DNA of 64,000 nucleotides from Methanococcus maripaludis (lineage in GTDB: Archaea; AGJL01; Methanococci; Methanococcales; Methanococcaceae): the NCBI RefSeq assembly GCF_013760955.1, contig NZ_JACDUL010000002.1:256719-320718 (forward strand), read 5' to 3'. Every line of letters starts with the position of its first letter. Within the stretch, counting starts at the first letter, position 1. The notes under the pieces are model-generated. The model was given only the letters and a program-made list of their open reading frames with translations, was not told where the DNA came from and ran no database searches. The translations under genes were made by a program, and so were the position numbers. This document shows, in pieces, positions 1 to 64,000 of the stretch.

Positions 1-416
1 TCTTCTTCAGGGGCTTCCAAGAGGTGTTTTATAGCTTCTTTTCTTCTTTCAAACATTTCTTTCTTTTCTTCTTCTGTTAACGTTCCTTCATTGAACTTTT
101 TATTAAATGTTCCAACCTTATCTGCGAGATTGTATTTTAAGTACATTCTAAGCGCTTTGTTGTTGTCCCTTGAATAAAAAGTGTAAACATGCTTTCCGTT
201 ATCTTTAAATTTCAAATTTCCTTTTCCAAATGTACATCCAAGCATCTGCTGTATTCCATCAACACTACAGGAGTTATTTTCAACTATTGCAACGAGCTGT
301 TCGTCTTCAGATCTTTCATAGTGGTCAAGCACGTATTTTGAAACTCTGTATCCTATTGCAACCCCAGGACATTCGTGGCCGTGGAATTCAATTGTTTTTT
401 GGTAGTCTTCGTTCAA
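1..416 (-). CDS. FmdE family protein (formylmethanofuran dehydrogenase subunit E-like), C-terminus cut by window edge
   Basis: About 138 codons are visible and the gene runs off the left edge. The N-terminal part contains FHGHECPGVAIGYR followed by ENNSCSVDGIQ and LGCTFGKGNL. This His/Cys pattern belongs to the FmdE family, which is linked to molybdenum formylmethanofuran dehydrogenase or occurs as a stand-alone protein. The frame has no ATG. A TTG at 416-414 preceded by GGTGA with four intervening bases is the best start. An in-frame stop lies upstream, so the gene cannot start much further out. No other fmd/fwd gene is nearby, so this looks like an orphan copy. The exact function is unknown; metal binding by the conserved Cys and His residues is inferred from the family. 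Confidence 0.8.
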   Translation of the reverse strand, partial: MNEDYQKTIEFHGHECPGVAIGYRVSKYVLDHYERSEDEQLVAIVENNSCSVDGIQQMLGCTFGKGNLKFKDNGKHVYTFYSRDNNKALRMYLKYNLADKVGTFNKKFNEGTLTEEEKKEMFERRKEAIKHLLEAPEE

Positions 417-481
417 GTTTTCACCAGTTATTCTAATACTTGCAGTATGGCCGTATTACTTTTTATAAGTTTTTATTAATT

Positions 482-1201
482 TTAAAGTACATTTACAACA
501 TTTCCAACCAGAATAATTCCCGGAGGGCATGCATTTTCCAATTTTGCCTTTTCAACGATATTTGAGAGGGTTCCTTTAACCATTCTTTGATTTTCCCTTG
601 TTCCATCCATCAAAATTGCAACTGGGGTATTTTCATTTCTTTTTGGGTTTTTCAATAATTCTTTTACGTGTTTTTCAAGAGTCGTAATTCCCATCAAGAT
701 TACAATTGTATCTGCATTTAATTCGCTTAATTTGACTTGCATTTCGTTTTCAGCCTTGTCTACCGCTTCGTGTCCAGTTACAACAGTAAAAGACGTTGCA
801 ACTTTTCTGTGGGTTACCGGAATTCCAAAAATTTCTGGAACTGATATCGAAGAAGTAATTCCAGGTACCATTTCATATTCTATTCCTTCTTCTTTTAAAG
901 CGAGTACTTCTTCCCCGCCTCTCCCAAATACAAAAGAATCTCCACCTTTAAGTCGTACAACATTTTTATTTTCTTTTGCCTTATTGACTAAAATTTCGTT
1001 TATTTCTTCCTGCTTGTAGGAGTGCTTTCCCTTTCTTTTTCCAACATAAATAAGTTCAGACTCTTCTTTAGCATGTTTTAAAAGTTTTTCCCCAATTAAA
1101 TCATCATAAACAATTACATCTGCATTTTTTATCGCTTCAACGCCTTTTAACGTAATCAATCCTTCGTCACCAGGACCTGCACCAACTAAAATAACTTTCA
1201 T
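482..1201 (-). CDS. cobA: Uroporphyrinogen-III C-methyltransferase (SUMT)
   Basis: A 239-residue SAM-dependent enzyme that methylates uroporphyrinogen III at C-2 and C-7 to give precorrin-2, the branch point to cobalamin, F430 and siroheme. It has the N-terminal signature VGAGPGDEGLITLKG (about residues 6-20), the glycine-rich GGDSFVFGRGGEE segment (about 86-98) and VPGITSSISVPEIFGIPVTHR. The length is that of the single-domain CobA family without a CysG fusion. A methanogen needs it for the corrinoid of Mtr and CODH/ACS and for F430. It lies downstream of the FmdE-like gene's neighbourhood but is transcribed separately from the hisD pair on the other strand. Family assignment is secure. Confidence 0.95.
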   Translation of the reverse strand: MKVILVGAGPGDEGLITLKGVEAIKNADVIVYDDLIGEKLLKHAKEESELIYVGKRKGKHSYKQEEINEILVNKAKENKNVVRLKGGDSFVFGRGGEEVLALKEEGIEYEMVPGITSSISVPEIFGIPVTHRKVATSFTVVTGHEAVDKAENEMQVKLSELNADTIVILMGITTLEKHVKELLKNPKRNENTPVAILMDGTRENQRMVKGTLSNIVEKAKLENACPPGIILVGNVVNVL

Positions 1202-1425
1202 GATTTTTCCCTTTTCTTTAAATTTTATATAATACTGAGATTTAAGTTCAATTTTATATATAAAATTTGATATTTAATGCTAAAAACTTCCAAACATTAA
1301 TTTATCGAATAAATTTTAAAATAAATACTTATAAAAGAAATATAAAGGTATATTAAAATATAATATTATGACTATTCTTAAAATTCATGTTTTAAATGAT
1401 TTTAAAGTAAAATAAGAGCGAAAAT

Positions 1426-1857
1426 ATGATAATAAAAGGCATTAGAGATGCAGAAGTCCCTGATGAAATTTTTAAAATGGGCCTTGAATTTCAAATATTA
1501 AATGCAGACCTAATTGCTACAAAAACACATGTTTTGCATAGCATATATCAGGCAAAAACAAAAAATAATATATCGAAAAATATCTGGATGGAAATCCTGC
1601 TTCGTGCATCCGGACAAAAACAAATATCTAATGCAATAAAAGTCCTTGGTGCAAGAAAGGGAAATATCTGTGTTATATGCACTGATGAAAAAACGTTCAA
1701 ACAGATTAAAAACATCGTTAATGGGTTCGTTGACGATAGTGTTCTTGAATTAAATGAAGAAAAAGAAAAAAAGATAAGGGAAGTTTTCGAAATTAACCTT
1801 CACGGAAAACTAATTGAAAGAGTTTGTGAAAAAATTGCTCTTATCGAGGTTCAATAG
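1426..1857 (+). CDS. KEOPS complex subunit Cgi121
   Basis: 143 residues. The central LLRASGQKQISNAIKVLGARKG segment is characteristic of the Cgi121/TPRKB family. KEOPS (Kae1, Bud32, Cgi121, Pcc1) transfers the threonylcarbamoyl group to A37 of ANN-decoding tRNAs; Cgi121 binds the Bud32 kinase and helps recruit the tRNA 3' end. A TATA-like run at about 1328-1337 precedes the gene on this strand. The stop codon abuts the hisD leader, so the two genes are probably cotranscribed although their functions are unrelated. The ATG at 1426 has only a weak ribosome-binding site (GAGCG). Length fits the archaeal orthologues. Confidence 0.85.
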   Translation: MIIKGIRDAEVPDEIFKMGLEFQILNADLIATKTHVLHSIYQAKTKNNISKNIWMEILLRASGQKQISNAIKVLGARKGNICVICTDEKTFKQIKNIVNGFVDDSVLELNEEKEKKIREVFEINLHGKLIERVCEKIALIEVQ

Positions 1858-1869
1858 TTGGTGTGGTTT

Positions 1870-3144
1870 ATGATAGTCAAAAAAATATCCGAATTAAACG
1901 AAAAAGACTTAGATGTCATAATTAACAGGAACAAAACAAATATTTCAGGAATTTTACCAACGGTAAGTGAAATTTTAGAAAACGTTCAAAAAAATGGGGA
2001 TAATGCCTTAAAAGAATACACTAAAAAATTTGATGGTGTTGAAATTGATAATTTTAAGGTAACTTCCGAAGAAATCGATAAAGCGTACGAAAAAATTGAT
2101 TCGAAAGTAGTTGAATCCCTTGAAAAAGCTTATATGAATATCAAAGAATTCCACGAAATTCAGTTTAAAAATTTAACAGAATGGGAAGTTGAAAAAAACG
2201 GAATTAAAGCAGGACAAATCATCAGATGTGTTGAGAAGGCTGGATGCTATGTTCCTGGTGGAAGGGCATTTTATCCGTCTACCGTTTTAATGACGGTAAC
2301 TCCTGCAAAAGTTGCAGGTGTCAAAAAAGTTGTTGTAACGTCTCCACCAAACGGAACCGAAGGAAATCCCGCAACACTTGTTGCATCAGACATTGCTAAG
2401 GCTGATGAAATATATAAAATTGGTGGAGCCCAGGCTATTGGCGCTCTTGCATATGGTACCAAATCTATTCCAAAAGTCGATATTATTGTTGGACCGGGAA
2501 ACATCTTTGTAACTGCTGCTAAAAAATTAGTTTACGGAGAAGTTTCAATTGATTTTCCAGCAGGCCCTTCAGAAGTACTTATTATGTGTGATGAATCATC
2601 AAATGAAGAATATGTTGCGATGGACTTTTTAGCGCAAGCTGAACACGATCCCAATGCATCATGTGTAATAACCGTTACTTCAAAAGAAAAAGCTGAAAAA
2701 ATTAAAGAAAGAATTTTAATGGAAATAAAAACTGCTAAAAGAACGGAAATCATTGAAAAATCAATTTTAAATTCTGCAATTGTTATTGGTTCGCTTGATG
2801 AATGTATTGAACTTTCAAATGCTTATGCTCCAGAACACTTGGAAATAATGACAAAAAATCCAAGAGAAGTACTAAAATCAATTGAAAATGCTGGAAGTAT
2901 TTTTTTAGGAAACTATGCGCCAGTTCCAGTTGGAGATTATGCAAGCGGTACAAACCACGTTCTTCCAACGTCCGCATGTGCAAAAATGTATTCTGGACTC
3001 AGCGTTGAAACATTTATTAAAAAACCAACAGTTCAGGAATTGACAAAAGAAGGTTTAATGGAAATTGGAAATATCGTAACCACTCTTGCAGAAGCAGAGG
3101 GGCTATTTAACCACTCTGAAGCGGTTAAAAGAAGGTTAAATTAA
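1870..3144 (+). CDS. hisD: Histidinol dehydrogenase
   Basis: A 424-residue Zn- and NAD-dependent enzyme that oxidises L-histidinol to histidine in two steps, ending histidine biosynthesis. Diagnostic segments are [41 protein letters not shown] and [11 protein letters not shown], and the C-terminal YSGLSVETF region. The frame extends upstream to a TTG at 1858, but GGTG at 1860-1863 sits six bases before the ATG at 1870, so 1870 is the chosen start. No other his gene is in the window, in keeping with the scattered his genes of Methanococcales. Confidence 0.95.
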
Positions 3145-3176
3145 AAAATATTAAAAATCGATACTGTCGTGAAAAA

Positions 3177-3596
3177 ATGATGCAGCAGTTAAAAATACTT
3201 ATATCAGTTTTTGTCGTTATGATGATTTTAATGGTTGGAATGAAGACTCTGAATGATTCAGAATTATTGGATACCACGGATTCATTTACCGAAACTTATT
3301 TTGACTATGCAGATTCGACTTTGGAACTTTCAGAAAAGGTTGTAAATACTACAGAAAATATTTCTGGAAATAGTTCAAAAGAAGAAGCTATTGAAACTGT
3401 ATCTCAGGCCGTTGAAGACTTTGACGATTCGTTAGATTATATAATGAATATGGAAAAATACCTAAATGACCCAGATTATTCTAAAGAAAGTGAAGAAGAA
3501 GTTCCCGAAACTCCTGAAAAAACAGAACTTAAGACTCCAGAAACAGAACCTTCTGAACCTGAAGATGGAATTGTTATTGAAGTTGACTTAAAATAA
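3177..3596 (+). CDS. Small membrane-anchored acidic protein of unknown function
   Basis: 139 residues; no family recognised. One hydrophobic segment at about residues 5-22 follows a short charged N-terminus and probably anchors the protein, with the remainder outside or facing the cytoplasm. The middle is acidic with NTTENISGNSS, an N-glycosylation-like sequon context that would suit an extracytoplasmic location. The C-terminal 40 residues are rich in Glu, Pro and Thr, a low-complexity linker or tail. A GTGA box precedes the tandem ATG ATG start at 3177. It sits 32 bases after hisD and 28 bases before the ligase gene, so it is likely part of one transcript with them. Confidence 0.6.
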   Translation: MMQQLKILISVFVVMMILMVGMKTLNDSELLDTTDSFTETYFDYADSTLELSEKVVNTTENISGNSSKEEAIETVSQAVEDFDDSLDYIMNMEKYLNDPDYSKESEEEVPETPEKTELKTPETEPSEPEDGIVIEVDLK

Positions 3597-3624
3597 TATC
3601 TTTTTTATTTTTTAAGGTGTAATA

Positions 3625-5346
3625 ATGCTTTTTATTGATTTTTGTAAAATTCTTGATAAAATTGAAAAAACTACGAAAAGGCTTGAAAAAACAGACTATT
3701 TTGTTGAATTAATCGATTTTATCAAAACTAATGGAAAACCTGAAAATTTAAAACAAGTGTCACAAATTACGATTGGAAGAGTTTTTGCAGAATTTGAAAA
3801 TAAAGAAATCGGTATCGGACCAAATTTATTGCTTGAAGCAGTGAAAACTACAGGAATTTCTGAAAAAGATTTGAAATCAAAAATAAAAGAAACTGGGGAC
3901 ATTGGAATTGCTGTTGAAAATTTAAGTTCGAATATAAAACAGGTGTCATTATTCAGCCAGGCACTTACTCTTGAAGAAGTCTACTCCACATTAAAAAAAC
4001 TCTCTGAAATTGAGGGAAATTCTTCCCAAAAGAAGAAAACAAGAATAATTTCAAATTTACTTATTTTAGCAACTCCCGTTGAATCAAGGTATATTTCAAG
4101 GCTCATTTTGGAAGATATGAGGATTGGAATGAATATTCCAACAATTTTGGCCTCATTTTCAAATTATTTTAATATAAATAAAGAAACTGTTGAAAAGATA
4201 TACGCAGTAACAAACGATATCGGACTTTTGGGCGAAAAATTGATTTCTGGTTCAAACATTGAAAATGATTCGGAATTACAGCTAAAAGTATTCAGGCCAA
4301 TAAAACCGATGCTTGCACAGTTAACCCCGTCAATTGAAGCTGCAATAATTGAAACTAAAATGCCCCAGTTTGAAACTAAATACGATGGTGCAAGAGTTCA
4401 AGTGCATAAATCAGACGGGAATGTAAAAATATACAGCAGAAGGCTTGAAAATATTACAAATTCAGTTCCGGAACTTGTTGAAGAAATTAAAAAAATAGAT
4501 ATTGATAACATCATTTTAGAAGGAGAATGTGTTGCAATGGATTTATCTTCTGGAAAACCAAGACCGTTTCAGGACATTTTAAGAAGGTTCAGGCGAAAAT
4601 ACGATATAGATAAAATGGCAGAAAAAATAGCTTTAAGAATATATTTTTTCGATGTTTTATACTATGAAAAAGGTTTAATCGACACTCCGCTAAAAGATAG
4701 AAGAGAAATCTTAGAAAAATTATTTGGAACCAATAACTGGGATACGGAACTTTCAAAAATTGAAAAAGAGATTTTTTCAAACAAAATGCTGTTTTCGTCA
4801 TTTAAATTAAACAGTGATGATCCAATCCTTGCAAAAGAATTTTTTAACTGGAGTTTAAGTATCGGGCATGAAGGAATCATGATTAAAAATCCAGATGCTC
4901 CATACACACCGGGAAGCCGTGTTAAAACAATGTATAAAGTTAAACCAACACTAGAAAATCTTGATGTGGTTGTAACTCGTGCAAAAATTGGAATGGGAAA
5001 AAGAAAAGACTGGTACGGTTCATACGAAATTTCTGTGAAAGATTATGAAGATAATCTGCACGTTATTGGAAACGTTGGAACTGGACTTACTGAAGACGAC
5101 CTTGAAAAACTCACAAAAATAGTTAATGAGATAAAAATTGAAGATTTGGGCGAAGAAGTAATTTTAGAACCTAAAATAGTACTTGAAGTAACGTATGAGG
5201 AAATTCAAACTTCTGAAAAATATGAAATGGGTTATGCCCTACGTTTTCCAAGGGTTGTTCAGATAAGAGAAGACAAATCTATAAATGACATTAATACATT
5301 AGATGATGTGAAGAAAATATACGAAATAGAACGAAACAGAAAATAA
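3625..5346 (+). CDS. lig: ATP-dependent DNA ligase
   Basis: A 573-residue archaeal/eukaryal-type ligase that seals nicks during Okazaki fragment maturation and repair. The adenylation motif KYDGAR puts the nucleophilic lysine at about residue 252. It is preceded by an N-terminal helical DNA-binding domain (about 1-220) and followed by the nucleotidyltransferase core (EGECVAMD, FFDVLY, GHEGIMIKNP, KVKP) and a C-terminal OB-fold ending in ALRFPRVVQIREDKS, the usual motif VI region. AGGTGTAATA precedes the ATG. Length and motif order are complete, so the gene appears intact. Confidence 0.95.
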   Translation: MLFIDFCKILDKIEKTTKRLEKTDYFVELIDFIKTNGKPENLKQVSQITIGRVFAEFENKEIGIGPNLLLEAVKTTGISEKDLKSKIKETGDIGIAVENLSSNIKQVSLFSQALTLEEVYSTLKKLSEIEGNSSQKKKTRIISNLLILATPVESRYISRLILEDMRIGMNIPTILASFSNYFNINKETVEKIYAVTNDIGLLGEKLISGSNIENDSELQLKVFRPIKPMLAQLTPSIEAAIIETKMPQFETKYDGARVQVHKSDGNVKIYSRRLENITNSVPELVEEIKKIDIDNIILEGECVAMDLSSGKPRPFQDILRRFRRKYDIDKMAEKIALRIYFFDVLYYEKGLIDTPLKDRREILEKLFGTNNWDTELSKIEKEIFSNKMLFSSFKLNSDDPILAKEFFNWSLSIGHEGIMIKNPDAPYTPGSRVKTMYKVKPTLENLDVVVTRAKIGMGKRKDWYGSYEISVKDYEDNLHVIGNVGTGLTEDDLEKLTKIVNEIKIEDLGEEVILEPKIVLEVTYEEIQTSEKYEMGYALRFPRVVQIREDKSINDINTLDDVKKIYEIERNRK

Positions 5347-5368
5347 TTTTATTATAAAAGGTGATTAT

Positions 5369-6718
5369 ATGGCAATTCACCCTATCGACTTCAGATACGG
5401 AACTCCTGAAATGAAAAAAGTATGGGAAGAAGAAACAAAACTTCAAAAAATGTTGGAAGTTGAAGCAGCGCTCGCTATGGCTGAAGCAGAACTTGGAATG
5501 ATTCCAAAAGAAGCTGCAGAAGAAATAAACAGGAAAAAATCAACCGAATTTGTAAAACTTGAAAGAGTGAAAGAAATTGAAATGGCGACAAGACACGATG
5601 TTGTTTCAGTTGTAAAAGCTTTTGCAGAACAGTGTGAAGGAGATGCTGGAGAATACATCCACTTTGGTTCTACTTCAAACGATATTATTGATACTGCACA
5701 GTCCCTCCAATTTAAAGATGCTTTTGAAGTTTTAGAAGAAAAATTAAAAACATTAAGAGGAGAACTCTTAAAAAAAGCAGAAGAACATAAAAACACGGTT
5801 TGTATTGGAAGAACACACGGACAGCACGCAGTTCCAACCACATACGGAATGAAATTTGCATTATGGGCTACAGAAATTCAAAGGCATGTTGAAAGACTTG
5901 AAAGCTCTAAAAAAAGGCTCTGTGTTTCAATGATCACAGGTGCAGTTGGTACAATGGCTGCAATCGGTGAAAATGGAATTTTAGTCCACAATAGGGTTGG
6001 GGAAATCTTAGAACTTGATCCTGTTTTAATTTCAAATCAGGTTGTTCAAAGAGACAGACACGGAGAATTCATGGCCACTTTAGCATTGATTGCACAAACT
6101 TTGAATAAAATTGGAGTTACTGTAAGAAGTATGCAGAGAAGCGAAATTAAAGAATTAGAAGAAGAATTTGATGCTTCAAAACAGACCGGATCATCCACAA
6201 TGCCACACAAAAGAAATCCAATTACATTTGAACAGATTTGTGGACTTTCAAGAATTGTAAAAGCAAATGCGCTTGCAGAATTTGATAACATTCCCCTTTG
6301 GGAAGAAAGGGATTTAACAAACTCATCTTCTGAAAGATGTCTGTTCCCAGAGTCATGCGTAATTTTAGACCATATCTTAAACCTTTCAATAAAAGGAATG
6401 AGAAAATTAAGCGTAAATCTTGAAAACGTTAATAAAAACCTCGAAATGACAAAAGGATTAATCATGGCAGAAAGAGTTATGATGTTTTTGGCAAACAGTG
6501 GAATGGGCAGACAGACAGGTCACGAAACCGTTAGAAGATGCGCAATGAAAGCTCATGATGAAGGTAGACACTTAAAAGAAGTACTTTTAGAAGAACCTGA
6601 AGTCATGAAATACGTTTCACTTGAAGAAATTGAAAAAATGTTTGATTATAAAACATACATTGGTTTAGCTCCAGAAATTGTAGAAAACGTACTCAACGAA
6701 GCTAAAAACTGGGAATAA
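5369..6718 (+). CDS. purB: Adenylosuccinate lyase
   Basis: A 449-residue member of the fumarase/aspartase superfamily. It cleaves adenylosuccinate to AMP and SAICAR to AICAR, both releasing fumarate. The superfamily signature GSSTMPHKRNP is at about residues 273-283, with GRTHGQHAVPTTYG and the HFGSTSNDI substrate loop upstream. GGTGATTAT precedes the ATG. The gap of 22 bases from the ligase suggests cotranscription. Confidence 0.96.
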   Translation: MAIHPIDFRYGTPEMKKVWEEETKLQKMLEVEAALAMAEAELGMIPKEAAEEINRKKSTEFVKLERVKEIEMATRHDVVSVVKAFAEQCEGDAGEYIHFGSTSNDIIDTAQSLQFKDAFEVLEEKLKTLRGELLKKAEEHKNTVCIGRTHGQHAVPTTYGMKFALWATEIQRHVERLESSKKRLCVSMITGAVGTMAAIGENGILVHNRVGEILELDPVLISNQVVQRDRHGEFMATLALIAQTLNKIGVTVRSMQRSEIKELEEEFDASKQTGSSTMPHKRNPITFEQICGLSRIVKANALAEFDNIPLWEERDLTNSSSERCLFPESCVILDHILNLSIKGMRKLSVNLENVNKNLEMTKGLIMAERVMMFLANSGMGRQTGHETVRRCAMKAHDEGRHLKEVLLEEPEVMKYVSLEEIEKMFDYKTYIGLAPEIVENVLNEAKNWE

Positions 6719-6792
6719 TTTAAAAAACTCTATTTTAAAATTTTTAATTTTGATATTCTTTACTATTTTAAAAAAATAAAAATTAAAAAAAT

Positions 6793-7206
6793 TTATTCAA
6801 ATTTATAATATACTTTAGGTCCAGTTTCTGAAGAATAAACTGAAATCAATTCATCATTTAAATAATAATTTACCGTAATTATCGAGTTTTCTGCAATGAC
6901 TCCTGAATTTCTAATTGAATCGATAATGCATTTTCCGTAACAGTCCGTATTCCAGTTCGTATTCAAAGTTACCGAACCAATAAAATCTTTATTTACCATA
7001 ACTGTTATTTCAGACCAGCTATTTTCAGAATTATTTATTTCCAGTATTTTTCCACCGGAATTTTTTATTATGGAAGTAAATGCGTTCGAAATCTCATCCC
7101 TCTGATCTTTATCATCGGAACTGTAATTTGAATTAATACATGCACAGAGTGACATTAATATTAACATAATAAACAAAATTCCGGAAAATAATCTAATCTT
7201 TTGCAT
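6793..7206 (-). CDS. Putative lipoprotein of unknown function
   Basis: 137 residues. The N-terminus is a short basic start (MQKIRLFSG), a hydrophobic stretch and then LMSLCACINS, which reads as a lipobox with Cys at about residue 23. The mature part starts with a polar Ser/Asp-rich linker and then has alternating strand-like segments (ITVMVNKDFIGSVTLNTNW, SIITVNYYLNDELISVYSS). No family is recognised. GGGG lies upstream of the start. The gene converges on purB and is followed upstream by a long gene-poor stretch, so it appears to be a single-gene unit. Confidence 0.55.
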   Translation of the reverse strand: MQKIRLFSGILFIMLILMSLCACINSNYSSDDKDQRDEISNAFTSIIKNSGGKILEINNSENSWSEITVMVNKDFIGSVTLNTNWNTDCYGKCIIDSIRNSGVIAENSIITVNYYLNDELISVYSSETGPKVYYKFE

Positions 7207-7697
7207 AAAATTACCCCATATCTTAATACATACTTGTCTTAAGAAGTATATAGTATTTTCGATTAATCGGGATTAAATCGATTTTAAGAATAAATCAATT
7301 AAAATTCCAATTACATACATTATTCGAGTTATCCCGATATGAACAAATTTTGTCTTATTCTGTCTCTGAATTTTACGTCTATATAAGCAGACATTATGAA
7401 ACCAGAACATATACAAAAAAAACGCTTATAGAAAAAATTAAGGAAATGTACTAAAAATATAAAAATTGCAATAGTTCGTATCCGGTATTCTATAGGTTAT
7501 ACGGGCATGTTTATTTTCATTCTTTATTCCGTTTTTCAGGAACTGAATCGTGGTTCCATATGAACAGAAATATCTGCACCAATTCTTGATGTATATGTCT
7601 AGAAAATAGTACTTAAAACGAGTAGCATTGTTATTATGTATCGGAATGAGTATATAATTAGTAAAATATAATTGATTTAAAACGAAATCGTGAAAAA
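7207..7697. other. 491-bp intergenic stretch with hairpins and an orphan TATA box
   Basis: No open frame here looks coding. The stretch holds a clear TATATAA at 7380-7386 reading rightward, far from the DUF166 start at 7698. It also holds an inverted repeat ATCGGGAT (7266-7273) / ATCCCGAT (7331-7338), a stem of CCGGTAT (7483-7489) with ATACGGG (7500-7506) carrying one G-G mismatch, and GGAAC (7540-7544) with GTTCC (7554-7558). A second TATA-like run near 7651-7659 fits the promoter of the DUF166 gene. The hairpins downstream of the first TATA box could be a small RNA, but no family is recognised. Confidence 0.4.
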
Positions 7698-8345
7698 ATG
7701 AAAGTTTTTATAGTTTCTGATGGGCCTTTTGGGGAACGGGCATATGATACAATTAAAAAAGAATTTGAATGCGAATACATTATTTTAGATATTCCAAAAC
7801 CAGAATCTATTGATGATTTTACAGAATTTCCAAAAGAACAGCTTGAAAAAATAAAATCTGCGGATATTTTGATTACTTACACGCTAAATCCTGACATTAC
7901 ACTAGATCTTGTCGAACAGGTTCATGATAATGTTGGATATATCATAGTTGGGGCTTGGAAAGGAAAAGGATTAAAAAACCAGCTTGAATCTTTTAAAAAC
8001 GTGATATGTCCCGATATAATGTGTGAACTTGAAGAAAACGGAAATAAAGTTTTTGATGAATTTGTATTGAAATTTGGAAAACCTGAAGTTGAAATTAAAG
8101 TTGAAAATGATGTTGCAACAGAAATAAAAGTTATAAGAGGCTCCCCTTGTGGAGGGACTGCCTTTATTGCAGAAGATTTGATTGGAAAAAATATTTCAGA
8201 TATTTCAACAAATGCAGGTCTTAGAATACAGCACTACCCTTGCAGAGCTGGAAGAATCAGACTTTTTTCAGACGAAAAAAGTGGGCGATACAAAGCTGCT
8301 ACATTCCATCATGATGCATTTGAAAAAGCATTGAAAAAAAGGTGA
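7698..8345 (+). CDS. DUF166 family protein
   Basis: 215 residues. It matches the DUF166 family of methanogens and some anaerobic bacteria, sometimes mislabelled as thymidylate synthase. Visible features are the N-terminal VFIVSDGPFGERAYDTIK, a central ICPDIMCELEE, and two conserved Cys-containing segments, GSPCGGTAFIAEDL and QHYPCRAGRIRLFSD. These Cys residues suggest metal or cofactor binding; no activity is established that I know of. It is followed four bases later by a CooC-type ATPase with AGGTGAATAA between them, so the two are translationally linked. With the CODH operon on the opposite strand, a role in metallocentre handling is a reasonable inference only. Confidence 0.75.
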   Translation: MKVFIVSDGPFGERAYDTIKKEFECEYIILDIPKPESIDDFTEFPKEQLEKIKSADILITYTLNPDITLDLVEQVHDNVGYIIVGAWKGKGLKNQLESFKNVICPDIMCELEENGNKVFDEFVLKFGKPEVEIKVENDVATEIKVIRGSPCGGTAFIAEDLIGKNISDISTNAGLRIQHYPCRAGRIRLFSDEKSGRYKAATFHHDAFEKALKKR

Positions 8346-8349
8346 ATAA

Positions 8350-9132
8350 ATGAAGATTGCAATTACTGGAAAAGGTGGAGTTGGAAAAACAACATTTTCT
8401 GGAACTTTAGCCTGTATCTTATCAGAAAAATACAAGGTTTACGCAATAGATGCAGATCCGGACATGAATTTAGCATCAAGTCTCGGCATAACTGAAAAAA
8501 TAATTCCGATTTCAAAAATGAAAGAATTAATAAAAGAAAGAACGGGTGCTGAACAGGATTCATCTTTTGGGGAAGTTTTTAAAATAAATCCTAAAACAGG
8601 TGATCTTCCAGAAAAATTATCTGTAAATTACGACGAAAATGGAAATTTAAAAATAATGGTCATGGGAACTGTTGAAAAAGGGGGAACCGGCTGTGTTTGC
8701 CCTGCATCCGTTCTTTTAAAAGCACTTATCAGAAATTTAATCCTAAAAAAAGATGAAGTCGTAATTTTGGATATGGAAGCTGGAATTGAACATTTAGGTA
8801 GGAAAACCGCAGAAGCTGTTGATGTAATGATTGTTGTTTCAGAAGCAAGTTCAAAATCCATGGAAACTGTTGAAAGGATTAAAAAACTTGCAGAAGAAAT
8901 TGGAATTAAAAAAATCGTATGTGTGTTAAATAAAATTTCAAATGAAAATGAAAAAAGCTTTGCAGAAGAAAATTTAAACAGAATTGGCCTTGAAATACTC
9001 GGATGCATTCCTTATGATTCAGAAGTATCTGTTGCAGATATGAAAAGAGAACCTCTCGTTAATTATGAAAATTCAAAAGCGCAGAACGAAATTAGAAAAA
9101 TTTCAGAAAAAATAATGAATCTTAAAAATTAA
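8350..9132 (+). CDS. CooC-like nickel-insertion ATPase (outside the cdh operon)
   Basis: A 260-residue MinD/CooC-type P-loop ATPase. It has the deviant Walker A GKGGVGKTTFSG at the N-terminus, AIDADPDMNLASSLG, a Cys pair in the GGTGCVCPASVLL segment, DMEAGIEHLGR and VLNKISNENE. CooC/AcsF proteins use ATP-driven dimer rearrangement to support Ni insertion into CODH; the paired Cys residues are the metal site of that family. It forms a two-gene unit with the DUF166 gene and converges on cooT. A second paralogue lies inside the cdh operon at 12449-13201, so the two may serve different clients or steps. Confidence 0.85.
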   Translation: MKIAITGKGGVGKTTFSGTLACILSEKYKVYAIDADPDMNLASSLGITEKIIPISKMKELIKERTGAEQDSSFGEVFKINPKTGDLPEKLSVNYDENGNLKIMVMGTVEKGGTGCVCPASVLLKALIRNLILKKDEVVILDMEAGIEHLGRKTAEAVDVMIVVSEASSKSMETVERIKKLAEEIGIKKIVCVLNKISNENEKSFAEENLNRIGLEILGCIPYDSEVSVADMKREPLVNYENSKAQNEIRKISEKIMNLKN

Positions 9133-9144
9133 AAAAGTAAATAA

Positions 9145-9324
9145 TTATAATTCAGTAACAACTATTTTATGTCCTTCTAAATCCAAAACATTGAATTTAG
9201 CCTTGATCTCTTTTTTATTATTTAATATATCGTAAAGTTCTAAAGTATCGCCATTTACGACTATTTTCATAACATCAGCCATTATTACAGTACCGTCGTC
9301 TAGATAAACTGCTGATTCACACAT
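9145..9324 (-). CDS. cooT: CooT-type small nickel-binding protein
   Basis: 59 residues starting MCESAVYLDDG and ending EGHKIVVTEL. The Met-Cys start with a short beta-rich body matches the CooT family, in which the N-terminal Cys2 helps bind Ni in a dimer and which supports CODH maturation. The start at 9324 is supported by a strong GGAGGCGAT four bases upstream. A TATA box (TTTATAAAAG on the minus strand, 9374-9383) gives it its own promoter 50-60 bases upstream, although it also lies directly downstream of the cdh operon. The convergent CooC gene on the other strand strengthens the maturation assignment. Confidence 0.8.
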   Translation of the reverse strand: MCESAVYLDDGTVIMADVMKIVVNGDTLELYDILNNKKEIKAKFNVLDLEGHKIVVTEL

Positions 9325-9373
9325 AACTATCGCCTCCGTTACTAATTACCATATTTATCTATTGATTGGAATA

Positions 9374-9383
9374 CTTTTATAAA
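9374..9383 (-). promoter_or_regulatory. TATA box of cooT
   Basis: Minus-strand TTTATAAAAG lies about 50-60 bases upstream of the cooT ATG and leaves room for a leader holding the GGAGGCGAT site. It lies between the last gene of the cdh operon and cooT, so cooT can be expressed independently of CODH. Confidence 0.5.
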
Positions 9384-9423
9384 TTGTTAATTTCTTTTAA
9401 ATTTAATAAATTAAAAGATGTAG

Positions 9424-9888
9424 TTATTTATCCCCGTACATTTTTAGGGAGTCTATAACGATATCCATGTGCGATTTTTCTCTTTTAAGTTCTTCTAAAT
9501 CTTCTACAGAGAATAATTTCAAAACATTGCTTTTGCATGCTTCAACACATGCAGGAAGCAGTCTATCTGTTTCAATACAAAGCGTGCATTTCTGAACTGA
9601 TTTTTTATCATTGTTTATCGTAAGTGCTCCAATAGGGCATGCAATCATACAAAGCCTGCATAATATACAGGATTCTTCGTCAACTACAAGTGCACCATCC
9701 AATTCTTCGATAGCATTTACCGGACAGACCTGTTTACATGGCGCTTTGTCAGGATGGCACTGCAAACAAAATACGGGGATTGATTGAGTTTTAATAGCTC
9801 TTGCAACCCCGTGTTCTTTTTTACATGCTTCTATACAGTCGTTGCATTCTGTACATTTTCTTGCGTCAATTACCATTAATGATTTCAT
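9424..9888 (-). CDS. CooF-like polyferredoxin of the CODH/ACS operon
   Basis: 154 residues with four Cys clusters of the four-cluster ferredoxin (HycB/CooF/DMSO reductase B) type: CTECNDCIEAC, CLQCHPDKAPCKQVC, CILCRLCMIACPIGAL and CTLCIETDRLLPACVEAC. It should carry up to four [4Fe-4S] clusters and relay electrons to or from the CODH alpha subunit. GGTGATTTC precedes the ATG, four bases after the cdhE stop, making it the last gene of the operon. The client electron carrier is not shown by the sequence. Confidence 0.88.
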   Translation of the reverse strand: MKSLMVIDARKCTECNDCIEACKKEHGVARAIKTQSIPVFCLQCHPDKAPCKQVCPVNAIEELDGALVVDEESCILCRLCMIACPIGALTINNDKKSVQKCTLCIETDRLLPACVEACKSNVLKLFSVEDLEELKREKSHMDIVIDSLKMYGDK

Positions 9889-9892
9889 GAAA

Positions 9893-11266
9893 TCACCATA
9901 TCTTTGCTAAGAAAGCCGGGATTTCTGAAGAATCTCTCGTACCGACAATAACTTCCCATCCAGATTCATCTTCAATTTCTCCCGATACAGATGCTGCAAG
10001 TCCTGGAATGATTAGTTTTCTGTGGTTAACTAATTTTTCGACTCCCGTATCTTTTATGAGTTCGGCTGCTGCTTTTCCGTTAAATTGTCCGCCTGCAACA
10101 GCTACGTCAACTGCTTTTCCAGTCGTATCAAGTACTAGTAAGTAGCAGTTTACTTTTCCAGACTTCAAATCACCTGCAACTGTATAGTAAGTTAATGCAA
10201 AGTTTGTAGTCATGATTACTGGCGAATTTTCATCAACTGTTCCAAATTCATAGATTTTTGATTCAACTGACTGTGGTTTTCTCGGGTCAGTGTACAGACT
10301 CTGTCTCAAGGTTAAAACGGGCATCATTTCCCAGATATCTACACCGTGTAAAATCATTACATCAGCATACCTGTTCATGAGTGCTGCTGCAGTTGTTGCT
10401 TCCTTCATTTTTGTTAATATTTCATCTTCTTTTGGATTTATCCAGCAGACAGCAGGAACTGCTAAAATTGGGAATCTGAAATCTTCATCTTTCCCTTCAA
10501 CTGCAAGCCTTCTTATCATGATGAAGTTGTCCATTGTGTCTCCGATTGCTTCACCAATGTATGTTCCAGGGTCTAAAACTATATCTTTAACACCAGATTC
10601 CCTCAATTTTCTTGAGATTTGTTTCATTTTTTCGAGATCGTTTGGAACGAATAATGCTACGGGACAGTTGTGTTTTAATGCTAAATTTGCCATTTCATCG
10701 ATATTATTTTCAGTTGCTGCATATATTAAAGGTCTTTTTGGCCCGAGTACGTCAAGTGCAGCTTCCATTGCATTGGAATCGAATGAACAGAGAATTACCG
10801 GAATTTCTGCGTCTTTTAATTTTTCTGCTGCTTTTTTGAATTTTTCCGCATCTCCGGATTTATTTCTTAAGGCTACTGCATCTAATTTAAGAATTTCACC
10901 AGTTCTTTCAAATTCCAAGTTTTTGATTTCTGCTAATTTCTGATCAAATGCGGAATCATCCATATCATCGCTTAAATCAACTGCCAATGCTGTTTGATTG
11001 TAGTAAGTAAGTTCATATCTATATAATACCTCGTCTCCACCAATTGTTACTGCCTTATCACCAGTTCCAATCTTAATTTCTTTTACTGCTGGAGCGAGTA
11101 CGTTTGTTAATTTTTCAAAGTCAGCACCTTTAAGTTGAGGGCAGCTTGAAAGTTCTGCTTCCTTTTGGGATAGTTTAGCCGCGAATGCCATACATGATGC
11201 TTCGCCACATTTTCCGCAGTTTGTCTTAGGAAGTAATTTGTAAATATCCATTGCTGTAACTTTCAC
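9893..11266 (-). CDS. cdhE: CODH/ACS corrinoid/iron-sulfur protein, large (gamma) subunit
   Basis: 457 residues. The N-terminal KTNCGKCGEASCMAFAAKL with a fourth Cys in SSCPQLKG binds the low-potential [4Fe-4S] cluster that reactivates the corrinoid. The rest is a TIM-barrel and C-terminal cobamide-binding region. With CdhD it carries the methyl group between tetrahydrosarcinapterin and the A-cluster. The chosen start is GTG at 11266, preceded by GGGGGT; an in-frame ATG at 11251 is a possible alternative. It follows cdhD by 13 bases. Confidence 0.93.
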   Translation of the reverse strand: MKVTAMDIYKLLPKTNCGKCGEASCMAFAAKLSQKEAELSSCPQLKGADFEKLTNVLAPAVKEIKIGTGDKAVTIGGDEVLYRYELTYYNQTALAVDLSDDMDDSAFDQKLAEIKNLEFERTGEILKLDAVALRNKSGDAEKFKKAAEKLKDAEIPVILCSFDSNAMEAALDVLGPKRPLIYAATENNIDEMANLALKHNCPVALFVPNDLEKMKQISRKLRESGVKDIVLDPGTYIGEAIGDTMDNFIMIRRLAVEGKDEDFRFPILAVPAVCWINPKEDEILTKMKEATTAAALMNRYADVMILHGVDIWEMMPVLTLRQSLYTDPRKPQSVESKIYEFGTVDENSPVIMTTNFALTYYTVAGDLKSGKVNCYLLVLDTTGKAVDVAVAGGQFNGKAAAELIKDTGVEKLVNHRKLIIPGLAASVSGEIEDESGWEVIVGTRDSSEIPAFLAKIW

Positions 11267-11279
11267 TTTTAAAACCCCC

Positions 11280-12434
11280 TTAGAATTTATTTATCCAGTC
11301 GGAAATATCCCGGGATTCTTTTGATTTATATTCGTAAGTGAGTGTTGTTCCAATTTCTTTCAATGTTTTAACTGAAAGCGGGTGCAACATCATGAATATG
11401 TCAACTCCACAGAGCATCATTGTAAGGCCTGTGACAACTTCCCAAATAGGTCCCCTGTACTTTGTAGGCCCCCATTCGTCTTTTTTCATCCAGGCTTCTC
11501 TTGAACCCCATGCATTTGTTGTTCCAGAAGACATCGGCATCTGTAAAATTTCTTCTCCTTTCAATGCGGAAAGTCTTGTTCTTGTCATTACATCGATTGA
11601 AAACTCGATACCGTAACCAAGCGCGCATGTTGTTGGGTCCATTACAATATCGTTATGGGTTAAACCCTCTTTCATGAGTGCTTTGTTTAAAACTTTCTGC
11701 ATATTTACGTCAGAAATTGCCCATGAAAGAACTGCATGGTCGTGCTTGACTGCTGCCTGTGCAATTTTTTGATAATCGAGATCAAGGTTTGCTGAAGCCA
11801 AAAGACATCTTTCACCATCTGCAACCTCCGCAGCCATTTCAAGAACAAGCGGGTCTTTTTTAGGATTACCTGAACCGCCAATTACTAATGGAACTTTTAC
11901 GGCCTGTAAAACTTCTTCGAGGTCTTTTGCAGCGTCTTTTAATGATTTATCTTTAACTTTTGGGTCAGTTCCAATCAAGTGAAGTGTAATCATATCTGCG
12001 CCAAATTCTTTAACGGCTTTTTCTGCCCATTCTCCAGGGCTGTGCATTACATCTTCAAAATTTTCCTTGATAGGCCTTGGTAGACCATTCATTGGAATAT
12101 CAAATACATCGAAAGTAACAGTTGGTGCATTTGGTTGAGGTTCTTCAAATCTGTAAAGGCTTGTCTGTCCACCAAGTTTAACGGTTTTTCTGTTTTTTCC
12201 ACCGAGTTTAACTTCGTTTACTTTTCCAGCGTAGTCTTTTACAGGGTATTTGAATTCAATCTGACTTTCGAATTCTTTTTTAGCTTCAATCTGTTTTTCA
12301 ACAACTTTTTGAACGACATTTTGTAATGTAGGCATTATGGTAAGTTCCAACTCATCTACATCCATTCTAAACTCGTTTATTTCGATCGAATCGGTTTTTT
12401 CGAGTAATTTTAGAATCTGTGACATCGTATCCAT
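11280..12434 (-). CDS. cdhD: CODH/ACS corrinoid/iron-sulfur protein, small (delta) subunit
   Basis: 384 residues. This is the TIM-barrel partner of CdhE in the corrinoid protein. Recognisable segments are the DMITLHLIGTDPKVKDKS region, VIGGSGNPKKDP, CLLASANLDLDYQKIAQAA and DPTTCALGYGIEFSI. It takes part in methyl transfer from methyl-tetrahydrosarcinapterin. A GTGA box precedes the ATG. It sits between the operon copy of CooC and cdhE with gaps of 14 and 13 bases, a tight operon. Confidence 0.93.
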   Translation of the reverse strand: MDTMSQILKLLEKTDSIEINEFRMDVDELELTIMPTLQNVVQKVVEKQIEAKKEFESQIEFKYPVKDYAGKVNEVKLGGKNRKTVKLGGQTSLYRFEEPQPNAPTVTFDVFDIPMNGLPRPIKENFEDVMHSPGEWAEKAVKEFGADMITLHLIGTDPKVKDKSLKDAAKDLEEVLQAVKVPLVIGGSGNPKKDPLVLEMAAEVADGERCLLASANLDLDYQKIAQAAVKHDHAVLSWAISDVNMQKVLNKALMKEGLTHNDIVMDPTTCALGYGIEFSIDVMTRTRLSALKGEEILQMPMSSGTTNAWGSREAWMKKDEWGPTKYRGPIWEVVTGLTMMLCGVDIFMMLHPLSVKTLKEIGTTLTYEYKSKESRDISDWINKF

Positions 12435-12448
12435 GATTTCACATCCAG

Positions 12449-13201
12449 TTATCCTAAGATTTTTTCAACGATTTTTGAAACGGAATTTACAGTCTCTGAA
12501 TCATCAGGAAGTTCAAATAAAGGTTTTCCTTCCATATCATAGCTTGCTGTAAGTTCGTCGTCGTATATTATTCCAATAATGTCTAGACCGAAGTCTTTAA
12601 CTGTTTCACGAACGCTTTTTTCGTTTTCAGGTTTTATCCTGTTTAATACAAGGTATAACTTTTTAAAACTGATATCCAGTTCTTTTGCAAGCTCTTTAAT
12701 TCTGCTAGCAGTTAAAATTCCTCGTTTTGATGAGTCAGTAACTACAAGTAGAGTATCAACATTTTGAGTAGTTCTTCTGCTCAAATGTTCGAGTCCTGCT
12801 TCTGTATCGATTACTACAATATCATAATTTGAAGAAACCGTTTCAATGATTTTTCTGAGCATGTTATTTACAGCACAGTAACAACCACTTCCTTCAGGTC
12901 GGCCCATTACAAGAAGATCAAATTCTGGAGTTTCAATAATTGATTCCATAATTTTATAGTCTAAACTATTCCACATATCCATTTCTGGAGATGTATTTCC
13001 AGATTTAACTTCTTTTTTCAACTCTTCCCTTGCATCTCCAACGGTTTTTGTCACTTCCACTCCAAGAGCTTCGGGTAGGTTAGAATCCGGATCTGCATCT
13101 ATTGCCAGGATGTCTTTTCCACGTTTAGTGAGATTCCGAACTATTAAAGATGAAAGAAGAGTTTTTCCAACTCCGCCTTTTCCGGTAACTGCGATAATCA
13201 T
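12449..13201 (-). CDS. cooC: CooC/AcsF-type maturation ATPase inside the cdh operon
   Basis: 250 residues. Deviant Walker A GKGGVGKTLLSS at the N-terminus, AIDADPDSNLPEALG, VMGRPEGSGCYCAVNNMLR with the CxC metal site, and DTEAGLEHLSRRT. CooC/AcsF homologues load Ni into the C-cluster of CODH or the A-cluster of ACS. Its position between cdhC (A-cluster subunit) and cdhD suggests a client in this complex. It differs clearly from the 8350-9132 paralogue, so it is not a recent duplicate. AGGATG precedes the ATG. Confidence 0.88.
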   Translation of the reverse strand: MIIAVTGKGGVGKTLLSSLIVRNLTKRGKDILAIDADPDSNLPEALGVEVTKTVGDAREELKKEVKSGNTSPEMDMWNSLDYKIMESIIETPEFDLLVMGRPEGSGCYCAVNNMLRKIIETVSSNYDIVVIDTEAGLEHLSRRTTQNVDTLLVVTDSSKRGILTASRIKELAKELDISFKKLYLVLNRIKPENEKSVRETVKDFGLDIIGIIYDDELTASYDMEGKPLFELPDDSETVNSVSKIVEKILG

Positions 13202-13210
13202 TTTAACATC

Positions 13211-14584
13211 CTATTTCTTTTTTATGATAATTTTTTCAGCATAAATTTTCGCATTTTTAAGTATAATTTTGATTCCACCCGATGTAGGAATTGCCATTTC
13301 AGGAATCTGTGCAAATTGAACGAGTTCTCCTGCAGATTCTACCTCAGCTTCTTCCATTTGTTCTTCAACAGGTGCTTCTAATTCAGCAATTCTTTTGAGA
13401 ACGGGATGGTCTTTTTCGGTTAAGAATTTTTTCAAGTTGTGAATGCTTGAAACATCTTCTTCAGTTGCAATTTTGTTTCTCAATTCTTCAGGAATTGATT
13501 CGAGAACTTTTTCCTTAATTTCTTTTGGAAGCCATACAATTCTTTCATATCCGCCATCAGCCTGTAAGAATTTTGGTGATCTCATGTATTCAATACAAAG
13601 ACCTGCAAACCCTTCAACCTGCTTTCCACCGGAACACTGTCCTGCCATTGCGGAAAATGGAATTCCCATTGGAGTATCTCCTTTAAAATCCCTGTGAACA
13701 ATTCCAATTCCATCTACTTCAGGAATGTAAAATGCTACAGCTTCAAAGCAACCGCATGATGTGTGTGGGTGTCCAAAGATACTGTGTAAATATACTTTAT
13801 CAAATGTGCCCTGTGATTTATCAGCAACGGTTGAATTTAATGTAGTATATTCTCCAGTAACGGGATCTAACAAGTCTCCTTTTGGAACTTCAAATATTGG
13901 ACCTTCCGGATCAATTTTTGCAGCAGCCCTGCAATCAAACCAGTTAATTCCACCACATAAAGCAGGCCTGTCAGGCGTGATTATACAAACGTGAGTTGGA
14001 GCAAATGACTGACACATGATGCATCCGTAAAACACGTCCACATCATCTTCGCTCAAGTCTCTTGCTTTACTGTCTCTTTTTTGATATTCTGAAACTGCTT
14101 TTTCAACAAATTCTTTTACTTTTGTTTCTTCAGTGAATATTTTAATTGAAATTGCTTCGATGATTGGAAATTCATCTTTAAAAAGTATTGAAAGAGCCTG
14201 TCCAAGATGCTTTAATTCAAAACCTTTTGCATGAGAATCTTTGCTTACTCTGCACCAGATTTTGTCTCTTTGGTTTAAGTGCATGAAACCTTGAATATAG
14301 TTACAGATTTCGTGAATCCTTCTTTCAATCACTCCTTCGAGATCTTTTTCAAGTTTTTCTCCAGAAACTTCCATCAATAGTCCAAATGGATAGATTTTTC
14401 CTTCTTCCATATCTTTAAGTTCTGGACCGATAACTTCAACTTTTCCGTCTTCGGCATTGTCAGAAACTAAAACTAGCTCTGCACCAACTGACTTGGGGCC
14501 TGCAAGTTCTACAAACATGTTTGCTGCCCTTATCCTTTCTCCTTCGTACATCGGACTTATTTCAACAGGTATATCTCCAAACAT
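13211..14584 (-). CDS. cdhC: CODH/ACS beta subunit (acetyl-CoA synthase, A-cluster)
   Basis: 457 residues from the preferred start. It forms acetyl-CoA from a methyl group, CO and CoA at the Ni-Ni-[4Fe-4S] A-cluster. The expected ligands are visible: a C-x2-C pair in YGCIMCQSF (about residues 188 and 191) and a C-x-C pair in TSCGCFEAV, plus further Cys in PALCGGINWFDC. The frame extends 16 codons upstream to 14632, which would overlap cdhB, but GGGAG lies six bases before the ATG at 14584, which leaves an 11-base gap to cdhB. The bacterial N-terminal CODH-binding domain is absent, as is normal for archaeal CdhC. Confidence 0.94.
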   Translation of the reverse strand: MFGDIPVEISPMYEGERIRAANMFVELAGPKSVGAELVLVSDNAEDGKVEVIGPELKDMEEGKIYPFGLLMEVSGEKLEKDLEGVIERRIHEICNYIQGFMHLNQRDKIWCRVSKDSHAKGFELKHLGQALSILFKDEFPIIEAISIKIFTEETKVKEFVEKAVSEYQKRDSKARDLSEDDVDVFYGCIMCQSFAPTHVCIITPDRPALCGGINWFDCRAAAKIDPEGPIFEVPKGDLLDPVTGEYTTLNSTVADKSQGTFDKVYLHSIFGHPHTSCGCFEAVAFYIPEVDGIGIVHRDFKGDTPMGIPFSAMAGQCSGGKQVEGFAGLCIEYMRSPKFLQADGGYERIVWLPKEIKEKVLESIPEELRNKIATEEDVSSIHNLKKFLTEKDHPVLKRIAELEAPVEEQMEEAEVESAGELVQFAQIPEMAIPTSGGIKIILKNAKIYAEKIIIKKK

Positions 14585-14595
14585 GGGTATCTCCC

Positions 14596-15114
14596 TTAAA
14601 TTTTTGACATTTTTTCTAAGTAGTTTGTCCATTCAGAATCAGACATATTCGGAAATGATGCATCAGCATTTGAATGAAAATATTTACAGAGCGTCACTGT
14701 TTTCAAATGCGGCGCAAAATGCTTGAGTGATGAGAGACCTTGTGATGCGAGGTAGTATGTGACCCCAATAAATAATACAAGGTCGTGCTGTCCTTCACCG
14801 TTTATTCCTTTCCATTCGGGATCTTTCAAAAGATTTACGATCTCAATTGTACCGTACCTTTTAGATTTAATACCGTTTTCAGTTAAAGATTTGTAAATAT
14901 TCCCCGTAGCTGCAACAGGCAGATTCCACGTTTCTACAATCTCTTTGCATTGCGAAATTAACCCTTCATCATCTTTTATAAGAGATCCTATCACGAATAG
15001 AGGGTTCTTAGCCTTTTTTAACATCATTTTAGCAATTGCAGGTGTTACAAGCATTCCATATTTTGGGCCTGCAATTACAGTTGGTTGCCAGGGAGTAGTT
15101 CTATTTCCATCCAT
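14596..15114 (-). CDS. cdhB: CODH/ACS epsilon subunit
   Basis: 172 residues. CdhB packs against CdhA in the archaeal alpha2epsilon2 CODH component. The segment [28 protein letters not shown] matches the DHS-like NAD/FAD-binding fold of this subunit, with [19 protein letters not shown] near the C-terminus. Its catalytic contribution is uncertain, possibly electron transfer to flavin. It lies nine bases after cdhA and before cdhC. Confidence 0.92.
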
Positions 15115-15123
15115 ATTTTCACC

Positions 15124-17460
15124 CTATTTCCTCCCTAGTAATGAGGGTTCTTTTGGAGCTTCCCTTGGAGTCCAGTTTTTACTTGTTAAATCATCCATCA
15201 CGTCTTTTTTATAAGTAATTGGAATGTCTCTTTCATTTCTTACAAATAATTCTAAGTCAGGTGGAATTTCGCCAAAGTATTTTTTATACAAATCAATGTA
15301 ATGTGAAAGTTTTAACTGTCTTCCTTTAGGCGTATCATTTGGTCTTATACACATTTTTACGGTGCTTACGAGTGCTTCTTCCATAGTTTCTGCAGCATAA
15401 AGCAGGTGTTCTGGAGCGGGTTCTCCCTTAACCGTTTCGCCACTCCTTAAATCGTTGATGTCCCACATATCTTCTTTATCAATTCTTCCAAGGTAGAGCC
15501 TTCTGTATTTTGAACTGTGTGGTCCAAGTACTGCAGGAACTCCCCATCGGTTAAAGCCTGATGCAATTGCGGCTGCTTTTTGTGAAAATGCACCCCAAGC
15601 TACACCACAAGCTCCAACTCTGTTTAAGATGTAGTCTGCAACTTCTTCGAAGTTTCCAGAGAGTGGCTTTTTAGCAAAGATGTTTGCAATTTTTATGCAA
15701 GCTCCCGAAATGTGGGCATTTGAAACACATGAACCGATATTTGCAAGCCCACTGGCATCAAAAACTCCATCATATTTTTCATAGAGTGTCAGCCCATCCT
15801 CATCAATGTATTCCCCAATTGACATTGCAGAACATCCGGTTGCTACAACGATATACCTTCTTTTTAGGAGTTCTTCAGCCATTTTTGCAATTTCTATTCC
15901 GCCGTTTGGATAGTTTGAACATCCTACAAATGCAACTACTCCAGGAATATCCCCTAATACGATAGGGCCCCCAACTTTTCTAATTTCGACATCTTGAACT
16001 GGACCTCTTCCAGCCCGTATTTTAAATTTCTGGTTCTTTACAAGATGATCTCCAGCTTTCGTTATAAATGAAACGAGTGGTAAGTTTCTTTCACACTCTT
16101 CCTCACATCTTCCACAGGTGTAGCACATATCGTATTCATAAAGGTCTGCAAGTTTTTTGAGGTCACCTTTAGCTGCGGCAGTTACTGCATCCATTATTGG
16201 CCTGTTGTTTGGACAAACTCTAACACACCAACCGCATTCTGTACATTCTTTTGCAAGTTTTGGAATTTCAGAAATATCTGGAAGACATTTTAAAGATTTT
16301 CTTCTTTTTGCAATTTTTTTAGCAACTTCCACTGCAACTTTTCCTACTTTTTTAGGCTCGAGTATAAGTGCACCATCGATGTTTCCATTAACTAATTCGT
16401 TGATTACTAATTCAGTGTCTTCTTTTGTTTTATCTGGAAGTCCAAGACACATTTTGTCAGTTGTTGCAATAACCACTGCACCGTTTCGCTTAGCTTCTTC
16501 CAAAACATCTGTTCTGACACACTGTTCGTCAACCACGATAACGTCTGAAACACCACTCCTGATGAATTTCATCTGTTTTGATAGCGGACCGATAACTTTT
16601 GCAGCCTGATTGTACCTTGTTATATCTATTGCAGTACAGCAGATACCACAAACTTCAACATCTTCGTAGAGATCGTTGTCTTCAATATAATCGAGTATTT
16701 CTGCGCCAGGTGCTACGTTGTGACCGATACAGAGTACTACTGGTTTATCTTTATCGACGGTTCCAAGACCCAGTTCTACAAGTGGTTCGTCACCATCTCC
16801 TCTTGGCATGTCATATGCAACAATTTGAGTAATATCTGCTACTTCCCTTGCAAGATCATCCATCATTCCTGCGTGAAGTGCCTTAGATTCAAAATCAAGA
16901 GCGTTTCCCTCCTGACCTGTATGGCATGCTGAAAGAAGATGCGATAACTGTTCTTCGACGTAAGATAAAGATTCATCCAGATCACCAACAGTAACTGGTT
17001 TTTTACCGATAACTGTTCGAATTATCGGAGCTTCTATCTCAATATTTTTACCCATATCTACGGGAAAATCCTTTCCTTTTTCTTTGATTACGTGGTGGAG
17101 CATGTGTCTTCCATGTCCTGCGTGAGCTGCAGTTCCGATACATGATGCTAAAAGAACAGTTCTAGCCTGTTGAGCTTCAGCAGTAATTCCACAAGCTCCT
17201 TTTTTACCAAGTAAATCACACTTTCCGTACGTACAGAAACAGCACATGTCACAGAAAGGTGCATAGAAAGGAGGGTATCGTTTTAATAATTTAAAATCCC
17301 AAGATCTCAAATCTGTAACACTTGGTTTTGGTGTAGGCCCCATAGGTTCGTCCAATTCTTGTTTTGGTCTGCCAATGGATACCTCACCAACTGATATTGA
17401 AAGCTTTTTCGTCTTCCAAAAATCGTCATCAAGTTTTCTACCATTTTTTTTGTATGTCAT
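15124..17460 (-). CDS. cdhA: CODH/ACS alpha subunit (carbon monoxide dehydrogenase, C-cluster)
   Basis: 778 residues. It interconverts CO2 and CO at the Ni-Fe-S C-cluster. Visible are the N-terminal B/D-cluster Cys run [22 protein letters not shown], an internal ferredoxin-like insert with [16 protein letters not shown] and [11 protein letters not shown] (the extra E/F clusters typical of archaeal CdhA), and C-cluster ligand regions around [19 protein letters not shown] and [11 protein letters not shown]. The longest frame starts with GTG at 17469, but GGTGAT at 17470-17465 fits the ATG at 17460. It is the first gene of the operon and its promoter carries a likely operator. Its presence means the cell fixes CO2 to acetyl-CoA. 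Confidence 0.95.
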
Positions 17461-17474
17461 GACCATCACCTAAT

Positions 17475-17512
17475 TGTCATGATTTATAATGACAGTTTAC
17501 AATATATATAGT
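17475..17512 (-). promoter_or_regulatory. cdh operon promoter with inverted repeat at the transcription start
   Basis: On the minus strand a TATATATA-type box lies at about 17502-17511. About 25 bases downstream, where transcription should begin, lies a perfect inverted repeat: TGTCAT (17475-17480) and ATGACA (17489-17494) with eight bases between. A further TGTCATGA lies at 17455-17462 across the cdhA start codon, 20 bases from the first copy. The geometry suits a repressor site regulating acetyl-CoA synthesis. The TATA box is well supported; the operator role is inferred. Confidence 0.55.
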
Positions 17513-17739
17513 TTAGTGAAGACTGGCTCAAAATACCACTAACCACATTTAAAGGTAGGATGTTGGAGGTAATAATAAACTTTACTTGAAAATAATATTA
17601 ATATTTAAATAAATATTTTTAATACGTAATTTTAAAAATCTACGGCGTTTGTGCCATTAAAAAAATATATGTTTATAACTTTATTTAATAACATTGGTAA
17701 TATTACTTATGCCTATTATGTTTATTTTATTTCGTCCAC

Positions 17740-18537
17740 ATTTTTCTAAATTTCATCATACAATAAATTACTCAAATACCCGATTTTTTCAGGCGGAGTT
17801 TTAAACACACGTTCTGTAAACTCAAACTTATTTTCAATTTTTTCTAAAATTTCTTTCAAAATATTGCGTTCAATTCCAATTTCATGACTTGAATCAATTA
17901 AAGCTCGTTTAATTGTCCTATTCCTGTGTTGGAATATTGCTTTTAAAACTTTTTTGAAAAATTCTTCGTCTTTAACATGATATTTAGGTTCCCGTTTTGT
18001 CAATTTTACAATAGCAGAATTTACATCTGGTTTTGGGGAAAATGCACTTGGTGGAACTTTGCAAATAAATTCAACATCTGCGTTATACTGAACTGCAACG
18101 CTTAGCCTACTGTATTCTTTAGTATCGGGTTTTCCAGCCATTCTCTTTGCAAATTCGTACTGGTACATCAAAACAGCTACTTCAAAATCTTCTTCTAAAA
18201 ATTTAAATGTTATTGGCGAAGAAATTTGGTAAGGCAGATTTGCAACGATTTTATTAAATCCAAGAGTTTTTAAATCAACTTTTAAAGCATCTGACCAGAT
18301 AATTTCAACATTTTCAAATTCAGATGTTATTTCATCTGCAAAAGGTTTCAATCGTTCATCAAGTTCAATTACATAAACTTTTTTTGCGATTTTAGCAAGT
18401 TCTTTTGTCAGTGCCCCTTCTCCGAGCCCAACCTCTAAAACGATATCTTTATCGGTTAGTTCTGCACGATTAATTGCTTTTTTAACGAAATTTTTATCTT
18501 TTAAAAAACACTGGCCTAATTTTTTAGACTGTCTCAT
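17740..18537 (-). CDS. rsmA: 16S rRNA dimethyladenosine transferase
   Basis: 263 residues, the RsmA/KsgA/Dim1 family, which dimethylates the two adjacent adenosines in helix 45 of 16S rRNA late in small-subunit assembly. Motifs: LGQCFLKDKNFVKKAI, VLEVGLGEGALTKELA (SAM motif I), VIELDERL, the catalytic NLPYQIS and PPSAFSPKPDVNSAIVKL. Of two tandem ATGs, the second (18537) has the better spacing from GTGA. The reading frame closes at 17746-17748. The gene overlaps nothing and follows the zinc-ribbon methyltransferase gene by a few bases, so the pair is probably an RNA-modification operon. Confidence 0.92.
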
Positions 18538-18547
18538 CATTTCACGT

Positions 18548-19435
18548 TTAAATAAGTACTACTTGTTTAGAAATTGTTTTTGCTTTATTTAAAAAAGGTT
18601 CTCTGTTCACGTGTGGAAATAAATCTACAAAACAGATGTCTCCAGTAACATTTAGATTTAAAAAGTCTGAATTAATGATTTCAATTCTTTCAAACACTTC
18701 TTTTGAGAAGTTTAGTTTCAAGTTATATATAACATCTTTTAATGCGTGGGGGTTTATGTCTGAAAATATAACCTTTTTCGCACCTTTTTTTAGTGCTGCT
18801 AGCCCCAACGTACCTGAACCGCAGAATCCATCGATCACGACTTTTCCGTTAAGATTTAATCGATCAATTTTTGCAATCTTTGGATTAAATGGCCTTGGAA
18901 ATTCGATATGGACTTTTGACTGGTTTTTACAGATAACTACACAATCCATAATTGATTTTAAAACAAAAATATCGCATCGAAAATCGTCTCCCGCAATGAG
19001 AGAATTTACCTCACCCGAATCATCTGCACGACTAAGTTCCGTATTTTTTGAACTATTTGAAATAACCCCTTTAACTTCAGGTATTTTTAATATTTCCTTT
19101 GCACAAGGTTTTGATACATCTTTCATCACAATTAATTCATCGTTAGACACGACAGGCAAATATTTTAAAGGATATCCAATTTCTACAAGCGGAGTTCCAG
19201 CATCCCTCAAAGTTACAGCGTTTAAATCATTATTTTGAAATTCATCAAATTCAACCATTAAATTTAACACATCAAGCATCACATCATCTAATTGAGAATG
19301 TCCGCAATCACATTTTCTTTTTCGTTCATTGCGTTTTAAATCAGCTAATGAAATTGTTTTAGAAATTGGCCCGTTACAATTGTTGCATGGTTTATAAGAC
19401 CGTAATTTGTCGATAACCGCCCCCTTCGATAACAT
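18548..19435 (-). CDS. Zinc-ribbon SAM-dependent methyltransferase (probable RNA methylase)
   Basis: About 295 residues. The N-terminus has two Cys pairs, PCNNCNGPI and CDCGHSQ, forming a zinc-ribbon. The C-terminal half has a Rossmann methyltransferase core, with [34 protein letters not shown] as SAM-binding motifs. An acidic [13 protein letters not shown] segment takes the place of the usual NPPY/DPPY catalytic motif, so the target atom is unclear. The frame begins at a TTG at 19447, but GGGGGAT precedes the ATG at 19435. It precedes rsmA by ten bases, which suggests an RNA substrate. The substrate is not identifiable from the sequence. Confidence 0.75.
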
Positions 19436-19565
19436 AACATCCCCCAAAAAAAGTTTAATTAATTTATGAAAAAACGGATATAATTAATTTTTTAAATGAA
19501 ATTAGTGGATTTTTAAAAATTTTAAATTTTAAAAAGGAAATAGAATAATTTAAAAAAAAAGGTAA

Positions 19566-21560
19566 TTATCTAAGCAAATTAACAACGTTTGCTTCGATCT
19601 CTTCTTTTGGTCTTCCAGTAATACTTGCAAGTCCTTCTGCAAAGATTACCGCGTATTTCATAACATATTTTTTCTTCTGCTCTTCTTCTTTTTCTCTTCT
19701 GATTTTTGAAATGTGTTTTTCGAGTTCTCTTGCACAGATCATTAATGACTGTCTTATTTCATTAAAAATTTCCTCATTTTCTTCATTACTTGATGCAATT
19801 GCTTGTTTTCCTGCTGAAGTATATGGGATGTGCGTTGAAATAAGATTTACAAATACAGTAACTGGCGCATCTTCGTCACTTCTAAGGCCATACCTTCTCC
19901 AGTTAACGCTTTTAACAGCATTTGTTAAACCACAACCCGATGTATCAAATAATAATGGAACGTGGTTTGAAAATCTCATGATTTCCATTTTTTTGGATTC
20001 ATCCCCACTTCTTCCAGCTTCTCCACCGTATGCAAGACCGACTTCAACTGCGAAAGGAATTCCCCCTTTGTAAGTTTTAGGTTTTCTTGTTAAGGTCTTT
20101 AAAAATTCTGGTTCAAGAGTGTTGAGTGATTTTTCAATGTTTTCTTCACCAATTGGCCTTAAACCAACTGTTGAAGGTGCCATGAAATCCATATCCTGTA
20201 AAACGTTTACGATAATCTCAGAATCTTTCCATGTCATTTCTTTTGGATTTTTCTTTAAGAGATCCCTAATTGCTTTTCGGTATTTTTCAAGCTCGGTATC
20301 TGAAACCATTGCAAGGTCTACAAGGGATTTTACAAATTCTTCGGGTGATTTTGTAATGTTTTTTAATTTCCTTCTGAATTCATCGAGTAATGAAGCATTT
20401 AAATATTTTTTCTCCATGTATTCCATGAAATTTTCAGGTTTTTTCTTGAAGTGGTTTTTTTGCTCTTTTAATTCTTCGTCATCCAATTTTTGAACTAAGT
20501 ACTGCGTTACAAGGTACTTCATACAGTAGGTTTTTAATTCACCCAAACCTTCAGGAAGTCCGTTTATAAGCTGCTTTACATCCTCAATTTCTTTCTTATC
20601 AAAATAATGGCCATATATATCAAAGTATTTCGTGAAATCAAAGTTTAAATAACATCCTACAATTGTATCCCAGAATACACTTGAACGGTAGTTTTCAAGA
20701 AGAGTATCTCTTAAAACGTACTCTTCAAGTTCCTTAATTCTTTTCATGGTAACTCTTGAGAGTTCACTATTTAACATGCTTGAAACTCTTGAAGAATCGG
20801 TTATTCTAGAAATGTGAAGTAATTCATCAGTTGTTAAACCATATGGGTGAGGTTTCATTACTTCAGGTCTTTCTGGAATATCGTTTACCGTTCTTTCGAA
20901 AACGATTGTTTCTTCAGGGTCTTCCAAGGTAATTTTAGCGTGTGGGGCTGAAAGGCTGATTCGTCTTAAGTATTCAAATGGCCCTTGTTCTCTTCTGTTG
21001 TAGGTAACGTCCTTAAATTCTCCTTCAACCCTAGTTCCTCTCCAGAATCCTTCTCTGGTTTTGTGTGAAACAACATCCCCTTCGTTTCTCTCAATACTCA
21101 TTTTAATTTCCATTTCATGAATAGTACCGTTTCCAGTTGAAGTTGTGATTTTTAATGGTTTTCCTGTGGTCATCTGTGCAAATAACAAAACACCTGCAGC
21201 ACCGATACCCTGCTGACCTCTTGATTGAACCAATCTGTGTAATTTTGACCCTGCAAGCATCTTACCAAATACTTTTGGAACAAATTCTGGAGGAATACCT
21301 GGCCCATTATCCTCAATATTAACTCCAAATGTTTCAGAACCTATTTTTTTAATTTCAACCGCAATTTCAGGAAGAATTTCAGATTCTTCACATGCGTCAA
21401 GGCTGTTTGTTACAAGTTCGTGTACGATCGTAGTCATACTCCTTAATCTACCACTGTAACCGAGCATATGTCTGTTTTTTCTAAAAAACTCTGAAATTGA
21501 GTGTTCTTTAAATTCGTCAAATAAGCTTTCTTCGACAACCACGTTAGTATCTTCAGCCAT
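19566..21560 (-). CDS. top6B: DNA topoisomerase VI subunit B
   Basis: A 664-residue GHKL ATPase subunit of the type IIB topoisomerase, which works with subunit A (Spo11-like) to relax and decatenate DNA. Bergerat-fold motifs: [13 protein letters not shown] (N box), [11 protein letters not shown] (G1) and [15 protein letters not shown] (G2), followed by an H2TH region and the transducer domain with a conserved SANEENEEI-like [11 protein letters not shown] segment. GGTGATTCA precedes the ATG. The A subunit is not adjacent, so the two genes are separated here, unlike in many archaea. Confidence 0.95.
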
Positions 21561-21892
21561 TGAATCACCACAGTTTATAATTATAACAAATGCAGACTTA
21601 AAACAAAAATCATAATTTACAAATTCGCAACTTTAAATTGTGAATTAAATAATATTTCGTTTTAACTATAGAATACGGGGTATATATAGAGTACGGATAT
21701 CAGTTTTCTAAAATTTTAACATAATAATCATTTTAAATTAATTTCATATTTTCAATTGGTATCTTTTAGAGCATCTTTTTAAATGATTATTTTTGGTACA
21801 ACTATCCGCAGAATAAAAATAAAGAAACTATAAATACCGAAGTCTGCAATTTTAAAATAACAAAAATTGGCAAACGAAATTAGGCGATTAAA
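21561..21892. promoter_or_regulatory. Divergent promoter region top6B / dtdA (332 bp)
   Basis: Between two divergent genes. For dtdA a TATA box ACTATAAATA lies at 21827-21836, leaving a leader of about 30 bases. For top6B an AT-rich box near 21640-21650 is the most likely. A strong TATATATA at 21681-21688 sits in the middle between AATACGG and AGTACGG; it may be an extra promoter of unclear direction. No open frame or RNA gene is evident. Confidence 0.45.
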
Positions 21893-22657
21893 ATGGATTA
21901 CTTATTTATTTCTTCAAAAACCGACCCTGCAAGTCAAAACATTAAAAAACATGTTCAAAATTACGGCTACAACGTATTTGAACTTGAAAAAAAGTCAACT
22001 CAATCAAATTTTTCAGATTTTCCAGACTCTGAAATGTACATATTTTTATCAAAACATGCAAGTGAAAGCAAAAAACCAACACTTACAGTACATACTCCCG
22101 GAAATTTAACCGAAGATAATTCTCATGGCGGAAATCCTGAAGAAATTTCTCCCTGCAACCCAGTATTCAATACATTGATGCTCCAAAATATAAATAAATA
22201 CAATGAAATGGAAGAATACAAAGAACTTGGCTTTGAAGTAAGTTTTGAAGTTTTGCACCATGGCCCAACGGATTTAAAAACCCCGTCTGCATTTGTAGAA
22301 ATTGGAAGCAGTGAAGAACAGTGGCAGATCGATGATGCTGCAGAAATTATTACAAACTCCTTAATTGATACATTGAACTCAATTCAAAATTCCGAATACG
22401 AAGAAAAAGAAAAAATAATTGGAATCGGCGGAGGGCATTATTCTCCAAAATTTACGAAACTTGCGTTAAGGGAAGAATATTACGTTGGATATTTAACTCC
22501 AAAACATGCAAAACTCTCTGAAAATATATTGAATCAGTTAATTTCGAAACAGGAATTTGATTTTGTAGGAATCGACTGGAAAGGCTTGTACGGAGAAGAT
22601 AAAAGAAAATACGTCGAATTTTTCGATGAAAACGATATTTCATGGCAGAGAGTTTAA
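21893..22657 (+). CDS. dtdA: D-aminoacyl-tRNA deacylase (DTD2/GEK1 type)
   Basis: 254 residues. It hydrolyses D-amino acids wrongly attached to tRNA. Family hallmarks: FLSKHASESKKPTLTVHTPGN, FEVLHHGPTDLKTPSAFVEIGSSEEQW and GIGGGHYSPKFTKLAL, rich in the His residues proposed as metal ligands and catalytic residues. A GGCGATTAAA ribosome-binding site precedes the ATG. Length fits archaeal DtdA. Confidence 0.92.
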   Translation: MDYLFISSKTDPASQNIKKHVQNYGYNVFELEKKSTQSNFSDFPDSEMYIFLSKHASESKKPTLTVHTPGNLTEDNSHGGNPEEISPCNPVFNTLMLQNINKYNEMEEYKELGFEVSFEVLHHGPTDLKTPSAFVEIGSSEEQWQIDDAAEIITNSLIDTLNSIQNSEYEEKEKIIGIGGGHYSPKFTKLALREEYYVGYLTPKHAKLSENILNQLISKQEFDFVGIDWKGLYGEDKRKYVEFFDENDISWQRV

Positions 22658-22743
22658 TAGTTATTTATTGAAAAATTAAAGATTAAAAAATATATATTAC
22701 AACAGGACATAAGTGAGATAGTTTTTAGATTGCAGATGACATT

Positions 22744-23511
22744 ATGAAAGATATCCTCGAAAAATTTAAAACCGGAAATTTAAGTTTGGAAGAAGCCGAA
22801 AAAAAATTAAAATTAAATTATTTTGATGAATTAGGCGGCTTTTGTAAACTTGATACCAACAGAAAACTCAGAACCGGGATTCCAGAAGTAATTTATGCTG
22901 AAGGAAAACGTTGTGAGGATGTAGCTAAAATTTTAAAAGAACTAGCTTTTAAAAATAACATTGCTCTTGCAACGAGAGTAAATGACACTGAAGAACTTAA
23001 AAAATATTTTAAAGACGAAACTGATCTAATTCTAGAAATAAACGAGCTTGGAAGAACTGCTGTTTTAAAAAAACAAGGATTTGAAGTTGAAAAAACTGAA
23101 AAAATCGGGATACTTGCAGCAGGAACTTCAGATATTCCCATAGCCGAAGAAGCAGCCGAATCTGCAAAAATAATGGGCTGTGAAGTAATAAAAAATTACG
23201 ATGTAGGAATTGCAGGAATACACAGGTTATTTACTCCAGTCAAAAACATGATTGAAGAAGATGTATGTTGCATTATCGCTGTTGCAGGTATGGAAGGAGC
23301 ACTTCCATCAGTAATTTCATCTCTTGTCGATATTCCAGTAATTGGCGTCCCCACCTCTGTTGGTTACGGTTATAAACTGACACCCCTACTTACAATGCTT
23401 CATTCATGCAGTCCTGGACTTGTGGTTGTAAATATCGATAATGGGTTTGGAGCCGGCGTTTTCGCAGGACTTATTGCTTCAAATATCTCGAAAAGAATTA
23501 AAAGGGGATAA
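22744..23511 (+). CDS. larB: LarB-type nickel-pincer cofactor carboxylase (AIR carboxylase-related)
   Basis: 255 residues. LarB carboxylates and hydrolyses nicotinic acid adenine dinucleotide in the first step of the nickel-pincer cofactor pathway; its C-terminal domain resembles PurE. Seen here: FCKLDTNRKLRTGIPEVIYAEGK, ILAAGTSDIPIAEEA and VAGMEGALPSVISSLVDIPVIGVPTSVGYG. larC and larE are not in the window. Its stop codon overlaps the ribosome-binding region of the next gene. The family assignment is firm, while the role in this organism (lactate racemase or another pincer enzyme) is open. Confidence 0.85.
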   Translation: MKDILEKFKTGNLSLEEAEKKLKLNYFDELGGFCKLDTNRKLRTGIPEVIYAEGKRCEDVAKILKELAFKNNIALATRVNDTEELKKYFKDETDLILEINELGRTAVLKKQGFEVEKTEKIGILAAGTSDIPIAEEAAESAKIMGCEVIKNYDVGIAGIHRLFTPVKNMIEEDVCCIIAVAGMEGALPSVISSLVDIPVIGVPTSVGYGYKLTPLLTMLHSCSPGLVVVNIDNGFGAGVFAGLIASNISKRIKRG

Positions 23512-23512
23512 A

Positions 23513-25096
23513 ATGGACATTATTGAAGGAAAATTTGTGAAAATGGGATCGAATTATAAAGAACTTTTTGATGAACTTCCGGATGATTTTTTAGGGCATA
23601 TTCGACTCTCTTTGAAAAGTAACGGACAATTTAAAGAAAGCCATCTTTTTTTAAAGGATAAGAAAATTATTGCTGGATATTCTGAATACGAAGGGGAATT
23701 TTTCGGGAATGATGCTATTTTAAACGCCATGAAAATGGCAGATCTTGGTGCTATTGTTGATATTTTTTCATATACTGATTCCATGTTATCCATGATGCAA
23801 AATTCAGATGCAAAATTATTTTCTACAGAAAAACCCGTTAAAAAAAGCGTTGTAGAAAAAAAGAAAGTAATGATTGCAAACGATACAAGAATATCAGTTC
23901 CAGAAGGTAGTCCAATAAAATTGGGAGCTTCTGGCGATTTTGAAAAATATTTTGGAAGATATACACTTGTAGAACTCTTCAAAAAGAGTGATGGAAACTA
24001 TCTAAGGGGGTATATTACATACGATGGACGTTCCCCGATTGCTGCAGTTTATCAGGCGGAAAATAAATTAACTTTTGGAGACATTGCCTTTGAAATTATT
24101 AATCGTCTTGTTGAAGAAGATGACAATGCTGCAATTGATGTTTATGAATACAGCAAATCGAAATTGGATTATTTTGTTGAAGAATACCCTGAATCAGTAC
24201 TTTCAAACAAAATATCAGAACCTGTAAAAACTGAGAAAAAAGCAGAAGTTCCAAATTATGTTCCAAAAGTTGAAGAAATTGAAATTGAAGAAGATCTTGA
24301 TGAAGGAGAGGCCGTAGAAGTTGAAGAAGAGATTTCAAGAGAAGAATTGATGAAAAAATTAGGTTTAAGGACTCCTGATGATGAAATGATTGAAGATCTT
24401 CTTGAAGAGATCTTTGAACCGTCGAAAACAGAAATAAATGCAATAGAAAGCGAACTTTTGGAAAAAATAAACAAGTATCTTGAAGAAAGTACCAATGCCT
24501 TACAATTTGACAGCGAACTTTCGATAGAATATAGTGATGAAGGCGAATTTATTGCTAAATGCTTCATAAATACAACATCAGATGGAGAATACGGGGTAAA
24601 ATCTGCCGTAGATCCAAAAATAATTAAAAAAGACATTACAAACATTTTTGATTCATATGTAATTGACATAATACCAGAAATAACCATAATTAATCAAAAA
24701 TCCGAGAAACCAGAACCGAACTATTCAGTAAATAAATACGAGATAGATCTTGAAAAAGAACTCAATAAAATAAAAACTAAACATTCAGAGAAGAAGAAAA
24801 CAGAATCTGAACAATTGAAAGAAAAAATTGAACGCGGAATATATGAATATTTGGAAAATGTAAACGATATATCTGAATTTGAAGTTCATATGTCGCTAAA
24901 TCAAGATAATGGGAATAAATGTAAGTGTTCAATAGTTGTAGTTCCTAAAAAATTGCTTGGATTTATAAAAGGAAGCTTAAATACGGATAAAATTAAAAAA
25001 GAAATTAGTGAAATTTTAACCATGAACAATGTCGAAATTGAATTTTTAAATATTACTGTTGAAAAATTCACTACCTCTTATAGCAAGTACCGATAA
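23513..25096 (+). CDS. Large acidic protein of unknown function (possibly DUF2226)
   Basis: 527 residues from the ATG at 23513, preceded by GGGGAT at 23504-23509 inside the end of larB; an upstream in-frame extension overlapping larB is unlikely. Two related N-terminal modules of about 100 residues appear: one around DDFLGHIRLSLKSNGQFKESHLFLKDKKIIAGYSE, the other around LVELFKKSDGNYLRGYITYDGRSPIAAVY. Both end in an acidic helix near IVDIFSYTD or AIDVYEYS. A highly acidic linker follows (about residues 250-330), then two alpha/beta segments. This resembles methanogen DUF2226 proteins, an assignment from memory. No transmembrane segment is seen. Confidence 0.6.
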   Translation: MDIIEGKFVKMGSNYKELFDELPDDFLGHIRLSLKSNGQFKESHLFLKDKKIIAGYSEYEGEFFGNDAILNAMKMADLGAIVDIFSYTDSMLSMMQNSDAKLFSTEKPVKKSVVEKKKVMIANDTRISVPEGSPIKLGASGDFEKYFGRYTLVELFKKSDGNYLRGYITYDGRSPIAAVYQAENKLTFGDIAFEIINRLVEEDDNAAIDVYEYSKSKLDYFVEEYPESVLSNKISEPVKTEKKAEVPNYVPKVEEIEIEEDLDEGEAVEVEEEISREELMKKLGLRTPDDEMIEDLLEEIFEPSKTEINAIESELLEKINKYLEESTNALQFDSELSIEYSDEGEFIAKCFINTTSDGEYGVKSAVDPKIIKKDITNIFDSYVIDIIPEITIINQKSEKPEPNYSVNKYEIDLEKELNKIKTKHSEKKKTESEQLKEKIERGIYEYLENVNDISEFEVHMSLNQDNGNKCKCSIVVVPKKLLGFIKGSLNTDKIKKEISEILTMNNVEIEFLNITVEKFTTSYSKYR

Positions 25097-25153
25097 AAAT
25101 AATTAAATATTTTTGATATTATAGTAATACCCATAATCCAACAGAGGGCTTTT

Positions 25154-25312
25154 ATGAACAACATCTACCTGTTCGCAATATCTACGGGGATGGGTTTTAT
25201 ATGTTCTTTCTTAATTTTAAGATTATCCTTACGAAAAAAGAAGAAAGAAAAAACTAAAAAATGCGAAGAATTAAAAGATGAAGTAATAAAAGGACTTCAA
25301 AAATTAAAATAA
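25154..25312 (+). CDS. Small membrane protein, truncated paralogue of the next gene's N-terminus
   Basis: 52 residues, starting MNNIYLFAISTGMGFICSF and ending EVIKGLQKLK. One N-terminal transmembrane helix is followed by a Lys/Glu-rich cytoplasmic helix. The end matches the sequence EVIEGLQKLK of the following protein at the same position, and the overall layout (helix, basic stop-transfer, Glu/Lys helix) is the same. GAGGG lies just before the ATG. It is probably a real small gene derived from duplication of the downstream gene's 5' end. Function unknown. Confidence 0.6.
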   Translation: MNNIYLFAISTGMGFICSFLILRLSLRKKKKEKTKKCEELKDEVIKGLQKLK

Positions 25313-25340
25313 ACGATAAAATATCCAAAGGGGTCTAAGA

Positions 25341-25862
25341 ATGGAAAATTTGAGTTTGTTTACAGTTTCACTTGGTGCGGGACTTTTTGGTTCATACTAC
25401 ACACTAATTAAAATGAAAAAAGACGAAAAAAATACCAAAAAAGAAGAACAGGACTTGCTTGAACTTGAAGTAATTGAGGGACTTCAAAAATTGAAAACCC
25501 ATGCAGTTTCAAAAAATCCTGAAAAAGCATCCGACACCTATGATCTTTTAGAACTTGCCCTTTCACACGATCTTTTGGACGTTACTGTGGTTAACGAGGA
25601 AGGTTTAACGATTATTTCCACATTAAAAGACCCGGAAGAAGTTGCTGGTCAGTACAGTGGTGTTTTCCAAACATTGAATAAAATTATGGGAAATGTTGAA
25701 AAAACAAGCATAAAATCTGGCGATGAATACATATATATATCAACAATTGAAAAGAACGAAATGCCATTTTATATTATTGCAAATTCTTATATCGAAATGG
25801 ATCCAATTGATGAAAAAGAACTTCAAAATGAAGTTATTGGAATTCTTGGGCAGTATATTTAA
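25341..25862 (+). CDS. Membrane-anchored protein with roadblock/LC7-like domain
   Basis: 173 residues. The N-terminal helix (about residues 5-22) is followed by a charged coiled segment (about 25-55). Residues 70-173 look like a roadblock/LC7 fold: a helix, then VTVVNEEGLTIISTL, a helix QYSGVFQTLNKI, strands SGDEYIYISTIEKNEMPFYIIANSYIE and a last helix. Roadblock proteins typically partner small GTPases or act as regulatory dimers. The assignment rests on the secondary-structure pattern and is tentative. It follows the 52-residue paralogue by 28 bases and is followed by a C/D box RNA. Confidence 0.6.
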   Translation: MENLSLFTVSLGAGLFGSYYTLIKMKKDEKNTKKEEQDLLELEVIEGLQKLKTHAVSKNPEKASDTYDLLELALSHDLLDVTVVNEEGLTIISTLKDPEEVAGQYSGVFQTLNKIMGNVEKTSIKSGDEYIYISTIEKNEMPFYIIANSYIEMDPIDEKELQNEVIGILGQYI

Positions 25863-25870
25863 AAAATTAA

Positions 25871-25933
25871 GGCAAATGATGATGTTATCCCCGGCTGAAC
25901 TTGTGATGAGCCATTTTATGATCTGCTGATGCC
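25871..25933 (+). ncRNA. C/D box guide sRNA (predicted 2'-O-methylation guide)
   Basis: All parts are present in order: terminal stem GGCA (25871-25874), C box ATGATGA (25876-25882), D' box CTGA (25895-25898), C' box GTGATGA (25903-25909), D box CTGA (25926-25929) and closing stem TGCC (25930-25933). The C-to-D' guide is exactly 12 nt (TGTTATCCCCGG). Its complement CCGGGGAUAACA is the conserved 23S rRNA sequence that includes the catalytic adenosine of the peptidyl-transferase centre. By the N+5 rule it would methylate the G corresponding to about E. coli G2446 (numbering from memory). The second guide next to box D, TTTTATGATCTG, has no target I can name. It lies just downstream of the 25341-25862 gene. 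Confidence 0.88.
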
Positions 25934-25976
25934 TTTCTTTTTATTTTAATACTATTTCGATAAACTTTTTTTAATT

Positions 25977-26177
25977 TTATTCATCATTTTCAAAAATGAA
26001 CAGTTCGTCTATTGTTGCATTCAGCGCTTTTGATATTAAATGGGCAAGTTTTAAGGAAGGATTATATTTTCCTTTTTCGAGAAAACTTATCGTTTCTCTC
26101 CTAACCCCAACAAGTTTTCCAAGTTCTTCCTGAGTCATGTCGTACTTTGCCCGATATTCCTTTATTCTTGTTTTCAT
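25977..26177 (-). CDS. XRE-family transcriptional regulator
   Basis: 66 residues, essentially one helix-turn-helix domain: [45 protein letters not shown]. The short archaeal Xre proteins of this size are commonly paired with small membrane proteins. The ATG overlaps the stop of the upstream DUF2178-type gene by four bases, so it is the third gene of a three-gene operon. The operon promoter holds a perfect 10-base inverted repeat (27058-27085), a likely binding site for this protein. Confidence 0.9.
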
Positions 26178-26560
26178 TCGACATCGCCCTGTCGTTTAAA
26201 ATATTGCTGAAATAAAAGTGCGCTAATCAGCATTACAAAATAAATTATCCCAATTACTTGCGCAACAGTTATTTCAAACCAGTTAAAGTAATCTACCCAA
26301 AATATCAGATTCATTACTAAAAATGTCAAAACCCATGAGTATGCAAGTCCCGCGTTTGCAATCTTTCGGATTCTTTCGTCTTTTGAAGGAACTTCACAGT
26401 ATTTTATGTGATAATATAAATTATAAATTATTAAAATAACCCCTGCATTTATCAAAATCGCAGTTATTAAATTGCTAACATGAAACACATATTCGATAAA
26501 TATTCCAAAAAGCATTATTAAAAATCCTAAACTAACTCTATTTTTAAATCTACTGTCCAT
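26174..26560 (-). CDS. DUF2178-type membrane protein
   Basis: 128 residues with four predicted transmembrane helices, in two pairs separated by a charged loop [24 protein letters not shown]. The KDER-xx-KI loop is shared with the neighbouring 26569-27000 protein and is typical of DUF2178-like proteins encoded beside Xre regulators. AGGTGATTAC precedes the ATG. The function is unknown; the regulator may sense a signal through these membrane proteins. Confidence 0.7.
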
Positions 26561-26568
26561 GTAATCAC

Positions 26569-27000
26569 CTAAAGTTCAGATTTTTCCAAATAATAATTTG
26601 AAATCGTTTTTACAATCATTCCGCCAAATAAAGCTGCAATTAAAAACCAGTCGACATGAAAAATTTGGTTTAATGCACTTGTAATAGATTGATACATTAT
26701 TCCCGCAACTAAAACTAAAACCATTGCCCATGCAGCATTTCTCTCAGATATTGCTTCTATTTTAGATTCTCGCTCATCTTTATCTAAATTAACCATGATA
26801 TGCCCTATATCAAGCAGTAAAAATAAAACCCACACTACTGTAACGTAAGTTCTTGTTGTTTCATCCCAGTAAGGAAGCGATTGAAATATTATATATGGTA
26901 GGATCATTACCGCAATATAAAGCCAGCCCTGCCATGTTTTTGGGTGAAGTCCCCAACCACCATACTTTCTTCTCTCAAACCATTCTGGTTTTCCAAACAT
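26569..27000 (-). CDS. DUF2178-related membrane protein
   Basis: 143 residues with a polar, aromatic N-terminus (MFGKPEWFERRKYGGWG) and four predicted membrane helices. The loop VNLDKDERESKIEAISERNAAW parallels that of the next protein in the operon, so the two are probably distant paralogues acting together. GGTGATT precedes the ATG at 27000. It is the first gene of the operon and lies directly downstream of the operator-like repeats. Confidence 0.65.
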   Translation of the reverse strand: MFGKPEWFERRKYGGWGLHPKTWQGWLYIAVMILPYIIFQSLPYWDETTRTYVTVVWVLFLLLDIGHIMVNLDKDERESKIEAISERNAAWAMVLVLVAGIMYQSITSALNQIFHVDWFLIAALFGGMIVKTISNYYLEKSEL

Positions 27001-27040
27001 ACATAATCACCATAAATTACTGTTATTTATTTCAAACATT

Positions 27041-27095
27041 ATGTTAATTATTTCTAACTCAATGTTAGATATTGTTAACATTGAGGTATATAAAA
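27041..27095 (-). promoter_or_regulatory. Promoter and operator of the XRE/DUF2178 operon
   Basis: A perfect inverted repeat, CTCAATGTTA (27058-27067) and TAACATTGAG (27076-27085) with an 8-base spacer, lies immediately downstream of a minus-strand TATA box (about 27085-27095), so bound protein would block initiation. A further ATGTTA half-site at 27041-27046 is 21 bases (two helical turns) from the one at 27062-27067. The operon encodes its own XRE regulator, so autorepression is the natural reading. Confidence 0.6.
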
Positions 27096-27154
27096 TTTAC
27101 TAAAAAATTTAATTTAAAATTAAAAAATAAAAAATAAAAATCCGAAAACAAATA

Positions 27155-27298
27155 CTACATTCCAAGTTTTTTTGGAAGTTCTTCTTTTGTAATTTCAACA
27201 TATGAATCTTTGGTCATGCACGTAGGACATGGATTTGGAGCTTTTTTACCCCAGTGAATATCCCCGCAAACTTTGCATTCAAAAAACTTTTTATCCAT
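27155..27298 (-). CDS. Small rubredoxin-like protein
   Basis: 47 residues: FFECKVCGDIHWGKKAPNPCPTCMTKDSYVEI. The two CxxC knuckles with the intervening H-x-G-x-x-A-P pattern match the rubredoxin-like domain found at the C-terminus of rubrerythrin, here as a free protein. It should bind one Fe(SCys)4 centre and transfer electrons. GGGGGAT precedes the ATG. It is the last gene of a leftward cluster with a small membrane protein and a cupredoxin. Confidence 0.8.
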   Translation of the reverse strand: MDKKFFECKVCGDIHWGKKAPNPCPTCMTKDSYVEITKEELPKKLGM

Positions 27299-27312
27299 AA
27301 TTTATCCCCCAA

Positions 27313-27534
27313 TTATCTCATTGAATATACCCCGTAAGAGTGTATTATTACTGAAATTAAAAATAAAACCCAGTAGTGGCAGTGATATTTAAAAATTATC
27401 CTGTAAATTTTTAGATTAATAATAGATTTTGGCAGTGAATTTCTGCATCTGCAAGATAACAGTATTAGAATAATAAATAAAAAATTAGTAAATCCCGTAT
27501 AATAAACCAGTTTAAATGCAGTTTCTGGCATCAT
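27313..27534 (-). CDS. Small membrane protein with paired histidines
   Basis: 73 residues if started at the ATG at 27534, which overlaps the cupredoxin stop as ATGA; a tandem ATG at 27531 is equally possible. Two hydrophobic helices: VYYTGFTNFLFIILILLSC and, after a basic loop, YHCHYWVLFLISVIIHSYGVY. The H-x-H before the second helix and a His near its far end could ligate heme or metal. No family is assigned with confidence. Translational coupling to the cupredoxin suggests a shared function. A longer frame to 27579 would overlap the cupredoxin and is not preferred. Confidence 0.55.
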   Translation of the reverse strand: MMPETAFKLVYYTGFTNFLFIILILLSCRCRNSLPKSIINLKIYRIIFKYHCHYWVLFLISVIIHSYGVYSMR

Positions 27535-27884
27535 TCTACCACTTCGACAGTTCCTTTCATGTATGGATGTGGTATGCAATAATAATCATAAGTTCCTGCT
27601 TCATTGAATGTATAATTCCAAGAAATTCCTTTTGAAAGAAGTCCTGAATCAAATACTCCTTCATTTGATGTTACACTATGCCTCACACTATCTTTTTGAA
27701 TCCAAATAACTGTTGCCCCAACTCTCACAGTTATGCTTGAAGGTTTATATGAAAAATCTTCGATTAAAACCGTTGCTTCGTTTTGCGCTTCAAAATTCGT
27801 AGATGTGTCAACAGGTGATTCCATTTGGCATCCTGCAAAAATAATTGTAAAAATTATGGATATTGCTGCAATATATTTGTGCAC
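27531..27884 (-). CDS. Amicyanin-like cupredoxin lipoprotein
   Basis: 117 residues. The signal sequence ends in IFAGC, a lipobox with Cys at about residue 19. The mature domain is a blue-copper fold: FSYKPSSITVRVGATVIWIQKD, then RHSVTSNEG carrying the first His, and the C-terminal loop YYCIPHPYMKG. The spacing Cys-x2-His-x2-Met in a CxPHPxM context is that of amicyanin. It would sit on the outer face of the membrane. Copper proteins of this type are unusual in strictly anaerobic methanogens. Downstream genes encode a His-containing membrane protein and a rubredoxin-like protein. Confidence 0.85.
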   Translation of the reverse strand: MHKYIAAISIIFTIIFAGCQMESPVDTSTNFEAQNEATVLIEDFSYKPSSITVRVGATVIWIQKDSVRHSVTSNEGVFDSGLLSKGISWNYTFNEAGTYDYYCIPHPYMKGTVEVVE

Positions 27885-28247
27885 AACAACCCCTCCAAAA
27901 ACCCCTAAAAAATAATATTTTTAAAATACTATAATTAATTTTTGATACTATATGCCCCTTTTAAAATTTAAACGTTAATCCCACCTAAAAATTACGTAAT
28001 AACTGATTACTTTAAATTTTAAGATTAATAATAATTATAATTGAAAATCTATTTTATTGCACTTTTTTTACCAAATTTATGTTTAAACCGCGTATTTTAT
28101 ACAAATATACATTATATTTTTTTATTTTTTAATAAATAATGTTATAAATTAGTTATTAAACTATTAAAGTGTTATAAACGTTTTTTAATTAATTTTAAAT
28201 ATTATAAAACGGATAAATCTAATTGTAACCACGGGGGTGAATTAAAA
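27885..28247. promoter_or_regulatory. Divergent AT-rich promoter region (363 bp)
   Basis: Lies between the leftward cupredoxin and the rightward beta-helix gene. It is very AT-rich with several TATA-like runs (GTTATAAA occurs twice around 28140-28180) and no open frame. GGGGGTGA just before 28248 is the ribosome-binding site of the beta-helix gene. I see no hairpin or RNA gene. Confidence 0.4.
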
Positions 28248-28895
28248 ATGATTAAGATTAGTTATAAACCATTAATAGCTTTGGCTCTCGCAGTAATGAT
28301 GAGCTTAGTTGCCGTAAGCGCTGCTCCTACGGGGGATCAAGGCAATACTAGATACATAAATTCTTCAGGCGAAATAAATGATTCTGGGAAATATCTTTTA
28401 ATGAATGATATAACTGGGCCTATTATAATTACTTCAGATGATGTTACATTTGATGGAAACGGATACTGTATCAGTGGTGACAGTTTTGGAGTATATTTAA
28501 TAGATTGTAAGGGGGCAACTGTAAGAGATACGACAATATCTTGCCAACTTGCTGGAATAGTACTTCAAAATGCCACAAACTGCATGATAGAAAAAAATAA
28601 TGTGACTGGCTGTTACCATGGAATAGCATTACTGTGCGGGTCTGATGAAAATAAAATAATTAACAATGATGTCTGTAATAATAACCTCGGATGTTACGGG
28701 GGTGGGGGAATCTTAGCACTGAGTTGCGATTGTGACGGCAACAAAATACATGCAAATACGGTACTGGATAATGGCTACTGGTATTTCACAAGTTGGTGGC
28801 CCGACTTGGAGAAAGAATTTGTGCCCAATGACATTTCCCTTGATGAAGAAGTAAATGATATAAGCGGAAATCACGTTACACCTGAAGAAGAATAA
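28248..28895 (+). CDS. Secreted NosD-like parallel beta-helix protein
   Basis: 215 residues. A Sec signal peptide (ALALAVMMSLVAVSAAP, cleavage near residue 27) precedes repeated 22-24-residue rungs: TFDGNGYCISGDSFGVYLIDCKGATVRDT, NCMIEKNNVTGCYHGIALL, ENKIINNDVCNNN and GNKIHANTVLDNG. These are the N-x-I-x-x-N patterns of NosD/PbH1 right-handed beta-helices. The protein is Cys-rich for its class. The end (PEEE) is acidic without a C-terminal anchor. Likely extracellular carbohydrate- or surface-binding; the specific role is unknown. Confidence 0.7.
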   Translation: MIKISYKPLIALALAVMMSLVAVSAAPTGDQGNTRYINSSGEINDSGKYLLMNDITGPIIITSDDVTFDGNGYCISGDSFGVYLIDCKGATVRDTTISCQLAGIVLQNATNCMIEKNNVTGCYHGIALLCGSDENKIINNDVCNNNLGCYGGGGILALSCDCDGNKIHANTVLDNGYWYFTSWWPDLEKEFVPNDISLDEEVNDISGNHVTPEEE

Positions 28896-28988
28896 TATAA
28901 ACATTTTTTCCTTTTTCTAATTTTTAAAATAACATAGGCTTTTTTGAAAATTTAAAATTTGGTTATATTCCCCATTTCAAAATATAGT

Positions 28989-29576
28989 TTAAATAGGGAG
29001 CATTAATATAAACGGTGTTATAAATGGAATTAAAAGCGTCAGTATAAACCCGTGAACAAATGAAAGAATCATTATGTCTTTTCCACCAAATTTAACAATT
29101 ATGGGAAGTGTCGAATCCATACTGGTTCCACCACCAATAGTAATTGCCATATCTTTTGGAAACTTTTTTATCACGAATGAATAGCCGATAATTGTTAAAA
29201 CTTCCCTTGCAAGATTTACCAAAAATCCCATTACTCCATAAATTGTAGAATATTCTGCCAAAATTGGGCCGCAAAGACTGTACCAGCCCATTCCTGATGC
29301 AATTGCGAGTGCATATTTTAAAGGAATATTTAAAACGATTGATGCGATTATCCCGCCAATTAATGACCCGATAATTGTAAATAAAGGAAGTAATATCCCA
29401 AATTTTCCAACTTTTTTAACGCCTCTAAGGCCACTGCTTTTTCCAAGATCAATTCCAATTATCAAAATCTGGATATAGAGCATTATCTCGTACATGTTTC
29501 CAAACTCTATTCTATATATTTTTCCAACAATAAATCCCAAAATTAGGGCGATTAAAACTAAAACTGTAAAATTCAT
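28989..29576 (-). CDS. lysO: LysO family exporter, C-terminal half
   Basis: 195 residues with about six membrane helices. GMGWYSLCGPILAEYS and IGGGTSMDSTLPIIVKFGGKD are the conserved segments of the LysO (YbjE) C-terminal domain, a lysine exporter in E. coli. In this window the family is split: the N-terminal DUF340-like part is the separate upstream gene at 29573-29821, overlapping by four bases (ATGA). The pair would assemble to a complete transporter. The substrate here is inferred from the bacterial family. Confidence 0.8.
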   Translation of the reverse strand: MNFTVLVLIALILGFIVGKIYRIEFGNMYEIMLYIQILIIGIDLGKSSGLRGVKKVGKFGILLPLFTIIGSLIGGIIASIVLNIPLKYALAIASGMGWYSLCGPILAEYSTIYGVMGFLVNLAREVLTIIGYSFVIKKFPKDMAITIGGGTSMDSTLPIIVKFGGKDIMILSFVHGFILTLLIPFITPFILMLPI

Positions 29577-29821
29577 CTAAATCTACCCCCTAAAAATACT
29601 GCTGTAAGGAGGCTTGTGACCATTACGATAATTGAAAATTCCATTGAAACTACAAACGTTGAAAATGCATTTAAATCAACTTTTCCAGATTCCACACCCA
29701 TAAAAAATATCAAAAGAAGGAGTGCGAGATTTATCGGTTTTGATAAATCGATTTTTTCAAATTTGCTCTTAAATAAATAGCCGATAATTAAACCCACTAT
29801 CAAAATATAAATGATATTCAT
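29573..29821 (-). CDS. LysO family exporter, N-terminal half (DUF340-like)
   Basis: 82 residues with about three membrane helices and the motif LLLIFFMGVESGK, which parallels IQILIIGIDLGKSSG in its partner. This corresponds to the N-terminal third of fused LysO. GGCGATTCTA precedes the ATG. It is translationally coupled to the downstream half by a four-base overlap. The split arrangement is common in archaea and is not a frameshift, because each half has its own start. Confidence 0.75.
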   Translation of the reverse strand: MNIIYILIVGLIIGYLFKSKFEKIDLSKPINLALLLLIFFMGVESGKVDLNAFSTFVVSMEFSIIVMVTSLLTAVFLGGRFR

Positions 29822-30035
29822 TAGAATCGCCTTCTGTTTTGAAGTTAAGATTATACGTTTGGTCAGATTAGCTTATATATCTTTGTAAAATCAATCAAAT
29901 ACATCTAAATCTTTCAAAGTTTACAAAAAATCTAAAATAAGTTTAAATTCTTGAATACCTAAAGATTATTTATAAAAAAAGCCCAGATATTTCGATAAAT
30001 CTGAAAATTATAATTTAAAATTTCAAAGGGATTTT

Positions 30036-31256
30036 ATGGAACTTTTCCGGTCAAAAACATGCGCTCTTTGCAAGGGTAGAAAACTGCTTTGTGGAAGGCC
30101 AAGGTGCCCGATACTTGAAAAATTCAGGGTTGCAAAGGCAGTTGAATCCAGAATAAATAAAAAGGATATTTTTGGAGCGTCACCGCCTTCTGTTTTTGTT
30201 GGAGAATTTGGATACCCGAATGTCAGAATTGGGCCAATGGTTCCCCCCGTAGAAGGGGATACTTCTTTTATGGATGATCCAAGCAAATGGGAAAATGTTA
30301 CGATCCCAGAAATCATGGAATACCGTTCAATGCTTGTTATGGGCGAAACTAATGCAAATGTATCTGTCAACAAAAATTCAAATTTTTTGAATAATATTCA
30401 GGAACTTGCAATGGCAAATAAACCAGTTGATAGTGAAATCGAACTTAAAAAAGCGCCAAAACTCGAATTGATAACTGGCGGATTTACGCCCCCCGTAGGC
30501 CCAAGAGAAAGCATGCTGAAATTCAGACTTGCAGAAAACCCGAAAATCCCTCGAAAATCCGATTATATTGTAAATGATGATTTAAAGGCGAATGAAGGGA
30601 TGATTTCATTATACGACTCTGGTTTTGATGAATACTACATCATAAAACTTCTTTCAACAGGGCTTCTTGGAATAAATAAAAAGCTTGTTCCAACTAAATG
30701 GAGCATTACTGCTGCACAGGATTTGCTTGGAAAGTATGTAAAGAAAAAGATTTTAGAAAATAATCAAATTAACGATTATGAAGTTTATTATAAAAATTTC
30801 CTCGGGAATCGGTATGCAGTGCTTTTAATTCCTGATATGTACGCATTTGAAATGCTTGAAGTATGGCTTAAAGGATCATTATTCAGCGGTGAAAATTACC
30901 AGATTTTAGGGGACTTTGAAGATATTACTGGAATGAAAGGATACGCTGATGAAATAACGGGTGCGTTTTACGCTGCAAGGCTCAGCATTTTAGAATATCT
31001 TAAAAAAAGAAAAAAACAATCAAAAATACTCGTATTTAGAGAAATTACTCCAGAATACTATGCGCCAGTTGGAGTATGGCAAATTAGAACCGGGGTAAAA
31101 CTTGCAATGGAAAATAGACTTGGTAAATTTAATGATTTAAAATCAGCACTTCTTGAAATAAAAAAATACCTCGATGTCCCGATGAAAGACTATGAAACAA
31201 AAAGTAAGATTTTAAAAAGCAATCAAAGGCAGGTTACCCTGGATAAGTTTTTTTAA
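30036..31256 (+). CDS. nreA: NreA-type DNA repair protein with PCNA-binding tail
   Basis: 406 residues. N-terminal zinc-binding CALCKGRKLLCGRPRCPIL, then GASPPSVFVGEFGYPNVRIGPMVPP and GGFTPPVGPRES, the landmarks of the archaeal Nre family, whose members have been linked to DNA repair. The last residues QVTLDKFF form a PIP box (Q-x-x-hydrophobic-x-x-F-F) for binding the PCNA clamp. AGGGATTTT precedes the ATG. It converges on trpA, with its stop ten bases from the trpA stop. The biochemical activity is unresolved. Confidence 0.88.
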   Translation: MELFRSKTCALCKGRKLLCGRPRCPILEKFRVAKAVESRINKKDIFGASPPSVFVGEFGYPNVRIGPMVPPVEGDTSFMDDPSKWENVTIPEIMEYRSMLVMGETNANVSVNKNSNFLNNIQELAMANKPVDSEIELKKAPKLELITGGFTPPVGPRESMLKFRLAENPKIPRKSDYIVNDDLKANEGMISLYDSGFDEYYIIKLLSTGLLGINKKLVPTKWSITAAQDLLGKYVKKKILENNQINDYEVYYKNFLGNRYAVLLIPDMYAFEMLEVWLKGSLFSGENYQILGDFEDITGMKGYADEITGAFYAARLSILEYLKKRKKQSKILVFREITPEYYAPVGVWQIRTGVKLAMENRLGKFNDLKSALLEIKKYLDVPMKDYETKSKILKSNQRQVTLDKFF

Positions 31257-31266
31257 TTGTTTTTAA

Positions 31267-32046
31267 TTATTTATTTCTTTTTTCGTATCCTTTTTCGATT
31301 CCTTCGCTTAATTCTTTTGCAAGTTCTTCTAGTTTAACAAGGGCTTCTTCTGAATCGCCGTAATTTTTAATAATATCTACAAAAGCACTTCCAACAATTA
31401 CTCCATCCGCACCCTGTTCAATCAAACTTTCTGCATGACTTCCTTTTGAAATTCCAAATCCAACACAAATTTTTCCCTTGCAGGTTGTTCTTGCTCTTTT
31501 GATAAAATCAAATGTCATCTGTTCGAAAGATTCTCTTGCACCAGTTATTCCAAATGTCGAAATAAGGTACAAAAATTCAGTACTTGCTTCATCAGATATT
31601 TTTAAGCGTTCTTCTGGAGTGTTTGGCGCTGCAAGAAATACGGTCCCCATTTCGTGTTTTTTACAGATTTCTCGATATTCTGTTGCTTCTTGTAATGGCA
31701 AATCAACAATAATAAGTCCATTTGCACCGGCTTCTTTTGCCTGCATTACAAATGTTTCAATTCCCCTTTTAAATACGGGATTGTAGTAGGTCATCAAAAT
31801 TACGGGAGTATCTGACTCTTTTCTAAATTCTTTCAATACTTCAAATGATTTGGCAATTTTAAATCCGTTTGAAAGTGCCCGTACGTCTGCTGCCTGGATT
31901 GTTGGCCCATCTGCAACAGGGTCGCTAAATGGAATTCCAAGTTCGATTACTCCGGAATATTTATCGAGTGCTTTCATGAATTTCAATGTTGCATCGGGAT
32001 TTGGATCTCCAGATACTAAAAAACTGACTAAAACTGGCTTATTCAT
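31267..32046 (-). CDS. trpA: Tryptophan synthase alpha subunit
   Basis: 259 residues. A TIM barrel that cleaves indole-3-glycerol phosphate to indole. Catalytic segments: [20 protein letters not shown] (Glu and Asp residues), LMTYYNPV and [11 protein letters not shown] with GVIVGSAFV for phosphate binding. It is the last gene of the trp operon and abuts trpB directly, so the two tryptophan synthase subunits are coexpressed. Confidence 0.96.
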
Positions 32047-33231
32047 TTACATCCCTCTTTTTTGCATGATGTCGATTACGGTGTTTAAATCCTTGTCGCC
32101 CCTTCCCGAAAGGTTTATGACCATTATTTCATCTTTATCCATGTTTCCTGCATTTTCAATCGCATAAGCTACCGCGTGTGATGATTCCAAAGCTGGAATT
32201 ATACCTTCACTTCTTGTAAGTTCCATAAATGCATTTAATGCCTGATCATCGGTTGCTGATGCATATTCTGCTCTTCCAGAGTCGTGTAAATATGCGTGTT
32301 CTGGGCCGATTCCAGGATAATCGAGTCCTGCTGAAATACTGTATGCTTCTTCGATTTGACCGTCTTCATCCTGTAAGAAGTATGAAAGCATTCCGTGAAG
32401 AACCCCTTTCTTTCCTTTTGAAATGGATGCTCCGTGAAGACTTGTATTGAGCCCTTTTCCCGCAGCTTCAATTCCAACCATTCTAACGTCTTTATCTTGA
32501 ATAAATGCATGGAATAAACCAAGTGCGTTACTTCCACCGCCAATGCATGCTACTAAGTGATCTGGTAATCTTCCTTCTTGTTCCATAATTTGTTTTTTAA
32601 CTTCTTTTCCGATTACGGACTGGAAATCCCTAACAATCGTTGGGAATGGATGCGGACCCATAACAGTTCCAATTAAATAGTGCGTATTTTCAAATGTTGC
32701 AGTCCAGTTTCTCATTGCTTCGTTTACAGCATCTTTTAAAACTTTTGAACCCGTGTCAACAGGAGTTACCTTTGCACCGAGAAGTTTCATTCGAAAAACG
32801 TTTGGCTGTTGCCTTTCAGTATCAAGTCTTCCCATGAAAATTTCGGTTTCAAGGCCAAACAATGCCCCTGCCATTGAAGTTCCAACACCGTGCTGTCCTG
32901 CACCAGTTTCTGCAATTATTCTTGTTTTACCCATTCTTTTAGCAAGTAATGCCTGGCCAATTGTGTTGTTAGTTTTATGGGCTCCACCGTGAAGTAAATC
33001 CTCTCTTTTTAGATAGATTTTTGCACCGCCGAGCTTTTTGGTCAGATTTTCTGCATAGTAAAGCGGTGTTTCACGTCCTGCATAATTTTTCAAATAGTAG
33101 GAAAGCTCATTTTGAAATTCTTCGTCATCTTTTAACTCAGAATATGCTTCTTTAAGCTCATCGATTGCGGGCATCAAAACTTCCGGGATATACTGCCCAC
33201 CAAATTCTCCAAAGTATCCTTCACACGTCAT
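32047..33231 (-). CDS. trpB: Tryptophan synthase beta subunit (TrpB1 type)
   Basis: A 394-residue PLP enzyme condensing indole with serine. The Schiff-base lysine lies in GGAHKTNN, with [23 protein letters not shown] and LSGRGDKD as the usual cofactor-contact segments. Its size and start ([17 protein letters not shown]) mark the TrpB1 type that pairs with TrpA. It overlaps trpF by four bases. Confidence 0.96.
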
Positions 33232-33854
33232 AATTTCACCGATTTTACATTTTCACAAAATCTTTTTATCAATTCTTCATCCTTTGAATTATTAGCTTCA
33301 ACTCCGCTTGAAACGTCAACTCCAAACGGTTTTACATTTTTTACAATATCAAATACGTTATCTGGATCGAGTCCACCTGCAAGGATAATGTCAAATTTTT
33401 TTGCAATTATCTGGCTTATCCTGTGGTCGTGAGTCTGGCCACACCCTTTTCCAGTATCTAATAAAATTCTATCAACTTCATAAGTTTCAATATCGGAAAT
33501 AATTTTTTCTGCATCTATTTCAGGTGATTCACTTGTTTCAGGGATTTTAAATGATTTCATAATAAAGCATCCGTACTCATTTTTTATGAAATCTATTGTT
33601 TTTTGGTCGATATCTGAATGCATCTGCAAGTAATTCGTATTGGTTAATTTAATAATATTTTCCCATACCAAAACTTCCGACGTTGTTGAAACTGCAAATA
33701 CCGGAATATTCGATAAATTTACAAGATTTTTTGCTGTTTCAAGACCTATTCTTCTTTTTGAAGCACACTCCAAAATTACCCCCGTAGCGTTGCCGTAACT
33801 TTCAACAATTTCGAGTTCTTCTGGGGTTTTTATTCCGCAAATTTTTATGAACAT
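33228..33854 (-). CDS. trpF: Phosphoribosylanthranilate isomerase
   Basis: A 208-residue TIM-barrel enzyme that converts phosphoribosylanthranilate to CdRP by an Amadori rearrangement. The catalytic Cys is in [12 protein letters not shown] and the catalytic Asp in [24 protein letters not shown] and GVDVSSGVE bind phosphate. A stand-alone gene, not fused to trpC. Confidence 0.95.
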
Positions 33855-33868
33855 GATTTCTCACTTAA

Positions 33869-34459
33869 TTATTTTTTCGAAGATTTATAATTTTTTGCAA
33901 ATTTTACAAAATTTTCAATAATTTTTAGCCCTTCTTTTTCTTCAAATTCCGTTAAAACACTTTCAGGGTGAAATTGAACTCCCTCAATTGGTATATCATT
34001 GTGCCTTAATCCCATGACGATTCCATCGTCCGTTGTTGCAGTAACAGTGAAATTTTCTGGAACTTCTAAAACTGCCAAAGAATGGTATCTTCCAGCAGTA
34101 AATGGATTTTTCACATCTTTAAAGATCCCTTTTGAATCATGCGTTATCAAACTCGATTTTCCATGAACTGGAGGAATTCTTCCAACTTTTCCACCAAATA
34201 TGTGTGCAATAGTCTGATGACCAAGACATACTCCAAGAACTGGCACATCCATATTTTTTATGATTTCTGGACAGTTTTCAACGTCCCTTTTATTTTCAGG
34301 TGCTCCCGGCCCTGGTGAGATAATTATTCCATCAGGATTCAATTTTTTTAACTCTTCAATCGAAATTGTATTTGGAACAACTTTTACAGAATCATAAATC
34401 GATGCATAATCTGCCAAATTCCATACAAACGAATCTTTATTATCTATTATCACAATCAT
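33869..34459 (-). CDS. trpG: Anthranilate synthase glutamine amidotransferase subunit
   Basis: 196 residues from the ATG at 34459, which is preceded by GGGTG; the longer frame from a GTG at 34468 is less likely. Class I amidotransferase with the nucleophile in GVCLGHQTI and the His-Glu pair in VQFHPESVL, plus SPGPGAPE for the oxyanion region. It supplies ammonia to TrpE and its start overlaps the trpE end by about 20 bases. Confidence 0.95.
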   Translation of the reverse strand: MIVIIDNKDSFVWNLADYASIYDSVKVVPNTISIEELKKLNPDGIIISPGPGAPENKRDVENCPEIIKNMDVPVLGVCLGHQTIAHIFGGKVGRIPPVHGKSSLITHDSKGIFKDVKNPFTAGRYHSLAVLEVPENFTVTATTDDGIVMGLRHNDIPIEGVQFHPESVLTEFEEKEGLKIIENFVKFAKNYKSSKK

Positions 34460-35759
34460 TTTGAACACCCAGTGCTTTCATCATTGCAGCCATTTTCCGC
34501 TCTGTTTCGTAGTATTCGTTTTCAGGCACGGAATCAGCTACAACTCCCCCGCCTGCTCTAACTCGACAGACACTGTCAATTTCTGCCATTCTGATTCCAA
34601 TTGCAAGGTCTGCATTTCCGCTGTTTGAGAAGTATCCGACAGCCCCGCCGTAGATTTTTCTTCTTGATTTTTCTATTTCATCAATAATTTCCATTGCTCT
34701 GAATTTCGGAGCTCCGGTTAATGTTCCTGCAGGAAATGCTGCCTCTATTGCATCAAATATTGTTGAATTGTCTTTTAATGTTCCAAGAACTTCGCTTTCT
34801 ATGTGCTGAACGTGGCTGTATCTTACAACGTCAAAAAATCTTTCAAGTACAATACTTCCGGATTTCGAAACCTTTCTAACGTCATTTCTTGCAAGGTCAA
34901 CAAGCATCATGTGTTCTGCTCGCTCTTTTTCATCTTTTAAAAGCGATTCTGCAAGCTTTTTAGTTTCAGTTTCAGTTTTTCCAATTGGAGCTGTTCCTGC
35001 AATCGGATTTACTTTTAATATATTATTTTGAACTGAAGCCATTGTTTCTGGAGATGCCCCAACAACATCCTTGTCAAACTCAAGCAAAAACATGTATGGG
35101 CTTGGATTAACGTTTCTGAGATTCCTGTAAAGTTGGAATGCGGAAAATTCATTTTTTAATCGATATTCTCTTGAAGGAACGACCTGAAATGCGTCCCCCG
35201 AATAGATATACTCCTTAGTTTTTTCGACCATTTTTACGTAATCATCCAGGTCTGCATCACACCCTAAAACTTCAATTCCTCCGTCTTCTTCTTCGATTTT
35301 GAAATTTTTTGCTTTTTCTACAATGTATTCAGCATTTCTTAATTCTTCTGGGTTGTTATTTTCTGAATGGTAATAAAAATTTCTCGTTACATGATCGTAA
35401 ACATACATATGGTCATAATACCCAAATACTGATGGTTCCTCGATTTTTCCGCCAATGTAGTTGTGAATACAGTCATATGCAACGTACCCAACATATCCGC
35501 CGGTAAACCTATCTCCTTTCTGAGTTATTTTGAAATTTTCTTTTAAAGCTTTAAATGGATTGCTTTCTTTTGAAATCGTTTCATTGTCCATTTTGGTTTT
35601 ATTTCCAATTCTGAGCATATATTCGGGATTTGAAGAAATATACGTATACCTTGCATTGATCTGTCCTTTAGCTCTCGATTCGAGCATTACGGGATATTTT
35701 CCCTCATCCCTTAAAACTCCGTAAAGTTTTAACGGGTTTACATAATCCAATTTATACAT
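34440..35759 (-). CDS. trpE: Anthranilate synthase component I
   Basis: 439 residues; converts chorismate to anthranilate. Chorismate-binding signatures: DAFQVVPSREYRL, SPYMFLLEFD, NPIAGTAPIGKTETE, LVDLARNDV and FPAGTLTGAPKFRAMEIIDEIE. Feedback inhibition by Trp is usual for the family. The start overlaps trpD by eight bases and the end overlaps trpG, so translation is coupled across all three. Confidence 0.96.
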   Translation of the reverse strand: MYKLDYVNPLKLYGVLRDEGKYPVMLESRAKGQINARYTYISSNPEYMLRIGNKTKMDNETISKESNPFKALKENFKITQKGDRFTGGYVGYVAYDCIHNYIGGKIEEPSVFGYYDHMYVYDHVTRNFYYHSENNNPEELRNAEYIVEKAKNFKIEEEDGGIEVLGCDADLDDYVKMVEKTKEYIYSGDAFQVVPSREYRLKNEFSAFQLYRNLRNVNPSPYMFLLEFDKDVVGASPETMASVQNNILKVNPIAGTAPIGKTETETKKLAESLLKDEKERAEHMMLVDLARNDVRKVSKSGSIVLERFFDVVRYSHVQHIESEVLGTLKDNSTIFDAIEAAFPAGTLTGAPKFRAMEIIDEIEKSRRKIYGGAVGYFSNSGNADLAIGIRMAEIDSVCRVRAGGGVVADSVPENEYYETERKMAAMMKALGVQNDCDNR

Positions 35760-36717
35760 TTCTTATCTCCTCAAGTTTTTTGAGAACTTTTCCGGATTCG
35801 ATCGCTTCTTTTGCAATTTCAACACCATCTAAGAAATCGGAAGCATTTTCAGAAGTATAAAGTGCTGCCGCAGCATTCATCAATATAAAATTCCTATCTT
35901 CATTAAGTTTTCCAGAAAATACATCGATTAATCTTTTTGCACTTTCATCGGGGCTTTCACAAGGCATTATTTTTGCGTAATCTAATCCAAAGTCCTTTGG
36001 AGTTACTTCATAAGTTTCAAATTTACCATTATATTCTGTTATCTTCGAAGTTCCATTTGGAGTTAACTCGTCAAGTCCATCACCATATAATACAAGCGCT
36101 TTTTTAATGCCTCCAACTTTTGATAACGCGATTGCAACGTTATCCAATAAATCTGGAGAGTTTACTCCAAGTATCTGATATTTCGGGTTTGCAGGATTCG
36201 CAAGAGGCCCTAAAATATTAAATATCGTTTTTACTTTCAGTTCATTTCTGACAGGCATTATTTTTTTGAGTGCGGGGTGGTATTTTGGAGCAAATAAAAA
36301 TGCAAAGTTGGTTTTATCCATTGATTTTTTCGCGTCTTCAGGAGTTTCTGGAATTTTACAGCCCAATGCTTCGTAAACGTTTGCAGAACCACTTTTTGAA
36401 GTAATTGAAACGTTTCCGTGTTTTGCAACTTTTGTAAAACATGAAAGAATTATTGAAACTGCTGTACTCACGTTTATTGTTTTTGAGCCATCTCCACCAG
36501 TTCCACAAGTGTCGGTAACTTCCCCAAGATCAATCTTTACTGCATTATCCCGCATTGCTTTTGCAAATCCTGCAATTTCGTCAGCAGTAACTCCTTTTGT
36601 CTGTAAAGCCACCAAATAAGCTGCTATTCTCATTTCACTTTCATTTAAAAGCATGTTGAATAATTCGTATGATTCTTCAAATGATAAATTTTCTCGTTCT
36701 ATTAGTTTGTTTAACAT
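35752..36717 (-). CDS. trpD: Anthranilate phosphoribosyltransferase
   Basis: 321 residues. Transfers phosphoribosyl from PRPP to anthranilate. The PRPP site DTCGTGGDGSKTINVST is clear at about residues 66-82, along with KHGNVSITSKSGSANVYEALG. Stop of trpC and start of trpD share a base (TAATG). Confidence 0.96.
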   Translation of the reverse strand: MLNKLIERENLSFEESYELFNMLLNESEMRIAAYLVALQTKGVTADEIAGFAKAMRDNAVKIDLGEVTDTCGTGGDGSKTINVSTAVSIILSCFTKVAKHGNVSITSKSGSANVYEALGCKIPETPEDAKKSMDKTNFAFLFAPKYHPALKKIMPVRNELKVKTIFNILGPLANPANPKYQILGVNSPDLLDNVAIALSKVGGIKKALVLYGDGLDELTPNGTSKITEYNGKFETYEVTPKDFGLDYAKIMPCESPDESAKRLIDVFSGKLNEDRNFILMNAAAALYTSENASDFLDGVEIAKEAIESGKVLKKLEEIRNV

Positions 36718-37406
36718 TATTTTCCCCCAACAAAACTTTTTACGAACTCTTTTTGGTTTTCGGCTGTCATGAATGATGTTCCAATTAATGCAGCATCTGC
36801 GTATTTTAATGCTGTTTTTAAATCGGTTAAATTGGCAATTCCACTTTCACTGACAAGTATCCTATCTTTTGGAATTAAATCTGCAAGTTTTTCAGTTAAT
36901 GAAACTGTTCCATCATCGAGTTCCAATTTTGAAATATCCCTATTGTTTATTCCAATCATTGTCGTATTCGTAGATTTGGCAATTTCAATTTCTTCCCTGT
37001 TGTGTACTTCAACAAGTGTATCAAGCCCACATTCAAGTGCAAAATCTACAAATTCTGCTGTTTTTTCTTTCAATAATCTTGCAATTATTAAAACGGTGCT
37101 TCCCCCAGCACTTGCTGTTTTTTCGATTTCATCTTTTGTTGTTAGAAAATCTTTTCTTAAAACTGGAAGCTCGGTGTTTTCACAGATCTTTTTAAAAATA
37201 TTAAAGTTTCCGTTGAAATACTGCTTATCTGTAATATATGAAATTCCAACTGCTCCAGCTTCTTCATATATTCTTAAAATATCCATTTCAGATCGTCCTT
37301 TCAACAAATCGCCGTATTTTGGAGAATGAACCTTAATTTCCGCAATAATTGGGTTTTTGTCGAAATTTTTTATGGCATTTGCCTGTTTTTTAAAATTTAT
37401 AGCCAT
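36717..37406 (-). CDS. trpC: Indole-3-glycerol-phosphate synthase
   Basis: 229 residues, a TIM barrel that closes the indole ring from CdRP. KFGDLLKGRSE-like AEIKVHSPKYGD, the catalytic-lysine region VLRKDFLTTKDEI, LVEVHNREE, GINNRDI and LVSESGI are all present. First gene of the trp operon; GAGGG lies upstream of the ATG. Slightly shorter than the bacterial enzyme at the N-terminus, as is common in methanogens. Confidence 0.94.
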   Translation of the reverse strand: MAINFKKQANAIKNFDKNPIIAEIKVHSPKYGDLLKGRSEMDILRIYEEAGAVGISYITDKQYFNGNFNIFKKICENTELPVLRKDFLTTKDEIEKTASAGGSTVLIIARLLKEKTAEFVDFALECGLDTLVEVHNREEIEIAKSTNTTMIGINNRDISKLELDDGTVSLTEKLADLIPKDRILVSESGIANLTDLKTALKYADAALIGTSFMTAENQKEFVKSFVGGK

Positions 37407-37738
37407 GATTACCCTCTAAAATTTAAATCTTGAATAACTTGATAAACCGTGTAGTCGATACTTGGAATTTTTATATTAATCCGTATTGTTAGATATATTG
37501 ATATTAACTATACTGATATCTTTAAATTCTTGATAACAACTGCAAAAATACTAATTAAACAGACTATAGCGTCCACTAACAAATTACACAGTGATTACTG
37601 CCACCACTGGAATAAAACAACACATTCAAATGAACTTAATTTACACAATGATTCGACTTTTATTTCCGACTGTTCCGACCTATACGTCACATTTACCACC
37701 GTTCTAAATTTTACATTATATAATATGTTTTAGAAAGA
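37407..37738 (-). promoter_or_regulatory. trp operon promoter and leader region (332 bp)
   Basis: Holds the trp promoter: a minus-strand AATATAAAAA at about 37468-37477 about 60-70 bases before trpC, giving a leader of roughly 40 bases. Upstream lies about 240 bp after the pyrC stop with no coding frame. I looked for a Trp-codon leader peptide and for TGTACA boxes like those bound by TrpY in Methanothermobacter and saw neither. A strong poly-T terminator after pyrC is not obvious. Confidence 0.5.
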
Positions 37739-38995
37739 TTATAATATATATATCTTCCCATTAACCAATGTTGCGAAGGGCTTTCCTTCAACGGTTTTTC
37801 CTTCGAAGGGTGTAAATTTAGCCTTTGATTTAAAATCTTTAGCAGATATCTTGTATTTTTTATCCATATCGATGATACTCATATTTGCGCTATTTCCAAC
37901 TTCAATTTTATTATTTATCTTGAAAATTTCTGAAGGATTTTTTGATAAAACTCTGTACGCATCAAAAATCGAGATCTTTCCTTCATTTACTAAATTCATA
38001 ATCAATGGCACCATTGTTTCTATCCCTGGAATTCCTGACGGGCAGTTTTCAACAGAATTTAATTTTTCATCGATTAAATGTGGTGCGTGATCCGTTGCAA
38101 CAATATTAACTATTCCGTCAACAATTCCATTTAAAAGTGCCAAATTATCTTCTTTTTCCCGTAATGGAGGATTGAATTTTCCAAATCCCTTTAAATCTTC
38201 CGCCATTTCACAATTTAAAAATAAATGGTGAGGACTAACTTCAACAGTGATTTTAACGTTTTTAAAAGTTTTTTTAGCAGTTTTTATTAAATCCAGTGCT
38301 TCTTTAACTGAAATATGGCAGAAGTGAACGTGCGGTTTATTTTTACTTTCATTATCGATTTTTTCTAAAACATTTAAAACTTCTTTAACTGCTTCAATTT
38401 CACTTTCTCGACTTCTAATTTTACAATGATTTTCAAAACTATTTAATTGATATTTTTTGGAATTTTCTAAAATTATGTTTTTATGTTCTGCATGAATTGC
38501 AAAAATTTTATTTTGGTCTAAAATTTCTCTTAATTTTGAATAATCGCTGATAAAAAGGTCGCCAACGGACTTTACCGTGAATATTTTGTAGACTTTTGCT
38601 TCTTCAACAGTTTCTAAGTAGTTATTTTCAGTAACTCCATAAGCATAATATAAATTTATCTTGCTTTTTTCGTTTCCTTCGTTCATTTTTTTGTAAAATA
38701 TTTCTTTTGACGTTACAGGTGGCGTGTTGTTTGGCATATCGATTGCATAAACAATTCCCCCTGCAATTGCAGCTTCACTTCCGGAAACAAAATCTTCTTT
38801 TTCAGGATTTCCCCAGCGAAAATGAACATGAGAATCGATCATACCTGGAAAAACATAATTTCCTTTTAAATCAATTATTTCGCCAGAATAATCAATATTT
38901 TTTTCAATTTTCTGAGTTATCCCATCTTCGATTAAAATATCCGATTCAGTTATCTTATTGTCAGACACAATTTTTCCATTTTTTAAAAGTACCAT
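37739..38995 (-). CDS. pyrC: Dihydroorotase
   Basis: About 418 residues from the ATG at 38995, which GTGA precedes; a GTG three codons upstream is also in frame. Amidohydrolase of pyrimidine synthesis that closes carbamoyl aspartate to dihydroorotate. Metal-binding [16 protein letters not shown] near residue 60, later His segments IHAEHKN and [11 protein letters not shown], and VATDHAPH. The C-terminal [19 protein letters not shown] strand is usual. It precedes the trp operon but has its own unit, shortly after the RluA gene. Confidence 0.93.
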
Positions 38996-39015
38996 TTTTC
39001 TCACAACACAAAAAT

Positions 39016-39912
39016 TTAATCTTTCAAATTTTCGATAAGATTTTCGATATCTTTGGGAAGATTTGATGAAAATTTCATTTTTTCTTTAGTTATTGGATGA
39101 ATAATGCTTAAAATATGCGAATGAAGAGCTTGCCTATTTATTAAATCGGAAATTTCCCCATAAAGAACATCGCCTATTATTGGATTTCCAATATTTGATA
39201 AATGCACCCTTATCTGGTGAGTTCTGCCGGTAAGTAAGTTTATTTCAAGAATTGATGCATTTTTGAGTTCTTCGATTACTTTGTATTTAGTTTTAGAAAT
39301 TTTTCCAACATTAGATAATTCTCTTTTTATACCGTCGTCATTTAAATCGATTGAATCTTCAATAATTCCTTCTTTTAAATCCAGATGCCCATTTACTACC
39401 GCAATATATATCTTTTCCAAAATTCCTTCATCCATCTGTTTTGCAAGATGTTGATGAGAATATGGATCTTTTGCAATGATTAAAAGTCCAGTGGTGTCCA
39501 TATCAAGACGGTTTACAAATCTTATTTTGTAGTTTTGATTATTTATTTTCTGGTGATTTGAAACTGCATTTGCAAGTGTTTTTGATAGTACATTTTTAGT
39601 AGGGTGAACAACCATATTTTTTGGTTTATCGACGATCAATAAATCGTCATCTTCGTAAATTATATTTAGGGCTAAGTTTTCGGGATCAATAGTATTGATT
39701 CCACAATCAATTTCAACAGAAACAGTTTCATTTTCTTTTAATTTTGATTTTAAGGAAATATTTTTTGAATTTACAAAAATTTTCTTTTCTTTGTCAAACT
39801 TTTTTATCATTTTATTGGAAAGTTCAAAATTATTCCGTAAAACATCGATTAACTTGTGTCCAGCAATTTTTGAATCAACAACTAATTTTAAAACATTTTT
39901 TTGACTTTCCAT
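39016..39912 (-). CDS. RluA-family pseudouridine synthase
   Basis: 298 residues. An N-terminal S4-like RNA-binding domain (about residues 1-80) precedes the catalytic domain with [35 protein letters not shown] (catalytic Asp) and the C-terminal [23 protein letters not shown]. This is the RluC/RluD bacterial-type layout, uncommon in archaea. GTGATTTCAA precedes the ATG. It abuts the pyrC leader on the same strand. The RNA target (rRNA or tRNA) cannot be told from the sequence. Confidence 0.92.
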
Positions 39913-40019
39913 TTGAAATCACTGTTTTTTTAATTAATTTTTCATTTTATAAATTATAAAAAATCTAAAATAAAATTGTGTAAAAATACTTTAAAAAAGT
40001 TATAAGTTATATATTATAA

Positions 40020-41687
40020 TTATTTGTGGGTTAAGTAGCAGGTGTATCCATTGTCTTCTTTTTCGTCAACCCTTACAAATCCAAATCTTTCAAACTGGAC
40101 AAAATCATCTTCGTTTACAACTGCAAAATCTTTTTCTGCAAATCCTTCGATTTTTTCAGCATTTTCATCGATAACGGTTACAGGAATGCTGTCTTTTACA
40201 GGAATCCAGTGTATAATACTTGCTTTATTGCTTTTTGCAACTGCAAGGTCATCACTGTCATATTTTGCATATATAACATCATTTTCAATTTTTTCAATAA
40301 CAATATTAAATAATTCCATTAATCGGTACATTGTTCCAACTTCAAGGTCATCTGAAACGTATATCTCGCCATCAAACAATAATTCCCTGTTGCCAAGTTC
40401 ATTTCTATCAGGATGCATTCTAAGATCAATTTTTTTGCTTTCTGCACCGGAAATTACTAATTTTTTAGGACTTTCGACAAAGAAAAATCTTCTCGCATCT
40501 TTATCAATTATGTCTTTATTTGCCGCATAGAGGTTTTCCCATGCAAATCTAACATCTGCTTGTTTTATTCCAATTTCAACCATTAATTTATAGAGTGCTT
40601 CTGGCCTTATTCCTCTTTTTCTAAGTGCCCTCAATGTTCCAAGCCTTGCATCATCCCAGCCTGAGTATTCTCCGCTTAAAATTCCTGCGTGCATTTTTGA
40701 AGTACTTAAAACAGGTCCTTCGATTTTTAAAATTCCGTAGTGAACGTATTCCGGAATTTCCCATCCAAAGTAGTTGTAAATATATTCCTGTTTTTCGGTG
40801 TTTACAATGTGGTCTTTTCCCCTTAAAACGTGCGTCATACCGAGCAAATGGTCATCAACAGTTACTGAAAGATTCATTAATGGATATACATGATATTTTG
40901 TTCCATTTTTAGGGTGAGGTGTTCTTTCAATTCTAAATATTGGAAAATCCCTGATTGATGGGTTTTTATGTACAATATCAGTTTTTAACCGTACTGCAAC
41001 GTTTTCAAGCTCGCCAGCAAGCATTTTTTCCCATAATGCAATATTTTCTTCTGGAGTTGTATCCCTACATTTGCAAGGAATTCCCTGTTCTCTTAAATTT
41101 CTAAATTCTTCTGCATCACAGTCACAAACGTAAGCGTGCCCCATTTCAATTAATTTTCTACCGTATTCGTAGTAAATTTCAAGCCTTTCTGACTGAACAA
41201 TTACTTCGTCGACTTTTACTCCAAGCCATTTTAAATCTTCTTGAATCATTTCATAAGCTTCTGGAAGAACTCTTTTAGCATCGGTATCTTCAAGCCTTAA
41301 AACCAATTTTCCGTTGTATTTTTTTGTGAAAAAGTCGTTTAATACGGATGCTCTTGCGTGTCCTATATGTAAAGGTCCTGAAGGATTTGGTGCAAACCGC
41401 ATTACAACATTTCCTTTAACGTTTTTTAGTTCAATTTCTTTTCTTTTTCTTTCCGTTTTTTGACCGAGCCCTTCTGGAGCAAGTTCATCCAATTTTGCCT
41501 GCTGTTCTTCAAGAGACATTGATTCTATTTCTTTTACAACTTCTGAAATAACTTCATTTAATTCTTTAACATTACTTCTTAAATCGGGGTTTTCTCCAAG
41601 AATTTTTCCCATTGCTGCTTTTGGATTTGGTTTTCCCTTAAATTTAATCGAATTTTCAAGTAAATATGCCATTACAGTATCTTTCAT
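40020..41687 (-). CDS. gltX: Glutamyl-tRNA synthetase
   Basis: About 555 residues from the ATG at 41687, supported by GTGATAATT; a ten-codon upstream extension is unlikely. Archaeal-type, eukaryote-like GluRS with a class I HIGH motif in [17 protein letters not shown] and LSTSKMHAG in place of KMSKS, and a beta-barrel anticodon-binding C-terminal half rather than the bacterial helical cage. A zinc-like [20 protein letters not shown] segment is present. In methanogens it is nondiscriminating or works beside the GatDE route to Gln-tRNA. Confidence 0.95.
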
Positions 41688-41835
41688 AATTATCACTGTT
41701 TCTAAAATCCTTTTCAAAAATGTTCTCTTAAATGTAATGCCGTCTCGCTTAAAAAGCTTATCGATTTTAAATATTAAAAATAAATCTAAAATAAAATGCT
41801 TTGAAAATTAAAAAAACAAAACTGAAATTAAAATA

Positions 41836-42585
41836 TTATTCAAATATGATTCCAACAGGGCAGTGGTCTGAACCCATAACTTCCGACATTATAAATGCAT
41901 CTTTCAAATTATCCCTTAAAATTTTAGAAATGCAGAAATAATCAATCCTCCAGCCTATATTTTTTGATCTTGCATTGAACCTGTAGCTCCACCACGAGTA
42001 ATTATCCGGTTCTTTGTTAAATTCCCTAAATGTATCTATAAATCCAGAATCTACAATATTATCAAACCCAATTCTTTCTTCTGGAGTGAATCCTGCATTT
42101 TTTACGTTGTTTTTAGGATTTTTTAAATCGATTTCTTTGTGTGCGACATTTAAATCTCCACAAAATATCACGGGTTTTTCATTTTCAAGCGTTTTTATAT
42201 AGTTTAAAAAATCTTGATCCCATTTTTGTCGATATTCGAGCCTTGTAAGGCCCCGTTGTGAATTTGGGGTGTAAACATTTATTAAATAGTATTTGTCAAA
42301 TTCAAGGGTAAGTACTCTGCCTTCACCATCATGTTCAGTGTTTTTTATTCCCAAAATAACATTGTTTGGTTTTATTTTTGTAAAAATTGCGGTTCCAGAA
42401 TAACCCTTTTTTTCTGCATAATTCCAGTATTGAAAATAACCATCAAGTCCAAGCTGGACCTGTCCACTTTGCACTTTTGTCTCCTGTATGCACATTATAT
42501 CTGGACTTTCACGCTCTAAAAAATCCATGAAACCATTTTTCAAACATGCACGAATCCCGTTTACATTCCACGATATCATTTTCAT
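41836..42585 (-). CDS. xth: Exodeoxyribonuclease III / AP endonuclease
   Basis: A 249-residue Mg-dependent endonuclease of the ExoIII/APE1 family for base excision repair. Catalytic motifs: ISWNVNGIRACLKNG, CIQETKVQ, GDLNVAHKEIDL and GSDHCPVGIIFE (the final Asp-His pair). No good ribosome-binding site precedes the ATG, so the mRNA may be leaderless or have a very short leader. A 65-codon frame upstream on the same strand (42600-42797) looks non-coding. Confidence 0.95.
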   Translation of the reverse strand: MKMISWNVNGIRACLKNGFMDFLERESPDIMCIQETKVQSGQVQLGLDGYFQYWNYAEKKGYSGTAIFTKIKPNNVILGIKNTEHDGEGRVLTLEFDKYYLINVYTPNSQRGLTRLEYRQKWDQDFLNYIKTLENEKPVIFCGDLNVAHKEIDLKNPKNNVKNAGFTPEERIGFDNIVDSGFIDTFREFNKEPDNYSWWSYRFNARSKNIGWRIDYFCISKILRDNLKDAFIMSEVMGSDHCPVGIIFE

Positions 42586-42803
42586 AAAATAAATTTATGT
42601 TAAAAAACTATAAAATAGTATAATATTTCAAAAAATAGCTTAAACAGAATATCGTGAATAATAAAGAATAAATTGGTAATATTTTTAATAAATTCCGTTT
42701 TGTTATGGTTTTGTAAAAAATTATTTTTGATTGATTCAGATTTGAAATTATTTCGAGCGGATAATTTAAATATGGGTCTTTGGATATACTTTGACAATTT
42801 GAA

Positions 42804-42815
42804 TTTTATATAAGC
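42804..42815 (+). promoter_or_regulatory. TATA box of carB
   Basis: TTTTATATAAGC about 60 bases before the carB TTG predicts transcription from around 42838 and a leader of roughly 36 bases containing AAGGTGG. The 288-bp region to the left also carries the xth upstream sequence. Confidence 0.55.
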
Positions 42816-42873
42816 ATAGAGTTTAAAAACGAGAATACCATATTATATGGAAAAGGTATCCTAAGGTGGAATT

Positions 42874-45800
42874 TTGAAAAGAGAGGATATAAAAAAGGTA
42901 ATGATTTTGGGTTCAGGCCCCATTGTTATCGGACAGGCTGCGGAGTTTGACTTTTCTGGCTCACAAGCTTGTAAATCTTTAAAGGAAGAGGGAATTTATA
43001 CAATTTTAGTAAATTCAAACCCTGCAACCATCCAAACTGATACAAATATTGCGGATAAGGTTTATTTAGAACCATTAACCCCAAAAATATTGGAAAAAAT
43101 CATTGAAAAAGAACAGCCTGATGCAATTCTTCCAACAATGGGCGGTCAGACTGGTTTAAATCTCGCAATGGAACTTTCAAAACGCGGAATCTTGGAAAAA
43201 CACGGTGTTGAACTTTTAGGTTCAACTGAAAGCGTAATTGAAACTTCAGAAGATAGAGATTTATTCAATAAAGCAATGGAAGAAATTAACCAACCTATTG
43301 CAAAATCTGCAGCGGTCCATTCTGTTGAAGAAGCAATTAAAGCTACCGAAGAACTTGGCTACCCTGCTATCGTAAGGCCTGCATTCACCCTTGGAGGAAC
43401 AGGCGGTGGAATTGCAACTAACGAAGAAGAATTAATTGAAATTACTAAAAAAGGATTGAAATACTCAATGATCAGACAGGTTTTAATTGATCAGAGTCTT
43501 TTAGGCTGGAAAGAATACGAATACGAAGTAATGAGAGACAAAAACGATACATGCATTGTTGTATGTAACATGGAAAATATCGATCCGATGGGAATACACA
43601 CCGGAGAGAGTATCGTAACTGCACCGTCACAGACCTTAAGCGATGAATTCCACCAAAAATTAAGAGATGCTTCATTACAAATTATCAGACACTTGAAAAT
43701 TGAAGGTGGCTGTAACGTTCAGTTCGCAGTAAACCCCGAAATGACTGATTACGTTGTAATCGAAGTAAACCCGAGAGTTTCGAGAAGCTCTGCACTCGCA
43801 AGTAAAGCAACAGGATACCCCATCGCAAAAATCGCTGCAAAAATTGCAATTGGAAGAACGCTCGATGAAATACAAAATGACGTTACAAAAGAAACACCTG
43901 CAAGCTTTGAACCAACAATTGACTATGTTGTGGTAAAAATTCCAAGATGGCCTTTTGACAAATTTAGGACTGTTGATAAAAGACTTGGAACTTCCATGAA
44001 GTCTACCGGAGAAATCATGGCGATTGGAAGAAACCTTCAAGAAGCTCTTCAAAAAGCAGTTAGAAGTTTAGATATTGGAAGATTCGGATTAATTGCGGAT
44101 GGAAAAGATAAAGAATACTCAAATTCAGAAATTGTTGATATTTTAGAACATGCGACAGACGAAAGGCTCTTTGTAATTGCTTATGCACTCGATAAAGGCT
44201 GGAGCGTTGATGGAATTTGTGAAAGAACTGGAATAAACCCATTCTTCATTGAAAAAATCAAAAAAATTATCGACTGTAAAAAGGAACTCGAAGTAATTTC
44301 AAGACTTCCAGTGGATGACGAAAAATTAAAAGAAATCCTTTTAAAAGCAAAATCTTTAGGATTTTCAGATGTTCAGATCTCAAAAATATTTTCAAAAACT
44401 GAAAATGAGATAAGAGAGCTTAGAAACAGACTCGAAGTAATTCCGGTTTACAAGATGGTGGACACATGTGCTGCAGAATTTGAAGCTAAAACACCATACT
44501 ACTACTCGGCATACGAAAGATACTTCGATGAAGAACAAAACGAAAGCGTATCATCAGATAGGAAAAAAGTAATAATTTTAGGTTCCGGACCAATTAGAAT
44601 CGGTCAAGGTGTGGAATTTGACTATTCAACAGTTCACGCAATTTTTGCATTAAAAGAACTTGGAATTGAAGCAATAATTGTAAACAACAACCCTGAAACC
44701 GTAAGTACGGACTACGATACATCGGACAAACTATACTTCGAGCCATTAGTTTACGAAGAAATAATGAATATAATTGAAAACGAAAATAAAAACGGGCAGT
44801 TGCTTGGAGTTATCGTCCAGTTCGGTGGACAGACTGCAATTAACCTTGCAATGAAACTCTACAATTCTGGAGTTAATATTTTAGGAACTTCACCTCAATC
44901 AATCGACCTTGCAGAGGATAGGGATCAGTTCATACACGTGCTTGAAAAATTAAAAATACCTCAAGCAGATGGTGCAACGGCATTCAGTGAGGAGCAAGCC
45001 CTTAAAGTTGTTGAAAAAATAGGATTCCCCGCACTTGTTAGGCCATCATACGTTTTAGGTGGACGTGCAATGCAGATCGTCTACAACACAGAAGATTTAA
45101 AAGATTACATGAGAGAAGCAGTTAAAGTTTCATCAGACCACCCGATATTAATTGATAAATTCTTAGAAGAAGCTGTTGAAGTCGATGTGGATGCAGTGTG
45201 CGATGGAGAAAGTGTATTCATTGGAGCAATTATGGAACACATTGAAGAAGCTGGAATTCACAGTGGAGACAGTGCTTGTGTAATTCCGCCCCAAACGCTT
45301 TCAAAAGAAGTAATTGAAAAAATTGCAGAACATACAACCAAACTTGCACTCGAACTTGGAGTAATTGGCTTATTAAATATCCAGTACGCAGTTAAAGATG
45401 GCGTTGTATACATTATCGAAGCAAACCCGAGAGCTTCAAGAACCATTCCATATGTAAGTAAATCGGTTGGTGTGCCGCTTGCAAAAATTGCAACAAATGC
45501 GATTATGGGTAAAAAACTAAAAGAAATGGGATACTCTGGACTTGCGAAAGCAAAATATGTAAGCGTAAAAGAAGCAGTCTTTCCATTCTTAAAACTTCCT
45601 GGAGTTGACCCGGTATTAAGCCCAGAAATGAAATCAACCGGTGAAGCTATCGGAATTGATCAGGACTTTGGAAAAGCATTTTACAAATCCCAGCTTTCAG
45701 CAAACATGGAACTTCCAACTTCTGGAACCGTATTTATCAGCGTAAGAAACAGGGATAAAGACAATATCACAAAAATTGCTAAAAAGTACCACGATTTAGG

Positions 45801-46119
45801 CTTTGAAATCGTTGCTACAAAAGGAACTGCAAGAGAACTTCGATTATTTGACATTCCAGTAAGGGAAGTTAGTAAAATTTCAGAAAGCATGCAAAACAGC
45901 GTTCTCGATTTAATGCAAAAAGGAGAAGTTGATTTATTAATAAACACATCTTCAGGAGATAAAGCTAAAACTGATGGATATTACATCAGACGGGCAGCAG
46001 TAGAATTGAACATTCCGTGTATGACCACATTGCAAGGTGCATACGCTGCAATTAAAGCTATTGAAGCAATTAAATCTGGAGAACTTGGAGTTTATTCACT
46101 GAATGAACTTGAAAATTAA
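42874..46119 (+). CDS. carB: Carbamoyl-phosphate synthase large subunit
   Basis: 1081 residues. Two homologous ATP-grasp halves start at about residues 1 and 560 ([20 protein letters not shown] and [20 protein letters not shown]), with the oligomerisation domain between them and a C-terminal allosteric domain. It makes carbamoyl phosphate for arginine and pyrimidines with CarA, which is not in the window. The start is TTG at 42874 with AAGGTGG four bases upstream; no ATG lies near. The gene is unsplit, unlike the two-gene arrangement of Methanocaldococcus jannaschii (from memory). Confidence 0.96.
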
Positions 46120-46183
46120 TTAAAACCTAATTATTTTATTTTAAATTTTTTATTAATTTATTTTCTTATTTTGAGGAGATATT

Positions 46184-47251
46184 ATGTCTATGGCTGATTA
46201 TTTAAAAAATATCCGTGAAAAACATCTTAAAAAACGAAAAGAAAGAAATCCTGACTATCCAATTGCGGTGTGGATTCAAGACGATGTTTTTCGCGATAAA
46301 TCAATGGGTAAAAGTTTTACAATAATTTTGAGAACAAAGGGCTGTAAATGGGCATACGATAGCGGCGGCTGTACGATGTGTAGCTACTTAATGGACGCGT
46401 CACCTGCCGAGATTACTTCTGAAAACTTAAAAAACCAGTTCGAATATGCAGTTGAGAAGTATAAAGATCAATTGAATAAAAATATGTCAATAAAACTTTT
46501 CACATCAGGAAGTTTTTTAGATACTTTTGAAATCCCGATTGAAACAAGAGAATACATATTCAAAAGAATCGAAGAAATGGGTGCAAAAGAGGTTGCAATT
46601 GAATCAAGAGCTGAATTTGTAACTCCTGAAAATATGCAATCCATAAAAAATATTCTTTCGTGTAACATTGAAATCGGTGTTGGAATCGAAAGTATGAATG
46701 AAAAAATAAGAAACGTTGCAATCCATAAGGGCGTTCCAACAAAAACAATTGAAAATGCATTTTCTGTTGCAAAAGAATACGATGTCGGGATAAAAGCATA
46801 TATTTTAATAAAACCGCCATTTATTTCTGAAAAAGAAGCGATTATTGATTCAATAGATACTGCAAACAAATGCATCGAAATGGGCTGCAGCAGAATTTCT
46901 TTCTGTCCTGCATCAATTCACAAAGGAACGTTAATTGAAACCCTTTGGAAAAAAAACCAGTACAGGCCACCATTCCTATGGAGTATTTTAGAAATATTGA
47001 AAGAAGTAAAGTCTAAAAACCCGGATGCTCTCGTAATGTGTGACACTGCAGGAGTTTCTTCAAAAAGGGGGGCGCATAACGCTATTGATTGTACCTGTAA
47101 CGATAAAATAAAAGATATCTTCAACGAATTTACAGTTACTCAGAAAATTGAAAAACTAGATCTCGAGTGCGAGTGCAAAAAACAGTGGATTGAGTACGTA
47201 GAATACGAACAAAAAAATATTGTGCCACTTGGCGATGAAAAATTAATTTAA
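46184..47251 (+). CDS. Archaeosine biosynthesis radical SAM protein RaSEA
   Basis: 355 residues. Radical SAM enzyme acting with ArcS to turn the lysine adduct at G15 of archaeal tRNA into archaeosine. The cluster site is GCKWAYDSGGCTMCSYL, an unusual C-x8-C-x2-C spacing that is characteristic of this Elp3-like family and absent from canonical C-x3-C-x2-C enzymes. IRNVAIHKGVPTKTI, GIKAYILIKPPFISE and a Cys-rich C-terminus (CTCNDK, LECECKK) complete the match. GAGGAGATATT precedes the ATG. Confidence 0.9.
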   Translation: MSMADYLKNIREKHLKKRKERNPDYPIAVWIQDDVFRDKSMGKSFTIILRTKGCKWAYDSGGCTMCSYLMDASPAEITSENLKNQFEYAVEKYKDQLNKNMSIKLFTSGSFLDTFEIPIETREYIFKRIEEMGAKEVAIESRAEFVTPENMQSIKNILSCNIEIGVGIESMNEKIRNVAIHKGVPTKTIENAFSVAKEYDVGIKAYILIKPPFISEKEAIIDSIDTANKCIEMGCSRISFCPASIHKGTLIETLWKKNQYRPPFLWSILEILKEVKSKNPDALVMCDTAGVSSKRGAHNAIDCTCNDKIKDIFNEFTVTQKIEKLDLECECKKQWIEYVEYEQKNIVPLGDEKLI

Positions 47252-47367
47252 TTTCATTTTTTTAAATATACTTTTGTGTTATTTTCCTATTTTTGATTTA
47301 CTGTTTATATAAGGTTTAAATAATTTAAATTCTATATAATTCTAAAGATAATATAAGAGGTCTTATT

Positions 47368-47667
47368 ATGATACCAAAAGGAACCATTAAAAGAATTATG
47401 AAAGAAAATACTGATATGAATGTATCTGCCGAATCTGTCGCAGCATTGGTTGAAATTTTACAGGAAATGGTTGTAACAACCACAAAAATTGCAGAAGAAA
47501 ATGCTGAAAAAGATAAAAGAAAAACATTGAAAGCAAGAGATATCGAACAGTGCGATGCTGAAAGATTGAGGAAAAAAGTAGTTGAAGTTTCAGAAAGAAC
47601 TGAAAAAGTCAACATGCTTACAAACGAAATTTTAAATGTTATTGCAAACGAACTCGAAAGATACTAA
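47368..47667 (+). CDS. Archaeal histone with C-terminal extension (MJ1647 type)
   Basis: 99 residues. The histone fold (about residues 1-68) has the helix-strand-helix pattern IPKGTIKRIMKENTDMNVSAESVAALVEILQEM and RKTLKARDIEQCDAERL. About 30 residues beyond it, KKVVEVSERTEKVNMLTNEILNVIANELERY, form the extra C-terminal helices that let MJ1647 bridge DNA. Length and sequence match that group closely. A TATA-like run at about 47302-47340 and GAGGTC before the ATG support expression as a single gene. Confidence 0.9.
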   Translation: MIPKGTIKRIMKENTDMNVSAESVAALVEILQEMVVTTTKIAEENAEKDKRKTLKARDIEQCDAERLRKKVVEVSERTEKVNMLTNEILNVIANELERY

Positions 47668-47872
47668 TTTTGGTACTTTTAAACCTTAAAAATTAAACTT
47701 GCCCCCCAAAATATAGATTTTAACTTAAAGATATAACTACCCCCATACATCCAAATATTCTTCTTAACCCGTTGAAACGGAGAATTTATCAATACTTTTC
47801 GAAATCATATAGGAAATAATATAAAATCTCAAAATCATAATTATACTATGGACTCGAAAAGGGGTGAAGGTC

Positions 47873-49111
47873 TTGAAAGAGCAAGTAATTGACATAGCCA
47901 CAAAAGACGTTGTCACAGTAAATCCTGATACACCAATATCAAAAGCTGTTGGAATCATGGAAAATAGAAAGTTCCATAATTTGATAATCGAGAAGGATGA
48001 TGATATCTATCTCGTGACAATGCATGATTTGCTACTTGGAAACTCTGTACATCAACAGGTTGAAGATCTGATGTTCAAGCCATATTGCGTAAGAATGAAT
48101 ACGCAAGTGCTCGATGCCGCATTTGAAATGATAAACAGTGGTCAAAGAGTAGCCCCAGTTATCAACGAAAATGACAAACTAATCGGAATTATTACGGATT
48201 ACGACGTCATGAGGTGTGCATCACAGTCAGAGCTTTTGAAAGACGTTAAAATCGATAAAATAATGACGAAAAGCCCCGTCACAATTGATATCGATGAAAG
48301 TATCGGTAAAGCAAGAAGTTTGATGATGAAATACAACATCGGAAGACTAATTGTGCTCGATACAGAAGGAAATCCCATGGGAATGGTTACAGAAGATGAC
48401 ATAGTTAAAAAAGTCTTCAAACCAAAAACTAAAATGACTGTTGGAGAACTTACGGGCGACAAAATGCCGAGAATGGCACAGCCTGTATCAATGATAGTAA
48501 ATAAACCACTTATTACTGCAGATGAAGACGACTCAATTGCTGCAGTAGCAGATTTAATGGAAAAGCAGGACATTAGAGGAGTTCCAATATTTAAAAACGA
48601 TATATTAAGAGGTATCGTTACAAGACTCGACATTTTAAAATACTTAAGAGATTTAAGGGCCGAATCAATGGTTGAAGTTGAAATTCAGGGCGATTTCGAT
48701 GAAGACCAAAGAGAACTTGCAGAAAGGATTTTATTTAACGAAATTAAAAAAATTGCCGTTTATTCGAAAAAAATCCACTGGATTAAACTGGCAGTTAAAA
48801 AAGAAAGAGATAAAGGTGGAGTTCCATACTATAGTGTAAAAACTTACGTAAAAACTCCAAGAAAGCTTTACGTTGCAGAAGGAAAACCAAAACTTTCGGC
48901 AACTAAAAGAATAGAATGGGACGGCGAAGAAATAGAACTAATTGCCGAAAAACAGAGATGGGACTTCATAGAAGTTCTAAAAGATGCGCTTGACTCTGTA
49001 AAAAAACAGATGAGTATAGATAGAGAAAAAAGACAATCCAAAGCATTGAACAGCGGTAAAAAAGAAATAATGGCTGAAGAATTTTCTGAAACTCCTGAAA
49101 ACGAGGAGTAA
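47873..49111 (+). CDS. Four-CBS-domain protein with possible HPF-like C-terminal domain
   Basis: About 412 residues from a TTG at 47873, five bases after GGTGA; a GTG three codons earlier is also in frame. Residues 1-270 hold four CBS domains in two pairs (VIDIATKDVVTVNPDTPISKAV, VEDLMFKPYCVRMNTQVLDAA, IDKIMTKSPVTIDIDESIGKA, VNKPLITADEDDSIAAVAD), the ligand-sensing Bateman module. Residues about 275-400 have a beta-alpha-beta-beta-beta-alpha order (VEVEIQGDF, ELAERILFNEIKKIA, HWIKLAVKKE, YYSVKTYVKT, then a final amphipathic helix DFIEVLKDALDSVKKQM) resembling S30AE/HPF ribosome-hibernation proteins. The match is by pattern only. Confidence 0.75.
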   Translation: MKEQVIDIATKDVVTVNPDTPISKAVGIMENRKFHNLIIEKDDDIYLVTMHDLLLGNSVHQQVEDLMFKPYCVRMNTQVLDAAFEMINSGQRVAPVINENDKLIGIITDYDVMRCASQSELLKDVKIDKIMTKSPVTIDIDESIGKARSLMMKYNIGRLIVLDTEGNPMGMVTEDDIVKKVFKPKTKMTVGELTGDKMPRMAQPVSMIVNKPLITADEDDSIAAVADLMEKQDIRGVPIFKNDILRGIVTRLDILKYLRDLRAESMVEVEIQGDFDEDQRELAERILFNEIKKIAVYSKKIHWIKLAVKKERDKGGVPYYSVKTYVKTPRKLYVAEGKPKLSATKRIEWDGEEIELIAEKQRWDFIEVLKDALDSVKKQMSIDREKRQSKALNSGKKEIMAEEFSETPENEE

Positions 49112-49156
49112 CTTCTCTTTTTTTTATTTTTTAATTAAAAAAATTTAAAAGTTTTT
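49112..49156. terminator. Bidirectional poly-T/poly-A terminator between convergent genes
   Basis: Long T runs on the plus strand just after the CBS gene, followed by A runs, that is T runs on the minus strand just after lysC. Archaeal RNA polymerase stops at such U-tracts without a hairpin. Confidence 0.45.
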
Positions 49157-50638
<1,482 letters not shown>

Positions 50639-50717
50639 TTAATCAGTGAAATATTATTTAAACTTATCATTTTAAATTTGGCAAAAATACTGAAAACTAA
50701 TGGTGTGAGAGGATAAG

Positions 50718-52196
50718 ATGGTTAACATATTCGATACTACATTAAGGGATGGAGAGCAAACTCCAGGAGTTTCGCTATCCCCGAGTGAAAAACTTGAAAT
50801 AGCAATAAAACTCGATGAACTTGGTGTAAATATTATCGAGGCAGGTAGTGCGATAACCTCAAAAGGCGAAAGAGAAGCAATAAAACTTGTTGCTGAACAG
50901 AAACTAAATGCTGAAATATCATCATTTGTTAGAGCTCTTCCTGTAGACATTGATGCTGCGCTTTCTTGCAATGTAGATAGCGTTCATTTAGTTGTTCCTA
51001 CATCAGACCTTCATATGGAATACAAACTCAGAAAAACCCGTGAAGAAAACTTAAAAGATGCAATGCACGCTGTAGACTATGCTAAAGAACATGGTTTAAT
51101 TGTTGAACTTTCGGCAGAAGACGCTACAAGAAGCGATGTAGAATTTTTAAAAGAACTTTTCAAAAAAGGGGAAGAGTTAAAAGCGGACAGAATTTGTTTG
51201 TGCGATACTGTTGGTATTTTAACACCTGTAAAATCCATGGAACTTATAAAAACAATGAAAGCCGCAGTGACAATTCCAATTTCAATCCACTGTCACAACG
51301 ATTTTGGAATGGCTACTGCAAATACGCTTTCCGCAATAAGTGCTGGTGCAGACCAGTGCCACGTTACAATCAATGGTATTGGTGAAAGAGCAGGAAACGC
51401 ATCATTAGAAGAAGTGGTTATGAGTTTAAAGTCACTTTATGATATGGAAACGAATATTCAAACCGAAAAGCTATACAAAATCTCGAGAATTGTTTCAAAA
51501 TACATGAAACTTTCAGTTCCTGCAAACAAAGCACTTGTCGGTGACAATGCATTTGCCCATGAAGCGGGAATTCACGTAGATGGCCTCATGAAAAGCACTG
51601 AAACTTATGAACCAATAGGTCCAGAGGTAGTCGGTAACAGAAGAAAAATCATACTTGGAAAACACAGTGGAAAAGCTGCTTTAAAATATAAATTAGAATT
51701 AATGAACATTGGATTAAGCCACGAACAGTTTGAAGAAGTTTATTCAAAAATTAAAGCATTTGGCGATCTTGGAAAATACATCAGCGATGTAGATTTAAAA
51801 ACAGTAATAAGCCAGGTTCAGGGTGTTGAACTCGAAAGAAAAGTAATTCTCGATGAGATTACGGTGATGTCTGGAAACAAGGTATCTCCTCTTGCATCAA
51901 TAAATTTAAAATTTGCAAACGACTGCAATATCAAAGACAATATCAGAGAAGCCGCATACGGTCTTGGTCCGGTTGATGCTGCAATAAATGCAGTTAAAAA
52001 AGCACTTACAGGTGTTGCTGACATTGAACTTGAGGATTACAGCGTTCGTGCGATGACTGGAGGTACTGATGCTTTAATCGAAGTAGTCGTACATTTAAGA
52101 AAAGGAAACGAAGTTGTTGAAGTCAGAAAAGCGCACGGAGACGTTGTCATGGCATCAGTTGAAGCTATGATGGATGGAATTAATTTATTGATTTAA
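50718..52196 (+). CDS. cimA: (R)-citramalate synthase
   Basis: 492 residues. Condenses pyruvate and acetyl-CoA to citramalate, starting the methanogen route to isoleucine via 2-oxobutyrate. The alpha-IPM synthase family signatures [35 protein letters not shown] and [14 protein letters not shown] are present, and [12 protein letters not shown]. Assignment to CimA rather than LeuA or AksA rests on close resemblance to the M. jannaschii enzyme, from memory; the C-terminal LeuA_dimer domain is present (about 390-490). GAGAGG precedes the ATG. Confidence 0.85.
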
Positions 52197-52251
52197 AATG
52201 AACCATAACTTTTTTTAAACTTTTAAAATCATATATCTAAACGTGATAATC

Positions 52252-53052
52252 ATGTTTAAAAAATCAGCATTTATTCTTTTATTGTGTATTATTTTAAATA
52301 TCGCTTCAGTTTCTGCAATCCCATATCTTGATGCAGAAATATCTTCTCCAGAAATCGAAAGAGGAACTATTGAAAAGATTTACGTTGAAGTTGAAGAAAT
52401 AAGCGGAACTTCTAATGCATACAACATTACCATAATTCCCGAAATTTATGACGATAATGTGAAAATCAGCCCTGAAAACATTGAAATTCCAACCCTTAAC
52501 GATGGAACAATTGTTAAAGTATCATTTAAAATCGATGCTTCAAAAAATACTGAACTTGGTGAAAAATCCGGAAAAATTTTTATAGAGTATTATGATTTCG
52601 ATTCAAAAAATGACGAATATGTGGGTCCAAAATCAATTCAGAAATCTTTTACATACGAAATTATCGAAGGTTATGGAATATATTCAATAAATTCGAACCC
52701 TGAAAATATATCCGTTTACCTGAATGGAAATTATGTTGGAAACACACCTTTAAACGTATCGATTAAAGAAGGGAACCACTTTTTAAGGCTTTCTTCTGAA
52801 ATTTTTGGAAACTACTCTGAAAAAATCACTGTAAAGGTAGGTGAAAGCATTAATCTTTTTAAAAATTTTGAAAAAATAGAAAATTTAGAGAATGTTTCAA
52901 AAAATATAATTATTTCAGAACATAACTCAAAAAATGTTTCTGAAGTTTTTGAAATTTCAAAAAATATTAGTTTTAAGGGTATTTTAGTTTATTTTGGATT
53001 CCTTTTGGTTGCATTATTAATAATATTTGCAGTTTCAAAAAATAAATATTAA
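52252..53052 (+). CDS. Secreted PEGA-domain protein with C-terminal membrane anchor
   Basis: 266 residues from the ATG at 52252 (GTGATAATC upstream; a GTG three codons earlier is in frame). Signal peptide about residues 1-24, an immunoglobulin-like segment IYVEVEEISGTSNAYNITI, then a PEGA domain (IYSINSNPENISVYLNGNYVGNTPLNVSIKEGNHFLRLSS) and a C-terminal helix ILVYFGFLLVALLIIFAVSK followed by NKY. Several N-x-S/T sequons suit glycosylated surface exposure. The function is unknown, probably part of the cell envelope. Confidence 0.75.
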   Translation: MFKKSAFILLLCIILNIASVSAIPYLDAEISSPEIERGTIEKIYVEVEEISGTSNAYNITIIPEIYDDNVKISPENIEIPTLNDGTIVKVSFKIDASKNTELGEKSGKIFIEYYDFDSKNDEYVGPKSIQKSFTYEIIEGYGIYSINSNPENISVYLNGNYVGNTPLNVSIKEGNHFLRLSSEIFGNYSEKITVKVGESINLFKNFEKIENLENVSKNIIISEHNSKNVSEVFEISKNISFKGILVYFGFLLVALLIIFAVSKNKY

Positions 53053-53057
53053 AAATA

Positions 53058-54062
53058 TTACTTTTCCCTATTTTCAATACTTTTCCTAACTTTATGGATT
53101 GCATACACGGTCGCAACAATTATTGGGCCGATTGCAAGTCCCGGTATTCCAAATACCAATGGACCTATTAAAAATGCAATTAATACAAATGCAGGATGCA
53201 AATCTCCATCTTTTGAAATCACACGTGGCCTTATTGCAAAATCAGGTGCTAGTGATAGGAATATAATTCCAAACAATCCCAAAAGTATTCCTTTAACAAT
53301 TTCTCCAGTTAACAGGTAATATATCGTAAGTGGAACGTATATTGTCCAACCGCCAACAACAGGCAAAATATTGAGTATTCCTGAAAGTGCACCAAGTGTA
53401 ATCGGGTTTGGAATACCAATAAGCCAATACCCAATTATGGAAATAAATCCCACAATTACGGATGTAACAGCGTTTCCGATGAATAATGTCTTTAATGCCT
53501 TATGTATCTCATTTAAAAATATTTTTGCATTTTCTTTCTTTTCCGTTGGAACATAAAGCATGAAGCTATCTTGCATTCTATCCCCATCTTTCAAAAAGTA
53601 AAATGTCATGAATGAGAGGAATAACAGTTTCATTAATAGCGAGGGAATTGCAGAAATTTGCGTTGCTGCACTATCAAGCAGTGGTTTTGAAAGACTCCAG
53701 ATATCAGAAACCGGTTTTGAAACTTCAGGCCCATCTACTCTCAGATAACCCATATCATTTAAAATTGGAGTAACTTTTGAAATAATATTTTCAATATCCA
53801 GTGAAAGTAAAAATGTTACAACGTCTTCAGCAACCAAAATAACCAAAAGTAACGATGGAATCACGATTCCTAGAAGGCAGATTATTGCACCATACGTTTT
53901 ACCAAATTTTGGTCTTAAAACATCATATAGGGGTTTTGTCATGTACGCAACTGCAACTGCGAGAGCAATAATTCCAATAAACGGCCATAACATATAACTG
54001 AGTGCAAAAAATGAAAATATTATAAATCCACGGGCTAATATATCGTATTCATTATTGTTCAA
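53058..54062 (-). CDS. AI-2E family transporter (PerM/YdiK-like)
   Basis: 334 residues with about seven to eight membrane helices. It has the AI-2E transporter layout: two N-terminal helices, a cytoplasmic segment, then LKTLFIGNAVTSVIVGFISIIGYWLIGIPNPITLGALSGILNILPVVGGWTIYVP and SKDGDLHPAFVLIAFLIGPLVFGIPGLAIGPI, both characteristic. The substrate is unknown; archaeal members have not been tied to autoinducers. Converges with the PEGA gene. Confidence 0.85.
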   Translation of the reverse strand: MNNNEYDILARGFIIFSFFALSYMLWPFIGIIALAVAVAYMTKPLYDVLRPKFGKTYGAIICLLGIVIPSLLLVILVAEDVVTFLLSLDIENIISKVTPILNDMGYLRVDGPEVSKPVSDIWSLSKPLLDSAATQISAIPSLLMKLLFLSFMTFYFLKDGDRMQDSFMLYVPTEKKENAKIFLNEIHKALKTLFIGNAVTSVIVGFISIIGYWLIGIPNPITLGALSGILNILPVVGGWTIYVPLTIYYLLTGEIVKGILLGLFGIIFLSLAPDFAIRPRVISKDGDLHPAFVLIAFLIGPLVFGIPGLAIGPIIVATVYAIHKVRKSIENREK

Positions 54063-54188
54063 AATTACCAGTCCTCGAAATAGATTTCAAAATTACTCGT
54101 TACTATTGAATTAGATTACAATTAAATAAACCTAATTGATTGAACATTAAAAATTAAAAAAATAGGAACTTAAAAAATTTAGAAAAGA

Positions 54189-55754
54189 TTATTCAGTTTG
54201 TTCTTTTCCTTTTTTTCTTTTAAGGTACATATAGTATCCCACACCAGCAACAAGTATCAATACTACTAAATAAACTACTGTCGAGTTGCTTCCGCCTTCA
54301 ACATTTACCCTTATGGTTTTTTGTGAAATATATACGTTGTCGTCACCTTGTTCAGAGTCTCCAACGCTTCTAACTTCTACGGTAATTAAATACTCTTTAT
54401 TTGCTGCGTCTGAATCTACGTCAATTATTAACTGTCCTTCACCGGATTCATTAGTATCAAGTGTCCCAATTGAATCAGTTTTTTGAGTATACTCAAATGG
54501 TTGAGCAGTATTTTTAATTGCAGTTATTTTTACACTTTCAGCTTTTTCTGAGCCGATGTTTTGAAGTGTCAGCGTGATTGTGTTTTCGTCCCCTGCTTTC
54601 AAGGTGTAGGTTTCGGGAAGGATTTCAAGTACAGGTTTTGGTTTAATGTATAAATCAATATATTCGAGTTCAGAATGTTCTTCATCAAATACATCCATGT
54701 AGGTAATATTTAATGGAACTGAGTAGTGCCCTGATTGTGCATCCTTATCTACATCGATATAGAATATTGCTGTTTTCGTGTCACCAGAATTTAATATTCC
54801 GATATTTTTGAAGTTTGAATTACTCCAGGAATCGGTAAATGGATCTTCTGAAAGTAAATCAATTTCAACGTTTTTAGCTTCACCGTGTCCGTTGTTTGTT
54901 ATATCAACGTCAATTTTTACGTAAGTTTCCTGAGCTTTTATTTCAGTCGGGTCAGTAATTACATTTGAAATTCCCAAGTTAATATCTCCTTCGACGATAA
55001 AACCGATGTTTATTACTTCAAAGTTTTCTGTTCCATCTTCATCAATCCATGAAAGAGTTGCAGGTATTAAATATGAGCCTTCAGTTGTATCACCACTTGC
55101 GTGTAAACTAACTGAAAGTAATTTGGTAACATCAGGACTCAGACTTCCGAGGTATAATTTAGTCGTATCTACGGGATTTATGAGGCTGTTTGATCCGATT
55201 GTTAATGTTGCCTGTTTTGCAGTTCCAGTTCCTTTGTTTGTTACTTTAAGTTGAACGTCTTCAGTTTTTGCAGGGGTTAATGTAACCCCATATGAATTAA
55301 TTTCAAAGTTTGCAAGGCCATATACGGGAATATAGTAAACTTTTGTGAATGATCGTGTAGTTACTACTTTGTCTCCGTTTTTATATTCTACAATATCATA
55401 AGAAACTTTGACGTCAAACCGGTAATCTCTTGATGATGCGTCTTCATTTATGTGTAATTTAAAGTATGCTGTATCACTTTCCCCTTCAGCCAAAGTAGAT
55501 ATTGTATAAACTCCTTTTGTCGGGTTTACTTGCTTTATTTCAAAGGGATATTTTGAATCTACAGTTATCCTTAAATCTTCAATTTTTTCATCTGAACCTT
55601 CGTCATTTGTGACATCAATCCATACATCAACGTCATCTCCAGGGTGGATAACTGTTGGATTATACTGTGGCTCGTCAATTTCAAGTGCTGAAACTGCAGT
55701 TGTGATAATTGACAAAAGCCCAATTGCTAAAATTATTTTTGATAATTTACTCAT
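54189..55754 (-). CDS. COG1361-type S-layer-like surface protein
   Basis: 521 residues from the ATG at 55754 (GGTGA five bases upstream, inside the end of the exporter gene). A signal peptide (about 1-23) is followed by four or more CARDB/NEW3-like beta-sandwich repeats of about 110 residues, each with a variant of NxGxxxAxxVxITL (VTNKGTGTAKQATLTI, ITNNGHGEAKNVEIDLL, LQNIGSEKAESVKITA). It ends in a transmembrane helix VVYLVVLILVAGVGYYMYL and a KRKKGK stop-transfer. It forms an operon with the half-length RND gene, so it may be a periplasmic-like partner of the exporter. Confidence 0.8.
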   Translation of the reverse strand: MSKLSKIILAIGLLSIITTAVSALEIDEPQYNPTVIHPGDDVDVWIDVTNDEGSDEKIEDLRITVDSKYPFEIKQVNPTKGVYTISTLAEGESDTAYFKLHINEDASSRDYRFDVKVSYDIVEYKNGDKVVTTRSFTKVYYIPVYGLANFEINSYGVTLTPAKTEDVQLKVTNKGTGTAKQATLTIGSNSLINPVDTTKLYLGSLSPDVTKLLSVSLHASGDTTEGSYLIPATLSWIDEDGTENFEVINIGFIVEGDINLGISNVITDPTEIKAQETYVKIDVDITNNGHGEAKNVEIDLLSEDPFTDSWSNSNFKNIGILNSGDTKTAIFYIDVDKDAQSGHYSVPLNITYMDVFDEEHSELEYIDLYIKPKPVLEILPETYTLKAGDENTITLTLQNIGSEKAESVKITAIKNTAQPFEYTQKTDSIGTLDTNESGEGQLIIDVDSDAANKEYLITVEVRSVGDSEQGDDNVYISQKTIRVNVEGGSNSTVVYLVVLILVAGVGYYMYLKRKKGKEQTE

Positions 55755-55755
55755 T

Positions 55756-56916
55756 TTATTCACCTTTTAATTTTAAGGTAAGTTTATTGAGGAATGGTCT
55801 TGTGTGTCTTTCTTCAATTACGATTAATGGAGGTAATAAACAGATAACTGCAGCCATACAGAAGAATATACCTAGTGTACAGACTTTACCCATATTTGAC
55901 ATCATTGATAATGGCGCAATTGTTAATGCAGCGAAACCTGCCATTGTAGTTACAGTAGTTACTAAAACTGCACTTCCCGTACTTACTACTGCAATGTTTA
56001 TCGCTTCTTCTAAGGATTTTCCTTCTCTGAGTTCTTCTTCATACCTGTGATACAGGTGCACCCCATAATCGATACCAAGCCCCAATAGTAGGGAACCCAT
56101 AACTGATGTTGCAGTATCCATTGGAATACCAAATATTGCCATTGCACCTGCAGCCCATACTACTGCAACTATAACTGGAATTAAAGGCAGTATTGATTTT
56201 ACGAAATTTCTAAAGTACAATAATAATATTGTAAATATCGCTAAAAGTGAAGCGGCTCCAGTTACTGCCTGGCTTTCATCCATCATTCTTCGGATAAGTT
56301 CACTTAACGCAGGCGTACCTGTTGTAACCACTTCAACTCCAGGGGGAATTGGAGATTCTTCCAATCTTGCATTTATTTCTTTAACGAGTTTCTTTTTATC
56401 CTCAGTTCCTGCATCGGTTGTTGCGTAAACTACGACCATTGAGTAATCGTCGTTAAATATTCCGTTTTTTGAACTTTCGGGTAAATTTTGATATATTGTC
56501 TTTACTGTTGCAATATCATTTGGAATAACATCGTTGTTATACGCCCTTAAAACGTCCACTTTTGAACTAACAGACGTTACCATATCCATGCTTCCAATAT
56601 CCTGTTCTAAAAAGTCCACAAGTTCTAAAACTCGCGGATCACGGATATCAGTTACTTTTTCAGAGCTATCGGAGGCTACAAGTTTTATCCCGAGCATTAC
56701 TGTCTCAGTACCGCCAAACTCATCCCTTATTTCGTTCATAGATACGATTACAGGATCATCTTGCGGAACCATTTTTTCGTAATCTGTCTGAGACTCAACA
56801 CCAGTAGCCATGAAAGCCATGAATATTGTGAGGACGATAACAACTGCAACAACCACAAATGGTCGTTTTTCTGATGCTTCAGCTATTTTCTGTAAGATTT
56901 TTTCGGCTTTCATCAA
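55756..56916 (-). CDS. Half-length RND/MMPL-family exporter
   Basis: 386 residues, one RND repeat rather than two. Helix 1 is at about residues 20-40, followed by an extracytoplasmic domain (about 45-215) and helices 2-6 (about 220-370). The motif LGLGIDYGVHLYHRYEEEL with its Asp after helix 4 is the RND proton-relay region. It would need to dimerise or join a partner to match a full exporter. The gene overlaps the next gene's ribosome-binding site and is transcribed from a promoter bearing the TetR operator. GGTGATTTG precedes the ATG. Confidence 0.85.
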   Translation of the reverse strand: MMKAEKILQKIAEASEKRPFVVVAVVIVLTIFMAFMATGVESQTDYEKMVPQDDPVIVSMNEIRDEFGGTETVMLGIKLVASDSSEKVTDIRDPRVLELVDFLEQDIGSMDMVTSVSSKVDVLRAYNNDVIPNDIATVKTIYQNLPESSKNGIFNDDYSMVVVYATTDAGTEDKKKLVKEINARLEESPIPPGVEVVTTGTPALSELIRRMMDESQAVTGAASLLAIFTILLLYFRNFVKSILPLIPVIVAVVWAAGAMAIFGIPMDTATSVMGSLLLGLGIDYGVHLYHRYEEELREGKSLEEAINIAVVSTGSAVLVTTVTTMAGFAALTIAPLSMMSNMGKVCTLGIFFCMAAVICLLPPLIVIEERHTRPFLNKLTLKLKGE

Positions 56917-56931
56917 ATCACCAGTATTTAA

Positions 56932-56985
56932 AAATACCTACCGGAAGGTATTTAATTGGATGTGGAAAACATATTTTATATTTTT
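56932..56985 (-). promoter_or_regulatory. Promoter and TetR-type operator of the exporter operon
   Basis: AAATACCT (56932-56939) and AGGTATTT (56946-56953) flank ACCGGA, a perfect inverted repeat. It lies just downstream of an AT-rich TATA box (about 56970-56985), at the expected transcription start. The same arrangement, with core TACCT-N6-AGGTA, occurs before the tetR gene. Confidence 0.7.
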
Positions 56986-56993
56986 CATGAGGT

Positions 56994-57596
56994 TTATTTT
57001 TTTATTCGACTCCACAATCGTTCAATAGTCCTATTTCCATATTCGTAAGATTCGTCAATTAATTTTAACCGCCTTAAATTTGAATAACCTTCGATAATTG
57101 CAACAATTTCTAACGAAAGTTCTTTTGAATCGATATCATCTAATATCTCTCCATTTTTCTTGGCGAGTTCTATCTTATTTTTCAGAATTGAATACATCAT
57201 TTTAGTATGCATTGTAAAGTCCATATCTTCTGGACCGTACTGAATTGAATCCAGTATAAATCTCGATTGAAATTCTGGAAAGAACCTAATGTCTTTAAGA
57301 GTTAATTCGAGATATTCTGCAATTTCATGCATTACTATTTCAGAATTTTCAAAATAATTCTTCAACAAATTTTCTAATGAAGGTTCTTGCTCCATTTTTG
57401 TCAAAAGTGACATAAATTTAGATTTAAAATACTCGGCCATTTCTACAAAAAGTTCATTTTTATCTTTAAAATGGTGGTAAATACCACCCTTAGTAATACC
57501 TGATTTTTCAGCTATTTCGTTTAAAGATGTTTGATTATAGCCTTTTTTAAGAAACAACTTTGCTGCATTTTGCACTATTTTTTCTCTTGTACTCAT
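56994..57596 (-). CDS. TetR-family transcriptional regulator
   Basis: 200 residues. N-terminal TetR helix-turn-helix: IVQNAAKLFLKKGYNQTSLNEIAEKSGITKGGIYHHFKDKNELF (about residues 7-50). The C-terminal ligand-binding domain is helical and unlike known subtypes. It lies upstream of the exporter operon on the same strand, and both genes have the same operator, so it probably represses both. The inducer is unknown. Confidence 0.9.
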   Translation of the reverse strand: MSTREKIVQNAAKLFLKKGYNQTSLNEIAEKSGITKGGIYHHFKDKNELFVEMAEYFKSKFMSLLTKMEQEPSLENLLKNYFENSEIVMHEIAEYLELTLKDIRFFPEFQSRFILDSIQYGPEDMDFTMHTKMMYSILKNKIELAKKNGEILDDIDSKELSLEIVAIIEGYSNLRRLKLIDESYEYGNRTIERLWSRIKK

Positions 57597-57601
57597 GATA
57601 C

Positions 57602-57652
57602 CATACCTACCAGAAGGTATGTAATTTACATCGACTTTTAGATATATAAACT
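57602..57652 (-). promoter_or_regulatory. tetR promoter with autoregulatory operator
   Basis: CATACCT (57602-57608) and AGGTATG (57615-57621) flank ACCAGA. The repeat lies only six bases from the tetR start codon and overlaps its translation-initiation region. A minus-strand TATA box (TTATATAT, about 57642-57652) puts transcription start on the operator. Compare the matching site at 56932-56953. Confidence 0.7.
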
Positions 57653-57707
57653 TATCTGAAAAAATGACAAAATAAAAATTAAAAAAGATTTAATTTTAGA
57701 AATAATT

Positions 57708-59840
57708 TTAAGTTAACCTGTAATATCCATATTTGGGACTGAAAACGTCTGCACTCTTTTTTAATTTTAAAAGGAGGTCTGATACTTCCTTTTCTGAAAT
57801 TTGAAATTCTGAAGCTTTTTCTACAATATCATCTTCATCTGCCAGACCACTAGTACTTAAAACTGAGAGCTCCCGAATAATATCCACTATTCTATCCATT
57901 TTATCCATTTTGGATTTTGGAAGTTCACCCATTCCCTTATCTATATCGAATTTCCCGGTTTCTGGATCGTATGCAACCTGCTTCAAACATTCTTCAATTA
58001 TATCAATTGCAATTTTGGCATCTTTTTCTTCAACTTCCCTTGAAAGCCTTGCTTTTGCATGCATTTCTGAAATCCTTATTGCAGCTTCGAGCTGTCTTGC
58101 AGTAACGGGAACTGGATTATTTCCTTCTCCAAGCTTTCGCATGTCAACGTAATAATCCCGGATTAATTTTTTCGCATCTTTTGAAAGCGGAGGACTTTTT
58201 ATTTTCTTTTCATCAACTTCTCCAGCATACAAATGGTGATTTTCATCAAAATATGCGCATGTTCTCGCATAAATTATGTAATTTTTAATTAAATTTTCAT
58301 CGACAGTTATTCCATCGACTTCGATTGAACCAAGCACTTTTGAATAATTTTTCGTTGCAGTTTCAACGTGGGTATCAAGTATGTGTTCTGCAATTTCTGC
58401 ATCCCGTCTTCTATCGGGTGAATCCTTTAATGGGAATATTAAATCAAAACGACTCAACAATGGTGCCGGAATTCCGATCTGTTCAACTACGCCCATGTTT
58501 CTATCAAATCTTCCCCGTTTTGGATTACAGGCTGCAAGAACCGCACATCTTGCTGGAAGTTTTACGTTAATTCCCCCTTTATTCACGTGTATTGTTTGGG
58601 ACTCCATTGCCTCTAAAATGTATTTCATGACATTTTTATCAACAGTTAATTCATCGATGCATGCAGTTCCCTCATTTGCACGAACAAATACTCCAGGTTT
58701 TACAACCCAGCCATCACCAATTTCAGTGGCTTCCCTTACAACGTTTGCAGTTAATCCACCACCTGTTGCAGTTGTAACTGAGGCATAAGAATTTTGAGGG
58801 AATAACCTTGAAATTTTTCTAAGCATTGTAGATTTTCCAATTCCTGGATCTGTAATTAATAAAATGTGGCTGTCTTTTCTAAGTTCTGATCCATCTGGCA
58901 AAAATTTAGTACATGCTTTTACCTGCTGTAAAAATATCGATTTTTTTACTAAATCGTAACCTTTAATTTGGGGGATTAAGTAATTTGAAAGAATATCAAT
59001 TATATTTTCTTTTTTTCCAAGCTCATCTAACGTGTTTATCAAATCGTAGTTGTTTATAATATCTTTTACTTCGATTTTTTGGAAGCTTTCGCCAAGTTTT
59101 ACGTAGTTACTTTTTGCATAAATTTCAAACACAGGCATATTTGGACGGGTAAGTTTTTTCATGACTGTTCCAACAACATCCACCCTTCCAGAATAAATCC
59201 CATCCGAATTTTCTAAAAAAACACGAATACTTCTTGGAGGATCGTCAGGATTTCTCATCAAATCAATTGGCTGCTGTATTTCAAGTTCTTGAATATTTAC
59301 ATAAGCAGAACTGTCGTAATCAATTGACATCTCGCTTCTACAGTTCTGATTTTTACAGTAACTTCTTGGCTGTTCAAAATAATCGTGAACTGTTTTGTAA
59401 GAAATTTCCCCACAAGCTCGGCAAACAAAACATGCCTTTTTTAATAATGCGCAGACTTTTGCCGCTTTTATGATATTTCCTTCAAACTTAACGAGCCTGT
59501 TCATTTCTGAAGACGTTATTTCATCGATTTTTTTGTCACACCCGAGCGGATTTTTAAATGCAATCTGTGTTTTTTCTAGTTCCTTTTTAATATGGTCATC
59601 TTCACCAAAAAGCTCCATGTAAGCATCTTTAAATATATACAAAAGAGGATCTTCAACCAATTTTGGATTTTCAATAATTTGATCGTTTATATCACAAGAA
59701 TCAGAATAATTTTTTAAAAAATCGCCTATATCAAATTCAAAAACGTTATTTTTAACCATCTTTTGTGAAATCTGGTCTTTCATGTATTTCTTTAATTTAT
59801 CGCCGTAAAAAGTTAAAAAAACTTCTTCATCAAATTCCAT
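57708..59840 (-). CDS. mcm: MCM replicative helicase
   Basis: 710 residues, AAA+ ATPase. N-terminal zinc site CFVCRACG with CKNQNC (about residues 137-166), Walker A TDPGIGKST, Walker B ACIDEL, sensor I AACNPKRGRFD and arginine finger LLSRFDLIF, plus a C-terminal winged-helix region. Normal length, no intein. GTGATAAA precedes the ATG. Methanococcales carry several MCM genes, some thought to be mobile-element derived; this one lies in a housekeeping setting. The 167-residue gene immediately upstream may be a partner. Confidence 0.94.
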   Translation of the reverse strand: MEFDEEVFLTFYGDKLKKYMKDQISQKMVKNNVFEFDIGDFLKNYSDSCDINDQIIENPKLVEDPLLYIFKDAYMELFGEDDHIKKELEKTQIAFKNPLGCDKKIDEITSSEMNRLVKFEGNIIKAAKVCALLKKACFVCRACGEISYKTVHDYFEQPRSYCKNQNCRSEMSIDYDSSAYVNIQELEIQQPIDLMRNPDDPPRSIRVFLENSDGIYSGRVDVVGTVMKKLTRPNMPVFEIYAKSNYVKLGESFQKIEVKDIINNYDLINTLDELGKKENIIDILSNYLIPQIKGYDLVKKSIFLQQVKACTKFLPDGSELRKDSHILLITDPGIGKSTMLRKISRLFPQNSYASVTTATGGGLTANVVREATEIGDGWVVKPGVFVRANEGTACIDELTVDKNVMKYILEAMESQTIHVNKGGINVKLPARCAVLAACNPKRGRFDRNMGVVEQIGIPAPLLSRFDLIFPLKDSPDRRRDAEIAEHILDTHVETATKNYSKVLGSIEVDGITVDENLIKNYIIYARTCAYFDENHHLYAGEVDEKKIKSPPLSKDAKKLIRDYYVDMRKLGEGNNPVPVTARQLEAAIRISEMHAKARLSREVEEKDAKIAIDIIEECLKQVAYDPETGKFDIDKGMGELPKSKMDKMDRIVDIIRELSVLSTSGLADEDDIVEKASEFQISEKEVSDLLLKLKKSADVFSPKYGYYRLT

Positions 59841-59852
59841 TTTATCACAAAA

Positions 59853-60356
59853 TTAATTTTGTAAAGTAAAATCATATTTTTTAAGTCTTGAAATCACTTC
59901 TTCAAAATCCTGCCTGTTTTTAGCTTTTATATCCTTCTTTTGAGGGAATTTAAGAATTACTTCATCAAATAAAGATTTATTTGCAGGCGTTTTCATTGGA
60001 TAGTGATATCGGTATATACAATTTATCCTTGCAGTTATAAATTCGGATAAATAGTCCATGCATGCTTTTATTGCCATTGATTCGTCTGACAAAAGAGAAC
60101 CTGACTTTTTAGATTTTAAATAAGAAATTCCCACAATTATTTCTTCGAGATTGCATTTTAAAAGTTCTTTTGACTTCTGCTGCTCTCGCTTTAATTCATA
60201 TAAGTATATTGCAAGATCCTGTAAATTTGTCCACGGAAGATCAAAATTTATTCTTTCTTCGTCCCCTTCAGTCAACATCCAGAGTGGAACGTGTCTTTCG
60301 TTTACAACTACTTCGTATTCAGTACATTTTAAAAATAAAATATCATAAACGTCCAT
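59853..60356 (-). CDS. Uncharacterised protein cotranscribed with mcm (possible GINS-like)
   Basis: 167 residues from the ATG at 60356 preceded by GTGA. The first 40 residues look beta-like (LFLKCTEYEVVVNERHVPLWML) and the remainder is mostly helical, with charged heptad-like stretches around LQDLAIYLYELKREQQKSKELLKCNLEEIIVGISYLKSK. Only 12 bases separate it from mcm. Position next to mcm and helical content are reminiscent of archaeal GINS subunits, but I see no decisive GINS motif, so the suggestion is weak. Confidence 0.5.
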   Translation of the reverse strand: MDVYDILFLKCTEYEVVVNERHVPLWMLTEGDEERINFDLPWTNLQDLAIYLYELKREQQKSKELLKCNLEEIIVGISYLKSKKSGSLLSDESMAIKACMDYLSEFITARINCIYRYHYPMKTPANKSLFDEVILKFPQKKDIKAKNRQDFEEVISRLKKYDFTLQN

Positions 60357-60478
60357 TTTTTTCACAGCGATTATTGTAATGATTATAAAATGAGAATTTA
60401 ATATCTATTTTATTTAATATAAATCTTCATGTGACTATCAATTGAATTTAAAAAATAAAAACAGAAAAAAGTTAAATT

Positions 60479-62179
60479 TTACATCTTTCCAGGCATTTCT
60501 ATACCCAAAAGATCGAGAGTATTTTCCAAAACCATTTTTGTATTGTTTACAATTGCGATTCTTGAATTTTTGATTATTTGATTTTCTTCTTTTAAAACCG
60601 GACAGTTTGCATAGAATTTATTGAACCCTTGTGCAACATCGAGTACATAATTTGCAACGATCTGTGGTTTTCTAACTTCTGCTGCTTTTTCAACGATTTT
60701 TGGTAATTTTGAAAGCAATTTTACAATTGTTTTCTCATTTTCGTTCATTTCGTATGCAAATAAATTATCATTTGAAATAATTTCAACATTTTCCAAAATT
60801 CTCGAACATCTTGCATGAGCGTACTGGATAACTGGACATCCAACTTTTTCAAAGTCGAGTGCTTCGTCCCACCTAAATACCATTGGTTTTTCGGGTGCAA
60901 TTCTAACGATATTGTACCTTACAGCACCAACTGCAATTTTTTTCGCGATTTCTTCAATTTCTTCTTCACTTTCGGCAACGCCTCTTTTTCTAACTTCTTC
61001 AGCAGCTCTTGATTTTGCTTCTTCAAAGAGTTCGTCCATACTGATGAATCTACCTCTTCTCGTACTCATTGAGCCTTCTGGAAGGGAAATAAATTCGTAA
61101 AATACAACCTCAGCTTCGTTGTATCCCAAAAGCGCTAAAGTCTTGTTAACCATTACCGCAGTTAATTTATGGTCTGCCCCAAGCAAATTCACTGCAAAAT
61201 CGCAGTTTTCCATTTTATTAATGTGGTATGCGATATCTCTTGTTGAGTAAAGACTTGTTCCATTCAATCTTGCTAAAACCAGCTTTTTCTCAAGTCCGTA
61301 ATCTGAAAGGTCGAGTCTGAAAACTTCATCTTCAACAACCTTTCCAGTATCCATTAATCTTTTTATTACTTCCCTAACCATTCCGCTTTTTACAAACTCG
61401 CTTTCCCAGACGAATTTATCGTGGTAAATATTTAGTGTGGAAAGTGTTTCTTTGAATCCACCTAATGAATAATCAACCGCATTTTTAAATTTTTCAGTTA
61501 ATTCATTTTCAATTCCTGCTTCACAAGCTTCTTCGTAATTTTTCATTAAATTTAGAATTTCCTGCTCGAGTTCTTCGTTTTCAGCAAGCAATTTGTTTGT
61601 TTCAACGTAAACTTCACCAATTGCGTGGTCTGCTTTTTTGGATTTATCGAGTTCAAATTTTTCATTTCCAAAAACAACGATTGCTTCTTGCCTACCCATA
61701 TCATTTACATAGTACTGTGTTTCTACGTCGTATCCAGATGCTACAAGTATTCTTTTTAAGCTATCCCCAATAACCATGTTTCTTCCGTGGCCAATGTGGA
61801 AAGGACCGTTTGGATTTGCGGAGGTGTGCTCTAAAATTACTTTTTCGTGTCTTTTTTCGAGTTTTCCAAAGTTTTCTTTTTCATCGATTATTTTTGAAAC
61901 TGTTTCTTTTGAAAAATCTGAATAATTCATGAAAAAATTGATGTATCCATTTACAGCTTCGATTTTTTCAATTCCTGAAATATTTAATGAATTTGCAATA
62001 TCTTCTGCAATCACTTTTGGAGCTTTTTTCAGGTCTTTTGCCAATCTAAATGAAATATTTGTTGAGTAATCTCCCATGTTTATTGCAGGCGGTTCGTCAA
62101 GTCTTATATCCATCTCATTTCCGGTTAATTCCTCTACCTTGTCTTTTAAGGTCGTTATTATCAAATTTTCAACGTCCAT
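60479..62179 (-). CDS. argS: Arginyl-tRNA synthetase
   Basis: 566 residues. Class Ia synthetase with an N-terminal Add-1 domain (about 1-110), HIGH motif in [19 protein letters not shown] (His-Ile-Gly-His near residue 130), the KMSKS-like MSTRRGRF and a C-terminal DALR anticodon-binding domain ending with [12 protein letters not shown]. The lack of a canonical KMSKS lysine is common in this family. GGCGAGG precedes the ATG. Confidence 0.96.
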
Positions 62180-62253
62180 AATCTGCCTCGCCTTGTGTTT
62201 CTATTTTAAGTTCTTAAGTCTTATATCATGCAATAACATATATTCATGGCTTT

Positions 62254-62310
62254 TAAATATATATAATTAAACACGAAAAAGATGTACTGTTCATTTAGAT
62301 AATATAAACT
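62254..62310 (+). promoter_or_regulatory. TATA-like sequences before the structured element
   Basis: TAAATATATATAAT at 62254-62267 and AATATAAAC at 62301-62309 lie in the 140 bp between the argS start and the tRNA-like element. The first is well placed to drive rightward transcription of an RNA beginning near 62290-62318. It also lies upstream of argS on the minus strand, so its direction is not certain. Confidence 0.3.
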
Positions 62311-62317
62311 TAATCAT

Positions 62318-62390
62318 GGGGCAAACCCGGTTAGATGTAACACCCGTACAATAGAGATAAATGACCAGATTTAAAGGTTCAAATTCCCCG
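62318..62390 (+). ncRNA. Candidate small structured RNA with tRNA-like T-arm sequence
   Basis: About 73 bases, tRNA-sized, closed by GGGG (62318-62321) with CCCC (62386-62389). GTTA-GATG-TAAC at 62330-62341 forms a small hairpin and TAAAT-GACCAG-ATTTA at 62358-62373 another. GGTTCAAATTCC at 62376-62387 resembles a tRNA T-arm, but its stem does not pair properly and no anticodon arm can be drawn. It may be a degenerate tRNA, an attachment-site remnant, or an unrelated RNA. Not assigned to a family. Confidence 0.3.
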
Positions 62391-62503
62391 ATTTGATTAA
62401 AACGGATGGAAAACGCTTATTTAATTTAAGGCTATTTTTAGAAATAAAGCAATATCTGACGATTAATTGTATAAAAACAGGTTATTTTTAATATATTTAA
62501 AAT

Positions 62504-62533
62504 GGGCTTCTTTTGGAAACCCTTATTTTTTTT
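62504..62533 (+). terminator. Hairpin followed by T-run
   Basis: GGGCTTC (62504-62510) and GAAACCC (62516-62522) form a stem with one C-A mismatch and a loop TTTTG. TTATTTTTTTTC follows directly. Could end a transcript starting near 62290-62318. Confidence 0.4.
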
Positions 62534-62559
62534 CACATAAAGGTCGCCTATCTATTAAT

Positions 62560-63190
62560 ATCCCTGACGGGAGGGTGTTCCAAGTGGCTCGCCTCACACC
62601 TTTTTCTAGGTGTGGGCTTTCCACACAATTTGGGAGAATGACCACAGAACACCTAAGTCTGAGGTATAGCGGATTTATGAATGGCTTCGCCATTTATTCA
62701 TTTAAGAATGCGTTAAAGTAATCGATTAAAAATGATTCGATTGCTCTCGCAGGTCGCGACCTGCTCAGGAGTTTCTCGAACTTTCGAAGATTGATTTTAT
62801 TTTTTAATTTGTTCGCAAGTTCTCCGAAACCCCGCGCAATCTGGGAACTGTTCAGAGGTCAAGCCATAGCTTATACACCCCTTCGGGTGTATGTCGCCAT
62901 ATGGCGAATTTTGTGCTTAGGGCGGATTGATTTTATCGCCCTTCGGGCTAATGCTACGGTAATACGGTTTAGACTGCCCTTTGACCATCTAAACCGATTT
63001 TCCGCCTTTATCGGGTTTTGCCCTTCGGGTTCCCTCGCTAGACTCGGCAAAACCTCGTAAAGCGAAAAATCTTAATGGTTTAGCTGGAGCCAAAGGTCGG
63101 AGAGAATACTAATCCCTACGGGGTTTAATTTGTATATTGGATTTTATTCCCTTCGGGGTTTTAGTAACGGGTTTTAGGTTTTGGGAGTCT
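62560..63190. other. Palindrome-rich island, possible large structured RNA or palindromic DNA element
   Basis: About 630 bp richer in G and C than the AT-rich flanks. Perfect or near-perfect inverted repeats: GGTGTTC/GAACACC (62574-62580, 62647-62653); CACACCT/AGGTGTG (62595-62601, 62608-62614); AATGGC-TTC-GCCATT (62680-62694); GCAGGTCGCGACCTGC (62749-62764); AATTTG-TTCG-CAAGTT (62806-62821); ATACACCC-CTTC-GGGTGTAT (62873-62892); TCGCCATATGGCGA (62894-62907); CGGTTTAGA/TCTAAACCG (62965-62973, 62988-62996); GGTTTTGCC/GGCAAAACC (63014-63022, 63046-63054). Two rightward frames of 84 and 89 codons run through it, but their translations match no family and simply follow the repeats. No transposase or integrase is seen. 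Confidence 0.6.
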
Positions 63191-63576
63191 TTTGGATTTT
63201 AATTTTTTGAGTTCATTGTGCCAGGTCTTGAAGAATTGTTTTGAGTTAAAAAATATTAAAGTTAGAAAATGTTTGTTAAATTGAGTAAAAAGAATAAAAA
63301 AAGTAGATAACAATGAAATAAAGAATAAATATTAAGTTGAAACAATTTAAAAAGTAAAAAATATTTTTGTGAGTACGGAGAAAACAAATCAAAAAGGTGT
63401 ATGAATCATATGAACTCCGTAGTTAAATGATTAAACATATCCAGTTTCCAAAACCAAAGCAAACCTAAACAATCCCAAAGTTGGGGAACATATCCCCGAA
63501 TAATAGTTTAATTTGAGAATATAAAAAAAGTTGTAAATCTTGAAATCTTTAAAAGTTAAAAGTTAAAAATAGATTG
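63191..63576. other. AT-rich stretch with an inverted repeat and alternative hairpins
   Basis: No coding frame. TACGGAG (63374-63380) pairs with CTCCGTA (63415-63421) around a 34-base loop. CCCAA-AG-TTGGG and GGGG-AACATAT-CCCC (63483-63486 with 63494-63497) overlap and cannot form together. Lies downstream of the leftward gene at 63577-63972, so some of this may be its 3' region. Confidence 0.4.
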
Positions 63577-63972
63577 TTAAAATTCATTACAGTAAAGTAC
63601 ATAATATTCTTCAACGTCTTTTGAATAGCCTATCAAATTTCCTTTCTTTATTTCATCCATTATTTGGTCTTCTTTTATAACATATCCAGCAATAAATCTA
63701 TCAAGTTTTAGATATCCGTCCTTTAAAACTTTTGATTCTTCATAATTCAGTTCTGAAATGTGGATTTTTTGAAATTCATTAAATATTATCCTGTTATCGT
63801 CTGCGATATCAATACATAATTTTCTATAAATTATATCTTCATCGTCTGGTTTTTCCAAAGTTTCCCTAAATTCCCGCATTGCGATAAATCCGGTTTCAAG
63901 ACCATTTAATATTAGTTTTAAATGGTTTTTTTCAAGATAATCGTGATTTGAACATATATTAACTGCTTGCAT
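63577..63972 (-). CDS. Uncharacterised small protein
   Basis: 131 residues, no family recognised. Mostly helical by composition: SNHDYLEKNHLKLILNGLETGFIAMREFRETLE, DNRIIFNEFQKIHISELNYEES and a final helix. Three Cys residues (near positions 7, 53 and 128) are scattered without motif. GAGGGGATTTAA lies directly upstream of the ATG, so translation is credible. It is the only gene next to the palindrome-rich island and is encoded towards it. Confidence 0.55.
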   Translation of the reverse strand: MQAVNICSNHDYLEKNHLKLILNGLETGFIAMREFRETLEKPDDEDIIYRKLCIDIADDNRIIFNEFQKIHISELNYEESKVLKDGYLKLDRFIAGYVIKEDQIMDEIKKGNLIGYSKDVEEYYVLYCNEF

Positions 63973-64000
63973 TTAAATCCCCTCGTTAATAATTTTCAGC

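Follow-up and report, generated by a model that had tools for sequence, protein, structure and literature searches.

A box C/D guide RNA gene of Methanococcus maripaludis predicted to target the peptidyl-transferase centre of 23S rRNA

Results

A complete box C/D sRNA layout lies downstream of a protein gene

The window, i.e., the whole 64,000-nt stretch of Methanococcus maripaludis DNA that was analyzed, carries on its forward (+) strand a gene for a 173-aa protein (positions 25341-25862) and, with the stop codon 8 bases upstream of it, a segment (25871-25933, +) that, as read from the DNA, has the complete layout of an archaeal box C/D sRNA gene. The order of its elements is GGCA-A-ATGATGA-TGTTATCCCCGG-CTGA-ACTT-GTGATGA-GCCATTTTATGATCTG-CTGA-TGCC. 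These are the C box (ATGATGA, 25876-25882), a 12-nt D′ guide (TGTTATCCCCGG, 25883-25894), the D′ box (CTGA, 25895-25898), a short D′-C′ spacer (ACTT, 4 nt, 25899-25902), the C′ box (GTGATGA, 25903-25909), the D guide region (GCCATTTTATGATCTG, 16 nt, 25910-25925) and the D box (CTGA, 25926-25929), so that terminal RUGAUGA and CUGA boxes, internal D′/C′ boxes and a terminal stem are all found. The initial annotation had listed all the C/D elements together with a GGCA/TGCC stem; all of them are present, and the stem extends to 6 bp between AAGGCA (25869-25874) and TGCCTT (25930-25935). The spacing, which had been called ideal, is so on the 12-nt D′ side but not between C′ and D, where the 16 nt exceed the 10-12 nt per guide given for archaeal C/D RNAs in a review (PMC7994747). 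A T-rich tract directly 3′ of the sRNA (25936-25957, +) is a possible terminator; this tract is T-rich in most relatives and A-rich in several Methanothermococcus.

The host assembly (1.76 Mb) has one 16S and one 23S gene. A strict C-D′-C′ pattern was found at 3 places in this genome and a reversed control pattern at none, and a search of the same genome for second copies of the sRNA found none. The genes for fibrillarin (E 1.9e-98) and Nop5 (E 3.1e-69) adjoin on contig C4, and two L7Ae-family genes are located away from this pair.

The D′ guide is complementary to the peptidyl-transferase centre of the host 23S rRNA

When the D′ guide TGTTATCCCCGG was compared with the host rRNA, 12 of 12 pairs were obtained at 23S positions 2506-2517, which is the sole perfect site, and 0.02% of shuffled guides (frequency 0.0002) equalled this match; the complementarity proposed in the initial annotation was thus borne out. 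The fifth base from the D′ box, C25890, forms a Watson-Crick C-G pair with the N+5 nucleotide, G2510. By alignment to E. coli rrlB, G2510 corresponds to E. coli G2446 and A2515 to the catalytic A2451, G2446 being five nucleotides 5′ of A2451; hence, the earlier placement of the target, the third G of its run, at about E. coli G2446 was right. A search of the literature library for G2446 together with snoRNA found no paper.

Just upstream of the target, at 23S 2483-2494, there is a near-repeat of it (CCAGGGATGACA) that forms 10 Watson-Crick pairs and 1 G-U pair with the D′ guide, with a mismatch at position 3, and it is a possible secondary binding site. In addition, two other C/D sRNAs were observed in the host genome (G000), both outside the window. 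The second one (L068, C4:151840-151876) carries the D′ guide AAAGAGGGTTAT, which matches 23S 1991-2002 in 11 of 12 positions, with N+5 at C1995, i.e., E. coli C1920, a position at which bacteria use a protein enzyme, TlyA, for methylation. The third one (L067, C2:422162-422193, minus strand) carries the D′ guide ACGGAGTAGCTT, whose best fit, statistically weak (10 of 12), is 23S 2498-2509, directly upstream of, and overlapping, the 2506-2517 target.

The sRNA and the register of its D′ guide are kept across the order

By a blastn-type DNA search, three genomes of the genus were seen to have close copies, and the family as a whole to have the D′ half. From 17 sequences a covariance model was built, which, run on 36 genomes of the order, matched the sRNA with E ≤ 4e-9 in 34 of them; the two genomes with weaker matches are 81% and 85% complete. 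The absence from three genomes of the same genus (G002, G005 and G006) suggested by blastn was overturned, since the covariance model finds the sRNA in all three. In these genomes (L172, L173 and L174) its locus is another one and guide position 2 is mismatched; in G002 it follows a KsgA/Dim1-like rRNA methyltransferase gene, recognized by eye. Methanococcus and Methanothermococcus relatives share the upstream gene as neighbour, unlike G011, G025 and the G002/G005/G006 group. Two other genomes (G008, L043; G010, L041) have a D′-C′ spacer of about 19-22 nt, versus the usual 4-6, in which a hairpin looks possible.

Throughout the 34 genomes the position and register of the D′ guide are kept, and the second guide turns over. 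The guide-target pairing was parsed in 33 homologues. Since the parser accepted only guides with CCCC, that part of the conservation counts given below is not independent evidence; the covariance-model E-values are. The position-5 pair is C-G in 33/33; 24 homologues have only Watson-Crick pairs at duplex positions 2-10, 6 have one G-U pair there and 3 a mismatch at position 2, and guides carrying TTGTCCCC form a G-U pair with the target. Drift is seen at positions 1, 11 and 12, in keeping with a report cited in PMC7089733 whose title gives 10 nt as the most that box C/D guides recognize. All 33 homologues have an intact C box and two intact CTGA boxes, and the terminal stem keeps its pairing by two-sided changes (GGCA/TGCC to GGTA/TACC or AGCA/TGCT). 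As the 23S target segment is invariant throughout the order, there is no guide-target covariation to score.

A genuine C/D sRNA might act at this site mainly as a chaperone that helps the peptidyl-transferase region to fold while the ribosome is assembled, with methylation as a lesser role: its target forms the core of domain V, and archaeal guides have been proposed to serve as chaperones (Dennis et al. 2015, PMC4644070). Chaperoning alone, however, needs no exact N+5 register, and the register from D′ is kept in 33/33 homologues, so that we regard this alternative as highly improbable beside guided methylation of G2510.

The second guide has no clear target in the host

The D guide region (16 nt, versus 12 nt on the D′ side) ends with ten bases, TTATGATCTG, that adjoin the D box and are identical in four genomes of the genus; since the bases preceding them vary, TTATGATCTG may be under constraint. 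In Methanothermococcus an A/T-rich sequence takes its place, and in Methanocaldococcus-like genomes (L160-L171) a conserved TAGCAAGCCG does. The latter is complementary to 23S CGGCTTGCTA (own positions 2552-2561, near E. coli 2488-2497), so that in these genomes both guides would aim at the peptidyl-transferase region.

When the D guide was compared with the host's own 16S, 23S and predicted tRNAs, no site clearly beat those of shuffled guides. The best sites were 23S 2632 (3 G-U), 16S 1240 (5 G-U) and 16S 1291 (2 mismatches). At the first of these, positions 2-11 of the guide all pair with GGAUCAUGAG, which would direct methylation to U2636 (the E. coli A2572 position, helix 90) and place both guides at the active site; helices 90-93 are a known hotspot (PMC4644070). 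Three of these pairs are G-U, though, and 26-60% of shuffled guides equal the best rRNA site of the D guide, and we consider methylation of U2636 unlikely.

The initial annotation had also seen in the complement of the second guide the likeness of an anticodon loop with CAU, and the guide could accordingly direct methylation in tRNA-Met or tRNA-Ile2. TTATGATCTG pairs with CGGCUCAUAA by 8 Watson-Crick pairs and 1 G-U, with 1 mismatch; 0.36% of shuffled guides equalled it on CAU loops, in a test that was picked after the guide had been seen; and PMC7668247 describes Cm34 on an M. maripaludis tRNA-Met. The loops compared (one of them, read by eye, from an elongator tRNA-Met gene that has an intron and that ARAGORN misnamed Ser) show a G-U pair at position 2 and a U-C mismatch at position 4, adjoining the target nucleotide, and the initiator tRNA loop has an additional mismatch at position 1. 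Furthermore, the register is off by one: N+5 falls on U33 rather than on the wobble C34, and Um33 is not mentioned in PMC7668247. The proposal is therefore not supported, and a tRNA target of this kind seems quite improbable. The D guide is probably an orphan or aimed at some other target.

The D′ guide pattern was matched in archaea beyond the order

An exact 20-base pattern comprising the C box, the guide and the D′ box was scanned over 84,980 prokaryote species; it matched 14 stretches, and all 14 were archaeal. Read by eye, the matches in a Nanoarchaeota contig (L094, stem AAAGGTT/AACCTTT) and in a Hodarchaeota (Asgard) contig (L107, stem CACT/AGTG) look like complete D′-guide RNAs, and that in Pyrolobus (L097) looks like a D-guide RNA. 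The Hodarchaeota contig also has a hairpin spacer comparable to that seen in G008 and G010. Weak matches in other phyla (e.g., L176, L178, L180 and L181) have different guides and were not taken for this RNA.

This distribution argues against a chance resemblance or a decayed relic in place of an RNA gene. The sRNA is known here from its sequence, as such a relic would be, but it recurs in 34 of the 36 genomes compared within the order, its stem shows compensated changes and its distribution is archaeal-only, which makes the probability of this explanation negligible. The complete D′-guide RNAs in Methanococcales, in Nanoarchaeota L094 and in Hodarchaeota L107 also led us to consider, tentatively and as a rather doubtful proposition, that ribose methylation at G2446 is an ancestral guided modification, borne by a D′ guide and inherited by archaea and by eukaryotes (snR38). 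If this were true, G2446 would be among the very rare guided sites retained through descent.

Discussion

The gene at 25871-25933 of this methane-producing archaeon very probably encodes a box C/D guide RNA whose D′ guide would direct ribose methylation of 23S G2510. The boxes and the stem, the 12/12 pairing, the presence of the machinery genes, the conserved guide and register, the compensation in the stem, the archaeal-only scan and the alignment with snoR38 all point to this reading; an Rfam score below the gathering threshold, the lack of covariation and a 16-nt D side without a convincing target count against it. In the proposed mechanism both kink-turns, C/D and C′/D′, would be bound by L7Ae, which would bring in Nop5 and fibrillarin. 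With 23S rRNA CCGGGGAUAACA paired to the D′ guide, fibrillarin would add a methyl group to the ribose of G2510, which faces guide base 5 counted from D′ and lies beside the catalytic A2451. Expression of the sRNA, RNP assembly and G2510 methylation are what we infer from the genome sequence.

Archaeal guided methylations are reported to differ widely, and among seven species none of the sites was uniform (PMC7994747). A guide that is present order-wide, including mesophiles with few guides, and that is aimed at the nucleotide modified in yeast through snR38 points to a methyl group that matters functionally at the active site. Because M. maripaludis is genetically tractable, removal of one small RNA would probe a single ribose methyl in the peptidyl-transferase centre.

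Among known RNAs, no Rfam family matched anywhere in the window at the gathering threshold. The top-scoring family for the sRNA was the eukaryotic snoR38 (RF00213; 33.9 bits, E 2.3e-4), whose gathering score of 45 bits was not reached, so that the sRNA is not filed in that family. Yeast snR38 guides 25S Gm2815 in the peptidyl-transferase centre, a methylation marked as conserved in human (PMC8307265). The Rfam snoR38 consensus aligns with the archaeal guide at an equal distance from D′: in both, the D′ guide reads UUAUCCC-G followed by CUGA, and pairs with the same GGGAUAAC segment, although the eukaryotic RNA is longer. It is from this shared segment that yeast position 2815 is equated with E. 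coli 2446, the absolute numbers being ones that we take to correspond. The general C/D architecture is also that of Rfam snoPyro_CD, sR1 and sR10, from which the sRNA differs in its guides and in its scores of 25-30 bits against cut-offs of 45. We therefore place the RNA among the archaeal box C/D sRNAs and not in Rfam snoR38, though its D′ guide would work like that of snR38.

The sRNA is ordinary in kind. It may already be among the 7 C/D sRNAs that Dennis et al. 2015 (PMC4644070) give for M. maripaludis C5 by RNA-seq. It differs from the archaeal dual-guide C/D sRNAs in its 16-nt D guide region without a clear target, and shares with them the boxes, the 12-nt D′ guide, the short D′-C′ spacer, the terminal stem and an rRNA target in domain V.
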